A DNA stretch of 64,000 nt from assembly GCA_021773015.1 (NCBI GenBank), contig JAJFKW010000006.1, forward strand, positions 124,001 through 188,000, given 5' to 3'. The DNA comes from Woeseia sp. (lineage in GTDB: Bacteria; Pseudomonadota; Gammaproteobacteria; Steroidobacterales; Woeseiaceae). Below the pieces are notes generated by a model that was not told where the DNA came from, searched no databases, and saw only the letters and a program-made list of their open reading frames with translations. This document shows, in pieces, positions 1 to 64,000 of this stretch; the stretch's first letter is position 1, and each line of letters starts with the position of its first letter. Position numbers and translations under genes: made by a program.

Positions 1-565
1 TGAAAGTCATGCTGGATCTACGTTCGGTTACACGAACAGGTCCCCGCTCAACACGGTATTCGTACAATAAGTCTGATTGCAGCGGGCCATGCGACGTCGA
101 GTCGTGATCCAGATTAAGCGCATAGCCAAGCAATCTCAACAATTCCATTTCAAATTCACGCAGCACCGGCGCAATATCTTGCACACCTGCCATGCCCCGA
201 ATCGTCTGCGCATACAGGCCGAAAACGTCCGGCTGCGAATCATGTTTGTGTAGGAAATTGAGCAACAATTCATTCGTGTAATAGCCCGCCATCAGCGCGT
301 CACCGACTAATGCCATTGGCGATCCATTCATTTCGGCACCAGTCAGCGTACCCATATCTGTTTTGATCACCCACGAGAGGCTTAGTGGCATGAAGGGCCG
401 CAGTATTCCTTGCAATTTTGACTTTGCTGATCGGCTACCTCTTGCGACCAACGACAGCCGGCCGTAATCCCGGCTGAAAATATCAAGAATCCGACTGGTA
501 TCTCTGAACGGTCTATGGTGCAAAAGCCAAGCGGGCTCTTGCAATATTCGCCTTTGAGTCGCCAC
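1..565 (-). CDS. recO: DNA repair protein RecO (N-terminal part, runs off the window)
   Basis: RecO acts with RecF and RecR to displace SSB, load RecA on gapped DNA and anneal strands. The frame begins at a GTG (563-565), 26 bases past the era stop, and stays open to base 1, giving about 188 residues. The start reads MATQRRILQEPAWLLHHRPF, followed by RILDIFSRDYGRLSLVARG, which is the typical OB-fold N-terminus of RecO. The C-terminal helical domain lies outside the window. The position directly after rnc-era is the conserved proteobacterial order (rnc-era-recO). No ATG fits the frame better. The identity rests on recognised family sequence plus synteny. Confidence 0.9.
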   Translation of the reverse strand, partial: MATQRRILQEPAWLLHHRPFRDTSRILDIFSRDYGRLSLVARGSRSAKSKLQGILRPFMPLSLSWVIKTDMGTLTGAEMNGSPMALVGDALMAGYYTNELLLNFLHKHDSQPDVFGLYAQTIRGMAGVQDIAPVLREFEMELLRLLGYALNLDHDSTSHGPLQSDLLYEYRVERGPVRVTERRSSMTF

Positions 566-591
566 GCTATTCGAGAGCTGCCCACATCCGG

Positions 592-1494
592 CTACGGTGC
601 GTCGTAACCAAGACCGAGCAGGTCTTTCTCATTGTCCGCCCAATTGTCTTTGACCTTGACCCATAACTCTAGATGTACTGGAACACCAAGTTTTGCCTTC
701 AGCTCGAGGCGCGCGGCACGGCCGATCTTCTTCAAATGCTTGCCACCTTTACCAACGACGATGCCCTTTTGACTGCCTCTTTCCACCCATATTATTGCGT
801 GCACTGCCGCGCCTTCTGGCTCTTGTACGAAACGTTCGATCTGCACGGTCAAGCCATAAGGCACTTCTTGGCGCAGACTCAATGTCAATTTTTCGCGAAT
901 GAGCTCCGCCATGTGAAAATCGTCACTTCGGTCGGTTCGCATCTCGCTTGGAAACAACGGCGGGGACTCAGGCAAGAAGTCCGGTATCAATGACAATAGT
1001 CGGTCGACGTTGTCGCCGCCGGTCGCAGAGATCGGGATCACTGCGGCGAAACTCGCTCTGTCACTCATCTCCGAAATAGTCTGCAGCAGAACTTCGCGAG
1101 GGTGCACTTTGTCGATTTTGTTAAGAATAGCGAGCGCTGGGACTCCGCTGTCGACAACACGGCGCATTGCCGTCTCATCTTCGCGAGTCCAGCGGTTAGC
1201 TTCGCACAGAAACAAAATAAGATCCGCATCGCTCAATGCACTTGCGGCAGTTCGGTTCATCATACGGTTCATCGCTTTACTCGCGTTATGATGCAGACCG
1301 GGTGTGTCAATGAATAGAATTTGTGCACTTGCCGTATCGTGCACAGCAACAATGCGATGGCGAGTCGTTTGTGGCTTGGGCGTAACGATGCTGACCTTGT
1401 CCCCGACAATCGCGTTGATCAGGGTCGACTTGCCAACATTCGGCCTGCCGATAACGGCAACAAAGCCGCAACGAAAATTCTCAGTCCCGGTCAA
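592..1494 (-). CDS. era: GTPase Era
   Basis: Essential Ras-like GTPase that binds the 3' end of 16S rRNA and checks 30S maturation. The 300 residues match the usual length. The G1 loop GRPNVGKST is at residues 16-24, followed by DTPGLHH (G3) and NKIDKV (G4). A C-terminal KH RNA-binding domain carries a GKGGKHLKKIG segment. The start overlaps the rnc stop by 4 bases (ATGA), so the two genes are translationally coupled. This is the second gene of an rnc-era-recO unit and no key residue is missing. Confidence 0.97.
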   Translation of the reverse strand: MTGTENFRCGFVAVIGRPNVGKSTLINAIVGDKVSIVTPKPQTTRHRIVAVHDTASAQILFIDTPGLHHNASKAMNRMMNRTAASALSDADLILFLCEANRWTREDETAMRRVVDSGVPALAILNKIDKVHPREVLLQTISEMSDRASFAAVIPISATGGDNVDRLLSLIPDFLPESPPLFPSEMRTDRSDDFHMAELIREKLTLSLRQEVPYGLTVQIERFVQEPEGAAVHAIIWVERGSQKGIVVGKGGKHLKKIGRAARLELKAKLGVPVHLELWVKVKDNWADNEKDLLGLGYDAP

Positions 1495-2174
1495 TCTTCA
1501 ACACCCTTTAGCGATTCCATCATCTTAGTCGCTGCTTGCTGTTCCGCATTTCTTCGGCTACTGCCCGAGCCCGACGTTTGTAAGGAAAGCACCGGCACGC
1601 TGCAATTTACGGAAAATGTCTGCTGGTGCGCTTTTCCTTTTACGGTTGCAACCACGTATTCCGGCAACGCCAGTTTTCGCGACTGCAGATATTCCTGTAG
1701 TTTGGTTTTTGGGTCCCGCAAATCGTCTGGATCGGGCAATCGCTCCAGTCGTTCGCCAAATACATTGCCGATCACCTCAGCTGCCCTATCGTAGGAAGAA
1801 TCCAGATATACGGCCCCAAAAATCGCTTCCAGCGCATCGGCCAAAATTGACGCACGGCGATGACCCCCTGCTTTTTTCTCACCTGCGCCAAGTATCAGGT
1901 GCTGACCAATGCCTAGCTCCACGGCCAATGCGGACAGCGACGTATCTTTGACCAACGATGCGCGAACCCGACTCAACTCACCTTCATCAGCATCCGGCAA
2001 GCGCTCGAATACCGCCTCAGATATGACACTATCAAGCACGGCGTCACCCAAGAATTCCAGGCGTTCGTTGTTTGCGCTGCTGGCGCTTCGGTGCGTGAGT
2101 GCCCTTATTAGGTAATCCTCATTGCGAAAGCCATAACGCAGCGTTTCTGATACCCAGTTTATTGCCTTATGCAT
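1491..2174 (-). CDS. rnc: Ribonuclease III
   Basis: Double-strand-specific endoribonuclease that processes rRNA precursors and many mRNAs. The N-terminal catalytic domain holds the signature NERLEFLGDAVLD. The second acidic cluster is in the segment DALEAIFGAVYLDS. A C-terminal dsRBD ends with GSGSSRRNAEQQAA. I place the start at the ATG at 2172-2174, which gives 227 residues and an N-terminus (MHKAINWVSETLRYGF) matching the family. A GTG at 2204 would add ten residues and is possible. The gene ends inside the era start (4-base overlap). Confidence 0.96.
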   Translation of the reverse strand: MHKAINWVSETLRYGFRNEDYLIRALTHRSASSANNERLEFLGDAVLDSVISEAVFERLPDADEGELSRVRASLVKDTSLSALAVELGIGQHLILGAGEKKAGGHRRASILADALEAIFGAVYLDSSYDRAAEVIGNVFGERLERLPDPDDLRDPKTKLQEYLQSRKLALPEYVVATVKGKAHQQTFSVNCSVPVLSLQTSGSGSSRRNAEQQAATKMMESLKGVED

Positions 2175-2383
2175 GCACCAGCTCAACAATTGTCGGGCCG
2201 ACACGATGCATATGGCAATCGAATTGTCGGCTCAAATGGTCGTTATAATTCGGGCGCCTACTGTAGCAAATACCGCACCAGGTATGGCCAGAGGAATTGC
2301 GAAAATGCTTGAGGAATGGCGAATCGCAGCATGTCGCATAACACGCTACAGGATGGTACGGGGGAAACTGCGCGACTGCTTGT

Positions 2384-2788
2384 CTAGCGCCTCACTAGGG
2401 CGCGCTTGTCGAACTTCACTGTAAAGTAGACATTGGCAATAAATGGGGCAGTATGGTCGTAAGTTGCAGCAACCTCAAAGCCTCCATCGACTTGGCTCAC
2501 CACGACATCTCGGTAGCCGATAACATCGACGCTCTCAATGCCAAATCGCCGAGAAATTGATTTGCGAATGGTGCTGCGCGACGGATTCTGTCCGTCAAAT
2601 TCTTCGAATACACCGTCGACGACGCCGGTCACTTTGAGATAGTTCAGATATATTGGTGTTAACCGCATGGCGGCAAATACAAATACGCCGACGAAACAGA
2701 CCAAAATGATCAATCCCAGCGTGGTCATGCCGCGTTGCCTGTTGGCTGTGCGCAATCCACCTAGATTTTGCGAAATTGACCGATTCAT
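2384..2788 (-). CDS. DUF4845 membrane protein
   Basis: Small inner-membrane protein of unknown function, about 134 residues, of the DUF4845 family usually encoded between lepB and rnc. One transmembrane segment follows a basic start (NRQRGMTTLGLIILVCFVG); the rest is predicted periplasmic. The RQRG-M junction before the hydrophobic stretch resembles a prepilin cleavage site but lacks the usual Glu at +5, so I do not call it a pilin. The ATG at 2788 is preceded by GGAG and is preferred over the in-frame TTG at 2794. The assignment relies on position and sequence resemblance. Its role is unknown, although the neighbourhood (signal peptidase, RNase III) is conserved. Confidence 0.85.
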   Translation of the reverse strand: MNRSISQNLGGLRTANRQRGMTTLGLIILVCFVGVFVFAAMRLTPIYLNYLKVTGVVDGVFEEFDGQNPSRSTIRKSISRRFGIESVDVIGYRDVVVSQVDGGFEVAATYDHTAPFIANVYFTVKFDKRALVRR

Positions 2789-2859
2789 GCCCAAACTCCA
2801 TTCTGTTGTTTGCTGATCGTAGGTTAATTTTGGTGGTCAATTCAGTGACTTGCACCACA

Positions 2860-3627
2860 CTATTGAATTTTGGTGCCTATTCTGCCCCAGTTGGGCCACT
2901 CAATGCCATCCATGTGCATCCATATCAGCACCGCCTCGCCCACCAAGTAGCGCTCAGGAACAGCGCCGATGTAACGGCTATCGCTACTGTGGTCGCGATT
3001 GTCCCCCATCATAAAGAACTCTCCCTGCGCAATGATCCAGCTGCCATCTCTTTCCCGATTCGCAGGCACGTCATACAATGTCCCGTGCTGCCGTTCGCCA
3101 AGCATCTCAACGAACCTCGGTACCCTTCCATGTAGTGGGGCATTGACATCACGACTTGTTTGCACCAACTCGCCATTGATAAATAGTTGTTGATTTCGGA
3201 ATACGATTTCATCCCCTGGCAGCCCAACAACACGCTTAATGTAGTTGATTCTTGGATCGGATGGCAGGCGAAATACCACGACGTCCCCGCGTTTTGGGGA
3301 CCCGGTTTCAATCACCTTTTTCTCCAATACCGGCAATCTAAGCCCGTAGCTGAATTTCTTAACGAAGATAAAGTCACCCTGCACCAACGTTGGCATCATT
3401 GAGCCAGAGGGAATGCGAAAGGGCTCAAAAATAAATGACCGAATGATCAACACGAATAATAGAACCGGAAAAAATGATCGTGAATAATCGATGATCGTCA
3501 GTATCACCCTAGATGGCTGAAGAGCGTTCTGTTCTACCAACCTTCCATAATAGAAACGGTTGAACGCGACGACGGCACCCGTAAACGCGGTCAACAAGGT
3601 TAAAGTCAAAGCCAAATTAAATTGCAT
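2860..3627 (-). CDS. lepB: Signal peptidase I
   Basis: Membrane-bound serine protease that cleaves Sec and Tat signal peptides in the periplasm. It has two N-terminal hydrophobic segments (about residues 5-22 and 52-67) and the catalytic Ser in PSGSMMPTL (Ser76). The general-base Lys is in NYIKRVVGLPGDEI (about Lys131), and the conserved MGDNRDHSSDSR box comes later. The length of 255 residues is short of the E. coli enzyme but normal for the family. It lies 9 bases after lepA, so the two genes are probably co-transcribed. Confidence 0.97.
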   Translation of the reverse strand: MQFNLALTLTLLTAFTGAVVAFNRFYYGRLVEQNALQPSRVILTIIDYSRSFFPVLLFVLIIRSFIFEPFRIPSGSMMPTLVQGDFIFVKKFSYGLRLPVLEKKVIETGSPKRGDVVVFRLPSDPRINYIKRVVGLPGDEIVFRNQQLFINGELVQTSRDVNAPLHGRVPRFVEMLGERQHGTLYDVPANRERDGSWIIAQGEFFMMGDNRDHSSDSRYIGAVPERYLVGEAVLIWMHMDGIEWPNWGRIGTKIQ

Positions 3628-3636
3628 CGATCACAC

Positions 3637-5427
3637 TCACTTATCAACGCGTAATACGGCAAGAAATGCTTCTTGCGGTATTTCTACTGAACCAATTTGT
3701 TTCATCCGCTTCTTGCCTGCTTTTTGTTTCTCAAGCAGTTTTCTTTTGCGGCTCACATCGCCGCCATAACACTTCGCCGTCACATTTTTTCTAAGCGCCT
3801 TGACGTTAGCGCGCGAGATTATCTGACTTCCTACCGCCGCTTGAATCGCAACATCAAACATTTGCCGTGGAATCAGTTCACGCATTTTCTCTACCAGGTC
3901 ACGTCCGCGGTGGGTCGATTTATCTCGATGTACAATGATCGATAAGGCATCAACCCGCTCCTTGTTGATTAACACATCGAGGCGTACAAGATTCGCTGGT
4001 TCGAATCTGTCTAACTGATAGTCGAACGATGCGAATCCGCGGCTTACCGATTTCAGTTTGTCGAAAAAATCCATAACCACTTCGGCCAGCGGCAATTCGT
4101 ATTCAAGCGAGACTTGACTACCAAGATAACGAATGTGCTTTTGCACACCTCGTTTTTCAATGCACAATTTCATTACCGAGCCGACGTGTACCTCCGGAAC
4201 CAGAATATTGGTTAGAATTATTGGCTCTCTTAGTTCGACAATTTCATTTACCGGCGGCAATTTCGAAGGATTATCCACGCCGAGGACGTTGCCGTCTGCT
4301 AGCTCAACTTCGTAGATAACCGTGGGTGCAGTGGTTATCAAATCCAAACTATATTCGCGTTCCAGCCTCTCCTGGACGATTTCCATGTGCAGCATACCCA
4401 GAAACCCACAGCGAAAGCCAAATCCAAGCGCGGCAGAAGTTTCTGGCTCAAAGTGCAGCGCAGCGTCATTGAGTCTTAACTTCTGTAGTGCTTCGCGGAA
4501 ATTTTCATAGTCGTCCGAACGAATTGGAAACAGCCCAGCAAATACACGCGGCTGAATTTGCTTAAAACCCGGTAGCGGTTCGCCGCAAGGCTGCGCGGCC
4601 AAAGTAAGCGTGTCACCGACGGGTGCGCCGTAAATATCTTTGATGCCGGATATAACGAAACCTACTTCACCCGTCTGCAACGCGGCACGGTCCTCCATCT
4701 TCGGTGTAAAGGCGCCAACTCGATCGGCGTTGTAGGAACGCTCCGTGGACATCACCGTGAACTTGGCCTTTTTGGGCAGACTTCCGTTGACGACGCGAAC
4801 GAGAGATACAACGCCGACATAGTTATCAAACCAGGAGTCAATAATAAGTGCCTGCAGCGGCCCATTCGGGTCACCCTCGGGCGCAGGCACCAGACTCACC
4901 AATTGGTCTAGCAGTTCTGGAATGCCCTCGCCGGTTTTTGCGCTGACTCTGATCGCATTTTGTGCGTCCACGCCGATAATATCTTCGATCTCCTGCACTA
5001 CTCGATCCGGGTCAGCCGCGGGCAGATCGATCTTGTTAAGTACCGTCAGAACTTCAAGCCCTTGATCAATTGCCGTTGCGCAATTCGCGACACTTTGTGC
5101 CTCAACACCCTGCGCTGCGTCAACCACTAACAATGCACCTTCGCAGGCAGCCAGTGATCGCGAGACCTCATATGAGAAATCAACATGACCGGGCGTGTCA
5201 ATAAAATTCAGCTGGTACTCCTGCTCATCGCTTGCGCGATAATTCAGTGAGACGCTCTGCGCTTTGATCGTGATGCCGCGCTCACGTTCCAAATCCATCG
5301 AATCTAATACCTGTTCCGACATTTCGCGATCTTGCAGCCCGCCGCAAATTTGTATAAAGCGGTCCGCTATCGTCGATTTGCCATGATCGATATGGGCAAT
5401 TATGGAGAAATTTCGTATGTGCTTCAT
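3637..5427 (-). CDS. lepA: Elongation factor 4 (LepA)
   Basis: Ribosome-associated GTPase that remodels stalled or mistranslocated ribosomes. The 596 residues match the family. It has the P-loop [13 protein letters not shown] near the N-terminus, DTPGHVDF (G3) and [10 protein letters not shown] (G4). EF-G-like domains II, III and V follow, and the LepA-specific C-terminal domain ends [19 protein letters not shown]. The gene sits upstream of lepB with a 9-base gap. The 130 bases between it and the glutaredoxin gene hold no other frame I would support. Confidence 0.98.
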
Positions 5428-5557
5428 GCGGCGATGGGTGCGATACCGGTCAGAGCGGCAATTGCAGGCTGGGCGGGATTCTGCTCAATCGTTAGGAAGT
5501 AAGACAATCGGCGGAGTATATCTGTTTACGGCGCAGGCTTCGCAGTTTTAACGGTGC

Positions 5558-5818
5558 TCATGTCTCGATTTTCGACAATAATCGTCCAATTGCAGTCCGA
5601 TCAAGGTGAAAATGGCAAACTTCGTGACCTGCATAAACAACCACGGGAATCTTCAGCTCGTAACGGTCTAGCCAATCATCCGAGGTATCTATATTCCGAA
5701 TACGTAGAGGCAAGCGCCCACGAATCATTGGTTGTAACTCCTCAATTAGTTTCTCGCACAAATGGCATCCGGGACGGCTAAAAACCTCAATGCCGACTGT
5801 GCCTGAATCTTCCGCCAT
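5558..5818 (-). CDS. Glutaredoxin-like protein (DUF836 type)
   Basis: Small thioredoxin-fold protein of 86 residues. The N-terminal strand leads into FSRPGCHLCEKLIEEL, giving a C-x-x-C redox pair, and the cis-Pro loop is in YELKIPVVVYAG. This family is often encoded next to lepA in gammaproteobacteria. The substrate is unknown, and a disulfide or glutathione-linked redox role is inferred only from the fold. The gene begins 25 bases after rseC, so it may ride on the rpoE operon. Confidence 0.85.
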   Translation of the reverse strand: MAEDSGTVGIEVFSRPGCHLCEKLIEELQPMIRGRLPLRIRNIDTSDDWLDRYELKIPVVVYAGHEVCHFHLDRTAIGRLLSKIET

Positions 5819-5843
5819 CGCAATGCTTTATGCCGGAGAGCGC

Positions 5844-6284
5844 CTAGCGGTCCGACGCTGACACAATCGACGGTACGAATTGCCGTAGACAGCGATTTTT
5901 CCGAAGATAACTTCGACCAATCCGATGACCACCCAGTAATCCAAAGACTGCAAGTGCGACTGCAATACCATCTGCGACTTGACCTTGCCAAAGCCAGGCA
6001 AGCGATAGCACAGCGAGCATTCCGACAAGTGGCAAGCCATAGGCTAGAAATGCTGCGTAAAGCAGTCGATCCGAACCCAAAGTGACTTCGACCTCCTCGC
6101 CAATGCGCAGCGAGCCGCCACTTGGCATCTCAATATCAATACTCGTCGCATTCGTCTTCGCCCCGAATAGCCCGGCACCACAGCCATTGCCTGCGGCACA
6201 GCGGCTGCAAATCAACTCACGATCAACTTGCAACGTGACAAAGCCATTGTTGATTGCGGAGATTTTGCCTCTAGATCTTTGCAT
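5844..6284 (-). CDS. rseC: RseC/MucC family protein
   Basis: Inner-membrane protein of the rpoE operon. RseC in E. coli modulates sigma-E signalling and takes part in reducing SoxR. From the ATG at 6282-6284 it has 146 residues. An N-terminal domain with a cysteine cluster (ICSRCAAGNGCGAGLFG) is followed by two hydrophobic segments (LLYAAFLAYGLPLVGMLAV and IAVALAVFGLLGG). The frame is open upstream to 6437, overlapping rseB, but that extension has no family-like sequence. The Shine-Dalgarno site is poor, so the exact start is uncertain. Confidence 0.85.
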   Translation of the reverse strand: MQRSRGKISAINNGFVTLQVDRELICSRCAAGNGCGAGLFGAKTNATSIDIEMPSGGSLRIGEEVEVTLGSDRLLYAAFLAYGLPLVGMLAVLSLAWLWQGQVADGIAVALAVFGLLGGHRIGRSYLRKNRCLRQFVPSIVSASDR

Positions 6285-6352
6285 CTTCGAAGAGTATCGC
6301 AGATTTCCATCAAGTTGCAGCCGACGATGGCGGCAATACTCAACGCAAGCAT

Positions 6353-7342
6353 TCAGCGCAAGCGCATACCGGTGGCGATGGACTCGACGGTCGATGGCGG
6401 CACTTCCCCGACGGCCGTGATTTGAAACCCATTCCACTGCGTCGAATAGGAATTTGACGCACCACGCCGCGCTGCAGTTTGCAGTGCATCGTCAATTTGC
6501 TCGGAAATAAATACTGACACTGAGGCCAGGCCGTCGCTATAGAGAATATGTGTTACCGGCGTCTTAGACGCTGTGAGTACTTCAGATCCTGCAGACACCG
6601 CTTTGAAACCATGTGGCAATCCGTCAGATGTCCAGTCCGATTGCTGTGTTACGTCGGAATCAGCTGAATTTTTTCCAGGATTCGCGTACCAAGTGAAATT
6701 GTCAAGACTGACCGATGGTTCCAATTTGTGTTTGCTGATAGGCGAATCAATTTGCACGTCTGCAAATTTAAGCTGATTTACCACATCACCTTGCTGATCA
6801 ATCAATTCCGTGCGTAATGGAAATCCGGTTGCCCGATCTAGCCAATAACGATGTTCGAATCGGTGCGAGTCCTTCGGTTTGATGGCAATTTTTACTGCTT
6901 TGCGGCCCGCTACGCGCTCTTCTCCATTGCCGACAATCAATATATCGTATTGTGCGCCCGGATCGACCTTGCTACTTGGCAACGTTGCAAATAATGAGCT
7001 AGCATTTTTCCACTGCTCGACCAAAACGGACTTCTTGTCCGGCAATATGCAATGAACCTCGTCGCCCACGCGGATTAACTCGAGGCCATTCCCTTCCTGC
7101 GTCACAATACGTTCGTTCACAATGCCATCGATTGTCTTGTGTACGACTTTCAGTGGCTGAGCACCATCCTTACCCTGACGAATAACGGTGCCCTCATAGT
7201 CCAATGTCAAAATGGCGTTGGACATTTTTTGCAGCCACGCATCCGGACTCATGTTATCGCGGGCAGCTACGTTCACGACGGCTATTAGCAGCGCGACAAC
7301 CGCCAGCGCTAAAGCTGACTTTCTTCCAACTTGCTTAGTCAT
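6353..7342 (-). CDS. rseB: Sigma-E regulatory protein RseB/MucB
   Basis: Periplasmic protein that binds the anti-sigma factor RseA, shields it from DegS cleavage and senses mislocalised lipopolysaccharide or lipoprotein. It has 329 residues. A Sec signal (SALALAVVALLIAVVNVAA) precedes a lipoprotein-carrier-like fold beginning DAWLQKMSNAILTLDYEGTV. The C-terminal domain includes the segment LPHGFKAVSAG. It lies in the conserved rpoE-rseA-rseB-rseC order, 31 bases after rseA. It controls how much sigma-E reaches the promoters noted at 8703 and 43817. Confidence 0.95.
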   Translation of the reverse strand: MTKQVGRKSALALAVVALLIAVVNVAARDNMSPDAWLQKMSNAILTLDYEGTVIRQGKDGAQPLKVVHKTIDGIVNERIVTQEGNGLELIRVGDEVHCILPDKKSVLVEQWKNASSLFATLPSSKVDPGAQYDILIVGNGEERVAGRKAVKIAIKPKDSHRFEHRYWLDRATGFPLRTELIDQQGDVVNQLKFADVQIDSPISKHKLEPSVSLDNFTWYANPGKNSADSDVTQQSDWTSDGLPHGFKAVSAGSEVLTASKTPVTHILYSDGLASVSVFISEQIDDALQTAARRGASNSYSTQWNGFQITAVGEVPPSTVESIATGMRLR

Positions 7343-7373
7343 TTGCTGTCACTGTGGAATAAATCCTGGATGC

Positions 7374-7976
7374 TTACTCTGGACTAGAATTTACACTATC
7401 CTCGGCATTTGCCTCATCGTCAATCGTCGACTGAACTGCGGACTGAATTTCAGTTGCTGGAACCAATTGCGCGCGCGGCTCAACGACAACCAGCCCGCTT
7501 TCTTCGATATTGGCTATATTCCAATCAACCAGACTAACGCTGCCACCAGTACCCCACGAAGAATTTTCGTGACGACGATACATTTCGGCCAGCCGATCAT
7601 CGGTTTGCGCCGTCGACTCAACATCGACACTATCGGGGGCACCCACCATCCGCAGGCCAACTAATGCCAAGATAGCAACCGATGCTGCAACCGCGAAGCC
7701 AGCAAGCGGTCGCGCGAAGCGATTTCTTGCTTGCGACGTCAACGCAGTTTCTGCTATCACCTCGTCGCCTAGCGACTCGGCAATACGCGTACGTAGCAAA
7801 TTCATATTTGGAATATCAATATCGCGTCTAATCGCGCGTCCAATATCCAAGTAATCCGCAACCTGCTGCCGCATATCCGCATCTTGACTTAATCGACGAA
7901 GCAAAAGCTCTGATTCGTTTTCCGGCAATTCGCCATCCACAAACGCAGATATTTGCATTCTCAACGCTTCATTCAT
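7374..7976 (-). CDS. rseA: Anti-sigma-E factor RseA/MucA
   Basis: Single-pass inner-membrane anti-sigma factor of 200 residues. The cytoplasmic N-terminal domain opens MNEALRMQISAFVDGELPEN, the RseA/MucA sigma-binding signature. A transmembrane segment follows (about residues 90-110: LAGFAVAASVAILALVGL), and the rest is periplasmic and acidic. Under envelope stress it is cut by DegS and then RseP; rseP is also encoded in this window at 42390. It is 104 bases downstream of rpoE and in the same operon. Confidence 0.94.
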   Translation of the reverse strand: MNEALRMQISAFVDGELPENESELLLRRLSQDADMRQQVADYLDIGRAIRRDIDIPNMNLLRTRIAESLGDEVIAETALTSQARNRFARPLAGFAVAASVAILALVGLRMVGAPDSVDVESTAQTDDRLAEMYRRHENSSWGTGGSVSLVDWNIANIEESGLVVVEPRAQLVPATEIQSAVQSTIDDEANAEDSVNSSPE

Positions 7977-8080
7977 ATCTCACCATCAACTAGCTCAAAT
8001 TCCAAAATTATTTGTGTGCGTTCTTCATTCACGTAACGCACAATTTTTCCATCCGATATATTGCTTAATCGATCAACGTA

Positions 8081-8656
8081 TTAATCGATCAACGTACCGA
8101 TTTTCTTACTAATCGCATCGCGCGCTCTAAATATTCTTGAACGAACGGTGCCTACTGGGCATTCCATTGTTTGTGCGATCTCTTCGTAACTCATCCCTTC
8201 AAACTCTCGCAGTATTATTGCCGTCCGCAAGTCCTCAGGCAAAGCCGCTATCGCACGTTCCACAGTCGCGTGCAGTTCCCGACTCAGTGTTACACCCTCC
8301 GGCGTGTCGGTTTCCTTCAATTTCGCATGCAAATCGAATTGCGCCGGATCCTGCAGGTCCAACTCAACATCCATCGGCCGCCGTCGCTGTGCGGCCAAGT
8401 AATTCTTCGCGGTATTGACGGCTATTCTGTACATCCATGTATAAAAAGCGCTGTCGCCACGGAATCGCGGCAATGCCCGGTAAGCCTTGAGAAAAGCTTC
8501 CTGCGCAATATCCAATGATTGATCGGGATCCCGCACATAACGCATTACCAAATTGACGATCTTGTGCTGGTATTTCAACACCAGCAAATCAAATGCCCCT
8601 TTGTCGCCCTTCTGTACTCGCTTGACCAGTTGGGCATCTGTCGGTTCAACGGCCAT
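8081..8656 (-). CDS. rpoE: RNA polymerase sigma factor RpoE (sigma-E/AlgU)
   Basis: Extracytoplasmic-function sigma factor controlling the envelope-stress regulon. Region 2 includes LVKRVQKGDKGAFDLLVLKY and FYTWMYRIAVNTAKNYL. Region 4 includes LREFEGMSYEEIAQTMECP and GTVRSRIFRARDAI. I use the ATG at 8656 (191 residues) because MAVEPTDAQLVKRV aligns with known RpoE starts. Frames from 8674 or 8698 would begin in or near the proposed promoter. The gene heads rpoE-rseA-rseB-rseC. Confidence 0.96.
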   Translation of the reverse strand: MAVEPTDAQLVKRVQKGDKGAFDLLVLKYQHKIVNLVMRYVRDPDQSLDIAQEAFLKAYRALPRFRGDSAFYTWMYRIAVNTAKNYLAAQRRRPMDVELDLQDPAQFDLHAKLKETDTPEGVTLSRELHATVERAIAALPEDLRTAIILREFEGMSYEEIAQTMECPVGTVRSRIFRARDAISKKIGTLID

Positions 8657-8702
8657 ATTGGCTGTCCCCGCCATTACCAGGGCGCACTTGCTCAACACCG
8701 GG

Positions 8703-8729
8703 ATAGACCGGCGCCATCTGGGAAAGTTC
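8703..8729 (-). promoter_or_regulatory. Sigma-E-type promoter upstream of rpoE
   Basis: Reading on the minus strand, GAACTT (8724-8729) is followed after 16 bases by TCTAT (8703-8707). This matches the sigma-E -35 element (GGAACTT core) closely and the -10 (TCTGA/TCAAA type) partly. Predicted transcription would start near 8696, giving a leader of about 40 bases to the ATG at 8656. Autoregulation of rpoE by its own product is well established in related bacteria. Confidence 0.7.
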
Positions 8730-8864
8730 GCCGATAGCCGCTTGAATCATCATTCTATTATTATCTTTTGTGATACAGGTCCACTCCGGCCGCACGTTTG
8801 CAACCCAATTGCGTCGTCGCGACAACAATCAGCAGCAAGTAACATACTGATTCCACAGATGATA

Positions 8865-9272
8865 TCAGTTAGCACTGACACCACCAATAAGTTGGCGATT
8901 TTGCTGCCATATCAGCTGCAGGCGATGCCAATTGGCGTCTTCGACCGCACATCCACTCAACAATTCAGCGTGATGACTACCATTTTCCAAGTCAATTCGC
9001 AGCCACGCGAAACGCTGCAACACCAACGTTCCCCGTGCCAACAATCCGCGTCGGAATTGACCGTTTTTGGCGAATAGAACCACCTGGCCGTCGCTATTTA
9101 CACGCAATAACGCAACTCGTTTTGCCGCTTGAACATGACGAAACCATTGATATCCGCAGACCACCATCCACCACAAGAATAGCGGCGCTTTGATAAAGGG
9201 TGTCATCGACATGCTGACGATGAGGCCGCAACCTGCAAGCCAGGCAAACAACAAGAAGCCGACAAGTTTCAT
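8865..9272 (-). CDS. ygfX: YgfX family membrane protein
   Basis: Small inner-membrane protein of the YgfX/CptA family, normally encoded directly after sdhE. In E. coli it has been described as a toxin-like inhibitor of cytoskeletal proteins paired with SdhE, a claim that is debated. Two adjacent hydrophobic segments lie near the N-terminus (KLVGFLLFAWLAGCGLIVSM and FIKAPLFLWWMVVCGYQWF), followed by a cytoplasmic beta-rich part. The family motif LRPDAGLR sits just before the ATG at 9272, so translation may start upstream inside sdhE. A GTG at 9353 is in frame. The start is therefore uncertain. Confidence 0.75.
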   Translation of the reverse strand: MKLVGFLLFAWLAGCGLIVSMSMTPFIKAPLFLWWMVVCGYQWFRHVQAAKRVALLRVNSDGQVVLFAKNGQFRRGLLARGTLVLQRFAWLRIDLENGSHHAELLSGCAVEDANWHRLQLIWQQNRQLIGGVSAN

Positions 9273-9285
9273 GCGCAACCCAGCA

Positions 9286-9528
9286 TCAGGTCGCAGATGC
9301 GCCCAAAATTTGTTCGACGAGGCTTTGTGTCGCTTTCTCGGCAGACTTTTCACCGCGTAAAAGATAGGCTGCAAGCTGTGGATCCGACAGGTTCAAAAAT
9401 TGGCGAAATAACACTTTTTCTGCCTCTGAGCTCGTGATGTGCTTACGTTCAAGATATCGTTCTAGCAGAATGTCTAACTCACGCATACCACGCCGACACT
9501 GCCAGCGAAGTGCCGATTCTTCGCTCAT
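9286..9528 (-). CDS. sdhE: FAD assembly factor SdhE
   Basis: Small helical protein of 80 residues that promotes covalent attachment of FAD to SdhA (SDH5/SDHAF2 family). The conserved RGxxE motif is seen in CRRGMRELDILLERYL. The C-terminal half (FLNLSDPQLAAYLLRG) matches the family. It follows sdhB by 63 bases and precedes ygfX, which is the usual sdhE-ygfX pairing, here attached directly to the sdh operon. Confidence 0.95.
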   Translation of the reverse strand: MSEESALRWQCRRGMRELDILLERYLERKHITSSEAEKVLFRQFLNLSDPQLAAYLLRGEKSAEKATQSLVEQILGASAT

Positions 9529-9591
9529 GATTGCCGCCGTTTCGATGTTAGTGGGTAAGCAGACACTACTGTCCGCAACAAAATTGGCCGC

Positions 9592-10374
9592 CTAGTGGCG
9601 ACGCTCAACTAGAAGCTTCTTCGTCTCCGCAATTGCCCGTGCGGGATTAAGTCCTTTTGGGCAAGTCTGCGTGCAATTCATAATTGTATGGCAGCGATAC
9701 AAGCGGAATGGATCCTCTAAGTCATCTAGCCGCTCACCGGTCGCCTCGTCGCGACTGTCGACCAACCAACGATACGCAGCAAGCAACGCGGCAGGCCCCA
9801 AATAGCGATCGCTATTCCACCAATAACTTGGGCAGCTTGTCGAGCAGCAGGCACACAGTATGCAAGCCGCTGGTTCGTCGATTTTCTCTTGATCTTCCTT
9901 GCTTTGTAGGCGTTCGCGATCAGGAGGCGCGGGTGTTCGTGACTGAAGCCATGGTTTGATCGAAGCGTATTGTGCGTAAAAGTTGGTTAGATCTGGCACC
10001 AAATCTTTGACCACTGGCATATGCGGAAGCGGGTATATTTTCACATCACCGTTGATGTCAGACGACGCAACCGTGCAGGCCAAGGTATTGCCGCCATCAA
10101 TGTTCATCGCACAGGAGCCGCAGATACCCTCGCGGCAGGACCGACGAAAAGTCAGGGTCGGATCAATTTCGTTCTTGATCTTAATAAGTGCATCAAGAAC
10201 CATCGGGCCGCAGGTAGCCATGTCGACCTCGTAGGTATCGATCCTAGGGTTTTCACCGGAATCGGGGTCATAACGATAGACAGCGAAGCGCCGAACACTC
10301 GATGCAGATGCAGGTGCTGCATAGTGATTGCCCTTCTTGATGCGCGAATTTGGCGGCAGTCTAAACTCAGCCAC
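9592..10374 (-). CDS. sdhB: Succinate dehydrogenase iron-sulfur subunit
   Basis: Electron-transfer subunit of complex II carrying 2Fe-2S, 4Fe-4S and 3Fe-4S clusters. An N-terminal ferredoxin domain has [16 protein letters not shown]. The C-terminal cluster motifs are [17 protein letters not shown] and [17 protein letters not shown]. It has 260 residues from a GTG (10372-10374) with a strong AAGGAG seven bases upstream. The sequence, including [18 protein letters not shown], resembles the mitochondrial/alphaproteobacterial type rather than the E. coli type. The 119-base gap after sdhA has no gene. Confidence 0.97.
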
Positions 10375-10493
10375 ATTTCACTCCTTTTGCTGTAACAAAA
10401 CCGCACGTATTCGATACGGTATTTTCATCCGAGACGTTTCGGCTACGCCCAACTTCCAATGCCACGCCGCGATTCACGCTAGCCATGCTTCGC

Positions 10494-12278
10494 CTAGTAC
10501 ACACGCGCTTTCGGCGGAACCGCTTCCACCTCGTCTGTCATTGTATTTTCATGTACCGGCCGATAATCGATCGCGACGGCGCCAGCCGTATCGACCCACG
10601 ACAGCGTGTGTTTCATCCAATTTTCGTCGTCACGATCTGGATAATCCTCGCGGGCATGTGCGCCTCGACTTTCCAATCGATTGACCGCAGAGTTAATCGT
10701 AGCGGTCGCGTTCAGCAGCAAGTTCTCCAGTTCCATGGTTTCGACCAAATCCGTATTCCAGATCATTGAGCGGTCCGTGACGGCAACATCGGCGAAACCA
10801 TCAAATGTTTTAGCCAGCATTTCCGCACCCTCTGCAAGGGACTCGCCAGTGCGAAAAACAGCCGCGTGGTTTTGCATTATTTTCTGCATTTCCAAACGCA
10901 ACTCAGCCGTAGACTTAGCACCATCGGCCGTGCGCAATTTCTCGATCCGTTGAACACTGTTGTTGCCCGCATCGTCCGGCAGCGAAGTATGGCGTGCTCC
11001 AGGCTGCATCGTTTCCGCACAGAAAGCTGCAGCCGCTCTACCAAATACCACCAAATCGAGCAGCGAGTTCGAGCCCAATCGATTCGCACCATGAACCGAT
11101 ACGCAGGCCGCTTCACCGACTGCCATCAACCCAGGGACGACCGCTTCCGGATCGCCGTCGCGCGCAGTGACAACTTCTCCGTTGTAATTTGCAGGAATTC
11201 CGCCCATGTTGTAGTGCACTGTGGGCAGCACCGGTATAGGGGCTTTGCGCACATCGACTGCCGCGAATATTCGTGCGGACTCCGCAATACCGGGCAATCG
11301 TTCTTCAATGACTTCGGGACCCAGATGCTCCAAATGTAGGTTAATGTGGTCTTTGTGTTCGCCCACACCGCGCCCCTCATTGATCTCTATCGTCATCGAG
11401 CGACTGACGACATCTCGCGATGCCAAGTCTTTCGCGTTTGGCGCGTACCGCTCCATGAACCGCTCACCTTCGGAGTTCGTCAAATAACCACCCTCGCCTC
11501 GTGAGCCTTCGGTGATCAGCATACCCGCGCCGTAAATACCCGTTGGATGAAATTGTACGAACTCCATATCCTGGACTGGCAATCCTGCACGTAAGACCAT
11601 CGCACTTCCGTCGCCAGTACAGGTGTGCGCCGAGGTGCACGAGAAATACGCGCGGCCGTATCCACCAGTTGCCAAGATAATTTTATGGGCCCGAAAACGA
11701 TGCAATTTGCCGGTCGCCAGATCAATCGCCACCACACCACGGCAAACGCCGTCGTCCATGATCAAATCAACCGCAAAATATTCTATATAAAATTCAGCAT
11801 CGTGCTTCAGGGATTGCTGATAGAGCGTGTGCAACATCGCATGTCCGGTTCGATCCGCGGCAGCACAAGTTCTGTGGGCGGTACCTTCGCCGTAATGTGT
11901 TGTCATGCCGCCAAACGGACGCTGGTATATTCGCCCCTCTTCGGTGCGCGAAAACGGAACGCCATAGTGTTCCAACTCAATTACCGCGTCCGGCGCTTCC
12001 TTGCACATGTACTCAATTGCATCCTGATCACCTAACCAATCGGATCCTTTGATCGTGTCGTACATGTGCCAACGCCAATCGTCTTCACCCATGTTACCGA
12101 GCGACGCGCTAATCCCTCCCTGGGCCGCAACCGTGTGGCTTCGAGTCGGAAATACTTTAGTGATACAGGCGGTTTGAAACCCTTGTTGTGCCAAACCGAA
12201 TGTCGCCCGAAGGCCAGCCCCTCCGGCACCAATGACCACAACATCGTAGCTATGCTCAACATATTCTTGCCCGCTCAT
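10494..12278 (-). CDS. sdhA: Succinate dehydrogenase flavoprotein subunit
   Basis: Catalytic subunit oxidising succinate to fumarate. It has 594 residues. The dinucleotide-binding loop is [13 protein letters not shown], the FAD-attachment His48 is in [16 protein letters not shown], and the substrate-site segment [15 protein letters not shown] follows. The conserved block [20 protein letters not shown] is also present. Its start overlaps the sdhD stop by 4 bases, so the membrane and catalytic genes are coupled. Covalent FAD loading would be helped by SdhE and the SDHAF4-like protein from the same operon. Confidence 0.98.
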
Positions 12279-12661
12279 TCCTGAGCTCCGAAGGCAATTT
12301 TGAGTATCGAGAACACGGCGGCCAATGCGACAAACAAATGCGCAAAATTACTTAGAATAATTGCCGTAACCTTAATAAAGGCACCGCCGACGTAGTCCTC
12401 AACGATGACTTGTATACCCAGTTTGGAATGGTAGGCCAATGTCAGGCAAAGAAAGATCAGCGACACGCTGTTGAATGGCAGGCGCAGCCAGTGAATGAGG
12501 TCGAGATACTGGAGACTTTCTATGCGCCAAAGCGCGATCACGAACCAAAGACCGAGCACCAGTAGCGCCAGTGCGGAAAGCCGTTGCCCCCAAAAATGCT
12601 CAGTTCCGTCTTTCGCAGATCCTGATCCGAGCACATGGCTCAACGGAGATCTTAAATTCAT
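12275..12661 (-). CDS. sdhD: Succinate dehydrogenase membrane anchor subunit SdhD
   Basis: Hydrophobic anchor of complex II, 128 residues with three transmembrane helices. The second helix carries the haem-b ligand motif, seen as [16 protein letters not shown] (HxxxG...DY). The loop sequence is weakly conserved, as is normal. It sits between sdhC and sdhA, overlapping sdhA by 4 bases and lying 20 bases after sdhC. Together with SdhC it forms the quinone-reduction site. Confidence 0.93.
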
Positions 12662-12681
12662 GATTTATATGGACCTTATAT

Positions 12682-13053
12682 TCAAATCAGCCAGTATGCG
12701 GCAGTCAAACCGAACGTCAGCACCAGAACAAACCAGGCCGAGGTATTGGCCTGCGATTTTTCCAGACCAAGCCCGACATCCCAAAACAAATGGCGTACGC
12801 CATTGGCTAGATGGAAGAAAAACGAGAAACTCCAGCCAATTAACAGCACCTTGCCAAACAAATTATCCAACAAGTCGGTAAAGTCCGCGTATGCGGCGCT
12901 GCCCGACGCCGCGCTGATTAACCACAGCGCCATCGCCACAAAGCCGAGTGACAGTGCTGCCCCAGTTGCACGATGCAATATGGACAATGTCATGGTAATT
13001 GGCCAACGGTAAACCGTCAGGTGAGGCGAAATGGGTCTGGATTGGTTCGTCAT
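12682..13053 (-). CDS. sdhC: Succinate dehydrogenase cytochrome b556 subunit SdhC
   Basis: Membrane subunit binding haem b and ubiquinone. From the ATG at 13053 it has 123 residues, with the characteristic start RPISPHLTVYRWPITMTLSI followed by LHRATG. The later segment FFFHLANGVRHLFWDVG carries the haem-ligand His and the conserved RHLxWD box. A longer frame to 13101 exists, but its first 16 residues do not look like SdhC. It follows the SDHAF4-like gene by 77 bases. Confidence 0.95.
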   Translation of the reverse strand: MTNQSRPISPHLTVYRWPITMTLSILHRATGAALSLGFVAMALWLISAASGSAAYADFTDLLDNLFGKVLLIGWSFSFFFHLANGVRHLFWDVGLGLEKSQANTSAWFVLVLTFGLTAAYWLI

Positions 13054-13130
13054 TCGGAATGTTCTCAGCGGTCGTCCGTTAGTTGACCCCGCACAATGCA
13101 CTATTTATTACAAAATTTAGATTACCGCCG

Positions 13131-13325
13131 TCAAAAGTCGATGCAGCGGCCATTTTTCTCCCAATCGCCATATCGAGTAGGATCGGGACCATCTCGTCCG
13201 CCGATCTCTTTCGCTGGCGTGGCTTGAACTTGCTCTTTATTTATGATTTTTTTTGGCGCAGCATCCTCCGCTAGAGGTGCATCTGATTTGTCCTCATCAA
13301 TCACATTGGTTTCCGCATCTGGCAT
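13131..13325 (-). CDS. SDHAF4-like succinate dehydrogenase assembly factor (DUF1674)
   Basis: Very small protein, about 64 residues from the ATG at 13325. Its C-terminus GRDGPDPTRYGDWEKNGRCI matches the DUF1674/SDHAF4 (Sdh8) family. In mitochondria this factor binds flavinylated SdhA, protects it from autoxidation and helps it join SdhB. The N-terminal half is acidic and probably disordered. It is the first gene of the sdh operon, which supports the function. It may be missed by annotation because of its size. Confidence 0.85.
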   Translation of the reverse strand: MPDAETNVIDEDKSDAPLAEDAAPKKIINKEQVQATPAKEIGGRDGPDPTRYGDWEKNGRCIDF

Positions 13326-13415
13326 GACGGGAATTATGCCAGAGTGGACTACGAGATGCAGGTTGCGCACAAAACCTCATGTCAGGCGAAATAACTCGAA
13401 TAAGGGCAATTATCA

Positions 13416-14273
13416 TTGTATGAACTCGTAAAAGTTGCCGGCAATGACGCCGAATCGTTTTTGCAAGGCCAGCTTACGCAGGACCTGCGATTACTGGGTA
13501 GCGACGCATCGCTGCGGGCCGCGTGGTGTAATGCCAAGGGACGTGTGTTTTCAACACTGCGCTTGCTGAAATTGGACGCAGCGATAGGACTGATCGTTCC
13601 CGACGATCTAGCTGCGGAGATCGTTCAGCGACTTTCCATGTTCGTGCTTCGCGCCGACGTCAATGTTTCGCTAGTCGATAATTGGCGCTGCGCCGCCGTA
13701 TCGATCAATTCCCCTGAAGATGCTGCGGCCAACCCAGGCTCGCTACCCGCAAAAGTGGTCGGCGCCCGGGCCGATATTGACGGTACAATACTCGTGTGTC
13801 TCAACGAATACCCTTACGTGATCGAAATTATGGGAGACAGGATCCACGATACACTGCGCGACCTAGATTTATCAGAAGACGAATTGCTAAGCCGAGATCA
13901 ATGGCACGCAGCAATCGTAGATTCTGCCTTTGTGCGAATCGATAAAACTATCAGCGAGTCATTCACGCCGCACATGCTGGGTCTAAATTTTGCTGGCGCA
14001 ATCAGTTTCGAAAAAGGCTGCTACAGCGGCCAGGAAATCGTCGCCAGAACAGAGCATCTCGGTAAAAGCCCGCGGCGACTCGCGAGGTTTTTATGCGCTG
14101 CAGACAATGCGATAGGCGACAGCCTCACACTTGACGGGGACATCGTTGGCACCGTGGTATGCGCATCTAGCTCTAGCGTGCTCGCTGTCGTGAAAGACTC
14201 AATTGGCGCAACGCCATTAACGCTTAATGGCGGCGTTGCTGTGCGTGCCGCACTCTCCTGGGAAACAACGTAG
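13416..14273 (+). CDS. ygfZ: Folate-binding protein YgfZ
   Basis: Tetrahydrofolate-binding protein of the GcvT/COG0354 family that helps maintain iron-sulfur enzymes such as MiaB. It has 285 residues. The signature KGCYSGQEIVARTEHLGK, with the functional Cys, is near residues 198-215. The N-terminus VAGNDAESFLQGQLTQDL is family-typical. An in-frame stop at 13401-13403 leaves only the TTG at 13416 as a start ahead of this conserved region. It is divergent from the sdh operon (90-base gap), an association that fits Fe-S support for SdhB. Confidence 0.93.
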   Translation: MYELVKVAGNDAESFLQGQLTQDLRLLGSDASLRAAWCNAKGRVFSTLRLLKLDAAIGLIVPDDLAAEIVQRLSMFVLRADVNVSLVDNWRCAAVSINSPEDAAANPGSLPAKVVGARADIDGTILVCLNEYPYVIEIMGDRIHDTLRDLDLSEDELLSRDQWHAAIVDSAFVRIDKTISESFTPHMLGLNFAGAISFEKGCYSGQEIVARTEHLGKSPRRLARFLCAADNAIGDSLTLDGDIVGTVVCASSSSVLAVVKDSIGATPLTLNGGVAVRAALSWETT

Positions 14274-14311
14274 TCTGCTGCAGTTTGCCGTCCAATGGCT
14301 TGCAGCAATCT

Positions 14312-15814
14312 TCAATCAAACACCTCAGGGCGCATGTGTGGGAACAACAAGACGTCGCGAATTGATGGCGAATCCGTAAACAGCATGACCAAACGATCGA
14401 TGCCGACGCCAAGTCCGGCGGTAGGCGGTAAGCCATATTCAAGGGCGCGAATATAATCCGCGTCGAACGCCATCGCCTCATCGTCTCCCGCGTCTTTATT
14501 TGCAACTTGTTGCTTGAATCGCTCCGCCTGATCCTCGGAATCATTGAGCTCCGAAAATCCGTTCGCTATTTCACGGCCAGCCACAAAAAACTCAAACCTG
14601 TCCGTAATAAACGGGTCATCGTCATTGCGCCGCGACAGTGGTGACACTTCGGTCGGGTACGCGGTAATAAAAGTTGGCTGGCGCAATTTAGACTCGCAAG
14701 TCTTCTCAAAAATCTCTATCTGAATTTTCCCGCTACCGTAGCCCGCTTCCACTTTGATTCCGAGATCATCAGCCATTTGATGAAGATACTCTCGATCACG
14801 TATTTTCGCCGTGTCAATCTGTGGGTTATTCGCAATGATCGCTTGCTCTATGGTCATTCTGTCGAACGCTTTCGCGAAATCAAACGTCTCATCCTGATAG
14901 CGTATCGTGGTTTCGCCGAGTATCGCTTGGGACATGCCGTGGAGTAGCGCCTCCACCATATCCATTAAGTCCTCATAATCGGCGTACGCGCGATACAACT
15001 CAAGCATGGTGAACTCGGGGTTGTGTTGTGTGGAAACTCCCTCATTGCGAAAATTCCGATTTATCTCGTACACTCGTTCGAAACCACCGACGGTCAGGCG
15101 CTTAAGGAATAATTCTGGCGCAATACGTAAATAAAGCGGCATGTCCAGTGCGTTGTGATGCGTCGTAAATGGTTTGGCGATCGCACCGCCCGGCGATGTC
15201 TGCATCATCGGCGTTTCAACTTCGAGGAAATCCTGCGACTCTAGAAACGACCTGATGTAGGTAACGATTCTCGAACGGCGCCGAAATACTCGCCGACTGT
15301 GATCATTCATGATCAAGTCAACATAACGGCGACGATAGCGCGTCTCCTGATCTGCCAAGCCGTGAAATTTCTCCGGCAGTGGCCGCAGCGACTTGGTCAG
15401 TAACCTTACTGAATCGCTCATCACAGTTAACTCGCCCGTTTGTGTTTTAAACAGGAACCCGCTCGAACCAACAATATCGCCGACATCCCACTTCTTAAAC
15501 TCCTGGTAGACACCCTCTGGAAGCCGATCGCGTTCGAGACGCAGCTGAATTTGTCCTGTCCGATCCTGTAGCTTGACGAAACTGCTCTTACCCATCACTC
15601 GCTTGGCCATCATGCGACCCGCCACGCTGACTTCGATGTTCTCTTTTCGCAGATGATCGTCTTCGTGTTGCCCGTAAGTATTGTGCAACTCATCAGCAAT
15701 CGCGTTACGGCGAAAATCGTTCGGATACGCGTTACCCCTACTCCGAAGCTCTGTGAGTTTACGACGGCGCTCTGTGATTAGCGCGTTTTCATCTGGTTTT
15801 TTTTGATCAGCCAC
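14312..15814 (-). CDS. lysS: Lysyl-tRNA synthetase (class II)
   Basis: Charges tRNA-Lys. It has 500 residues. The N-terminal OB anticodon domain ([20 protein letters not shown]) is followed by a class II core. Motif 2 is in [20 protein letters not shown] and motif 3 in [17 protein letters not shown]. The start is a GTG (15812-15814) immediately following the prfB TAA, so it is translationally coupled to prfB. The prfB-lysS order is widely conserved. Confidence 0.98.
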
Positions 15815-16910
15815 TTACAATCCTTGCTTTAGGCTCGCCTCAATGAAGAGGTCGAGACCACCATCTAGTACTGCTTGAGTGTTACCGGTTTCAACGCTTG
15901 TACGCAAATCTTTTATACGACTTTGGTCAAGCACGTAAGAACGAATCTGATGCCCCCAACCGACATCTGCCTTGCTGTCTTCGACTTCTGACGCAACAGC
16001 GCGTCGATTTTGCAATTCCAACTCATACAGTTTCGCTTTGAGCTGTTTCATCGCAGTTGCCTTATTCTTGTGCTGCGATCGATCATTTTGACACTGCACA
16101 ACGGTATTGGTTGGCAAATGCGTAATGCGTACCGCCGATTCGGTACGGTTGACATGCTGACCACCTGCTCCACTCGCACGATATACATCAATACGCAAAT
16201 CGGACGGATCGACTTCAACATCGATATCGTCGTCAACTTCAGGAGACACAAATACGGACGCAAAAGATGTGTGTCGACGGTTGCCGGAATCGAAAGGCGA
16301 CTTTCGTACCAACCTGTGCACGCCGGTTTCAGTACGCAGCCAACCGTAGGCATGCTCACCGTCGATTTTTATCGTGGCACTCTTGATACCCGCCACTTCT
16401 CCATCCGATGCCTCAATCAGCTCAGCCTTGAAGTCGTGCGTCTCCGCCCAACGCAGGTACATACGGAGTATCATTTCAGCCCAGTCTTGGGCCTCCGTTC
16501 CGCCGGCCCCCGATTGAATATCCACGAACGCATTACTCGCATCCATTTCACCAGCAAACATGCGGCGAAACTCCAGGCCAGCCACGACGCTTTCGAAACG
16601 AGTTAAATCCCCGTCTATTTCTGTAATTGTCGCTACATCGTCTTCGTCGATAGCGAGCACAAGTAGCTCGTCAGCATCGCGAATTCCGTCACGTAATTCC
16701 GCTAGCGAATCAACAATCTGCCCCAGCGTCGAACGTTCCCTGCCCAATGCTTGCGCTCGTTCGGGATCGCTCCAGATATCAGGCTGCTCGAGTTCACGTT
16801 GAACCTCAGTCAGTCGCTCAGCCTTGGCATCGAAGTCAAAGGTACCCCCTCAACGCTTCTGTGCGCTTTGCCAGATCGGCGATCTGCAGTTTGATTTGTG
16901 AAGTTTCCAT
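15815..16910 (-). CDS. prfB: Peptide chain release factor 2, with programmed +1 frameshift
   Basis: Release factor recognising UAA and UGA. The first 24 codons (ATG at 16908-16910: [20 protein letters not shown], then RGYL) end in TGA at 16836-16838. Skipping one T lets reading continue as [12 protein letters not shown] into the long frame, for 364 residues in all. The SPF stop-codon motif is in [13 protein letters not shown] and the catalytic GGQ in [15 protein letters not shown]. The internal stop is the normal autoregulatory frameshift, not damage. It is coupled to lysS downstream. Confidence 0.97.
16836..16850 (-). promoter_or_regulatory. prfB programmed frameshift site
   Basis: On the minus strand an internal Shine-Dalgarno AGGGGG (16845-16850) is followed by TAC CTT TGA C. 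This is essentially the classic E. coli arrangement (AGGGGG, three bases, CTT TGA C). A pause at UGA when RF2 is scarce lets the peptidyl-tRNA slip +1 on CUU, so RF2 controls its own synthesis. Confidence 0.95.
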
Positions 16911-16960
16911 GGATTAGCCGAGGGCGAAAATCGCGGCATATTAGCACGTGTAATCTTTGC

Positions 16961-18664
16961 TCACGAGACGTTTACTATTTGCTCTACGACAAGTTGCGGC
17001 GATTCAATTCCGCGGAACTCGTTTACATCCAGCCGGTACGCCAATTCGACAACACCGCGCGTTTCTGCAGCACTCTGATTGAACGCAATTGCCGCGAGAC
17101 TTGCCCCTCCGGATTCAGGCTGAACCTGCAGTTTAAGGTGATTTTCGCCAACGACACGTCGATCACTTACCGTAAATCGACCACTAAACAGTGGCTCTGG
17201 AAAGCCTGCACCCCAGGGACCGGAATCACGCAAGAGTTTCGCGAACCGCAAAGTCAGCGACGTGTCGGGCAACGCCCCATCTGTATAAATCGCGCCACTA
17301 AAATCCGCAGCTGGATACATTTCGCGCAGCTTACCGGAAGCTGCGTCTTTGAAGATCCGCAAGTTCTTTTCTGGCAATGTGAGACCCGCGGCCATCGCAT
17401 GGCCGCCAAATTTCTCAATCAAACTTGGATTACTTGTGGATATTGCCTCGAGCAGATCTCGAATGTGTACGCCCGCAATCGAGCGCGCTGACCCTTTCAA
17501 TAGGCCGTCGCGTTCCTGCGCGAACGCGATTACCGGTCGATGGCAGCGATCTTTCACACGCGATGCAACCAGCCCGACGATACCTTGGTGCCAAGACGGA
17601 TCATAAACACAGACGCATGGTGGTAATGACGTCGCATCCATTTTATCGACGACAGTGAACGCTTGATCGCGCATTGTCGTCTCTAGCGTTCGGCGTTCAC
17701 GATTTATGCGATCAAGATCGGCGGCCAGTTTTTCGGCGGTTGCCAAATCATCTGTAAGCAGACATTCGATGCCAATCGACATGTCATCTAACCTGCCAGC
17801 GGCGTTAAGTCTAGGGCCTACTGCAAACCCCAGATCAGTGCTAGCTATTCGGGTGACATCTCGCTTGGCGATGCACAATAGCGCCTGTATACCCGCAATG
17901 GTATTACGGCTCCTAATGCGCTGCAGACCCTGATTCACCAAGATGCGATTGTTATGATCAAGCGCTACTACGTCCGCGACCGTCCCAAGCGCAACCAGAT
18001 CAAGAAATTGCGCTGGAATTTTCGCAGCACCTGCTAATCCGTCTTCTTGCATGCGGCGCCCTAGCGCTGCCATTAAATAGAATGCAACGCCAACGCCCGC
18101 TAGATTGCCACTTTTGAAATGATTTTCCTTGAGGTTCGGATTCACGATTACTGCAGCACTCGGCAATAGCGGACCCGGCAAATGGTGATCTGTGACTAAT
18201 ACTTTTATCGCCAATTCATTAGCACGATCAACGCCGGCGATGCTGGAAACGCCATTATCAACCGTAACCAATAAGTCGGGATTTCGGGCCGCCGCAACAT
18301 CGACGATTTCCGGAGTCAGCCCGTAACCGAATTCGAAGCGGTTAGGCACCAGGTAGCCCACATTTGAAAAACCGAAGCCCTTTAGACAACGCATGACCAA
18401 TGCCGTACTTGTGGCACCATCCGCGTCGAAGTCGCCGATGATCATTACGTGCTTTTGCCGATGTTCCAGCAACAATTCGACTGCATCGGTGACCCGCTCC
18501 AACGAGCCTATCGGCAATAGTTTCGCCAAACTGTAGTCAAGCTCTCCCGCATGCGTGATATCACGATTAGCGTAAATACGAGAAATCACTGGATCTATTG
18601 AATCCAGCGAATCTACCGGCGCAGACGGCTGCCTCGGGAATACCGGCCGACTTACCTTATTCAT
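16961..18664 (-). CDS. recJ: Single-stranded-DNA exonuclease RecJ
   Basis: 5'-3' exonuclease of the DHH family used in RecF-pathway and mismatch repair. It has 567 residues. Motif I is in IIGDFDADGATSTALVMR, followed by VTVDNGVSS and the DHH motif VTDHHLPGP. The DHHA1 domain contains FGGHAMAAGLTL and an OB-fold follows. Its ATG overlaps the stop of the rpfE-like gene (ATGA), so they form one unit. RecO, its pathway partner, is also encoded in the window. Confidence 0.97.
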   Translation of the reverse strand: MNKVSRPVFPRQPSAPVDSLDSIDPVISRIYANRDITHAGELDYSLAKLLPIGSLERVTDAVELLLEHRQKHVMIIGDFDADGATSTALVMRCLKGFGFSNVGYLVPNRFEFGYGLTPEIVDVAAARNPDLLVTVDNGVSSIAGVDRANELAIKVLVTDHHLPGPLLPSAAVIVNPNLKENHFKSGNLAGVGVAFYLMAALGRRMQEDGLAGAAKIPAQFLDLVALGTVADVVALDHNNRILVNQGLQRIRSRNTIAGIQALLCIAKRDVTRIASTDLGFAVGPRLNAAGRLDDMSIGIECLLTDDLATAEKLAADLDRINRERRTLETTMRDQAFTVVDKMDATSLPPCVCVYDPSWHQGIVGLVASRVKDRCHRPVIAFAQERDGLLKGSARSIAGVHIRDLLEAISTSNPSLIEKFGGHAMAAGLTLPEKNLRIFKDAASGKLREMYPAADFSGAIYTDGALPDTSLTLRFAKLLRDSGPWGAGFPEPLFSGRFTVSDRRVVGENHLKLQVQPESGGASLAAIAFNQSAAETRGVVELAYRLDVNEFRGIESPQLVVEQIVNVS

Positions 18665-19638
18665 TCATTATCTTCCCTAAAAAGAGTGTTCGGCTTGCGC
18701 CGCCAAAACCGCCACTGGTCACGTCGCGTAAGCTCGATTTGTAGGCCATCGCGAAATATCAGCGAGAGGCGGCCGATTGCTTTTCTGCGTAATAATTGTC
18801 GCGCATCGTCTAGCCATTCATCCAAACTTCGATCAGAGCAATGGTCCAGCAGATCGGGTGCGACCGCTACAAATCCACGCTTCGATATTTCCGCACATTC
18901 AGTTAGCGAATTCGGCCACGACCGAATCAGTCCTTTGCAGCTAAGCCAATATCCTCGGAAAAGCGGATCGTTGCTAAAAAGCGGAAATATCGGTTTTGCC
19001 TGTGCTTGTGGAGCACGACCTCCACCCCATATCCAAAGTGAATTGATAGCGGGTAGGCGTGCGTTTTCGCGCTCACAGTTGAACTCCGATTCATGCAACG
19101 TCATTTGAATCTCGCTCGACAAGCTTTGATAGATTTTGTCGCCCGCAGCGTTTGGCATGAACTCGTCCGGCGGCATACCGTTGAGAATTTCCGGCGATGC
19201 CGTTGCGCTGGAAATTGCGTCGGTACAACGAAGGTAAATATTGCCACCTATCCTCGCAAAGTCGATATGCTCCGAGGCAACGTTTTCCTGAAGTAATTTC
19301 AGGATCTGGCGTATTTCTGCAGAGTCCAGCTGCGGATTCGGCATAGCATACAGTCGCAAATGGTCCAAGTTGGCTTGCAAGTGAATTGGGTCAGCTGCTG
19401 CCATCCACGCGCCGGAGCGTTCCTCAGTTTGCCCCCAAAATCTGAGCGACGCCAAGCCATCCTTGCAGAGTTCATGGTCCATCAATGGCAAGATCATATT
19501 TAGGTATTCCACCGTCGGTCGCGCCAATTCCCATTGACCAAGCCCGAGCCAACGACGCAATCCATGATCCGCAATTCGGCCTCCTCTCGCCGCCGGAAGA
19601 ATCATGATCGCATGCAAGTTCTTTTTCGATTGAGTCAC
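18661..19638 (-). CDS. RpfE-like cofactor-independent phosphoglycerate mutase family protein
   Basis: Protein of 325 residues starting with a GTG (MTQSKKNLHAIMILPAARGG). Recognisable blocks are SLWIWGGGRAP and the Trp/Gly-rich C-terminus. It resembles the RpfE-type regulatory protein encoded beside recJ in Xanthomonas (order prfB...recJ-rpfE), which databases place distantly in the phosphoglycerate-mutase superfamily. I see no clear catalytic metal-site pattern, and the biochemical role is unknown. Overlap with recJ argues for co-expression. The name rests mainly on position and overall resemblance. Confidence 0.65.
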   Translation of the reverse strand: MTQSKKNLHAIMILPAARGGRIADHGLRRWLGLGQWELARPTVEYLNMILPLMDHELCKDGLASLRFWGQTEERSGAWMAAADPIHLQANLDHLRLYAMPNPQLDSAEIRQILKLLQENVASEHIDFARIGGNIYLRCTDAISSATASPEILNGMPPDEFMPNAAGDKIYQSLSSEIQMTLHESEFNCERENARLPAINSLWIWGGGRAPQAQAKPIFPLFSNDPLFRGYWLSCKGLIRSWPNSLTECAEISKRGFVAVAPDLLDHCSDRSLDEWLDDARQLLRRKAIGRLSLIFRDGLQIELTRRDQWRFWRRKPNTLFREDNE

Positions 19639-19678
19639 AAGTACTTAATCAACAACAGCGCTGGGCTCAGCTAAAGGA

Positions 19679-19707
19679 TTGCCGGACATTCGTTCAGTTC
19701 GTATGAT
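19679..19707 (+). promoter_or_regulatory. Sigma-70-type promoter for the DUF498 gene
   Basis: TTGCCG (19679-19684) and TATGAT (19702-19707) are separated by 17 bases. The -10 matches the consensus at five of six positions and the -35 at four. The predicted leader to the TTG start at 19774 is about 60 bases. No other gene lies between. Confidence 0.5.
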
Positions 19708-19773
19708 AAGGAGATCGATTTTCGCTGCGCTCAATACTAACCACAATACCGATAGGAATATATTGGAAGTCCA

Positions 19774-20139
19774 TTGAAATTTAGCCGAGAACAAATCAAT
19801 TCCCTGTCAATTCGAAAAATTGAGCGCGGCGCCATCACGATTGGCGAGCATATCTATAGCGGAAATATCGGCCTGACTCCGGCGGAAATAATTGATGATT
19901 GGCCGCTCTGCAGATTAGACGAACTCACCGAAATCAACATCCAACCAATATTGGAATTGGCACCAGAGATGATCATTATTGGCACTGGCTGGAAAAATGC
20001 GTTCGCGCCGAGAGACTTAGTGTTCGCACTTGCGCGTCGTGGTATCGGCCTCGAAGTAATGGATACGCCGGCCGCGTGCCGTACCTTTAACATTGTTGCA
20101 GGCGAAGATAGAACGCCTGGCGCCATTTTATTTATTTGA
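19774..20139 (+). CDS. Mth938-like / DUF498 family protein
   Basis: Protein of 121 residues of the Mth938-like (DUF498/DUF598) fold, related to the eukaryotic complex I assembly factor NDUFAF3. The core contains LAPEMIIIGTGWKNAFAP and VMDTPAACRTFNIVAGEDR, which are typical of the family. Translation starts at TTG (19774-19776) with GGAAGT seven bases upstream; no ATG fits. It is divergent from the rpfE-like gene and convergent with nlpD. The bacterial function is not established, and a respiratory-complex role would be inference only. Confidence 0.8.
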   Translation: MKFSREQINSLSIRKIERGAITIGEHIYSGNIGLTPAEIIDDWPLCRLDELTEINIQPILELAPEMIIIGTGWKNAFAPRDLVFALARRGIGLEVMDTPAACRTFNIVAGEDRTPGAILFI

Positions 20140-20199
20140 CACTTTTTCCCTCAGTGGGCCGATTGCTGAGGTCGCCATATTGCGCCCGATCTTCGCACG

Positions 20200-20901
20200 T
20201 CATTTTCTCGGCAGAAATTGCAGTGGATTGACGGGTTCACCATTTTTTCGAATTTCGAAGTGCAGTCGCGGTTTACGGCCCGGCCCTTCACCCATAGTCG
20301 CAATCCGCTGTCCCTGTCTTACGCTCGCACCCTCTTTGACCAGTAATTTCGAATTGTGTCCGTACGCACTTAAGTAGGTTTCGTTGTGTTTGATAATAAT
20401 GAGCTGGCCGTAGCCAATCAGCCCGCCTCCGGAATAAACAACCCTTCCTGCTGCAGCCGCGATTACCGGCTGCCCAACGCGCCCCGCAAGCAGTATTCCG
20501 GTGCCCGGCCCGGGTCGCTTGCCAAATGAGACGGCCACTTTGCCCGCGCTTGGCCAGCGCCACTTCGGCGAAGGTTGCGTGGGAATCGGCGGCAGACTTT
20601 TCGCTGGTGGGCGCACCTGTTTCGCCGCTGAAGAATTGCGCTCTGCCGTACGTTGCATGTTAGCTGGCGCCGTGAGCCGCAACACCTGACCGGGATGAAT
20701 GAGTGAGCCATTGCCCAAGCGATTCCAACGAGCGAGCGCGTTCGGGTTAAGTCCGTATCGCCAGGCAATCGCAAAAACCGTTTCCCCAGAACGAACAATA
20801 TGCTGCTGTCGCGGTGTATGGTCCCAGCGCGTCTTCGGTCCGCATCCAGTGACCAGCAACAGCAGACATGTCGCTACAATGACCTGGCGCGAGCACTTCA
20901 T
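20200..20901 (-). CDS. nlpD: Lipoprotein NlpD, LysM and degenerate M23 domains
   Basis: Outer-membrane lipoprotein that in E. coli activates amidase AmiC at the septum. From the ATG at 20901 it has a lipoprotein signal ending LLLLVTGC (lipid on Cys). A LysM domain follows (HIVRSGETVFAIAWRYGLNP to SLIHPGQVLRL), then a Pro-rich linker and a C-terminal LytM/M23 domain (SAYGHN, LHFEIRKNGEPVNP). The first two metal ligands (the HxxxD pair) are replaced in GTGILLAG, so it should be catalytically inactive like E. coli NlpD. It lies in the surE-pcm-yqaA-nlpD series, but no rpoS follows. Confidence 0.9.
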   Translation of the reverse strand: MKCSRQVIVATCLLLLVTGCGPKTRWDHTPRQQHIVRSGETVFAIAWRYGLNPNALARWNRLGNGSLIHPGQVLRLTAPANMQRTAERNSSAAKQVRPPAKSLPPIPTQPSPKWRWPSAGKVAVSFGKRPGPGTGILLAGRVGQPVIAAAAGRVVYSGGGLIGYGQLIIIKHNETYLSAYGHNSKLLVKEGASVRQGQRIATMGEGPGRKPRLHFEIRKNGEPVNPLQFLPRK

Positions 20902-20935
20902 TGTTATCGGATTACCTCCACGGCGCTGCCACATT

Positions 20936-21526
20936 TCATCGAAGCGTCAACCAGCTAATCACTGCGACGGACAATGCAACGACCGCCCAACCTATGCGCT
21001 CAATGTAGCGCGGCAACAATTCCTGCATCTTGTCGCCGCCGGCCACAATCAGTCCGGAGACAAGAAAGAATCGTGCGCCCCGACCGATCAGTGACGCGAC
21101 GATAAACCCAGGCAAATTTAGCGCAACCGCGCCAGCGGTAATCGTGAATATTTTATACGGAATCGGCGAGAATCCAGCGACAAACACGGCCCATACTCCG
21201 TACTGGCTAAACCACTCACGACCAATCAAATAAGCTTCCCAATAGTGCGTGGTCTGCAACCACGGCTCGATGGCGTCGAATAAAAAATGGCCGATAAAGT
21301 AGCCCAGGATGCCACCAGCTAATGATGCAATGGTGGTAACCAGAGCAAACCGCCAAGCTTTAATACGGTCAGCGAGACACATCGGTGCCAACATCACGTC
21401 GGGCGGAATAGGAAAAAACGAAGACTCTGCAAAACTAAGCGCCGCAAGGTAGCGAATAGCGTGTCGATGCTGCGCCCAGCCGATAACGCGCCGATAAAGA
21501 GGTTCAAATAGTTTCACTGCCAGCAC
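20936..21526 (-). CDS. yqaA: YqaA family (DedA/VTT-like) membrane protein
   Basis: Inner-membrane protein of 196 residues with several hydrophobic segments, for example IASLAGGILGYFIGHFLF and VWAVFVAGFSPIPYKIFTI. The FSPIPYK motif and the E-S-S-F-F-P-I-P-P-D-V block are typical of the DedA-like YqaA family. DedA relatives are lipid scramblases or transporters; YqaA itself has no firm role. It starts with GTG (21526 or the in-frame GTG nine bases on) right after a small hairpin. It is often found between pcm and nlpD in this class. Confidence 0.88.
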   Translation of the reverse strand: MLAVKLFEPLYRRVIGWAQHRHAIRYLAALSFAESSFFPIPPDVMLAPMCLADRIKAWRFALVTTIASLAGGILGYFIGHFLFDAIEPWLQTTHYWEAYLIGREWFSQYGVWAVFVAGFSPIPYKIFTITAGAVALNLPGFIVASLIGRGARFFLVSGLIVAGGDKMQELLPRYIERIGWAVVALSVAVISWLTLR

Positions 21527-21532
21527 TCTTGC

Positions 21533-21550
21533 CGGTGGCTAGCGCCACCG
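21533..21550. other. Perfect 7-bp hairpin just upstream of yqaA
   Basis: CGGTGGC-TAGC-GCCACCG forms a perfect 7-bp stem with a 4-base loop. It ends seven bases before the yqaA start on the minus strand. No T-run follows on either strand, so it is not a standard terminator. It could mask the ribosome site or be incidental. It adjoins a strongly AT-rich stretch (about 21551-21620). Confidence 0.5.
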
Positions 21551-21689
21551 TATGATAGTATTTCGAGTTAAGTATAATATCTGATTGAATTTAATTCAGT
21601 TTATATATTCTCTTAGCTCGATCTGAGCCTACAGTTCGGCTGCATCCACGCGATAAATTAAGTGGACAAAGCGAACGTCCGCGTGCCAA

Positions 21690-22349
21690 TCAGGTGCCCT
21701 TTACCAGCGGCACAAAACTCACAGCACCAAGTGTATTACGCTCGAAATGATCCGCTTGATGGATGACAACATTGAGTTCTTGGCGCCCACTGGGTCCGAC
21801 AGGAATCACCAAGCGGCCTCCCGGCGCGAGTTGCTCTAACAATGTTCGCGGCAGTTCATCCGCCGCAGCCGCTACGATGATGCCATCGTAGGGACCGTAC
21901 TTTCGCCATCCTGCCCAGCCATCGCCAAGCCGGTACTGAACATTGTGGATTTCAAGCTGGCGCAGCCGCCGCTTCGTTTTCCGCAGCAAATCCGGTATTC
22001 GTTCGACCGTGAAAATCTTTTTGACTAATGGCGCCAATACCGCGGTTTGATAGCCACATCCGGTGCCAATCTCAAGAATATTTTCACCGTCAAAACCACT
22101 TAGCAGCGCCTCCGTCATGCGTGCAACGATAAACGGCTGGCTAATCGTTTGGCCCAATCCGATAGGTAACGCCGTATCCTCATACGCCCGGCTGGCCAGT
22201 GCCTCGTCGACGAATAAATGTCGCGGTACACGACGAATTTGCTGCAATACGTCGTTAGATTGAATGCCTTGTTCTCTCAACCGGCTAACCAATCGATCGC
22301 GCGTACGCGCGCTCGTCATACCAATGCCCTGGATCTGGTCCGGCTTCAC
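21690..22349 (-). CDS. pcm: Protein-L-isoaspartate O-methyltransferase
   Basis: SAM-dependent enzyme that methylates isoaspartyl residues to start repair of aged proteins. It contains [20 protein letters not shown], the SAM-binding loop [18 protein letters not shown] and [16 protein letters not shown]. The GTG at 22347-22349 overlaps the surE stop (GTGA) and gives 219 residues. An internal ATG at 22319 gives 209, closer to E. coli. A longer open frame to 22499 is a surE shadow. The surE-pcm pair is conserved. Confidence 0.96.
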
Positions 22350-23092
22350 AACGTCTCTAACCACGCTGCGACGTCCGGCAGCGCCTCGTGACGCGTCAGA
22401 TCGACTTTTAGTGGCGTTACCGACACATAGCCTGCATCGACCGCCGCAAAGTCTGTGCCGGGGCCCGCATCCTGCCCCTCGCCAGCGGGGCCAATCCAAT
22501 AAATGGAATGCCCTCGAGGATCTTGCTCACGAACCATCGGTTCGGAACGGTGGCGAAAGCCTAAGCGCGTGGATCGCACGCCGAGCAATTCAGTGAAGGG
22601 TAGATCCGGCACATTCACGTTAAGAACGACATCCGAGTCAAGTGGATTTGATTGCAAATGCCCGACAATATTCGCCGCAACTTTGGCTGCCGCGACATGA
22701 TTTACGCCGTGCTCGCCACTAAGCGAAACGGCGACTGCGGGAAGACCCAGAAACCTCCCCTCCATCGCTGCAGCGACAGTACCGGAGTAGATAACATCAT
22801 CTCCCAGATTCGCCCCATGGTTGACGCCAGACACCACGATATCTGGGTCAAATTCCAGAAACCCAGACAGCGCGAGGTGCACACAATCGGATGGCGTGCC
22901 ATTCACGAAGTAGCGATCCGTTTCAACGGCGTGAATGCGCAACGGCGCATGCAATGTTAGCGAATTACTGGCTCCGCTATGATTTCGATCCGGTGCTACG
23001 ACAACGACATCGGCAATCGTCGACAATTCGGCAGCGAGCGCGTTAATACCCTTCGCAAGATATCCGTCGTCATTACTTACTAGTATTTTCAC
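22346..23092 (-). CDS. surE: 5'/3'-nucleotidase SurE
   Basis: Survival protein E, a metal-dependent nucleoside monophosphate phosphatase. From the GTG at 23090-23092 it has 248 residues, opening [16 protein letters not shown] with the DD metal motif. Later it has [12 protein letters not shown] and [18 protein letters not shown]. Upstream in-frame codons to 23143 lack family sequence. It is divergent from smr and coupled to pcm by a 4-base overlap. Confidence 0.97.
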
Positions 23093-23146
23093 TTCATCAT
23101 TGCGACTGGTTTGGTTATTCTCAATCCCAGGCGGGTCGCCCACTTA

Positions 23147-23175
23147 TTGGCTCTGTACAAGGCGCTCACTATACT
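23147..23175 (+). promoter_or_regulatory. Sigma-70-type promoter for smr
   Basis: TTGGCT (23147-23152) and TATACT (23170-23175) are 17 bases apart. The -10 matches the consensus at five of six positions and the -35 at four. It would start transcription near 23182. This supports the internal ATG at 23238 over the ATG at 23178 as the smr start. Confidence 0.5.
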
Positions 23176-23237
23176 GAATGTTCGACCGACACCATAGCCG
23201 GTGCGATCGATTACCGGGGCATATTGACGAATTTCAA

Positions 23238-23804
23238 ATGGCAAAAAAATCCGATTCCGACGAAGCAGAGGTTCAGGCAGGCGACGATGCAGCACTTTTT
23301 CGCCAAGCCGTGGCCGGCGCACGCCCGATCCAGCATACGCCTCGTGCGATGCATAATAATCGTGTAGTGCCCAAAGCTCGATTTTCGCGAGCTGAGCAGC
23401 GCACCGTACTCGATGAAAGTCTGGCAGGCGACTATGACGAAAGGGAAATCGATAGCGCACAAGCATTACGATTTTGTCGCGCCGCTGTCGGCAAGAAGAC
23501 CATGCGCAAATTATCGCGCGGCAGCTTTGCCGTGCAAGATGAGCTTGACCTGCACGGGATGAATGTTAGTGAGGCACAACTTGCATTGCAGGAGTTCATC
23601 AACGATGCCTACCGACGCGGATTTGGCTGCGTGCGAATCATCCATGGCAAGGGACTTGGGTCCGGTGAGCGCGGTCCGGTTCTAAAGCCGAAAGTCGCCA
23701 GCCTGCTGCGCCGCTGGCCGCCGGTCCTGGCGTTCGTGTCGGCGCGTCAAGTCGACGGTGGTACGGGTGCCGTTTACGTGCTTTTGGATAGTGACGTCGA
23801 ATAG
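23238..23804 (+). CDS. Smr domain protein (SmrA/B-like)
   Basis: Protein of 188 residues from the ATG at 23238. The C-terminal Smr domain begins DELDLHGMNVSEAQLALQEF and contains RIIHGKGLGSGERGPVLK and GGTGAVYVLLD, the typical LDLHG and HGKG motifs. The N-terminal part is charged. Smr proteins are nucleases; E. coli SmrB cuts mRNA at collided ribosomes, and whether this one does the same is not decided by sequence. It converges on truD with a 15-base gap. Confidence 0.88.
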   Translation: MAKKSDSDEAEVQAGDDAALFRQAVAGARPIQHTPRAMHNNRVVPKARFSRAEQRTVLDESLAGDYDEREIDSAQALRFCRAAVGKKTMRKLSRGSFAVQDELDLHGMNVSEAQLALQEFINDAYRRGFGCVRIIHGKGLGSGERGPVLKPKVASLLRRWPPVLAFVSARQVDGGTGAVYVLLDSDVE

Positions 23805-23819
23805 CTCGGTCGCTGAGAA

Positions 23820-24812
23820 TTAGTAATCAACCAGTTCACGCAGAACGCTGGTGGCATAGCCGCCTCTGCTTAACTCGAATGACAACTCCAAAACGTCATC
23901 TGCATAATTCCATTTGAGGTTTCGTGCTGGCAATCTCAACGCTCGCCGAGATGCCGTTGCGTGGCGGCCCAAATCAACGGCCATTACCGCGTAGGCTTCA
24001 TCCTCCGGCGTTTCCGTTGTGCCCTTTCCCCATAAGGGTCCGGACGGATGAATATCCATCTGCAAGCAGCGCCGCTCAAGATCGTCATCCATCGCGTCGA
24101 CGGAGAAAACGCTACCGGAGCCGTCCAGCGCCGCAATGTCGCCGTCGTGCAGCGTGTTCCATGTCCTACCTACGACACGCACCGCCAAATAATCGTTAAA
24201 CAGCAGCGAACGCGCCGCAGATATTGCAATCGAGCGTTTCTCTCGTGCCAATCGTTTTCCGGCGAAAAGGCTCGTGGCAAGCGCGATATTTCTGCCTTCG
24301 ATACCGAACCGCTGCTCGCCAAAATAATTCGGTACGCCAATGTCTGCAAGGATAGAAAGGCGCTCATTCAATTGCCCACGGTCTGTTACAAGCTTTCGCA
24401 AGACTATCGAAAAGTGATTGCTGCTATGTGCGCCGCGCCTGAGCTTTCGAGAATTACGTGTCACTTGCAGTATGCGTACGCCATCAGGATCGAAGGTCTG
24501 CCAATCCGCTGTCGGTCCACCAGGACGCCTAACGCTAAACCACTGGCAAGTCACAGCATGCCGGTCCTTCAATCCAGAATAGCCAACATCACGCGCTGCA
24601 ATGCCAGCGAATGCTGCTAGCTGCCGCGCGAGCCAAGCAGTATTGGTTTCGCGTTTCTCGATGAACAAGAAATCGTGTTCCCCGCAACCGTCCGGCTCGA
24701 ACCCAAGCTGCTCAATGACAGCAAAGTCATCCGCTGTGTGGCGGATTACGGCGTGAGCTAGCGGCCCGCCATGCGCGCAGCCCCAGCGATTTCGCATCGT
24801 ACTGAAATTCAA
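23820..24812 (-). CDS. truD: tRNA pseudouridine synthase D
   Basis: Makes pseudouridine at position 13 of tRNA-Glu. It has 330 residues. The catalytic Asp is in VGYSGLKDRHAVTCQWFSV, followed by the TruD-specific insertion (NYFGEQRFGIEGRN). It lies directly after ftsB with a 33-base gap, where many gammaproteobacteria have ispD and ispF in between. It is followed by the convergent smr and the surE-pcm unit. Confidence 0.96.
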   Translation of the reverse strand: MNFSTMRNRWGCAHGGPLAHAVIRHTADDFAVIEQLGFEPDGCGEHDFLFIEKRETNTAWLARQLAAFAGIAARDVGYSGLKDRHAVTCQWFSVRRPGGPTADWQTFDPDGVRILQVTRNSRKLRRGAHSSNHFSIVLRKLVTDRGQLNERLSILADIGVPNYFGEQRFGIEGRNIALATSLFAGKRLAREKRSIAISAARSLLFNDYLAVRVVGRTWNTLHDGDIAALDGSGSVFSVDAMDDDLERRCLQMDIHPSGPLWGKGTTETPEDEAYAVMAVDLGRHATASRRALRLPARNLKWNYADDVLELSFELSRGGYATSVLRELVDY

Positions 24813-24845
24813 AAGAAGTCGGCCACGTACGCGGCGAAGGACGCC

Positions 24846-25133
24846 TCAGTCGGACAAGGCAGCGGCCGGCACAACTTGATAAAAAGTCTCATTCTTGCCA
24901 ATCATGCCAAGATTGGTGCGTGCCCGCTCTTCGGCCGCTTCGCGTCGCTGTTTCAGGTTGATGACCTCCGCCTCCAACGCATGATTACGGTCAATCAGAT
25001 CTTGGTTTTGCACTCGTTGCTGATTTACCGCAAGACGTAGCGCGCGCGTTTTGCCGTAGCCGTCCGCGGTAAACCAGAGTTGCAGCTGCATGCTGCCTCC
25101 GGCAATGATCAGTAAAGCGATGAGCCCGCGCAT
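24846..25133 (-). CDS. ftsB: Cell division protein FtsB
   Basis: Bitopic divisome protein that forms a complex with FtsL and FtsQ. It has 95 residues from the ATG at 25133 (a TTG at 25142 is also possible). A single N-terminal transmembrane helix (RGLIALLIIAGGSMQLQLWF) is followed by a coiled coil rich in Gln, Asn and Glu (NQQRVQNQDLIDRNHALEAE). The C-terminal segment ERARTNLGMIGKNETFYQVV matches the family (R...LGM...ET). It sits 24 bases after eno, the conserved eno-ftsB order. Confidence 0.94.
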   Translation of the reverse strand: MRGLIALLIIAGGSMQLQLWFTADGYGKTRALRLAVNQQRVQNQDLIDRNHALEAEVINLKQRREAAEERARTNLGMIGKNETFYQVVPAAALSD

Positions 25134-25157
25134 TGTCGTCAATTTGTTCCTTTGTGC

Positions 25158-26450
<1,293 letters not shown>

Positions 26451-26532
26451 TTACTGTCTACTGCTCCGATAAATGCACTGCCCGAGGCCACGCGCGCGAT
26501 GAAATGATGTTGGATACATTAGGTACAGCGCG

Positions 26533-29033
<2,501 letters not shown>

Positions 29034-29245
29034 CTATTAACTGACTGCAATCAAGTACTCGGCACAACTCGTACTGAGTCGCACTTGTCGCTTCTTCCAA
29101 ATCAAATGAGTCTGCGATTTGTCACAGATTCGACGATTGCAGAGGAGAAAAATGCAGTTCCGTCATTTGAGTAAAGACGGTGTTGCAAGTTAACAGATCG
29201 GCGCTCGGCAGACAATCCGCATAGGCAGCGATTGCGCCCATCCCG

Positions 29246-30580
29246 CTAATACAATGACGGATGCCCCGACCAAACGATGGCTAAGCCATCTGCTTCGTAG
29301 GCATCAGCCGCAATGAATAGATCGGCAACCGCGACCAGGTCCTGCCCCGCATAGAGCAGCGGAATTTCATCCCGCATCCACGGCACTACAGCTTCCTGCT
29401 GCAGAAGTTTTTTCAGTTTAAAGGTGTGTGTATGGCCATGCGGTTGAATCGATTCCCCACCGCACCGAAATCGCACCTCCAGTCCGCTTTGCAAGAGCGC
29501 ATTTCGCACCCCGCCAGAGGCATGTTTTGCGCATGCGATCCGGCCCAGATTGCCCAGCGACAAATCGCCACTGTCGCGCCGCAAAGTCATGGCGGCACTT
29601 GGCATTTCGCGAGATGCTGAGCTGAGCAAGTAAATACGCTCGCGATAACGACGCACCTCTGCGCCACGCCAGCGCACCAGTGGCTCTGCATCTTGCCGTG
29701 CCGGTACCAATTCCTGCAGTATTTGACTTAACCTGGTTGACGGCGCGGCGGGTAATCCGCCAAGGTAGATGGCCCGGCGCAGGACGTTACGCTGGCGTGG
29801 TTCGGACAATTGACGCAAACCAACAGTATCGATACTGCTTCCGTCACCGAGCTGCAGCAGGTCAAGATCTGCAAGCTCGCCCAGCAACTCGCGGGCTTCG
29901 CTCGCCAAAACGCTACTTCGCGCGAGTCGCTTGTTGGCGGCAGGCCAACGTTGGTAAATCAATGGCAAAATGGCGTGCCGCAAATAATTGCGATCAAAAC
30001 GCAAGGCAGTATTGGTCGGGTCGTCCACATAGGCAATCTGCTCACCGTCAATGTAGGACATCAACTCGCTACGCGACAAGTCCAATAAGGGCCGCATTAA
30101 CCAACCTTTTGCAAATCTTTGCGACGCGCCGATACCCGCCAGTCCGTCAACACCGCTGCCGCGCAACAAATTCAACAACACGGATTCTGCCTGGTCATCT
30201 TGATGGTGAGCGGTAAGCAGCCAGTCATCTGCCAATAGGTATTCTCGGAACGCCGCATAGCGCGCGTCTCTGGCCGCTGCCTCCAAGCCAAAGCCAGACT
30301 GCTTATCGACTGGCGCATGTAGGACGTGAAAGTCTGCGCCCAATGACGCTGCGACATTCTGACAATGCATTTGCCATTCATTAGCCGCATCCTGAAGACC
30401 ATGATTAACATAGACGGCAACGCAGGTAACGTTGTCTTCGGCGATTGCCTTGGTCAGCGCATGCAGCAGTGCCGTCGAATCGGCGCCGCCACTAAATGCG
30501 ACAACGTAGCGCGCAGGTAATCCTGCCCACCGCATGTTCTTGAGCTGCTCATGCAATTGTTTCGGCGTCAGGTTCTTCAT
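29246..30580 (-). CDS. tilS: tRNA(Ile)-lysidine synthase
   Basis: Adds lysine to C34 of tRNA-Ile(CAU), allowing AUA reading. It has 444 residues. The N-terminal PP-loop is VVAFSGGADSTALLHAL, followed by LLTAHHQDDQAESVLLNLLRG-type sequence, and a substrate-binding C-terminal domain ends FIAADAYEADGLAIVWSG. It follows accA by 98 bases in the usual accA-tilS order. Confidence 0.96.
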   Translation of the reverse strand: MKNLTPKQLHEQLKNMRWAGLPARYVVAFSGGADSTALLHALTKAIAEDNVTCVAVYVNHGLQDAANEWQMHCQNVAASLGADFHVLHAPVDKQSGFGLEAAARDARYAAFREYLLADDWLLTAHHQDDQAESVLLNLLRGSGVDGLAGIGASQRFAKGWLMRPLLDLSRSELMSYIDGEQIAYVDDPTNTALRFDRNYLRHAILPLIYQRWPAANKRLARSSVLASEARELLGELADLDLLQLGDGSSIDTVGLRQLSEPRQRNVLRRAIYLGGLPAAPSTRLSQILQELVPARQDAEPLVRWRGAEVRRYRERIYLLSSASREMPSAAMTLRRDSGDLSLGNLGRIACAKHASGGVRNALLQSGLEVRFRCGGESIQPHGHTHTFKLKKLLQQEAVVPWMRDEIPLLYAGQDLVAVADLFIAADAYEADGLAIVWSGHPSLY

Positions 30581-30678
30581 CGACTATGCTGTTGATTGCT
30601 GCGTATGCCTACCGGCGCCCACGCCTAGCCCGTTCATCCGATGAATCCACAAACTGGGATTGCGACACGGCGGTCGAA

Positions 30679-31638
30679 TCAGGACTCCTTAAATTGGCCG
30701 AAGCCAGATAATCTGCGCTGCCGTTCCACAAGTATTTGCTCAATATCCAGCTTGTCCAACTCGTCTAGACTGTTGAGCAGGGCATTCCGAACGACGTCTG
30801 CAGCGGCAGCTGGATTTCGGTGTGCGGCGCCCAAGGGTTCTGGCAAAACATCGTCTACCAACTCAAACTTGCTTAGGCTTTCTGCCGTGATGCGCATTGC
30901 GGCCGCCGCATCTTCGGCTTTTTCCGCACTTTTCCAGAGAATTGACGCGCAACCTTCCGGCGAGATAACCGAATAGATGCTGTACTGCAACATCATCAAT
31001 CGATCACCTACACCAATCGCCAATGCGCCACCGGAACCGCCCTCGCCAATCACGACACTTACGATAGGCGTGCGCAAGCGCGCCATCAAGTACAAACTAT
31101 AGGCAATTGCTTCACTCTGGCCACGCTCTTCTGCGCCGACGCCCGGATAGGCTCCTGGCGTATCAATGAAGGTAACGATCGGCAACGAAAATTTCGCCGC
31201 CATTCTCATCAAACGTTGGGCCTTGCGATAGCCTTCAGGTTTCGGCATACCGTAATTGCGCCGCACGCGCTCTTTGGTATCGCGACCTTTTTGATGGCCG
31301 ATAAACATGATTCGGCGGCCATCAATATGACCGACGCCGCCAATGATCGCAGGATCGTCCGCGTACATTCGATCGCCATGCAATTCTTGAAAATCCGGCG
31401 CGATTGATTGCAAATAATCGGCAGTGTAGGGACGCATCGGATGGCGCGCGATTTGCGCGATTTGCCAAGCACTCAACTTCGAAAAAATGCTGCGTGTCAG
31501 CGACTCACTCTTTTCTTTGAGTCGCGCAACTTCCTCGTTGATATTGACCTCTGCATCATCGCCAACGAAGCGTAATTCTTCGATTTTCGCCTCGAGTTCA
31601 GCGATCGGCTGTTCGAAATCAAGAAACTTTAAATCCAT
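30679..31638 (-). CDS. accA: Acetyl-CoA carboxylase carboxyltransferase subunit alpha
   Basis: Alpha subunit of the carboxyltransferase that makes malonyl-CoA for fatty-acid synthesis. It has 319 residues, with an N-terminal helix ([20 protein letters not shown]) and a crotonase-like fold containing [38 protein letters not shown] and [19 protein letters not shown]. It lies 41 bases after dnaE, as in many gammaproteobacteria. Confidence 0.98.
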
Positions 31639-31679
31639 AGACGTATTTGGAGCATAGTCAACGACAACTGACCGGCACC

Positions 31680-34600
31680 TTACCTCATTTCTCGGTCCAT
31701 TGCGTACAGCAAGCGGACACTGTCCTGGCCTAATAACTCGCCCAGCTTGTCTCTCAATTCACGGCTAGGGCGGACGCTCCACTCTGGGCCGAGTTCAAAG
31801 CGCGCTGCCGCATCCGAGCCAATATACTGTACCGCGACACCACAGTGGCCTTCTCGATAGGGCAGTAGAACATCATGCAGGCGGGTCAATAATCGTTGGC
31901 CATGGCCATTCGGTATTACGCTGAGCAACATGCTTCGTGCTCGACGCTCGATCACGCGGTCGATTTGCACGATTTGCTTCGCGTTAACCTGCCATCCGCC
32001 CATAAAGTCATCATATCTAAGCGCACCGGACACCACGACAATTTCGTCCTTGGAAAGGAGGTGACGAAACTCCTGAAAGGCTTCGCTAAATAAGCTGACT
32101 TCTATACGGCCACTGTCGTCGTCTAATACGACAGTTATGCGATTGCCGCGTTTTTTTACGTCCATTACCAGCCCCGCAACCGTAACCTCCCTTTTTGCCT
32201 GCGCATAATTCCTTGAACCATTGCTTTGTGGAGCGGGCTCAGAAGCGATTTCCCCCAAAGTACCGTCAACAAAAAATCGCGCGTCGGCCCGCACTGCATC
32301 GAACGGATGACCCGAAAGATAAAGTCCTAACGCTTCTTTCTCGTTGAGTAGAAACTCGTGTTCCGCCCACTCTGCCAAGTCCAATGACTCGTCAGGCGTA
32401 TCAACTTCTATCACTTCCGCAATGCCGAACATATCGTTCTGCCCGGCCGCTTTCGCGCGAGCTTGTTGATCTGCTCCTTTTAGCGCTTCTGGAAGTTCTT
32501 CCATCAGGCTCCGGCGGCTGCTATTAAAAACGTCAAGCGCACCCGACTTAATCATCGCTTCCAATGCGCGACGATTCATTTTGTCTTGATCTAAGCGTCG
32601 ACAAAATTCCTTCAGGCTGGAAAAGGCCCCATTCGCTTCTCGCTCCTCGATTAGCGAATCAACCACCGCTCTTCCAACACCTTTTATGGCACCCAGGCCA
32701 TACAGAATCCTGCGCTCGTCAGCAACGCTGAATTGATAGGCGGACTGGTTAATATTAGGCGGCAATAGAGACTGATCGACTTGGCGGCAATCATCTTTTA
32801 GCATCACCAGACGATCCGTATTATCAAGATCAGCGCTCATTGCCGCCGCCATAAAGGCAGCTGGATAATGCGCTTTTAGATACGCGGTCTGATAGGACAG
32901 CATCGCGTATGCGGCAGAATGCGATTTGTTGAATCCGTATCCGGAAAACTTCTCCATCAAATCGAAAATACGCGTAGCGGTGGCGGCAGCGACCCCACGA
33001 TCCGTCGCGCCGGTTACGAATACTTCCCGTTGCTTCTCCATTTCCTCTGGCTTCTTCTTACCCATCGCGCGCCGCAGTAAATCCGCACCGCCCAAGGTGT
33101 AACCCGCCAATACCTGGGCAATTTGCATTACCTGTTCTTGATAAAGAATTACTCCGTACGTTGGCTGCAGCAATCCCGCCAAATCAGGATGCAAGTAGTC
33201 GATATCGGATTTATTGATATCGTGCCGTCGGTTAATAAAGTCATCGACCATCCCCGATTGCAGCGGGCCAGGTCGAAACAATGCGCCAAGTTGCATCAGG
33301 TCGTCGAATTTGTCTGGGCGCATGCGCTTGATCAAATCGCGCATGCCCCGTGATTCAAACTGAAATACCGCCGTCGTCTTGCAGGCGCGAAGCAATTCGA
33401 ATGTCTTGTCGTCTTGCATCGGAATGTCTTCAATTTTGAACGGTTCGCCTGATCGTTCCGGCGCCGAATTGACGATTTGAATGGCCCAGTCGATTACCGT
33501 CAGTGTCTTTAAACCGAGAAAGTCGAACTTGACTAGGCCCGCCGCCTCAACATCGTCCTTATCGAGCTGCGTCACAATGTTTGTTGCGCCCTCTTCGCAG
33601 TACAGGGGCGTAAAATCTGTCAACTGATTGGGCGCAATAACGACGCCACCGGCATGTTTGCCAGCGTTCCGTGCAAGCCCTTCCAAAGACTTGGCAAGAT
33701 CAACGACCGCGCGAACTTCATCGTCCTCGCTATAGAGCGCCGCCAATTCGTCCTCTTGCTCTAATGCCTTATCGAGCGTTATTCCGACTTCGAACGGCAC
33801 CTGCTTCGCGATTCGGTCAACAAATCCGTATGGGTGACCTAACACCCGGCCCGCGTCACGAATAACGGCCTTGGCCGCCATCGTGCCATACGTGATGATT
33901 TGTGAGACACGCTCACGACCATAGCGTTGCGCGACGTAATCAATGACTCGATCACGACCTTCCATGCAGAAGTCGATATCGAAATCGGGCATGGAAACGC
34001 GTTCCGGATTTAGGAAACGCTCGAACAACAATCCATGCTCAATCGGATCGATATCTGTGATTCCAAGGACATAAGCAACCAGCGATCCGGCACCCGAGCC
34101 ACGACCCGGTCCGACTGGAATTTTTTCGTTCTTGGCCCAGGCGATGAAGTCCGCCACGATTAGGAAGTAGCCGGAAAAACCCATGTCGCAAACGACGGCA
34201 AGCTCATCGGTCAAGCGGTTTGTGTAAACAGCAGTCTGTTGCGCATGATTGCCATCATTGGCCTCCCACACGGTTTTCTTCCGCTGCAGCAAATTCGCCA
34301 AGCCGTTTGCGGACTCTGATCGCAAAAAATCGTCGGTCGTCTGTCCATCGGGAACCGGAAATGCGGGCAGAACAGATTCGCCAAGTGTCAACTCTAGGTT
34401 GCAACGCTTGGCAATTTCAAGGCTGTTTTCTAATGCCTCCGGTAGGTCCGCAAACAGTGTTTGCATGTCATCGGTCGAACGCAAATATTGTTGGGCAGAA
34501 TATGCCCGTGGTCGATCTGCATCAGCAAGTACCCGGCCCTGCTGAATACAGACGCGTGCCTCGTGCGACTCGAAATCACCAGTTGATAGAAACCGCACAT

Positions 34601-35201
34601 CATTGCTTGCAACAACCGGTATTCCCTCTGCGCTCGCCAAATTGATTGCCGACTGAATGTGTTGAATTTCATCGGCGCGGCCTGTACGGGTCAATTCCAA
34701 GTAGTATCGATCACCAAACAACGCGCACCAGTCCGCCGCTCGACTTCGTGCAATATCATCTTGCCCAGCCGCTAGGGACCGACCGACATCACCGCGCAGT
34801 CCAGCGGACAACGCGATGAGCCCGCGACAATTATCTGTGTTCAGCCAATCTCGATGTGCCATCGCCACGCCGCGGCTCTGTCCCTCAAGATAGGTGCGGC
34901 TTACAAGGCGTGTCAGACGTCTGTAGCCGTCTACATCCTGACAAAGCAGCACCAGCCCATGGGGCCGCGCGGCGTCGTCGGGGTCGTAAATGTTCATATC
35001 GACACCGATGATCGGTTTAATGCCGTGTTTTAGTGCACTACGATAAAACTTTACCAAGCCAAACATATTGCATTGGTCGGTCATCGCTACCGCCGGCATG
35101 CCTTCCGCAACACAGCGCTGCATCAATGCAGGAATACGTACCGCACCATCGACAATCGAAAATTCGGTGTGCAGATGCAAATGTACAAATGGCTGGATCA
35201 T
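31680..35201 (-). CDS. dnaE: DNA polymerase III subunit alpha
   Basis: Replicative polymerase subunit, 1173 residues. The N-terminal PHP domain begins [20 protein letters not shown]. The catalytic palm holds [20 protein letters not shown] and the acidic pair in [21 protein letters not shown] HhH region and an OB domain ([20 protein letters not shown]) follow, with a C-terminal tail for tau and clamp contact. There are no breaks in the frame. It sits between rnhB and accA. Confidence 0.98.
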
Positions 35202-35278
35202 GGGTGCTTTCTTGTTCGGGCGTAGATCACTGTGTTGGCGAGGAACGCCGCCGGCGTGCTCTCATTGTAGTCCGATTG

Positions 35279-35899
35279 TTACTCCGTTTGGCGAATCGAT
35301 TGAAGCGATCGCCGCATCTCCGATATTGGTCGAAAACTCAAACGATGCTGCACACATGGCCCAAGACGCGCGATATTCGCTCGATGCATCGCGGTGCCAT
35401 AGCCCTTGTGCTGCGCAAATCCATAGCCCGGATGAAGCCGTTCAAAGTTCTGCATTATGTTGTCGCGCCGAACTTTGGCAAGTATCGATGCCGCACTGAT
35501 GGCATCAATCAGCGCATCTCCACCAACGGTGGCCTTACCCGGCAGCGATTGACCGTGAAAAATCAAATTCGGCAGTCGATTGCCGTCAATCTCGACCGCT
35601 TGTGGCCAAAGCGACAGCCCCATTATTGCTCGGCGCATCGCCAGGAACGTTGCCTGCAAAATATTAATCACGTCAATTTCTGCCGCATCCGCCCAGGCGA
35701 CAGACCAGGCGGCCGCTTTTTGCTCAATCTCCGCCGCAAGCTCGTTCCTTACCGACGCGGACAACTGTTTCGAATCCGCTAATCCGACAATCGGCAGCTG
35801 CGGATTTAATATGACAGCGCCGGCGACAACCGGCCCGGCCAACGGACCTCGCCCTGCCTCGTCGACACCCGCCGTCATGAACTGACCAGTTGTAGTCAT
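35279..35899 (-). CDS. rnhB: Ribonuclease HII
   Basis: Removes ribonucleotides misincorporated in DNA and RNA primers. It has 206 residues. The first acidic ligands are in TAGVDEAGRGPLAGPVVAGA, followed by GLADSKQLSASVRNELAAEI and the later ISAASILAKVRRDNIM block. It overlaps the lpxB stop (ATGA) and is 77 bases before dnaE. Confidence 0.97.
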   Translation of the reverse strand: MTTTGQFMTAGVDEAGRGPLAGPVVAGAVILNPQLPIVGLADSKQLSASVRNELAAEIEQKAAAWSVAWADAAEIDVINILQATFLAMRRAIMGLSLWPQAVEIDGNRLPNLIFHGQSLPGKATVGGDALIDAISAASILAKVRRDNIMQNFERLHPGYGFAQHKGYGTAMHRANIARLGPCVQHRLSFRPISEMRRSLQSIRQTE

Positions 35900-37047
35900 T
35901 CGCCAGCGGGCGTGACGAGATCTAGAACTGCGGCAGCGGCCAGCCGATCAGCGCCTCGCGCGAGCTTGCCGCGCAGTTGCGTGAACTCCGCCGTAATAGC
36001 CGCGCGGCGCGCATCGTCCTGCAGCAGGTCGAGAAGCGCCTGCTTCAGCGCCTCGGGCGATACCTGATTCTGTGTAAATTCCGGTACCAATGGTTCATCA
36101 GTCAGCATATTCGGCAAAGTTATGTGCGGCGCCTTCATTAGCCGCATCGCCTTAACAACTGCGAAGGTAAAGGTAGAAACACGGTACGCAGCGACCATCG
36201 GCGTCCCCAGCAACGCGGCCTCTAGCGCGGCCGTACCCGATGCTACCAGGGCAATATCTGCTGCCGTTATGACGGCCTCGGACTGCCGATCAAACAATGT
36301 AAATATGTCCGACGCACCAACTGCGGCAATTTGCGATTCAAACATATCGCGCAGTCTTGGGGTGGCCATCGGCGCGACAAAACGCACCTGTTTGTGCTTC
36401 AATTCTTCCGACAGCAGAAGACACGCTCTCGCGAATACCGGCCCCAGCCTCGATACCTCTGCCGCACGGCTACCAGGCAGTACCGCGACCACGCTTTTGG
36501 CCTCGATATTCAGCCGTTGTCGGGCGCCGGCCATGTCCGGTTCCGCTGATATGCGTTCAGCCATGGGATGACCAACAAATTCGGCTGCGACCGCGTGTTC
36601 GTCATAGAACTTTTTTTCAAAAGGGAGCAGACACAAAACTTTATCCGCTGCCGCCGCGATTTTTTTGACTCGATTTCGACGCCATGCCCAGACTTGCGGG
36701 CTTACATAGTGCACAGTCCGCACACCCCGTCGACGCAACTTAAGCTCGAGCCCTAAATTAAATTCTGGCGAGTCAATCCCAACCATTACATCTGGTGGTG
36801 ACGCCAGCCACCGCGCGAGCAAGGACTTGCGTAACCGCCATAGTCGAGGAACTTCTCGAATTGGCTCTATGAGACCCATGACGGCCAACGCTTCAGAAGA
36901 CTCGATCTTGACGCAGCCCTCTGCCTGCATGGCGGGTCCGGCGACACCCTCAAAAGTAGCTGTTGGAACCCGCTCGCGAATTGCACGGATTAGGCCCGCA
37001 CCCAAAAGGTCGCCGGACGACTCGCCCGCTACTATCGCAATTCGCAT
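35896..37047 (-). CDS. lpxB: Lipid-A-disaccharide synthase
   Basis: Joins UDP-2,3-diacylglucosamine and lipid X to form the lipid A disaccharide at the inner membrane. It has 383 residues, with start IAIVAGESSGDLLGAGLIRA, the block HYVSPQVWAWRRNRVKKIAA and the donor-site segment VASGTAALEAALLGTPMVAA. It is part of lpxD-fabZ-lpxA-lpxB-rnhB, 26 bases after lpxA. Confidence 0.97.
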   Translation of the reverse strand: MRIAIVAGESSGDLLGAGLIRAIRERVPTATFEGVAGPAMQAEGCVKIESSEALAVMGLIEPIREVPRLWRLRKSLLARWLASPPDVMVGIDSPEFNLGLELKLRRRGVRTVHYVSPQVWAWRRNRVKKIAAAADKVLCLLPFEKKFYDEHAVAAEFVGHPMAERISAEPDMAGARQRLNIEAKSVVAVLPGSRAAEVSRLGPVFARACLLLSEELKHKQVRFVAPMATPRLRDMFESQIAAVGASDIFTLFDRQSEAVITAADIALVASGTAALEAALLGTPMVAAYRVSTFTFAVVKAMRLMKAPHITLPNMLTDEPLVPEFTQNQVSPEALKQALLDLLQDDARRAAITAEFTQLRGKLARGADRLAAAAVLDLVTPAGE

Positions 37048-37073
37048 AGATTGCTACACCGGCTTAACGGGCT

Positions 37074-37844
37074 CTAACGCAACAATCCGCGGCTTGTCGT
37101 GCGCAGCGAATCGACAAATATCTGTAGCTCCGGCTGTGCCGTCAATCGATCACCCAACTGATCAATGGCATCGGCCAACTTTAGACCATTACGATAAACA
37201 ATCTTGTAGGCATCTTTTATGTTTCTGATTTGTTCTGCCGTAAATCCGCGGCGCCTTAGGCCTTCACTGTTGATGCCACGCGGTGAAGGCGGCTGACCCG
37301 CTATCATTGTATAAGCAGGGACATCCTGGCCCGAACCCGCGTACATGCCTAGAAAGGCATGCGCACCGATGTGGCAAAACTGGTGCGCACCGGAAAAGCC
37401 CGCAAATATAGCCCAATCACCAACATGCACATGGCCTGCAAGCGTCGTACCATTGGCGCAAATTATGTTGCTGCCTAAACAACAATCATGTGCAACGTGA
37501 ACGTACGCCATTAGCCAATTGTCGTCGCCAATGACCGTCACGCCTTCCTCCTGCACGGTGCCGCGGCTTATCGTGCAATATTCACGAATCGTATTGCGAT
37601 TGCCAATTTCGAGCCGCGTTGGTTCGTTGCGATATTTTTTGTCTTGTGGATCATCGCCGACAGACGCGAATTGATAGATATGATTGTCGCTACCAATCTT
37701 TGTCGGTCCGTTTATCACGACATGACTATCGACCTGCGTACCCGCACCGATCTCAACGTCATCACCAATAATAGTGAATGGGCCAACAGTCGCCGCGTCC
37801 GAGACAACCGCAGAGTCGGCTATGATCGCCGTAGGATGAATCAT
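37074..37844 (-). CDS. lpxA: UDP-N-acetylglucosamine acyltransferase
   Basis: First enzyme of lipid A synthesis, adding a hydroxyacyl chain to UDP-GlcNAc. It has 256 residues of left-handed beta-helix hexapeptide repeats (starting [19 protein letters not shown]). The catalytic His region is in [20 protein letters not shown]. The C-terminal helical part contains [19 protein letters not shown]. Its ATG overlaps the fabZ stop by 4 bases. Confidence 0.97.
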
Positions 37845-38299
37845 GCTTGGTCCCGGGCTGGTGCGCAGAGAATTTTTGCAGATACTGCTTTCACACCGTC
37901 CACGTGTGCGACACCGTTATAGCGCCACATTCCACGCGATACGCGATCCACTGTGACGGTAATCACCAACTGATCTCCTGCGGTGACGGCGCGCCGAAAT
38001 CTCGCATCGTCAATGCCTGCAAGAAAGTACAATGGCTTAGGATCCATATCCGCATGCGTGACATGCGACAGCACGCCACCTGCCTGCGCCATAGCTTCAA
38101 TGATGAGTACTCCAGGCATAACCGGGCGGCCTGGAAAGTGTCCTTGAAAAAAAGGCTCGTTGATCGACACGTTTTTTATCGCCGTAATAGATTCACCCGG
38201 TATACATTCCGCTATTTTGTCGATGAGCAAAAACGGATACCGATGTGGTAAGCGCTCCATGATCTCTTGCACGGTAAGTGTTACAGCCTTATCGGACAT
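37841..38299 (-). CDS. fabZ: 3-hydroxyacyl-ACP dehydratase FabZ
   Basis: Dehydrates beta-hydroxyacyl-ACP in fatty-acid elongation and balances acyl supply with lipid A synthesis. It has 152 residues in a hot-dog fold, with [13 protein letters not shown] near the start. The catalytic His and Glu are in [20 protein letters not shown]. It lies between lpxD (2-base gap) and lpxA (overlap). Confidence 0.98.
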
Positions 38300-38301
38300 T
38301 T

Positions 38302-39315
38302 TTATTGCTTACCTTTTTCAAGCTTGCCAACCCTACGAAATAAGTCTGCCAAATTGCGAAATCTCACAACTTTCCGTTTCCAATCTTTGTCCTTCTCAGC
38401 GGGAAAACTTGCAACGTATATGCCTGGTTCTCGTATGTCTTTTGAGACGTACGATTGCGCACCAATAACCACATCGTCGCAGATCGTGATGTGCCCGACA
38501 CTGCCCGTTTGGCCAGCGAACATGCAGCGCTTTCCAATGACGGTGCTTCCGGCAATTCCGGTCATTCCCGCCATCGCGGTATGCTCCCCGATGACGACGT
38601 TATGTGCGATTTGTATTAGATTGTCGAGCCGTACACCGTTGCCAACAATCGTATCGCCAATCGCACCGCGGTCTATCGTCGAATTGCAACCAATTTCAAC
38701 ATCGTCGCCAATACTAAGTCCACCTACTTGTGGGACTTTAACCCACCCAGAGTCACTCATCGCGTTGCCGAATCCATCAGATCCCAATACAGCGCCGGAA
38801 TGAATGGTCGAACGTTTGCCAATCGATACGTCTTGTACCAATGTACAGTTAGCAAGAAGCCGCGATTGCGCATCAATGTTACAGCGCGGACCAACGACCA
38901 CGCCGGGTCCTATGTAAACGTGCTCGCCAATCACGCAATGCTCATCTATGACAGCGTGGGCCGCAACATATGCAGATTGCGCAACCGATGCGCTTTTCGC
39001 GACGCTGGCGCTGCTATGGATTGCGCCTTCAAATAGGTCCTTCGGATAGAGAATTTCGGCGATTCGTGCGTAGGCTAGATACGGATTGCTGCTGATAACG
39101 GCGTTAGTCGGGCTCAGCGAAACATTTTCCTCGGCCAAAATAACGGCGCTGGCTTTCGTGTTTCGAAGTGCCTCGCTATAGGCTTGATTTGCAAAAAAAC
39201 TAATAGCGCCGGGCTGGCCCAGCGCTAACGTCGCAACCGCGCTAATTGAAGCATCGGGATCACCCACGATTTCACAGCCGAGGGTGGATGCTAATTCCCC
39301 TAAACTCTTCGCCAT
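38302..39315 (-). CDS. lpxD: UDP-3-O-(3-hydroxyacyl)glucosamine N-acyltransferase
   Basis: Third lipid A enzyme, adding the N-linked acyl chain. It has 337 residues. The N-terminal uridine-binding domain ([20 protein letters not shown]) is followed by hexapeptide repeats with the catalytic His in [22 protein letters not shown]-terminal helix follows. It lies 78 bases after skp in the bamA-skp-lpxD series. Confidence 0.97.
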
Positions 39316-39393
39316 ATTTAGGTAGCCAAACGAAAAACGAACCGGCCATTAGGTGCGGCCGATTCGTCGTTAATGATCGTTCGCCAACTGAAT

Positions 39394-39930
39394 TTAATTG
39401 CCAGCAGCCTGGAAATTCGCCTCTATCGCACGCAGTACGCTATCAGTGATGTTAACTGCGGGGCTCGCATAAAGTACGCCATCGCCAACCACCAAATCAT
39501 ACCCTGCTGTCTTCGCGTACGCTTGAACCTCAAGCAATAATGATCTCTGCAACTTCCCGAGTTCTTCGTTTCGGCGAAGATTTAAGTCTTCGCGAAACTC
39601 GTTTTGTAATCGAGTAACTTCACGCTGTAGGTTTCGCAAATCGTTTTCGGCGTTACGACGTTCAGTTTCGCCCATTACGGCAACATCGCGCTGGACCTTC
39701 TCCGCAAGTTCTTCGTATTCTTTTTGTTTGGCAACGATTTCCCGTTGGCGCGGTGCAAACTCTTCTTGCAATGCGTCCATCGCAACCTTTGCCTGCGGCG
39801 CACGATCCATTAGCGCAGGAACATTAACGACACCGGTCTTAAGCTGTTGTGCCATTGCAGGCAGGCTAGCCGCCGACATAAGCGCAATTCCACATACGAT
39901 TCTAAAAACTTGCTGCTTTACAACACTCAT
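39394..39930 (-). CDS. skp: Periplasmic chaperone Skp/OmpH
   Basis: Trimeric periplasmic chaperone that carries unfolded outer-membrane proteins to the Bam complex. I start at the ATG at 39930 (178 residues) because it gives a clean Sec signal (VFRIVCGIALMSAASLPAMA). An ATG at 39942 is also in frame. The mature part has the long charged tentacle helices (QKEYEELAEKVQRDVAVMGE, EVTRLQNEFREDLNLRR) and the closing strand YDLVVGDGVLYASPAVNITD. It is directly downstream of bamA, its functional partner. Confidence 0.94.
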   Translation of the reverse strand: MSVVKQQVFRIVCGIALMSAASLPAMAQQLKTGVVNVPALMDRAPQAKVAMDALQEEFAPRQREIVAKQKEYEELAEKVQRDVAVMGETERRNAENDLRNLQREVTRLQNEFREDLNLRRNEELGKLQRSLLLEVQAYAKTAGYDLVVGDGVLYASPAVNITDSVLRAIEANFQAAGN

Positions 39931-39945
39931 ATACTCATCCATTCA

Positions 39946-42366
39946 CTAAAATGCGTTTCCGATGGAGAACTGAAACTGTTCTGTTTCATCCCCAAAAAAT
40001 CTATCGTTGCCTTCAAATTCGTTAAGTGGCAACGCGTAGCTAAAGCGAAACAATCCCAAGGGCGCCAACCATTGCACGGCGACGCCTACAGATGTTCGCA
40101 ATTCATTAAAATCTAGATCGTATTCTACCGGACTCCCTAACCTGTCCGTAAACGCCACCTCACCCGTATTAAAGACATTGCCAACATCGTAAAAAATGCT
40201 GGCCCGGGCCTGACTGGCGAACTTATCCGGCAACGGGATTATAAGCTCTACTTGACTGGCAACCAATACATTGCCGCCGTACGGGTTACCGAAGCTATCG
40301 CGAGGCCCTAAGAATGACTCACGGTAACCGCGCACTGAAGTAGGCCCACCACCAAAGAACTGTTTAAATGGCGGTAATGCGGTGGTCTCGCCAAACGCCT
40401 CGCCATAGGCCAATTCGGCATTCAGTCTCACCGTCCATGGCCCAAATAAGCGCTGATATCTGGTCAAATTATACCTTGCAGTAAAGTACTCAACGTCGCT
40501 GCCTGGCACCGTCACACCTAGAAATATTTGTTGGCGGGTTCCACGGGTCGCAAATAGGCTGCGGTTACGGCTATCGAACGACCAACCGGCCAACATTTCA
40601 GCCGAATCAAACTTGGTACCGAAAAAGCCGATTCCACTCGCGGGATCGGCAAAAAACTGATCGCCATTATTCAGCACCCAATCCTGCGCCTGTTGAGTGC
40701 TGCCGGTGGATGACAACAATTCGTTTCGATTGTAGCTGAGACCGAAGCTCACGCTTTGATACTCAGATATCGGATATCCATAATCTACCGTTGCGCCAAA
40801 ACTGGTTGTCGAAAAGTCTGAAGATGACGAGGTAAATGCAGTGATGTCTCTGAAGTTTAAAGACACCGTACGACTAATACCGTTAATCGTGCGGTAGGGG
40901 TCGGTATGCGAAAGACGATAGAATTTTGAAAAGCGGCCCGAGTTCAGTTCTAGCGCAACCCTTTCACCGCTGCCAAGAAAGTTGGTATGGATAATGCTGC
41001 CATTCAGAATCAGTTTCTGCGATTCGGAGAATCCGACGCCGCCGCTGAACTGGCCAGGCATCCGATATTTTAGATCGAAATCAATATCGACGAGATCCGG
41101 ACTGCCCGGTACTGGTACCGTATCAACGTTGGCTTCCTCCACATACGGTAATCGTTGCAGCCTCACTTTCGACCGGTCAACCAGTCGATTGGATAAATAT
41201 GCACCCTCTGCTTGCCGCATCTCTCGTCGCAAAACTTCGTCGTCAACCTGATCGATATTCTTAAAGTTAATACGCCGAACGTAAACGCGGCTTTCGGGGC
41301 TAACAAAAAAAGTAACTTCAACCGTTTTGTTTTCGTGATCCAGCTCCGGTACGGGGTCAATCTCCGCATTCGCGTAACCTTCCTCACCGAGCCGAAAGCT
41401 CATTAATTCGCTGGATGAAGTTAGTAGCGCCAAGTTAAAGACTGAGCCCGGCCGGGCCAACACCAAACTTCGAAGATGTTCTTCCGGAACAACCATTTTG
41501 CCCACAAGCTTGACGTCGGAAATAGTGTACTTCTCACCTTCATGAATATTGATGGTGACGTAAATGTCTTTTTTGTTTGGCGAAATGGCAACCTGTGTGG
41601 ACTCTACGCGAAAATCTGCAAAACCCTTATCCATATAAAAGGATCGCAACTTCTCAAGATCGCCGCTCAACGACTCTTTTGCGTAGCGATCGTCCTGCCG
41701 AAACCATGACAGCCAGTTAGCCGTATCCAATTCAAAGGAACCGCGGATATCCTTTTCAGCGAATGACTTATTACCAACAATATTAACCTGGCGAATTTTC
41801 GCACGGTCGCCTTCTTTGACATCGACGTGTATGCGAACGGTATTATTCGGCCGGTCAGTAACATCTGCTTTTACAGATACCGCATATTTTCCACGATCGT
41901 AGTACTGCTCCTTCATAAATTGCTGCACATTGTCCAGCACTGAGCGATCAAATGTTCGACCTCTTGCAAGGCCTACGCCGCGCAGAGACTCCATGAGATC
42001 TTCTGTCTTGATGTCTTTGTTGCCGTCGATGGTGAAGTCCTCGATAGAGGGACGCTCTTCAACCACGACGACCAACGTTTCGTCGTCTTGCCACATCTCA
42101 ATATTGTCAAACAACGCCTGCGTGTAAAGCGCGCGAATCGCCTCGCGTATCCGTTCGCCATCAATGCTATCGCCAACGTTTATCGGTAGATAATTGAACA
42201 CTGTGCCTTCGGAGATACGTTGCAACCCTTCAACACGCATGTCGCGAACCGTAAATGAATCTTGTGCAAACAACATAGCGGGTGCAAACGACAGAAGCAT
42301 AACGGCGCTGATTATTTTCCAGCTCAACGGCCGATCAATATTTTGTTTTCCGCGCATGTCAATCAT
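39946..42366 (-). CDS. bamA: Outer membrane protein assembly factor BamA
   Basis: Central Omp85 insertase of the Bam complex, about 806 residues. The signal peptide is IISAVMLLSFAPAMLFA and the mature protein starts QDSFTVRDMRVEGLQRISEG. Five POTRA domains occupy roughly the first half. The beta-barrel includes the conserved loop motif FFGGGPTSVRGYRESFLGP and ends in Phe (FSIGNAF). The ATG at 42366 has GGCGG upstream. The open frame continues to a GTG at 42393 overlapping rseP. It lies downstream of the sigma-E-type promoter at 43817, consistent with stress control. Confidence 0.96.
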   Translation of the reverse strand: MIDMRGKQNIDRPLSWKIISAVMLLSFAPAMLFAQDSFTVRDMRVEGLQRISEGTVFNYLPINVGDSIDGERIREAIRALYTQALFDNIEMWQDDETLVVVVEERPSIEDFTIDGNKDIKTEDLMESLRGVGLARGRTFDRSVLDNVQQFMKEQYYDRGKYAVSVKADVTDRPNNTVRIHVDVKEGDRAKIRQVNIVGNKSFAEKDIRGSFELDTANWLSWFRQDDRYAKESLSGDLEKLRSFYMDKGFADFRVESTQVAISPNKKDIYVTINIHEGEKYTISDVKLVGKMVVPEEHLRSLVLARPGSVFNLALLTSSSELMSFRLGEEGYANAEIDPVPELDHENKTVEVTFFVSPESRVYVRRINFKNIDQVDDEVLRREMRQAEGAYLSNRLVDRSKVRLQRLPYVEEANVDTVPVPGSPDLVDIDFDLKYRMPGQFSGGVGFSESQKLILNGSIIHTNFLGSGERVALELNSGRFSKFYRLSHTDPYRTINGISRTVSLNFRDITAFTSSSSDFSTTSFGATVDYGYPISEYQSVSFGLSYNRNELLSSTGSTQQAQDWVLNNGDQFFADPASGIGFFGTKFDSAEMLAGWSFDSRNRSLFATRGTRQQIFLGVTVPGSDVEYFTARYNLTRYQRLFGPWTVRLNAELAYGEAFGETTALPPFKQFFGGGPTSVRGYRESFLGPRDSFGNPYGGNVLVASQVELIIPLPDKFASQARASIFYDVGNVFNTGEVAFTDRLGSPVEYDLDFNELRTSVGVAVQWLAPLGLFRFSYALPLNEFEGNDRFFGDETEQFQFSIGNAF

Positions 42367-42389
42367 ATATCTGCCGCCCAAAGCCCAAC

Positions 42390-43742
42390 TCACGAAAATG
42401 GTCCAGTGAAATCATTATAAAAAGCGAAACTCATCAACATTAACAGCGCAAATATGCCGATTTGCTGGCCAATTATTTGCGCTCGATCCGATAGTGGACT
42501 GCCTTTAAGACGCTCTATTGATTGATAGAGAATTTGTCCGCCATCGAGTATTGGAATCGGCAATAAATTCAGGATGCCAAGACCAATACTAATCGTCGCC
42601 AAGAGCTTGACGAAAGACTCAAAACCACGTTCTGCGGATGCCCGAGCAAACCGGGCAATACTGATCGGTCCGCTGATATTACGTGCCGAAACGTCGCCCA
42701 TGACCATTCCTGCCAGCAAGCGACCCGTTGACGTAATGGTTGACCAAGTTTTTTGAATCGCCTCATTGCCCGCGGAAAAAAATCCGTACTTACGCTTATA
42801 GCGTAATTCTTCAATATCGAGTCCCAGCGTGACACCCAGCACGCCATATTGCTCACCATTTGACTCGCTGCTCTTGACCGTTGTAACCGTTTGAAATTCT
42901 CGGCCGTCGCGAACATAACCGATAGATATGGTTTGCTCTGCAAGTGTTGTCAGTATTCTTTTGGGATCGTCGAGGTCGTAAACCGGTTGTCCGTCGATAC
43001 TGGTAATTCGGTCGCCGATCTTGAGACCGCCGGCTGCGGCGGCACTATTTTCATTGACCTCCGCGAGAATTGGAGAACGCAGCAGCTGAAATCCAAGACC
43101 GTCGAATAAGTATCCCGGTTCCGTCAGACGTGCACTGGCATCACCGACCTGGATAATCACGTCGCGCTGCCGGCCGTCGTCGTTCTCTACGCGAAGTGGA
43201 ATTTCGCCGTCCGACACCATTTCGCCAATCATCGCCAGAAGCACAGAATCCCAATCTGCGGCAGCCCGGTCGCCAACCGCCACAATTCGATCGCGATATT
43301 GAAGTCCTGCTGCCGACGCAAAACTATCTTGCTCGACCTCACCGACTGCTGCCCTATATGCCGTAACGCCGCTCGCGAACAACGCCCAGTAAATGACAAT
43401 CGCCAGCAAAAAGTTAAACATCGGTCCGGCCAGCAATACTGCAATTCGCTGCCAAGTCGGTCGGTGGGTGAATGCACGACCTCGATCTGCAGCGTCAACG
43501 CGCTGCTCTCTCTCATCTAAAAATTTGACGTAACCGCCGAGCGGAATTGCGGAAACACAATACTGCGTGCGATCCGGATCTTTTCCGTACCACGACCAAA
43601 TAGGCTTGCCGAATCCAATGGAAAAGCGCAACACCTTCATGCCACACCAGCGTCCGACAATATAATGGCCATACTCGTGGACCGCGACCAGTACACTGAT
43701 TGCAACGATGAACCACAACGCACTGCCCAAAATTTCACCCAT
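42390..43742 (-). CDS. rseP: Site-2 protease RseP
   Basis: Intramembrane zinc protease that cleaves RseA after DegS, freeing sigma-E. It has 450 residues. The HEYGHYIVGR zinc motif is in the first transmembrane helix, and two PDZ domains follow (for example GDRITSIDGQPVYDLDD). The second active-site motif is NLLPIPILDGGQ. It precedes bamA as in E. coli and carries its own sigma-E-type promoter. RseA and RpoE are also encoded in this window, about 34 kb away. Confidence 0.97.
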   Translation of the reverse strand: MGEILGSALWFIVAISVLVAVHEYGHYIVGRWCGMKVLRFSIGFGKPIWSWYGKDPDRTQYCVSAIPLGGYVKFLDEREQRVDAADRGRAFTHRPTWQRIAVLLAGPMFNFLLAIVIYWALFASGVTAYRAAVGEVEQDSFASAAGLQYRDRIVAVGDRAAADWDSVLLAMIGEMVSDGEIPLRVENDDGRQRDVIIQVGDASARLTEPGYLFDGLGFQLLRSPILAEVNENSAAAAGGLKIGDRITSIDGQPVYDLDDPKRILTTLAEQTISIGYVRDGREFQTVTTVKSSESNGEQYGVLGVTLGLDIEELRYKRKYGFFSAGNEAIQKTWSTITSTGRLLAGMVMGDVSARNISGPISIARFARASAERGFESFVKLLATISIGLGILNLLPIPILDGGQILYQSIERLKGSPLSDRAQIIGQQIGIFALLMLMSFAFYNDFTGPFS

Positions 43743-43816
43743 AAATCGCCTCCGCGCCGAATCGCCGGTGCCAATCCCCGCCTATCATCGTCGCAAGCCT
43801 ACGATGGACAAAGCAT

Positions 43817-43845
43817 TTTGACTGGCGCAGGCAAACGCAGTTCCC
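43817..43845 (-). promoter_or_regulatory. Sigma-E-type promoter upstream of rseP-bamA-skp-lpxD
   Basis: Reading on the minus strand, GGGAACTG (43838-43845) is followed by TCAAA (43817-43821) with 16 bases between GAACTG and TCAAA. This fits the sigma-E consensus (GGAACTT, about 16 bases, TCAAA/TCTGA) with one mismatch in the -35. Predicted start is near 43810, leaving a 68-base leader to rseP. It lies in the 149-base gap after cdsA. Confidence 0.6.
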
Positions 43846-43891
43846 ACAGATTCTGGCAGCAGCGGGATGAATGAACGCTGAACACGGCATT

Positions 43892-44698
43892 TCATTGCGG
43901 CAACCTCAGCACGCCTGGGCCAAACCAGCTCAAACCGAGAGCAAACAAAGGCGCCGCCGCTGCGATACTGTCAGCCCGGTCCAGAAAACCGCCGTGGCCT
44001 GGAAATAGCGTGCCACTGTCCTTCAGTCCCGCCTGCCGCTTGAATATGCTGACGGTTAAATCACCGATAATGGAGCCAATCGCGACCGCCAGACAAAGCG
44101 GAATTATGGTGATATATGAAAATCCCAGAAAGTAACTCTCGACTGCCACCACAAGGGCCACCGTCACCAAACCGCCAATTGCACCCTCCCATGTCTTTCC
44201 TGGGCTAATCTGCGAGGCAAGTTTCACCTTGCCGAATGCCTTGCCGGAAAAGTAAGCGCCGATATCGGCGGCCAACACGATTCCGAGCATAAATAGCAGC
44301 AACCATGGGCCTTGCAAAAACAACCAATCCAGGGCGACATACGCAGGCACGATCACTAACAGACCACAGAGCCAAGTCACAATACTCGGGACAGGCGTGG
44401 GGTAAAACCAGGTCCACAAGAGCGCCAACAGCCACCATACGAGCGCTACCTGAAACACCAGCACTCGACTGTCAAGACTATCCGCCAAGAAAAATGCGGG
44501 CACGATAACCGCAGCGACCGCCAACAAGTACGCGTAACGCACTACGTTGTTCGCTTTGAGGAATCCTGACCATTCCCAAGCTGCCAGCAATAACAACAGC
44601 AATATTACGACTCGAGCTGCGATTTGCGGCACCGCGAACAGCACGAGCAGGAGGATTAAACCTGCAATGATTGCAGTAATGATTCTGTCTTTTAGCAT
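43892..44698 (-). CDS. cdsA: Phosphatidate cytidylyltransferase
   Basis: Makes CDP-diacylglycerol, the precursor of phospholipids. It has 268 residues and many membrane helices. The C-terminal signature reads GDLTVSIFKRQAGLKDSG then LFPGHGGFLDRADSIAAAAP. Its ATG shares one base with the uppS TAA (TAATG), so the pair is translationally coupled. In relatives dxr usually follows; here rseP follows after 149 bases. Confidence 0.97.
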   Translation of the reverse strand: MLKDRIITAIIAGLILLLVLFAVPQIAARVVILLLLLLAAWEWSGFLKANNVVRYAYLLAVAAVIVPAFFLADSLDSRVLVFQVALVWWLLALLWTWFYPTPVPSIVTWLCGLLVIVPAYVALDWLFLQGPWLLLFMLGIVLAADIGAYFSGKAFGKVKLASQISPGKTWEGAIGGLVTVALVVAVESYFLGFSYITIIPLCLAVAIGSIIGDLTVSIFKRQAGLKDSGTLFPGHGGFLDRADSIAAAAPLFALGLSWFGPGVLRLPQ

Positions 44699-45456
44699 TA
44701 GGCCGCGCCGACTTGATCGCCAGTATGGCCGTAACGCCGTTGCCGACCCGAAAAGTGGTGCAATGCCGCGTCAAATTCAGCGGTGCCGAAATCTGGCCAC
44801 AGCTCATCAGAGAAAAAAAGTTCTGCGTAAGCAATATTCCACAGAAGAAAATTGCTAATGCGTTGCTCTCCACCCGTTCGAATCAGCAAGTCGGGGTCTG
44901 GAACACCGCCTAGTTGCAATGCGTTCGCTAGAACAGTTTCATCGATTTCTTCCGGCATAAGATCACGTTCCTGAACGCGCGCCACAATATTTTTGGTCGC
45001 GTTTACAACATCCCAGCGACCACCGTAGGCAACCGCGATAAATAACTGCAGACCGTCATTCGCGGCGGTCTTCAATTCTGCCTCGGCAATTTTTTTGACC
45101 AAGCCGGCCTGAAGCTGTTCTCTAGCACCGATAAAACGGAGTCTCACATTATTACGATGCAGCTTCGTGACTTCTCGTTGCAAAGCCTCCAAAAATAATT
45201 TCATAAGGCTGCTGACTTCATCGCGTGGGCGGCTCCAGTTTTCGCTGCTGAAGGCGAATAACGTCAGGTGCGCGACGCCTTGTTCGGCTGCACGCTCGAC
45301 CACAGCACGTACCGACTTCACGCCAGCACGATGACCAGCGTGACGCGGCATCGCCCGTTCGCTTGCCCAGCGACCGTTGCCATCCATTATGATGGCGACA
45401 TGTTGCGGAATCCTTTGGTCTGTTTCGATCACATAAATCGCCGTATCTAATTTCAA
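44698..45456 (-). CDS. uppS: Undecaprenyl diphosphate synthase
   Basis: Cis-prenyltransferase making C55-PP for peptidoglycan and O-antigen. It contains HVAIIMDGNGRWASERAMPR with the catalytic Asp, LTLFAFSSENWSRP, and the C-terminal DLLIRTGGEQRISNFLLWNI. The listed start is a TTG at 45456; a GTG at 45432 just before the conserved part is an alternative and neither has a strong ribosome site. It needs isopentenyl diphosphate, although none of the usual neighbouring MEP genes is present. Confidence 0.96.
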   Translation of the reverse strand: MKLDTAIYVIETDQRIPQHVAIIMDGNGRWASERAMPRHAGHRAGVKSVRAVVERAAEQGVAHLTLFAFSSENWSRPRDEVSSLMKLFLEALQREVTKLHRNNVRLRFIGAREQLQAGLVKKIAEAELKTAANDGLQLFIAVAYGGRWDVVNATKNIVARVQERDLMPEEIDETVLANALQLGGVPDPDLLIRTGGEQRISNFLLWNIAYAELFFSDELWPDFGTAEFDAALHHFSGRQRRYGHTGDQVGAA

Positions 45457-45474
45457 CGAGGCATTTGGAGCTCG

Positions 45475-46032
45475 CTAAACTTCCATTAAGTCACTTTCCT
45501 TTTCGGCCAGGATTGCATCGATTTTGGCAACGTGCTGGTCGGTAATTTTTTGTATTTCTTCTTGCGCACGATGCTCGTCGTCCTCGCCTATCATTTTTTC
45601 TTTTAATAGATCCTTGACGTCCCCTAGCGCGTCGCGACGAATATTTCGAATGGCGACGCGCCCACCCTCTGCTTCATTGCGAACAACGCGAATGAGGTCT
45701 TTTCGCCGTTCTTCCGTTAGCGGCGGCAACGGAACTCTGATAACCGTTCCTGCTGTTGCCGGGTTAAGACCCAGATCGGAACTCATGATGGCTTTCTCGA
45801 TCACCTGAACCATGTCTTTTTCCCATGGCGACACGGCAAGCGTTCTCGAATCCTCGACATTAACGTTCGCAACCTGATTAAGCGGCACCTGACTACCGTA
45901 GTACTCCACCGTTATGTGATCGAGTAAACTCGTGTGCGCGCGCCCCGTACGAATTTTCGTGAGGTCCTGCTGTAACGAAGCGATACTCTTATCCATTCGG
46001 ACACTCGCGTCTTTTTTTATCTCATCAAGCAC
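45475..46032 (-). CDS. frr: Ribosome recycling factor
   Basis: Splits post-termination ribosomes together with EF-G. It has 185 residues from a GTG (46030-46032) with an excellent GAGGAAG seven bases upstream. The N-terminus [20 protein letters not shown] aligns with known RRF, followed by [20 protein letters not shown] and [20 protein letters not shown]. The upstream open frame to 46083 overlaps pyrH and is not family-like. Confidence 0.97.
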
Positions 46033-46060
46033 ATTTCTTCCTCTCGAATTGCGGCGTTGG

Positions 46061-46783
46061 CTACGCCGTAACCAAAGTGCCAACCTCTGAATCTGTCATG
46101 GCCTTAAGCAATGCATCTGGTTTTGTCATATTGAAAACACGTAACGGCAAGTTATTGTCCCGGCACATTACTACCGCCGTCGCGTCCATCACATTCAGTT
46201 TATCCACTAGAACCTGATCAAACGAAACCGTATCGAACATGGCCGCTTCAGAATTGAGCGCGGGATCAGAGTCGTAGACGCCGCTCACCTTGGTTGCCTT
46301 CATCAGCACATCGGCACCAATCTCAATTGCCCGCAAACTTGCCGCTGTATCGGTCGTAAAAAATGGGTTGCCGGTACCTGCAGCCAGTAAGACGACGCGA
46401 CCTTTTTCGAGATGACGAACTGCGCGGCGGCGAATATAATCTTCGCAAACTTCGTGGATCTGCAGAGCAGACATCACACGCGCGTAAACTTCCTGCGATT
46501 CGAGAGCATCTTGAATCGCCAGCGCATTCATGACTGTTGCCAGCATGCCCATGTAGTCGCCGGTAACCCTATCCATACCGCTGCGTGCAAGGCCTGCACC
46601 GCGAAATATGTTACCGCCACCGATGACGATGGCTACCTCGATGCCCAACTTGCGAACGTCAGCAACCTCGGCCGCGATTCGCTGGATCACGTCTGGCTCG
46701 ATGCCATAATCCAAATCACCCATCAATGCCTCACCGCTGAGCTTAAGCAGCACGCGGCGGTAGAGCGGTTTGGCTTCGGTCAT
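46061..46783 (-). CDS. pyrH: Uridylate kinase
   Basis: Phosphorylates UMP to UDP; hexameric amino-acid-kinase fold. It has 240 residues, with [15 protein letters not shown] at the start, [20 protein letters not shown], and the later [20 protein letters not shown] with the phosphate-binding loop. It lies 28 bases before frr in the conserved rpsB-tsf-pyrH-frr order. Confidence 0.98.
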
Positions 46784-46860
46784 TCCTTTCCCTTTTAGCG
46801 CATCGACTGCGCCTGTTTAGTCACCTGGATCGCGGCGGTCCTGTCTCTTTAGCAAATGCC

Positions 46861-46889
46861 AGTATTGGCGTAGATTCTAACGTATTCAA
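46861..46889 (-). promoter_or_regulatory. Possible sigma-70 promoter for pyrH-frr
   Basis: TTGAAT (46884-46889) and AATACT (46861-46866) are 17 bases apart on the minus strand, each matching the consensus at four of six positions. It is in the 159-base gap between tsf and pyrH. The match is modest, so it is only a candidate. Confidence 0.3.
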
Positions 46890-46942
46890 TACATAAGGTC
46901 CGTTATTAAAGGCCATTTCTAACCGCAAAAATCTGGCAAACC

Positions 46943-47824
46943 CTAGCTTTTATCAGCGTCCTCGATTTGTTTCATCACTTCTTCGGCAAAATTCTCCACT
47001 TTCTTTTCGATGCCTTCGCCGACTTCAAAACGTACAAACTGAGTAACACTGGCGTTAGCGCCTTTTAATAGTTTGCCGACTGTCGTGTCCGGGTCTTTTA
47101 CAAAAGGCTGGCCGACCAAGGTAATCTCCTTGAGGTACTTTGCCACTTTACCAGTGACCATTTTCTCGATTATTTCCGGTGGTTTGCCGGATTCAGCCGC
47201 CTGCTCGGAGAATATTCTGCGCTCGCGGTCAAGCGACTCGGCAGGCACTCCTGACTCGTCGACGCTGAGCGGATTGGTCGCAGCAATGTGCATAGCGATA
47301 TCGCGAGCCATCGCCTCATCGCCACCCGATAACGCAACAACCGCGCCAATTCGAGCACCGTGCGTGTAGCTACCAAGCTGATCAGGGGACTCGACCTGCT
47401 CAATACGGCGCACCGATATGTTCTCGCCAACTTTTGCAACAAGATCTGTCCGCGCGGCTTCGACACTTCGACCGTCACTTAATGTTGCGTTATTCAGCGA
47501 CTCGATGTCACCAATATTGTCGGCCAGAGCGAGCGTTGCAACAGCGTCGGCAAATGCATTGAAGTTGTCATCCTTGGCAACGAAATCGGTTTCGGAATTG
47601 ATTTCAATAATCGCCGCTCGTGCGCCATTGCTAGCCACCACAATTTTCCCGTCCGCCGCAACGCGACCGGACTTCTTGTCGGCTTTTGCTTGCCCCGACT
47701 TGCGGAGTTGTTCCGCCGCTTGATCGAGGTCGCCGTCCGTTTCGACCAAGGCCTTCTTGCATTCCATCATGCCAGCGCCAGTGCGCTCACGAAGCTCTTT
47801 CACCATTGATGCACTAATAGACAT
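46943..47824 (-). CDS. tsf: Elongation factor Ts
   Basis: Nucleotide-exchange factor for EF-Tu. It has 293 residues from the ATG at 47824, which has TGAGGA upstream. The UBA-like N-terminus is [20 protein letters not shown], and the core includes [19 protein letters not shown]. The ends match the family. It follows rpsB after a 70-base gap that contains a strong hairpin. Confidence 0.98.
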
Positions 47825-47848
47825 CACTTCATTCCTCATTCTCGTAAC

Positions 47849-47877
47849 ACGACCGCTTTAATCCAAGAGGCGGTCGT
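47849..47877 (-). terminator. rpsB-tsf intergenic hairpin (attenuator-like)
   Basis: A perfect 8-bp inverted repeat ACGACCGC / GCGGTCGT (47849-47856 and 47870-47877) with a 13-base loop sits between the rpsB stop and the tsf start. No run of T follows on the minus strand, so it is not a full intrinsic terminator. It could lower tsf readthrough or protect the rpsB mRNA end. Confidence 0.55.
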
Positions 47878-47894
47878 AAATGTTGTTTAAAACC

Positions 47895-49040
47895 TTATGC
47901 GGACTCGCTATCTGCAGCCTTTTCGTCGCCATCCTTGGAAGCTGCGGCTTTGCTCGCGGTCTTTTTGGAGGCAGATTTCTTGCTGGCAGCTTTCTTTGCC
48001 GCAGGAACGGCAACTGCTTCGTCAGACGCAGCGGCCTCTTTGCCAGCCTCATCTTTTGCCGGCGCTTCCGCCACAGCCTCAGTGGCCTCTTTGTCAGCCG
48101 CATCCTTAGCCGGTGCTTTCGCCACAGGCGTAGCGGTCTCTTTGCCAGTCGCATCTTTTGCCGGCGCTTCCGCCACCGCTGCAGTGTCCGTTTCGGCTTT
48201 ATCTTCTGCGCTTACTTTCGCTGCAACTTTCTTTACTGTCGCTTTGCGCGTGGTTTTTGCCGTTTTCTTCGGCGTCTTTTTGCGTCCAGAAGACTTCTTG
48301 GGCTTACCGTCTGCGTCAAGCTCTACAAATTCGTCTTCGCCGAGCGCGACTTCCGGCAACGATGTTTTGCCATCCAATACGGCATCGGATATCAAAGCGG
48401 CATACAAGTTGATCGCACGCATCGCGTCGTCATTACCAGGAATAACGTAGTCGACGCCGTCAGGTGAGCAATTCGTATCGACGACTGCAACCACCGGGAT
48501 GCCAAGCTTACGCGCTTCGCGAACGGCGATGTCTTCGTGGTCCACATCAACAACGAACAACACATCTGGTAGCGAGTTCATATCCTTGATACCACCGAGA
48601 CTACGCTCGAGCTTCTCTTGCTCGCGATTAAGACCGAGCACCTCTTTTTTAGTCAGCTTGTCAAAGCCACCGTCTTCGGCCATCTTCTCGAGTACTTTGA
48701 GGCGTTTCACCGATTGGCGAACGGTCTTGTAATTGGTCAACATGCCGCCGAGCCAGCGGTAGCTGACAAAGGGCATATCGCAACGACCGGCCTGCTCACG
48801 CACAGCCTCGCGTGCGGCCCGTTTGGTGCCAACGAAAAGTACTTTACCGCCGTCTGCGACTATGTTTTTCACGAACGCATACGCGTCGCGAGCCAACGGC
48901 AGGCTCTTTTCGAGGTTGATGATATGGATTTTGTTACGTTGGCCGAAAATGTAGGGTGCCATTTTCGGATTCCAATAACGGGTCTGATGACCAAAGTGCA
49001 CGCCAGCCTCAAGCATTTGGCGCATAGTTACGTCTGCCAT
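47895..49040 (-). CDS. rpsB: 30S ribosomal protein S2 with long Ala/Lys-rich C-terminal extension
   Basis: S2 of the small subunit. From the ATG at 49040 (upstream CGGAG) it has 381 residues, against about 240 in E. coli. The core is normal ([58 protein letters not shown]). From about residue 240 there is an extra region of about 140 residues: first Lys-rich ([20 protein letters not shown]), then three 17-residue repeats, then an Ala/Ser/Lys stretch ([16 protein letters not shown]). The tail resembles AlgP or histone-H1-like tails in composition and is probably disordered. Confidence 0.95.
48024..48176 (-). repeat. Three in-frame 51-bp (17-residue) repeats in rpsB
   Basis: Three tandem 17-residue units, [34 protein letters not shown] and [17 protein letters not shown], are encoded in phase. 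The DNA copies are also similar and spaced exactly 51 bases apart (matching blocks begin near 48033, 48084 and 48135). They make up the middle of the RpsB tail. Confidence 0.85.
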
Positions 49041-49064
49041 GATAATTCTCCGGGTTATGCCTCC

Positions 49065-49124
49065 GTACATCCCACCTCGCAACCCCTTTTTAGGTGGGGC
49101 ACCCAGCGTGGTGTGTCGATGTAC
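49065..49124 (-). promoter_or_regulatory. Structured rpsB leader, candidate S2 autoregulatory element
   Basis: In the rpsB 5' leader a 7-bp outer stem (GTACATC 49065-49071 with GATGTAC 49118-49124) encloses an inner 7-bp stem (CCCACCT 49071-49077 with AGGTGGG 49092-49098); one base, 49071, could belong to only one of the two. It ends 24 bases before the ATG. E. coli S2 represses its own mRNA through a structured leader, so a similar role is plausible but inferred. Confidence 0.55.
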
Positions 49125-49153
49125 GTGTGGATTATTGCCTCAAGGGCGCGCGC

Positions 49154-49182
49154 TTTATACCATAGAGAATCGCGACCAACAA
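49154..49182 (-). promoter_or_regulatory. Strong sigma-70-type rpsB promoter with GC-rich discriminator
   Basis: On the minus strand TTGTTG (49177-49182), 17 bases and TATAAA (49154-49159; five of six). The bases just after the -10 are GCGCGCGCCC, the GC-rich discriminator usual for stringently controlled ribosomal promoters. The leader to the ATG would be about 105 bases. Confidence 0.65.
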
Positions 49183-49375
49183 CGCAGAATTGCTGGAAAT
49201 GTCGCAGCCTCGCCAAATTGCGGTAAATTTCCCGAAATTGTGGCGTTGATAAGCCAATTTAAGGGGTTGAAGCGCATATTGTTTCTAGCTCGCTGTAGTA
49301 TTGCGGACTGGGCAACGATAGGTGTTTCAGCCCTAATTTGTATCCGGACCACTTAGCCAGATGAGTTAAAACTGC

Positions 49376-50140
49376 ATGAATGTAACGATTAAATCGCCCG
49401 AAGAGCAGGACAAGATGCGTACCGCCGGTCGGCTTGCCTCAAATGTTCTAGATATGATTGGCGAACACCTGCAACCGGGCGTCAGTACTGATCAACTCGA
49501 TCAAATCTGTCATCAATATATTACCGAGGTACAGCGCGCCATTCCGGCGCCGCTGAATTATCGCGGATTCCCGAAATCAATATGCACGTCAGTCAACCAT
49601 GTGGTTTGTCACGGCATTCCAAGTGATCGCATCCTAAAAAATGGCGACGCCATCAATATTGACATTACCGTGATCAAAGACGGCTTCCATGGTGATACCA
49701 GCAGAATGTTTTTCGTTGGCAAGCCGTCGGTACAGGCGCAGCGCGTCGCTGATATCGCCTACGAGGGCATGTGGCTCGGCATTGAGCAAATAGCGCCCGG
49801 TAAGAGGCTTGGCGATATTGGTTACGCGGTACAGCAACATGTTGAAAAAAATAGGTTTTCTGTGGTGCGCGAGTATTGTGGTCATGGAATAGGACGGACC
49901 TTTCACGAAGATCCTCAAGTGCTGCATTACGGCCGAAGAGGCACCGGTTTTGAGCTGCAAGAAGGAATGACGCTGACCGTTGAACCCATGGTCAATGTTG
50001 GCAAGCGCCACGTTAAGCTACTACCGGACGGTTGGACCGTAGTCACCAAGGATCACAAGCTAAGCGCCCAATGGGAACACACCGTATTGGTGACTGCAGA
50101 CGGCTACGAGGTTCTGACCCTCGGTGCCGAACAACGGTGA
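49376..50140 (+). CDS. map: Methionine aminopeptidase, type I
   Basis: Removes N-terminal methionine from new proteins. It has 254 residues. The metal-binding residues are seen in NIDITVIKDGFHGDTSRMFF (Asp pair), REYCGHGIGRTFHEDPQVLH (His), LTVEPMVNVG (Glu) and QWEHTVLVT (Glu). It is divergent from rpsB, the conserved map/rpsB arrangement, and precedes glnD. Confidence 0.98.
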   Translation: MNVTIKSPEEQDKMRTAGRLASNVLDMIGEHLQPGVSTDQLDQICHQYITEVQRAIPAPLNYRGFPKSICTSVNHVVCHGIPSDRILKNGDAINIDITVIKDGFHGDTSRMFFVGKPSVQAQRVADIAYEGMWLGIEQIAPGKRLGDIGYAVQQHVEKNRFSVVREYCGHGIGRTFHEDPQVLHYGRRGTGFELQEGMTLTVEPMVNVGKRHVKLLPDGWTVVTKDHKLSAQWEHTVLVTADGYEVLTLGAEQR

Positions 50141-50207
50141 CTAGGCGGCGACTGAGGAAGTCTGCGAACGCGCAAGATCGAGCAAAGCACAAAAGTAGGC
50201 GTTGTCG

Positions 50208-52895
50208 GTGACTGAACTATCACCGCACAGCGATATTGCGCCGATGAATGACTTGTTGGAGCAGTTTTCAATTTCTCTGCCTACAGGTGACACTCGGGCC
50301 AGCGATGCACGCAGCGCCCTAGATTCCGCAAAACTACAGATAAAACAACGGTTTGAGGCTGAGGAGCCCGTCGATGGATTAGTCAGATTGAGCGCGCTGA
50401 TCGTGGATGCAATTCTCAGCGCGCTTTGGCATAGCTCCGCGCCAGATCTGATTGACGTTGTCGCCTACGTTGCGGTTGGTGGCTATGGGCGAGGAGAATT
50501 ACACCCGTCGTCAGACGTCGATATTCTTCTACTGGTGCCGGATGCGCTGTCCGTTGAAAGCGAAAGCGCATTATCGTCATTTGTTACCGATCTGTGGGAT
50601 CTTGGCCTCGAAATTGGTCACAGTGTCAGGACCGTCGAACAATGTGCACAAGAGAGCGCCAGCGATATTTCGGTCGCAACGGCCTTAATGGAAGCGCGTC
50701 TGGTTAGCGGGCCCGAAGCATTGTTTGCCGCAATGGAAGCCGCAGTAGCGGCAGACAAAATATGGCCGTCAGCGGACTTCTTCCGCGCCAAACTAGTAGA
50801 GCAACGAGCGCGGCATCGTCGCTACGACGATACCGCCTATAAATTAGAGCCCAACGTGAAGGGTAGTCCCGGAGGACTACGAGACATCCAGATGATTGGC
50901 TGGGTGGCAAAACGGCAGTTTGGCGGGCGAACGCTGGACGAATTGGTCCAGCACAAATTTCTGACACCGGGACAACTGCGTATTCTGCTTGATGGACAGG
51001 CATTCCTGTGGCGAGTGAGGTTTGCCTTACATTTATTGACCGGACGCAAAGAAGATCGAATCTTGTTCGACCATCAAACTCGATTGGCAACCATTCTGGG
51101 CTACGAAGACGCAAGCTACACGCTCGGTGTAGAGCAAATGATGCAACGATATTACCGAACGGTAATGGAACTCAGCCGCTTGAATGAGATGTTGCTGCAG
51201 CTATTTGAGGAGGTCATTCTCCTCAATCCTGCGGCTAAACCAGAGACACTCAATGCGCGTTTTCAGGTCAAAAATGGATACTTGCAAACGACGAACTCGA
51301 ACGTATTTCGCGACTCACCTTCTGCGCTGCTGGAACTATTCGTTCTACTGCAGGCGCATGACCTTAAAGGTGTCAGCGCGTATACCATCGGTCTGATCAA
51401 ACGAAATCTCTATTTAATCGACGAAGAATTCCGTCAGAACCCGCGCAACCATCGGCTGTTTTTAGATATTTTGCGAGCACCTGAAGGTGTTACGCACGAA
51501 CTGCGGCGGATGAATTTGTACGGTGTGTTGGGCCTCTATATTCCAGCATTCGGTAGAATTGTCGGGCGCATGCAGTACGATCTCTTCCACGCATATACGG
51601 TTGACGAACACACACTTTTTGTTGTGAGTAACCTACGTCGTTTCGCGCTAACGCGCTTCGATCACGAATTTCCACACTGCAGCCCGTTAATGCAATCGTT
51701 CGAGAAACCAGAAATCGTCTATCTCGCCGGTTTGTTTCACGATATCGCCAAAGGGCGCGGCGGCGATCACTCCAAACTTGGCGCGACCGATGCAGAATCT
51801 TTCTGCCTTGAACATGGATTGAGCCAATATGATGCACGCATTGTCGCATGGCTCGTGCGTCATCATCTTGCGCTATCGATGACCGCCCAGAAAAAGGATA
51901 TTAGCGACCCTGATGTCATCAACGAATTCGCAGCCCTTGTTGGCGACAATACACACCTAGATTTCTTGTATGTGCTTACAATTGCCGACGTTCGCGGTAC
52001 TAATCCCGAGCTTTGGAATTCTTGGAAAGCCACTCTTTTTCGCGATTTGTATGAGCTAACGTCACGCGCGTTGCGGCGCGGACTCGAAAACCCAATTGAT
52101 CGTGAGCAACTCATCGCGGAGACTCAAGCAAGCGCGATGAAGGCACTGAATGTTAAAGGAGTCGAGCATAAGCAAATTGACAAAGTTTGGGGGCAAATAA
52201 CCGAAGACTATTTTCTGCGATGCCGAGCGGAACAAATCGCATGGCACACCGAAGTCCTCGCGGATTCGGACATGAGGTCCGAACACGGTTTGGTCGAAGT
52301 TCGACGTCGGCCAAACGGCGACGGTCTGGAAATATTGCTATATACGCCGCGAAGCAAGCGAACGTTTGCTCATGCAACCGGCCTCCTGGATCAATTGGGC
52401 TTCACTATTGTGGACGCACGAATTGTGCCTTTGGACAATGCCTACAGCCTGGATTCATACGTTGTCCTCGAACTCGATCAGCGAATCGATACGGACGATG
52501 CACGTATTGCCAAAATAAGGCGTTCGTTGACGAAAGTGCTCACGACAACGGATGACAATGCGGTTAAAGTCACTCGAGCACAGTCGCGGCAAGCCAAAGT
52601 ATTTCGCACCAAGCCGTCCGTGGTCTGCAGTCAAGAATCCGGCGGACGCCGAACCATCGTGGAATTGGTTGTCGGAGACCGACCTGGGCTGCTGGGACGG
52701 GTCGGCAATCTGTTTATCGAAAAACACATCGATATCGATACCGCGAAAATATTGACAGTCGGAGAACGTGCGGAAGACGTATTTTATGTTACTGACGAGG
52801 ACGGCCAAGCTCTAAGCAATGCGAAAAGCGAAACCTTACGCAAACAATTGATGCAAACGCTTAGTGCCAGTAATTTAGAAAAAAAACAGGAATAA
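50208..52895 (+). CDS. glnD: Bifunctional uridylyltransferase/uridylyl-removing enzyme GlnD
   Basis: Nitrogen sensor that uridylylates PII when glutamine is low and removes UMP when it is high. It is about 895 residues. The nucleotidyltransferase motif is [20 protein letters not shown], a central HD domain is seen in [20 protein letters not shown], and two C-terminal ACT domains follow ([20 protein letters not shown]). I prefer the GTG at 50208 (AGG eight bases upstream) over the TTG at 50202; the ATG at 50244 has no ribosome site. It lies between map and dapD, 7 bases before the latter. Confidence 0.97.
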
Positions 52896-52902
52896 CAATA
52901 AG

Positions 52903-53721
52903 ATGTTGCAGTTGCAAACTACGATCAACGATGGCTTTGAACGGCGTGACACGTTAACCGGTAAAGAAGCCGATTTGATTCATGCCATAGACGAAGCTAT
53001 CGGCCTGCTCGACAGTGGAGAAGCTCGCGTTGCAGAAAAAATCGATGGCGAATGGCAGGTTAACCAATGGTTGAAAAAGGCTGTGTTACTCAGTTTTCGC
53101 TTTGCGCCGAATAAACTGATGCCCGGCAATCCGAGCAATTTCTACGACAAAGTACCATTGAAATTTGCGGATTTCGACGAGCAACAATTCAAGAGTGCAG
53201 GAGTAAGAGTTGTGCCGGACGCAATCGTTCGTCGTGGGGCACACGTCTCGAAAGATGTCATTCTAATGCCTAGCTATGTCAATATTGGCGCGAATATAGA
53301 TTCTGGAACGCTGGTCGACACTTGGGCCACGGTCGGAAGTTGTGCACAGATTGGAAAAAATGTGCATTTGTCAGGCGGAGTCGGCATCGGCGGGGTTCTC
53401 GAACCCGTTCAGGCAGGCCCAACCATCATTGAGGACAATTGCTTTATTGGCGCAAGGTCCGAAGTGGTTGAAGGGGTAATAGTCGAACAGGGCTGCGTCC
53501 TATCGATGGGCGTGTTTATTGGCCAGAGCACAAGAATTTATAATCGCGAAAGCAAAGAAATAAGCTACGGTCGTGTACCTGCAGGGTCGGTGGTCGTCGC
53601 CGGTAATTTGCCAGCGAAGGATGGCAGTCATTCTTTGTATTGTGCGGTGATAGTCAAACAAGTAGATGCTAAGACGCGCGCAAAAACCAGCTTGAACGAA
53701 CTCCTTCGGCTCGCAGAATAA
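52903..53721 (+). CDS. dapD: Tetrahydrodipicolinate N-succinyltransferase
   Basis: Succinylates tetrahydrodipicolinate in the diaminopimelate/lysine pathway. It has 272 residues. A left-handed beta-helix core holds [20 protein letters not shown] then [20 protein letters not shown]. The C-terminus contains [15 protein letters not shown]. It follows glnD by 7 bases. Its pathway partner dapE is on the same strand but separated by the pst block. Confidence 0.98.
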
Positions 53722-53756
53722 ATAGTACGACCACCCGTCGTAGAGGAATCACGCCA

Positions 53757-54119
53757 GTGCCAACCATTTACGGAATCAAAAACTGCGACAGTTGCCGCAA
53801 TGCCCGGAAATGGCTGAGCGACAACTCGATTGTGTATCGATTTCACGATCTGCGGGAGGACGGGCTAGAAATCCAGATGTTGGAGCGCTGGAGTGGTCGT
53901 ATAGACTGGCAAAAACTCCTAAACACTCGAAGCACAACGTGGCGCCAACTCCCGCAATCGGTGAAAGACGATATTACGAAAAGCAAAGCGCTTTCCGTTA
54001 TGCTGGAAAATCCCACACTCGTCAAACGACCGGTGGTCGAATCGCACAAATTTATCGCGGTCGGATTTACCGTCGAAAATTACGAAAAAATATTTGAGAA
54101 AATATCGAATCAGCAATGA
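53757..54119 (+). CDS. yffB: ArsC/Spx-family reductase-like protein (YffB)
   Basis: Small thioredoxin-fold protein of 120 residues. GTG start (53757) with AGAGGA upstream. The N-terminus is YGIKNCDSCRNARKWL, followed by YRFHDLREDGL and NTRSTTWRQLP, which match the YffB branch of the ArsC family. No arsenate reductase activity can be assumed. It commonly lies between dap genes (dapD or dapE) in gammaproteobacteria. It converges on pstB with an 11-base gap. Confidence 0.88.
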   Translation: MPTIYGIKNCDSCRNARKWLSDNSIVYRFHDLREDGLEIQMLERWSGRIDWQKLLNTRSTTWRQLPQSVKDDITKSKALSVMLENPTLVKRPVVESHKFIAVGFTVENYEKIFEKISNQQ

Positions 54120-54130
54120 AGTGGCTACCG

Positions 54131-55051
54131 CTAACCAAACCGGCCTGTGATGTAATTTTCCGTAAGCTTATGGGTCGGATTCGTAAATACTTTATTGGTG
54201 TGGTCAACTTCGACAAGCGATCCCAGGTGAAAGTATGCAACGCGCTGAGACACTCGCGCAGCTTGTTGCATAGAATGTGTCACGATGACTATTACGTAAT
54301 TTTGTGACAGTTCGTCGATCAGATCTTCAATACGAGCTGTCGCAATAGGATCTAAGGCCGAGCATGGCTCATCCATCAAGATTACTTCAGGATCCACTGC
54401 AATGGTTCGTGCGATGCATAAACGTTGTTGCTGACCGCCGGATAGGCTGGTGCCCGGATCATCCAAGCGATCTCGCACTTCCTTAAGAAGGCCTGCACGT
54501 TCCAAACTCGTATGCACAATATCGTCTAGCTCGGAGCTATCGGCTGCCAGCCCATGAATTCTCGGGCCATATGCAACATTGTCGTAGATAGTCTTTGGAA
54601 ACGGGTTCGGTTTTTGAAATACCATGCCGACGCGAGCACGTAAGAGTACCGGGTCAAGGTGTTTGCTGTATATATCTTGTCCATCAAGCAGAAACGTACC
54701 GGAAACCCTCGCGCTTTCGACAGAGTCATTCATCCTGTTTAGACAACGCAGAAATGTCGACTTCCCGCAGCCCGATGGACCAATGAGCGCTACGACTTCA
54801 TTCTTGCCAATTTCAAGACTGACATCCTTGATCGCATGGTTGTCCCCGTAGTAAACATTCACGTTCTCAGTAATGAAATGCGGGTTAGCGCATTTCGGGT
54901 TGCCAACTGTTTCTCCAGTTTCCTCAAACATCTTATCCAAAACTCGCGATGCGTCTGCCGCTGCGCGCAATTCGGAACCGCGTTCGCCGGCCTCAGGAGT
55001 TTCACCTGGCACGGGCTGCAATTCATTTTCAGTGGACATCCTATTGCTCAT
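54131..55051 (-). CDS. pstB: Phosphate ABC transporter ATP-binding protein PstB
   Basis: ATPase of the high-affinity phosphate uptake system. Walker [19 protein letters not shown] signature [18 protein letters not shown] and Walker [17 protein letters not shown]. From the ATG at 55051 (GAGG upstream) it has 306 residues, with an extra acidic N-terminus of about 50 residues ahead of the usual start ([19 protein letters not shown]). ATGs at 55060 and 55039 are alternatives. It lies 55 bases after pstA. Confidence 0.96.
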
Positions 55052-55106
55052 TCCGATCATCCTCGTACCCACCCGCAAATTTGCCAAGCCCAATATTCAT
55101 TTATCG

Positions 55107-56393
55107 TTACCACTTTCTCTCAATCCGCTTGCGCATGATCACGGCGCTAAGGTTCATTAGCAGCAAGAAGACCAGCAAAACGATGATTGCCGCAGACGTT
55201 CGTTCTGCGAATGCGCGCTCAGGGCTATCGGCCCATAGATAAACCTGAACGGGCAGCGCGGTGGATGGATCCGTAAAGCTACCCGGAACATCGACAATAA
55301 AAGCGACCATACCGATCATCAACAGCGGTGCGGACTCACCTAGCGCACGACTCATACCAATGATTGCACCCGTCAACATGCCTGGAAGTGCTAATGGTAT
55401 AACATGATGAAAGACAACCTGCATTCGCGAAGCCCCTAGTGCCAAAGCCGCATCTCTTATCGACGGGGGTACCGATTTGATCGCGGCGCGCGAGGCAATA
55501 ATAATCACCGGCAATGTCAGCAATGACAGCGCTAAACCGCCAACGAGAGGCGCCGACCTGGGGAGTCCCATCCAGTTGATAAATACTGCGAGCGCCAGCA
55601 GGCCAAACACAATCGAAGGGACGGCAGCGAGATTATTGATATTCACCTCAATCAAATCTGCCCAGCGATTTTTTGGGGCGAATTCTTCTAGATAAATAGC
55701 CGCAGCCGCACCGATTGGAAACGAAATCGCGATCGTTACAATAAGCATGTATATGGAACCCACAAGTGCGCCTCTGATTCCGGCGAGCTCCGGTTCTCGC
55801 GAGTCTCCGTTGGTGAACAACGCAGTATTGAATTTGGAGTGAATTTTGCCGCTTGCGACCAATTCATCGACCCAAGCGATCTGTTTGTCGGATAACGTCC
55901 GCTGTGCCGCATCGACAGTCCGGCTTATGTTGTCCTTCATCAGCATGTCGACATTTGAGGATGTCGGTACTGCCAACTGAATGTGAGAGCCGAGCAACGA
56001 ATGATCCTTTCGCAGCAGATCGCGAAGATGGTATGCAGCACCAACACTGACGATTTTTGACAGCTCCCGGCGATCGCGGCGTGACGTGACTTCCGGAAAT
56101 TCGCGGCGTATAGCGTTGCGAACCAGCCCATCGAAATCTGCGTATTCAAGATCTAGCTGACCGGACGGCGCTAGCGCGTCTTCCGAGAACTCAAATTCCA
56201 AAACCACGAACGTCTGCATAAAAGCGGACGAGCCGTTGGCAACGAGTGTGGTAAAGAATACCGCCAGAAAAATAATGCCAACAGCCGTTGCCATCAACCC
56301 AAACACGCGGAAGTTACGTTCACTACGCCGGCGCTTGCCAAGCCCCGCTAAAACTTTGTCGTGCGTCGACAAGCTTTTGATTGTGTCCGTCAT
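55107..56393 (-). CDS. pstA: Phosphate ABC transporter permease PstA
   Basis: Inner-membrane permease of 428 residues. An N-terminal transmembrane helix and a periplasmic insert of about 150 residues (DUF3333-like) precede the conserved permease core of about 240 residues (RGALVGSIYMLIVTIAISFP, the EAA-loop-like ALALGASRMQVVFHHVIPLA). The longer form is common in proteobacteria. It begins 6 bases after pstC. Confidence 0.95.
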   Translation of the reverse strand: MTDTIKSLSTHDKVLAGLGKRRRSERNFRVFGLMATAVGIIFLAVFFTTLVANGSSAFMQTFVVLEFEFSEDALAPSGQLDLEYADFDGLVRNAIRREFPEVTSRRDRRELSKIVSVGAAYHLRDLLRKDHSLLGSHIQLAVPTSSNVDMLMKDNISRTVDAAQRTLSDKQIAWVDELVASGKIHSKFNTALFTNGDSREPELAGIRGALVGSIYMLIVTIAISFPIGAAAAIYLEEFAPKNRWADLIEVNINNLAAVPSIVFGLLALAVFINWMGLPRSAPLVGGLALSLLTLPVIIIASRAAIKSVPPSIRDAALALGASRMQVVFHHVIPLALPGMLTGAIIGMSRALGESAPLLMIGMVAFIVDVPGSFTDPSTALPVQVYLWADSPERAFAERTSAAIIVLLVFLLLMNLSAVIMRKRIERKW

Positions 56394-56399
56394 TTGAGA

Positions 56400-57788
56400 T
56401 TACTCATATTGTTCACGGTATTTTCGCACCACTTGAATTCCCAACACATTAAGCGCCAACGTTACGACGAAAAGCATCAAGCCCAGCGCAAAAGCTGCTA
56501 ACGTCTTAGCACTGTCAAATTCCTGATCGCCAATCAACAGCGTAACGATTTGCACAGTGACGGTGGTTACCGCCTCGAATGGGTTTGCCGTCAGATTCGC
56601 TGCCAATCCGGCGGCCATCACGACGATCATCGTCTCACCGATGGCACGTGAAACGGCGAGCAGGATACCGCCGACAATACCTGGCAATGCCGCTGGCAAG
56701 ATAACCATCTTTATCGTCTCTGACAGCGTCGACCCAAGACCAAGCGCGCCGTCACGCATTGCGGATGGCACTGCATTGATAGCATCATCAGAAAGTGATG
56801 AAACCAAGGGTATGATCATGATGCCCATCACCAACCCTGCCGCTAACGCACTTTCTGAGGCTACAGCGAACCCTAACGACTCACCCATCGTACGGATAGC
56901 TGGCGCGACAGTGAGGGCAGCAAAAAAACCGTAAACGACAGTTGGAATGCCGGCAAGGACTTCCAACAAGGGCTTGGCGACCGCGCGTATTCTGCTGCTC
57001 GAGTACTCCGACAGGTAGATTGCTGTCATTAAACCAACAGGTACTGCAACAATCATTGCGATTGCCGTGATCAACAGCGTACCCGTGAACAACGGTACCG
57101 CGCCAAAACTGCCGGACGATCCCACTTGATCGCTGCGAATCGCTGTTTGAGGGCTCCACTCTAGACCGAAGAGAAAATCGATTGCCGACACTTCCCGAAA
57201 AAATCTGATCGCCTCGAACAGTACGGACAATACAATGCCTATAGTTGTGAGGATGGCAATACTCGACGCAAGAATTAGCACTGCGCTGATAATTTGCTCT
57301 ACTCGATTACGGGCACGAAAATCTGGCGTTATTCGTCGCCAGGACACGATAGCGCTTAAGGCGGCAACACTGATGGCAAATACAGCAAGAATTTTTCGAC
57401 TGTCTATGGTGAGCTGATTAAATCGCTCGGCTGCAGCCTGCATGATGGCATCCGCGTTTCCGGAAATCGCGTCGCCGGTAGCGAGGTTGATAATATTACC
57501 CAGTAGCAGGTTCACCTCACCTTCAGATAGTGCCTGATGCGCCTGCGGCAGACCATCCATAACCAGGGCAACTATTACCCTTGGTTCTAAATAAACCCAG
57601 ACCATGACTAACAATGATGCCGGCAACAGGCACCAAAGGGCGGTGAAATAGCCGTAATAACCAGGGAGCGAGTGCAGGCGAAGAATTTTTCTCGGTCCAC
57701 CGACCAGACGCAGCGACCTTGCACGGCCCGCAAAAAAGCTTGCCAGCATCAGTGCGACTATCGCCAATATTATTGTGATCAGCTCCAT
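56400..57788 (-). CDS. pstC: Phosphate ABC transporter permease PstC
   Basis: Companion permease to PstA, 462 residues, with an additional N-terminal membrane region as in the long PstC type. The core has PLLEVLAGIPTVVYGFFAAL and the EAA-like segment GALGLGSTLSETIKMVILPA. The start ATG (57788) has no clear ribosome site. It lies downstream of the pstS-pstC hairpin. Confidence 0.95.
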   Translation of the reverse strand: MELITIILAIVALMLASFFAGRARSLRLVGGPRKILRLHSLPGYYGYFTALWCLLPASLLVMVWVYLEPRVIVALVMDGLPQAHQALSEGEVNLLLGNIINLATGDAISGNADAIMQAAAERFNQLTIDSRKILAVFAISVAALSAIVSWRRITPDFRARNRVEQIISAVLILASSIAILTTIGIVLSVLFEAIRFFREVSAIDFLFGLEWSPQTAIRSDQVGSSGSFGAVPLFTGTLLITAIAMIVAVPVGLMTAIYLSEYSSSRIRAVAKPLLEVLAGIPTVVYGFFAALTVAPAIRTMGESLGFAVASESALAAGLVMGIMIIPLVSSLSDDAINAVPSAMRDGALGLGSTLSETIKMVILPAALPGIVGGILLAVSRAIGETMIVVMAAGLAANLTANPFEAVTTVTVQIVTLLIGDQEFDSAKTLAAFALGLMLFVVTLALNVLGIQVVRKYREQYE

Positions 57789-57830
57789 TTACGTGAGTCG
57801 CTCCGTTTAGCGCCCGTGACAAAAACGCAA

Positions 57831-57871
57831 CGACTCGATACTTTTCGCATTCGTTGCGAAAGCTCAAGTCG
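57831..57871 (-). terminator. pstS-pstC intergenic hairpin
   Basis: A 7-bp stem (TTTCGCA 57843-57849 with TGCGAAA 57855-57861, 5-base loop) is extended by an outer 5-bp stem (CGACT 57831-57835 with AGTCG 57867-57871) across an internal loop. On the minus strand TTGCGTTTTTG follows. It may act as a partial terminator or mRNA stabiliser, keeping PstS in excess of the membrane subunits. Confidence 0.55.
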
Positions 57872-57973
57872 CCGCGCCCAATCGCCCAGCCAATTTATAG
57901 TTTTGAGACCTAAATCTGGACGACGAATTTCATATTGATTACATCCGCGAAAGGTTAGCGAGCAATCAACCGA

Positions 57974-59050
57974 TTAATGGCTTGCCATAGTCAGTGGCTC
58001 CAGATCGCGAACTGACGCAGCGATTTCCATACGCTCTTCTGTTGGCATCGGAATCAATCCGCGGTCGGACAGGTAGCCTTCCTCTCCCCAAGCTCGTTCA
58101 CTGGTGAATTCCCGAAGAAATTCCCGCAAACCAGGAATTACTCCAACATGTGCCTTTTTTACGTAAAAGTACAAAGGTCTCGATACTGGATAGCTTCCGT
58201 TAGCAATTGCGTCGAACGTAGGCGAATGGCCATCAACTAGTGCACCCCTAACTTTCTCGGCATTTTGATCCAGGAAGCTAAACCCAAATATTCCAAATGC
58301 CGACGGGTTTGCAACCAATTTCTGAACGATGAGATTGTCATTTTCCCCTGCTTCGACGAATGCACCGTCTTCGCGAACAGTGTGACAAATTATCTTATAC
58401 CGGTTCTTGTCATGATCCTTTAGCGACTTTATCCACGAAAAAGTCTTGCAACCACCCTCCATCGCCAATTCGACGAATGCATCCCGCGTTCCGGAAGTCG
58501 GCGGCGGTCCTAAGATTTCGATCTTTACGGCCGGAAGATCGCTGTTTACTTCGTTCCAGCTTGTATATGGGTTGTCGATCAGCTCACCCTCGGCACCGCT
58601 CGGTACCTGTTTCGCAAGCGCCAAAAATATGTCGCGTCTGGATACGGACATTGTCGGTGCGTTGACGGAGTTCGCAAGGACAATTCCGTCATAACCGATC
58701 TTGACTTCAACAATCTCAGTTACACCGCTTTTTGCGCAGCCTGCCACCTCCGACGACTTAATCGCTCGCGATGCATTGGCAATATCTGGATGGCCAATGC
58801 CAACGCCGTCGCAAAATAGTTTTAGCCCGCCCCCAGAGCCGGTAGACTCGACCTTTGGCGTACGAAATTTGCTTGAACGGCCAAATCGTTCTGCCACAAC
58901 GGTAGAAAATGGGTAAACCGTTGACGACCCGACAACATATATATAGTCCCGACTAGATTGTGCATTCGCACCGTTTGTCGCCAAAATTCCTATGAGCGCG
59001 CTCATGAGCAGTAAGATAATGTTAAATTTGCGTGCCGTTGCTGTCGTCAC
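57974..59050 (-). CDS. pstS: Phosphate-binding periplasmic protein PstS
   Basis: Solute-binding protein for phosphate, about 358 residues. The GTG at 59050 has GGAG nine bases upstream and gives a normal Sec signal (FNIILLLMSALIGILATNGA, then NAQSS); the ATG at 59080 lacks a ribosome site. Mature features are IYVVGSSTVYPFSTVVAERF, ESTGSGGGLKLFCDGVG and PPPTSGTRDAFVELAMEGG, the phosphate-pocket loops. It heads pstS-pstC-pstA-pstB. A recognisable Pho box was not found upstream. Confidence 0.95.
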   Translation of the reverse strand: MTTATARKFNIILLLMSALIGILATNGANAQSSRDYIYVVGSSTVYPFSTVVAERFGRSSKFRTPKVESTGSGGGLKLFCDGVGIGHPDIANASRAIKSSEVAGCAKSGVTEIVEVKIGYDGIVLANSVNAPTMSVSRRDIFLALAKQVPSGAEGELIDNPYTSWNEVNSDLPAVKIEILGPPPTSGTRDAFVELAMEGGCKTFSWIKSLKDHDKNRYKIICHTVREDGAFVEAGENDNLIVQKLVANPSAFGIFGFSFLDQNAEKVRGALVDGHSPTFDAIANGSYPVSRPLYFYVKKAHVGVIPGLREFLREFTSERAWGEEGYLSDRGLIPMPTEERMEIAASVRDLEPLTMASH

Positions 59051-59204
59051 CAGATCAGTCTCCGTTAATGTCGTTGGCATGGTTGCACAGCATAATGGCG
59101 GATTGTTACCGAATTATTGCAGCACCGGTAGTAATTTAAGAGACTGAATATATTGAATTTTTTCAAAGCACACGCAGTTACACAGACAACTCGCAACAAC
59201 TAAT

Positions 59205-60368
59205 ATGAGCGCATCTTCCGTGCAGCACCTAAACCAATCAACTGAAATAAAGCTGCTAAATGATCTGCTGCGAAAGCGGTCGGTGACACCGGATGACGCG
59301 GGGTGCCAGGACCTCATAATAGAGCGGCTAAAGCCCCTTGGTTTTCATTGTGAAACGCTGCAATTTGGCGACGTCAGAAATTTGTGGGCGCGCAGGGGCA
59401 CCGTGGCGCCAGTCCTGGTATTTGCCGGCCACACCGATGTGGTACCAAGCGGTGATCGAAAAGACTGGCAATCCGATCCGTTCGAGCCAACTGAGCGCAA
59501 CGGACACATTTACGGTCGCGGCAGCGCCGATATGAAAAGTGGGCTCTCCGCCATGATCGTTGCTGCCGAAAATTTTGTCTCAGAGTACCCAGATCACCTT
59601 GGTAGCATCGCTTTCTTAATCACCAGCGACGAAGAAGGCCGAGCTCGCGACGGCACACTAAAAGTCATCGAAACGCTGCAGTCGCGAAACGAAAAACTGG
59701 ACTGGTGTATCGTCGGCGAACCTTCGAGCACCAATCGCCTGGGTGATAACGTTCGCGTTGGACGGCGCGGGTCGTTGAGCGGCCAATTGACGGTGCACGG
59801 AATACAGGGACATGTCGCCTATCCGCAGCTCGCCGATAATCCGATTACCCGCGCCGCGCCCTTGATCGCAGAACTAACATCTCGCCAATGGGATAAAGGC
59901 AATGCCCATTTTCCACCGACCAGTTTTCAAATCGTTGATATACGCAGCGGCGCTGGCGCACCAAATGTAACGCCGGCGGAATTTCACGCACGCTTCAACT
60001 TCCGTTACTCCACCGTGTGGAATCACGAGCAACTGAGAAGCGAAACCGAAGCAATACTTGATCGTCATAAACTGAACTATGAATTGAACTGGCACCTGTC
60101 TGGAGAGCCGTTCTTAACCAAGCCAGGTAAACTAATTGATGCAACGTCGGCTGCGATTGAGGCAGTGAAAGGCACCCGTCCTGAGCTTTCAACCGGTGGT
60201 GGTACATCCGATGGAAGATTCATCGCACCGGCGGGCGTCGATGTCGTTGAGGTTGGTCCGATAAATGCAACGATTCACAAAGTCAATGAGTGTGTCTGCA
60301 TACAGGACGTCATCGACCTTCGAAAGATTTATGAAGCGCAAATGCACTTGATGCTAGTTAAAAACTAA
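59205..60368 (+). CDS. dapE: Succinyl-diaminopimelate desuccinylase
   Basis: Zinc enzyme of the lysine/meso-DAP pathway. It has 387 residues. Metal ligands are in VLVFAGHTDVVPSGDRKDW and GRGSADMKSGLSAMI. The catalytic Glu is in FLITSDEEGRARDGT, and the C-terminal His is in NATIHKVNECVCIQD. It is on the plus strand, divergent from pstS. Its stop overlaps the dsbB stop by 4 bases (convergent). Confidence 0.98.
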   Translation: MSASSVQHLNQSTEIKLLNDLLRKRSVTPDDAGCQDLIIERLKPLGFHCETLQFGDVRNLWARRGTVAPVLVFAGHTDVVPSGDRKDWQSDPFEPTERNGHIYGRGSADMKSGLSAMIVAAENFVSEYPDHLGSIAFLITSDEEGRARDGTLKVIETLQSRNEKLDWCIVGEPSSTNRLGDNVRVGRRGSLSGQLTVHGIQGHVAYPQLADNPITRAAPLIAELTSRQWDKGNAHFPPTSFQIVDIRSGAGAPNVTPAEFHARFNFRYSTVWNHEQLRSETEAILDRHKLNYELNWHLSGEPFLTKPGKLIDATSAAIEAVKGTRPELSTGGGTSDGRFIAPAGVDVVEVGPINATIHKVNECVCIQDVIDLRKIYEAQMHLMLVKN

Positions 60369-60895
60369 AAACTCTCGCGGTGTGGTGCGCGTACATTATT
60401 CCAAATTCCGGCGACCCCTAGCACAACCACTGCAATCAACACCCAAGTCGGCATGGACAATCCGAGAAGGCTCCAATCTACGTCCGCGCATTCTCCAGAT
60501 CCGGTAAAAATCAGGCGTAATGCTTCAGCGAACGGAAAGCTTTCGATGATGTGCTCCAACCCCGGTCCACACGTTGGCACTTGATCCTCAGGGATATTTT
60601 GTAACCAGACGTGCCGACCAGCAACGATCACCCCAGCGGTAGCGGAGAGCAGAATGAATCCCGCGTATACTTTGCGCCCCACTCCTCGCGCATTGTGCAG
60701 TGCTGCGACGAGAAAAACGCTACCAAGCGTGATAACCGCGATGCGCTGAAAAATACACAACGGGCACGGCATAAGATACAGAACGTGCTCGGCATACAGC
60801 GCGTACGCCATCATAGCAGCGCAGGCCACGAATCCGAGAAAATTGATTAGTCTGGGGTTTTGCAGGATCAATCGCCGACGTTTCCTTTGAAACAC
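60365..60895 (-). CDS. dsbB: Disulfide bond formation protein DsbB
   Basis: Quinone-linked inner-membrane protein that reoxidises DsbA. It has 176 residues and four transmembrane helices. The first periplasmic pair is YLMPCPLCIFQR. The second pair is around VPTCGPGLEHII and GECADVDWSLLG. It lies 24 bases after phoU on the same strand, so the two may be co-transcribed. Confidence 0.93.
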   Translation of the reverse strand: MFQRKRRRLILQNPRLINFLGFVACAAMMAYALYAEHVLYLMPCPLCIFQRIAVITLGSVFLVAALHNARGVGRKVYAGFILLSATAGVIVAGRHVWLQNIPEDQVPTCGPGLEHIIESFPFAEALRLIFTGSGECADVDWSLLGLSMPTWVLIAVVVLGVAGIWNNVRAPHRESF

Positions 60896-60919
60896 TCGAT
60901 AACACCGACCATCATTTGA

Positions 60920-61630
60920 TTAAGAAGTTTCCTTTCTGACGTCGGCAATTGCAGTATGCCTCACGTCTCTGCCCTCGACCATATAGATAGTATATTCACA
61001 AATGTTTTTTGCGTGATCGCCAATCCGTTCCAGTGCTCGTGCGGCCCACGTAACATTCATTACTCGCTTGATGCTGCGCGGGTCTTCCATCATAAAAGTA
61101 ATCCCCTGGCGCGTAATCGCATCGTACTCGTCATCGACATGCTCATCCTCACGGACCACGTTCATACTGGCATCGACGTCAAGCCGTGCAAAAGCATTCA
61201 TCGCATCGCGGACCATTTGCAGCACGTGATTACCCAGATTTTTGAGCTCTCGGTATGAGTCTGCTGGCCGATCCATTCGAGCAAGCTTCGACGCCAAAAA
61301 ACCGATTTTCTCCGCTTCGTCACCGATGCGTTCAAGGTCGGTAATTGTCTTGATGATCGCAACGATAAGCCGCAAATCACCTGCCGCTGGCGCCCGTGTT
61401 GCAAGTATCCGACTACATTCTTCATCAATTGTGACTTCCATGTCGTTGACTTTGTAGTCGTCATTGGCAACTTTCAAACCAAGTTCGCTGTCTCCGGAAA
61501 CAATTGCAGAAATCGCCTTCGACAGTTGCGATTCCACAAGTCCGCCCATTTTCAATACGCTATTACGCAGGTCTTCCAGATCGTCATTAAAGCGTCTTGA
61601 AATGTGATCAGTAATGTCCGTCATATGCAT
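60920..61630 (-). CDS. phoU: Phosphate regulator PhoU
   Basis: Peripheral protein that links the Pst transporter to PhoR and turns off the Pho regulon when phosphate is plentiful. It is two repeats of a three-helix bundle with acidic metal-binding motifs (RRFNDDLEDLRNSVLKMGGL, ITDLERIGDEAEKIG and ALERIGDHAKNICEY). I use the ATG at 61630 (GGGA upstream); the ATG at 61645 is also in frame. It is not next to pstB but follows the porin gene. Confidence 0.96.
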   Translation of the reverse strand: MHMTDITDHISRRFNDDLEDLRNSVLKMGGLVESQLSKAISAIVSGDSELGLKVANDDYKVNDMEVTIDEECSRILATRAPAAGDLRLIVAIIKTITDLERIGDEAEKIGFLASKLARMDRPADSYRELKNLGNHVLQMVRDAMNAFARLDVDASMNVVREDEHVDDEYDAITRQGITFMMEDPRSIKRVMNVTWAARALERIGDHAKNICEYTIYMVEGRDVRHTAIADVRKETS

Positions 61631-61719
61631 CGTGGCTGTTCCCATACCATACGATTGTAGTCAGTCACAGAACAGATTATGTTACTAGCAGATGAAACTA
61701 GGCAACAACCCATTTTGGC

Positions 61720-62808
61720 CTAAAATTTGAATTCGAAATCCAACATGAAACGGTCATAGTCAGTATCGCTGCCTGAAACACCACCAAACTCAGATAGTAT
61801 CAACGTAAATCCAACGACAACATTGTCCCGCAATGCGTACTTGCCTTTCAAGAACTGACCGCTAGAGTTGGTGTTGCCCCCAGCAAAGTCGGAATCGGTA
61901 AACGTTCCAACTAGCGCGTCTGCTTCTGTATCGTGATACGTCCAGGATATTTGCTTCGAGCCTTTTTTCTTTGCCTTGCCGAGCTTGATACCGACCGCAA
62001 ACGCCGTGTCGGCATCGTCAACAGCCGTATTTTGATACCAATCTCCAAAAACTGTGACTGGCCAGCCCGCAACTTCAGTGTCATACGCCGCAAAAACCTC
62101 AATCAATTCATAATCGAATTGGTAATTGCCGTTGGTGTCGACGCTGTTGCCCCTAGCCTGTGCGCGAAAAAACGGTTCAACACCAACCGTATTATCATAG
62201 GTAAAGAACCCTGAACCCAGTGTCAGTGCGTTGTCACGGCTAACATTGAGCTTCGTGCCGGCCTGCGCGTAGTACAAAATAGTATTTGAGTCCGAGGATC
62301 GTTCCTCAACGGAAAATCCGCCAGCAGACGCAAACCAAGCCCCCTGACTGAACTTGACTGCAGCACCCTCCGGGTTCAAATCACCATCCCATGCCAGTGA
62401 TGTACCGCCTGCTTTGTACCAAGCCTGCTTCGTTTTACCTGCGACCAAAGACCATTGCTCATTAATGGTCCAATCCACATACAGCAAATCGACGCCAATA
62501 TCTTTGGTCGAAAAACCGTCACCAAATGTCTGATTGGTTGAAACTGGGTCGTCGCCGCCGGTTGCCAGACGCAACAAAACCTTAATGTCGTCCGCGACCT
62601 TCGCACTTAACCCCAGGCGTCCCCTATAACGCGCCCGGCTCCGGTCATCTCGCTCATCCTGTTCAATGGACTCGTAACGCAATCGAAAATCGCCACTAAG
62701 TGTCACCGAATCCGCCCAACTTGGCGCATTTTCGCTAGCAAGCAGATGGCCTGGCAACAGCACAATCACCACACAGCAATAGACCAATAATTGTTTGTTT
62801 ATTAACAT
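61720..62808 (-). CDS. Putative outer-membrane porin, Pho-linked
   Basis: Beta-barrel protein of 362 residues from the ATG at 62808. The Sec signal is LLVYCCVVIVLLPGHLLA, and the mature protein begins SENAPSWADSVTLSGDFRLR. Alternating amphipathic strands run throughout and the protein ends in Phe (LDFEFKF), as outer-membrane barrels do. It resembles the putative-porin family often found near pst/pho genes. A Pho box lies about 104 bases upstream. Phosphate or polyphosphate passage is a reasonable inference but unproven. Confidence 0.8.
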   Translation of the reverse strand: MLINKQLLVYCCVVIVLLPGHLLASENAPSWADSVTLSGDFRLRYESIEQDERDDRSRARYRGRLGLSAKVADDIKVLLRLATGGDDPVSTNQTFGDGFSTKDIGVDLLYVDWTINEQWSLVAGKTKQAWYKAGGTSLAWDGDLNPEGAAVKFSQGAWFASAGGFSVEERSSDSNTILYYAQAGTKLNVSRDNALTLGSGFFTYDNTVGVEPFFRAQARGNSVDTNGNYQFDYELIEVFAAYDTEVAGWPVTVFGDWYQNTAVDDADTAFAVGIKLGKAKKKGSKQISWTYHDTEADALVGTFTDSDFAGGNTNSSGQFLKGKYALRDNVVVGFTLILSEFGGVSGSDTDYDRFMLDFEFKF

Positions 62809-62897
62809 TATGTTCTGTATTCCGTCGAATAAGTGATGCACTGATCAGCGGCAATGCTTGGCTGATAATTACTTTTTGCTACTGCATAGCGCGCAAG

Positions 62898-62929
62898 TTT
62901 AAGAGACATTTATTGCAGTTTCATGACAA
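62898..62929 (-). promoter_or_regulatory. Pho box and promoter of the porin gene
   Basis: On the minus strand TTGTCAT-GAAA-CTGCAAT (62912-62929) has the 7-4-7 spacing of a PhoB box; half-sites match CTGTCAT at six and five of seven positions. A -10-like TAAACT lies ten bases downstream, the usual distance in PhoB-activated promoters. The region also contains GTCTCTTAAA (62898-62907). Confidence 0.65.
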
Positions 62930-63007
62930 CTTCAAAACCGAAGCTAGGTCTGGGTCGAACTCGCAGAAATGTAATTCAAACCGTAGGTAGTGGTTGTCAC
63001 GAGCCCG

Positions 63008-64000
63008 TCATTCGAATTCACCAATAAAACGCGACTCAGGAAATCTGCAAATGAATTCGCTGCCAACGTTCAGCGTACTATTGATTTCGAGCGTCGCATC
63101 ATGCCGCACTAGCGCATGTTTGACGATCGCAAGGCCAAGGCCGACACCCCCATCGTCGCGACTACGTCCAGAGTCGACACGGAAAAATCGTTCTGTGAGG
63201 CGTGGTAAATGTTCTTCGGCGATACCGACGCCGGAATCGCTAACGGTAAGCGCGGCGCCAAATTCGTCTCGTTTCCAGCTCAAGCGTACGCTGCTGTCAG
63301 CAGGAGTATGTCGTATGGCGTTTGACAGTAAGTTTGCGATGACCGATTCGATTTCAGAACTATTTCCAGAGATGTTTACCTGGGTATCGATATGCACGGT
63401 GATATTCGCCGTATTCTCGATTCCAACGTAGTGCTTTTTTGCGGAAGCCACCAGCGCTGCAACATCCACAGGCGTATTCGAGCTCGCAGCTAGTGTATTT
63501 TCCAATCGAGATAGCTCAAGCAATTCGGCGACGATCGTGGTCATGCGATTCGCTTGGGAACGCATTTGCTCGATTGGACGCCGCCATTCGTCGCCAATTC
63601 CCGGATCTTCCGCGAGCGAATCCAAATATCCGGATATCACTGTCAGTGGCGAACGCAATTCATGCGATGCGTTCGCAATAAATTCTCGGCGCGTAGTCGT
63701 CAATTTGAAACGTTCCGTGATATCGCGAATTAACAACAAGTGCTGCTTTGCTCCATACGGTACTAAGCGGCAAAACAACCAATTGTCTTGCTTGATTGGC
63801 GAGCGAATTTCAACTCCTGACGCAAAGTCCATGCCGCTCAGATACTTAATGAATTTTGGGTCACGCAAAATATTGTCGACGCGCTGACCTCGGTCCTTTT
63901 TAGAATGTATACCTACCAGCGCATTCGCAGATTTGTTGGCAATGAACACTTCAAACGCCGCATTAAGAACGATTCCGCCATCTGGCAGCGCGTTGGTTGA
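63008..64000 (-). CDS. phoR: Phosphate regulon sensor histidine kinase PhoR (C-terminal part)
   Basis: Sensor kinase controlling PhoB. The frame is open past base 64000, so the N-terminal membrane part is missing. A PAS-like region (LPDGGIVLNAAFEVFIANKS) is followed by the H-box FIANASHELRSPLTVISGYL, the N-box IESVIANLLSNAIRHTP and the G-box VSDSGVGIAEEHLPRLTERF and GGVGLGLAIVKHALVRHD. It ends 199 bases upstream of the porin ATG. phoB would be expected just beyond the window edge. Confidence 0.92.
   Translation of the reverse strand, partial: STNALPDGGIVLNAAFEVFIANKSANALVGIHSKKDRGQRVDNILRDPKFIKYLSGMDFASGVEIRSPIKQDNWLFCRLVPYGAKQHLLLIRDITERFKLTTTRREFIANASHELRSPLTVISGYLDSLAEDPGIGDEWRRPIEQMRSQANRMTTIVAELLELSRLENTLAASSNTPVDVAALVASAKKHYVGIENTANITVHIDTQVNISGNSSEIESVIANLLSNAIRHTPADSSVRLSWKRDEFGAALTVSDSGVGIAEEHLPRLTERFFRVDSGRSRDDGGVGLGLAIVKHALVRHDATLEINSTLNVGSEFICRFPESRFIGEFE

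Follow-up and report, generated by a model that had tools for sequence, protein, structure and literature searches.

Missing dxr and ispDF at their usual loci and a fused HMGR-mevalonate kinase point to replacement of the MEP pathway by the mevalonate pathway in a Woeseia lineage

A cdsA-rseP junction without dxr

Why is dxr missing between cdsA and rseP, its usual site, in a genome that retains uppS, and by what route would such an organism obtain IPP? The window, i.e., the whole stretch of 64,000 nucleotides analysed here (C6:124001-188000), shows the following features around the junction:

42390..43742, - strand: rseP, site-2 protease (TIGR00054, 322.3 bits, cut-off 147.6)
43743..43891, no strand: junction, usual site of dxr; 149 bases, no dxr remnant
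43817..43844, - strand: promoter-like element GGAACT-N17-TCAAA, directed toward rseP; single match in 64 kb against 0.21 expected, an expectation to be read in light of the pattern having been picked after the junction had been inspected
43892..44698, - strand: cdsA, phosphatidate cytidylyltransferase (PF01148, 176 bits, cut-off 24; under the NCBIfam cut-off)
44698..45456, - strand: uppS, isoprenyl transferase (TIGR00055, 290.5 bits, cut-off 109.6)
45475..46083, - strand: frr, ribosome recycling factor (TIGR00496, 242.1 bits, cut-off 149.1)

A sequence-only reading of the window had counted 149 non-coding bases between cdsA and rseP, and the open reading frames together with the sequence give exactly this number: on the - strand cdsA ends at 43892, the ATG of rseP lies at 43742, and the gap spans 43743-43891. 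It had also described frr, uppS and cdsA as contiguous, which is correct, uppS and cdsA overlapping by one base and frr lying 18 bases upstream of uppS in the window's ORF listing. The claim that dxr is absent from its usual positions was borne out by tblastn with Dxr queries from five relatives that use the MEP pathway, in which the best E values were 0.59 over the 64 kb, 0.53 in the gap alone and 0.28 in the gap with 200-base flanks, all of them noise. The presence of a predicted UppS implies that IPP would still be consumed.

With the window UppS as a query against GTDB genomes, 80 named loci were surveyed, the top-ranking ones among 591 confirmed; 69 of these 80 held both cdsA and rseP, and the other 11 were without a full junction. 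In 63 of the 69 loci dxr lies between the two genes (1181-1378 bases between match ends, and 2958 in one locus), and in six it is missing (103-185 bases). Given this proportion, a dxr-less junction is more than chance. The six junctions are L009, L010, L011, L012, L015 and L049, titled as Woeseiaceae MAGs (L010, L011 and L015), gammaproteobacterial MAGs (L009 and L012) and Legionella wadsworthii (L049). The sequence-only reading had proposed a comparison of the junction in close relatives, and the same dxr-less gap was found in five of them.

We then compared 16 genomes behind the named loci, six without and ten with dxr at the junction. All six dxr-less genomes carry mevalonate genes, and four of them (L009, L010, L011 and L015) encode a full fusion of HMGR and MVK, at 49-53% identity; in the L012 genome, the end of a fusion is visible at a contig edge. 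Among the ten genomes with a junction dxr, nine gave no match to the fused protein and one (L016) gave a weak match of 66 residues. At E values up to 1e-30, dxs was found in none of the six dxr-less genomes; it was present in all three of the genomes examined from the ten with a junction dxr.

The junction also holds promoter-like sequences. We take the GGAACT-N17-TCAAA element to resemble a sigma-E promoter, and the same gap carries a TTCAG/TTCA pair. A scan of 68 named gaps (L038 was omitted, being too long) found this pair in four, L009, L010, L011 and L015, each without dxr, and a looser GGAACT/C pattern likewise in four, namely L009, L011, L015 and the dxr-bearing L072.

A second gap and the genome-wide state of the MEP pathway

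Another hole in the same pathway is found in the window at the usual place of ispD and ispF:

23820..24812, - strand: truD (best model NF002153, 372.1 bits, cut-off 413)
24846..25142, - strand: ftsB, with truD directly after it, the usual place of ispD-ispF (PF04977 (DivIC), 65 bits, cut-off 28.9)
25158..26450, - strand: eno, upstream of ftsB (TIGR01060, 632.6 bits)

The three genes are adjacent, and the 33 bases between ftsB and truD cannot accommodate ispD or ispF, both of which are absent from this locus, the one place where they were sought. Thus, the independent ispDF hole named in the sequence-only reading does exist.

The genome of the window comprises 4,839,556 bases in six contigs and is 98.88% complete. 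Throughout it, neither dxr nor ispH gave a match at E values up to 0.001, and nothing exceeded the dxs cut-off (best E = 2e-23, 83 bits, cut-off 466). In 14 control genomes the same searches passed their cut-offs in nine cases for dxr, nine for ispH and ten for dxs. The best dxs-like match of the window's genome was considered as a split or distant DXS and rejected, as it passes the cut-off for the pyruvate dehydrogenase E1 beta subunit and adjoins ORFs reading, by eye, as E1 alpha and E2. The sequence-only reading had argued that a second hole in the same pathway makes a chance rearrangement a weaker explanation and had suggested a genome-wide search for MEP and mevalonate genes. The outcome agrees with it: no dxr elsewhere accompanies a complete MEP set, dxs and ispH stay below their cut-offs, and mevalonate genes are present.

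Mevalonate genes of the window's genome

The mevalonate genes lie outside the window, on C1, where MDD, a PMK-like kinase and an HMGR-MVK fusion follow each other in this order on one strand and HMGS is encoded on the other; IDI-1 lies elsewhere on C1:

C1:1966950-1967540: IDI-1, type-1 IPP isomerase (TIGR02150, 143.3 bits, cut-off 105.8)
C1:3061244-3062206: MDD, 320 aa (TIGR01240, 241.7 bits, cut-off 171.4)
C1:3063210-3065447: HMGR-MVK fusion, 745 aa (class II HMGR at residues 1-386, mevalonate kinase at 447-722)

For the MDD protein, the phosphomevalonate decarboxylase model NF040704 remains far under its cut-off (130 vs 475). The HMGR search itself matched at C1:3063327-3064367; the HMGR domain scores 360.7 bits with TIGR00532 (cut-off 260) and the MVK domain 237.7 bits with TIGR00549 (cut-off 163). 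The PMK-like GHMP kinase (336 aa) fits TIGR01220 best, with 81 bits under a cut-off of 165.7, and its best solved match is Lin0012 (3k17). HMGS (490 aa) reaches 157.7 bits with TIGR01835, under the cut-off of 360.4, is over the cut-offs of Pfam HMG_CoA_synt_N and _C, and has the motifs HACLGG (from 122) and FMHRPY (from 264), the Cys and His of which we take to be functional. Neither PMK nor HMGS reaches its NCBIfam cut-off, and their putative assignment draws on the best-scoring family, Pfam, motifs and gene position. IDI-1 adjoins a squalene/phytoene synthase and a polyprenyl synthetase. A type-2 IDI was rejected as the isomerase: its matches occur in 38 of the 40 genomes introduced below and exceed the cut-off in G025 only, not in the window's genome.

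Such a gene set would take HMG-CoA to mevalonate and on to mevalonate-5-phosphate, both steps occurring on one fused polypeptide, and mevalonate-5-phosphate via the diphosphate to IPP, which IDI-1 would isomerize to DMAPP, feeding UppS. We consider it very probable that the organism, having lost the MEP pathway, makes its isoprenoids via mevalonate, and that dxr and ispDF are gone from their usual places because the one pathway has been replaced by the other. This explanation rests on which genes are present or absent, how far the domains are covered, which residues are conserved and how the genes are distributed together across relatives; from these data we infer the enzymatic activities, the direction in which flux runs and whatever benefit the fusion brings.

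The HMGR-MVK fusion protein

Residues E83, K267, D283 and H385 of the HMGR half align to E83, K267, D283 and H381 of Pseudomonas mevalonii HMGR (1qax), for whose Glu, Lys, Asp and His residues we assume catalytic roles, and an alignment of 11 fused proteins shows no variation at any of the four. In the MVK half the GHMP motifs are in place: G539-G541, S543 and D586 are invariant in the same 11 fusions, and S542, one Ser of the GLGSS motif, varies. The predicted model of the fusion has a mean pLDDT of 77.2 and a pTM of 0.46, with residues 376-436 poor and the mutual placement of the halves not to be trusted. Its HMGR half matches solved class II HMGR with 47% identity but an rmsd of 8-14 A, and its MVK half matches solved MVK with an rmsd of 2.5-5 A. 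A phmmer search of the PDB (E up to 1e-10) returned 22 sequences of at most 458 residues, each covering one half only, and no fused HMGR-MVK. By joining consecutive enzymes, the fusion may bring a benefit.

In most of the family's stretches examined the gene order is FPPS, MDD, PMK, HMGR-MVK, IDI-1 and HMGS; the window's genome departs from it in having IDI-1 and FPPS together, away from the cluster. Two genomes extend the fusion to three domains: HMGR-MVK-IDI1 in G007 (936 aa, L120:7403-10213, + strand) and PMK-like-HMGR-MVK in G031 (an ORF of 1,199 aa in an open frame of 1,413 aa, L121:5558-9157, - strand). On an HMGR tree of 43 rows, the 41 fused sequences form a group distinct from the two stand-alone class II sequences; given the long branches and just two outgroups, this topology is no proof that the fusion arose once. 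The tree left out ten loci without a row longer than 300 aa (seven stand-alone HMGRs, perhaps of class I, and three contig-edge pieces). The fusions of L009, L010, L011 and L015 fall inside the window's family on this tree, which suggests that the family is Woeseiaceae. Separate HMGR and MVK matches in G218 and G408 were rejected as such, both running into contig ends.

Co-distribution across the order and the class

HMGR, dxr, type-2 IDI, ispH, dxs, type-1 IDI and PdxJ were compared in 40 genomes: that of the window, 24 of its family and 15 of its order (one per further family), representing 16 families. HMGR matched in 35 genomes and the fusion is present in 31, in 30 as one open frame and in G018 as two pieces at contig ends. 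IDI-1 is over the cut-off in exactly these 31 genomes, of which 23 are at least 90% complete, and no dxr, ispH or dxs match over the cut-off occurs in any of them. Among the nine genomes without the fusion, seven carry both dxs and ispH, and six of these seven carry dxr as well. By family, the fusion occurs in nine, dxs in seven and both in none (Fisher p = 2e-6 for dxs vs the fusion over the 40 genomes, with related genomes not being independent).

Several genomes deserve a comment. Neither G001 (94% complete) nor G019 (84% complete) has the fusion or dxs, ispH or dxr over the cut-off; G001 has a stand-alone HMGR and a fragment of IDI-1 near a contig start. A single dxr match, under the cut-off (18.6 bits, E = 9.4e-4), was found in the fusion-bearing G017. 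All 40 genomes have at least sub-cut-off dxs matches, which are of the transketolase or pyruvate dehydrogenase kind where examined. As DXS candidates, the best matches of G017, G031 and G026 were rejected, scoring highest as transketolase with none over a cut-off; that of G017 sits among ORFs reading by eye as sugar metabolism. Since dxr coexists with a stand-alone HMGR (in a frame of 391-453 aa) in G027, G032 and G033, the marker is the fusion and not HMGR alone.

In a class sample of 369 genomes, the fused protein was matched at least in part in 90 and over its full length in nine, three in the window's own order and six outside it in three families; in G218, from a fourth family outside the order, the fusion is cut by a contig end. 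Over the cut-off, dxs was found in two of the six outside-order genomes (G078:C14:161858-163684 and G271:C16:35363-37111) and not in G156, G208, G316 or G368. The fusion thus does not imply loss of the MEP pathway everywhere; G078 and G271 possibly have both pathways or retain dxs for B6.

Alternative explanations

Might the mevalonate genes be catabolic, serving mevalonate degradation as in P. mevalonii, while isoprenoids are taken up? The HMGR of the window's genome does fit best a model named degradative and NAD-type (TIGR00532), and its closest solved chain is the P. mevalonii enzyme, which we take to be catabolic. However, MVK forms one protein with this HMGR, the genes for MDD and a PMK-like kinase lie in the same cluster, IDI-1 tracks the fusion precisely through the 40 genomes, and UppS needs a supply of IPP; moreover, IDI is reported to be essential solely in mevalonate-dependent organisms (PMC3847144). 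We therefore regard a catabolic role as very improbable.

It is slightly less probable still that dxr has merely moved, or lies in an unassembled part, with the MEP pathway intact. An assembly in six contigs at 98.88% completeness leaves some room for this, but dxs and ispH were not found over their cut-offs either, ispDF is missing at a locus of its own, and the same absences recur in all 31 fusion-bearing genomes, including the 23 most complete. Least credible of all is a type II DXR (a DXR-like oxidoreductase) in place of dxr with the rest of the MEP pathway kept: DXR-II does replace DXR-I in some bacteria (PMC3847144), but with neither dxs, the step before, nor ispH, a step after, over the cut-off, it would serve nothing. 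Loss of the MEP pathway in favour of the mevalonate pathway accounts for both holes.

PdxJ without Dxs

The known reaction of PdxJ consumes DXP, the product of Dxs. Shortly before the left end of the window there is a PdxJ match (G000:C6:123099-123797), beside an ORF that reads as recO. Over the cut-off, PdxJ occurs in 38 of the 40 genomes. Of the 31 fusion-bearing genomes 30 have it, among them all 23 that are at least 90% complete; the exception, G005, is 82% complete. If PdxJ works as known, there should be an unrecognised source of DXP (a new enzyme, or else a transketolase or pyruvate dehydrogenase with promiscuous activity) or uptake of DXP. That DXP continues to be made in this lineage after the loss of its synthase is a tentative reading, one from which we lean slightly away. 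Two published surveys touch on it: one of MEP genomes argues that some species probably have an alternative to Dxs (PMC10663253), and one of B6 genes takes PdxJ as the signature by which the DXP-dependent route is recognised (PMC9997740). With PdxJ present and Dxs absent, the question of a further DXP source becomes testable in cultured members.

ThiG was considered as a second DXP consumer and rejected, as it gives the DXP argument no general support: seven of the 40 genomes are over a low Pfam cut-off and only four matches are strong (G028, G031, G034 and G039, 367-374 bits), those of the window's genome, G026 and G038 being weak (24.6-27 bits over at most 58 residues). The same family search was over the cut-off in all 14 control genomes. 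Three mevalonate genomes with strong ThiG (G028, G031 and G039) have the lowest PdxJ scores of the 38, 209-234 bits vs at least 285 elsewhere.

Significance and comparison with known systems

The MEP pathway is treated as the gammaproteobacterial default and as an antibiotic target. Key genes of it are missing in nine of the 16 sampled families of one order, including the family that holds the Woeseiaceae-titled MAGs; Woeseiales are reported to make up 1-22% of 16S sequences retrieved from marine sediments (PMC7082342). Within the open-licence literature, with most subscription papers lying outside it, we found no description of the HMGR-MVK fusion or its nine-family spread, nor of mevalonate use in Woeseiales. 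The isoprenoid terms tried are absent from the Woeseiales genome papers PMC7082342 and PMC12175321, and PMC6043863 names mevalonate in its reference list only. Given its predicted activities, the fusion might give terpenoid engineering a two-step enzyme ready for use, and the fusions of 936 and 1,199 aa resemble a pathway welded together stepwise.

Replacement of the MEP pathway by the mevalonate pathway in gammaproteobacteria is already known from Legionella and Coxiella. C. burnetii and L. pneumophila are reported to possess mevalonate genes and to lack those of the MEP pathway (PMC9803151); a 2026 review states that the Legionella species analysed lack a recognisable PMK and mostly HMGS too (PMC13001223). 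L. wadsworthii resembles the window's lineage in its dxr-less cdsA-rseP junction and in having no dxs. It differs in that HMGR (a 435-aa frame) and MVK (a 295-aa frame) are encoded separately, some 7.8 kb from each other, with 41% and 24% identity, respectively, to the domains of the window's genome, whereas in the window's lineage the two form one protein, mostly within one cluster.

The class II HMGR of P. mevalonii (1qax) shares 47% identity over 422 columns of a structural match with the HMGR described here, as well as the same catalytic residues; unlike that stand-alone enzyme of 428 aa, however, ours continues into a mevalonate kinase at 447-722. MvaE of Enterococcus is a bifunctional acetoacetyl-CoA thiolase-HMGR; in both systems HMGR is joined to the enzyme of an adjacent pathway step. 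In MvaE the partner is the upstream thiolase, while in the window's lineage it is the downstream kinase, and, unlike MvaE, two relatives add a further enzyme to the fusion, IDI-1 in G007 and a PMK-like kinase in G031.
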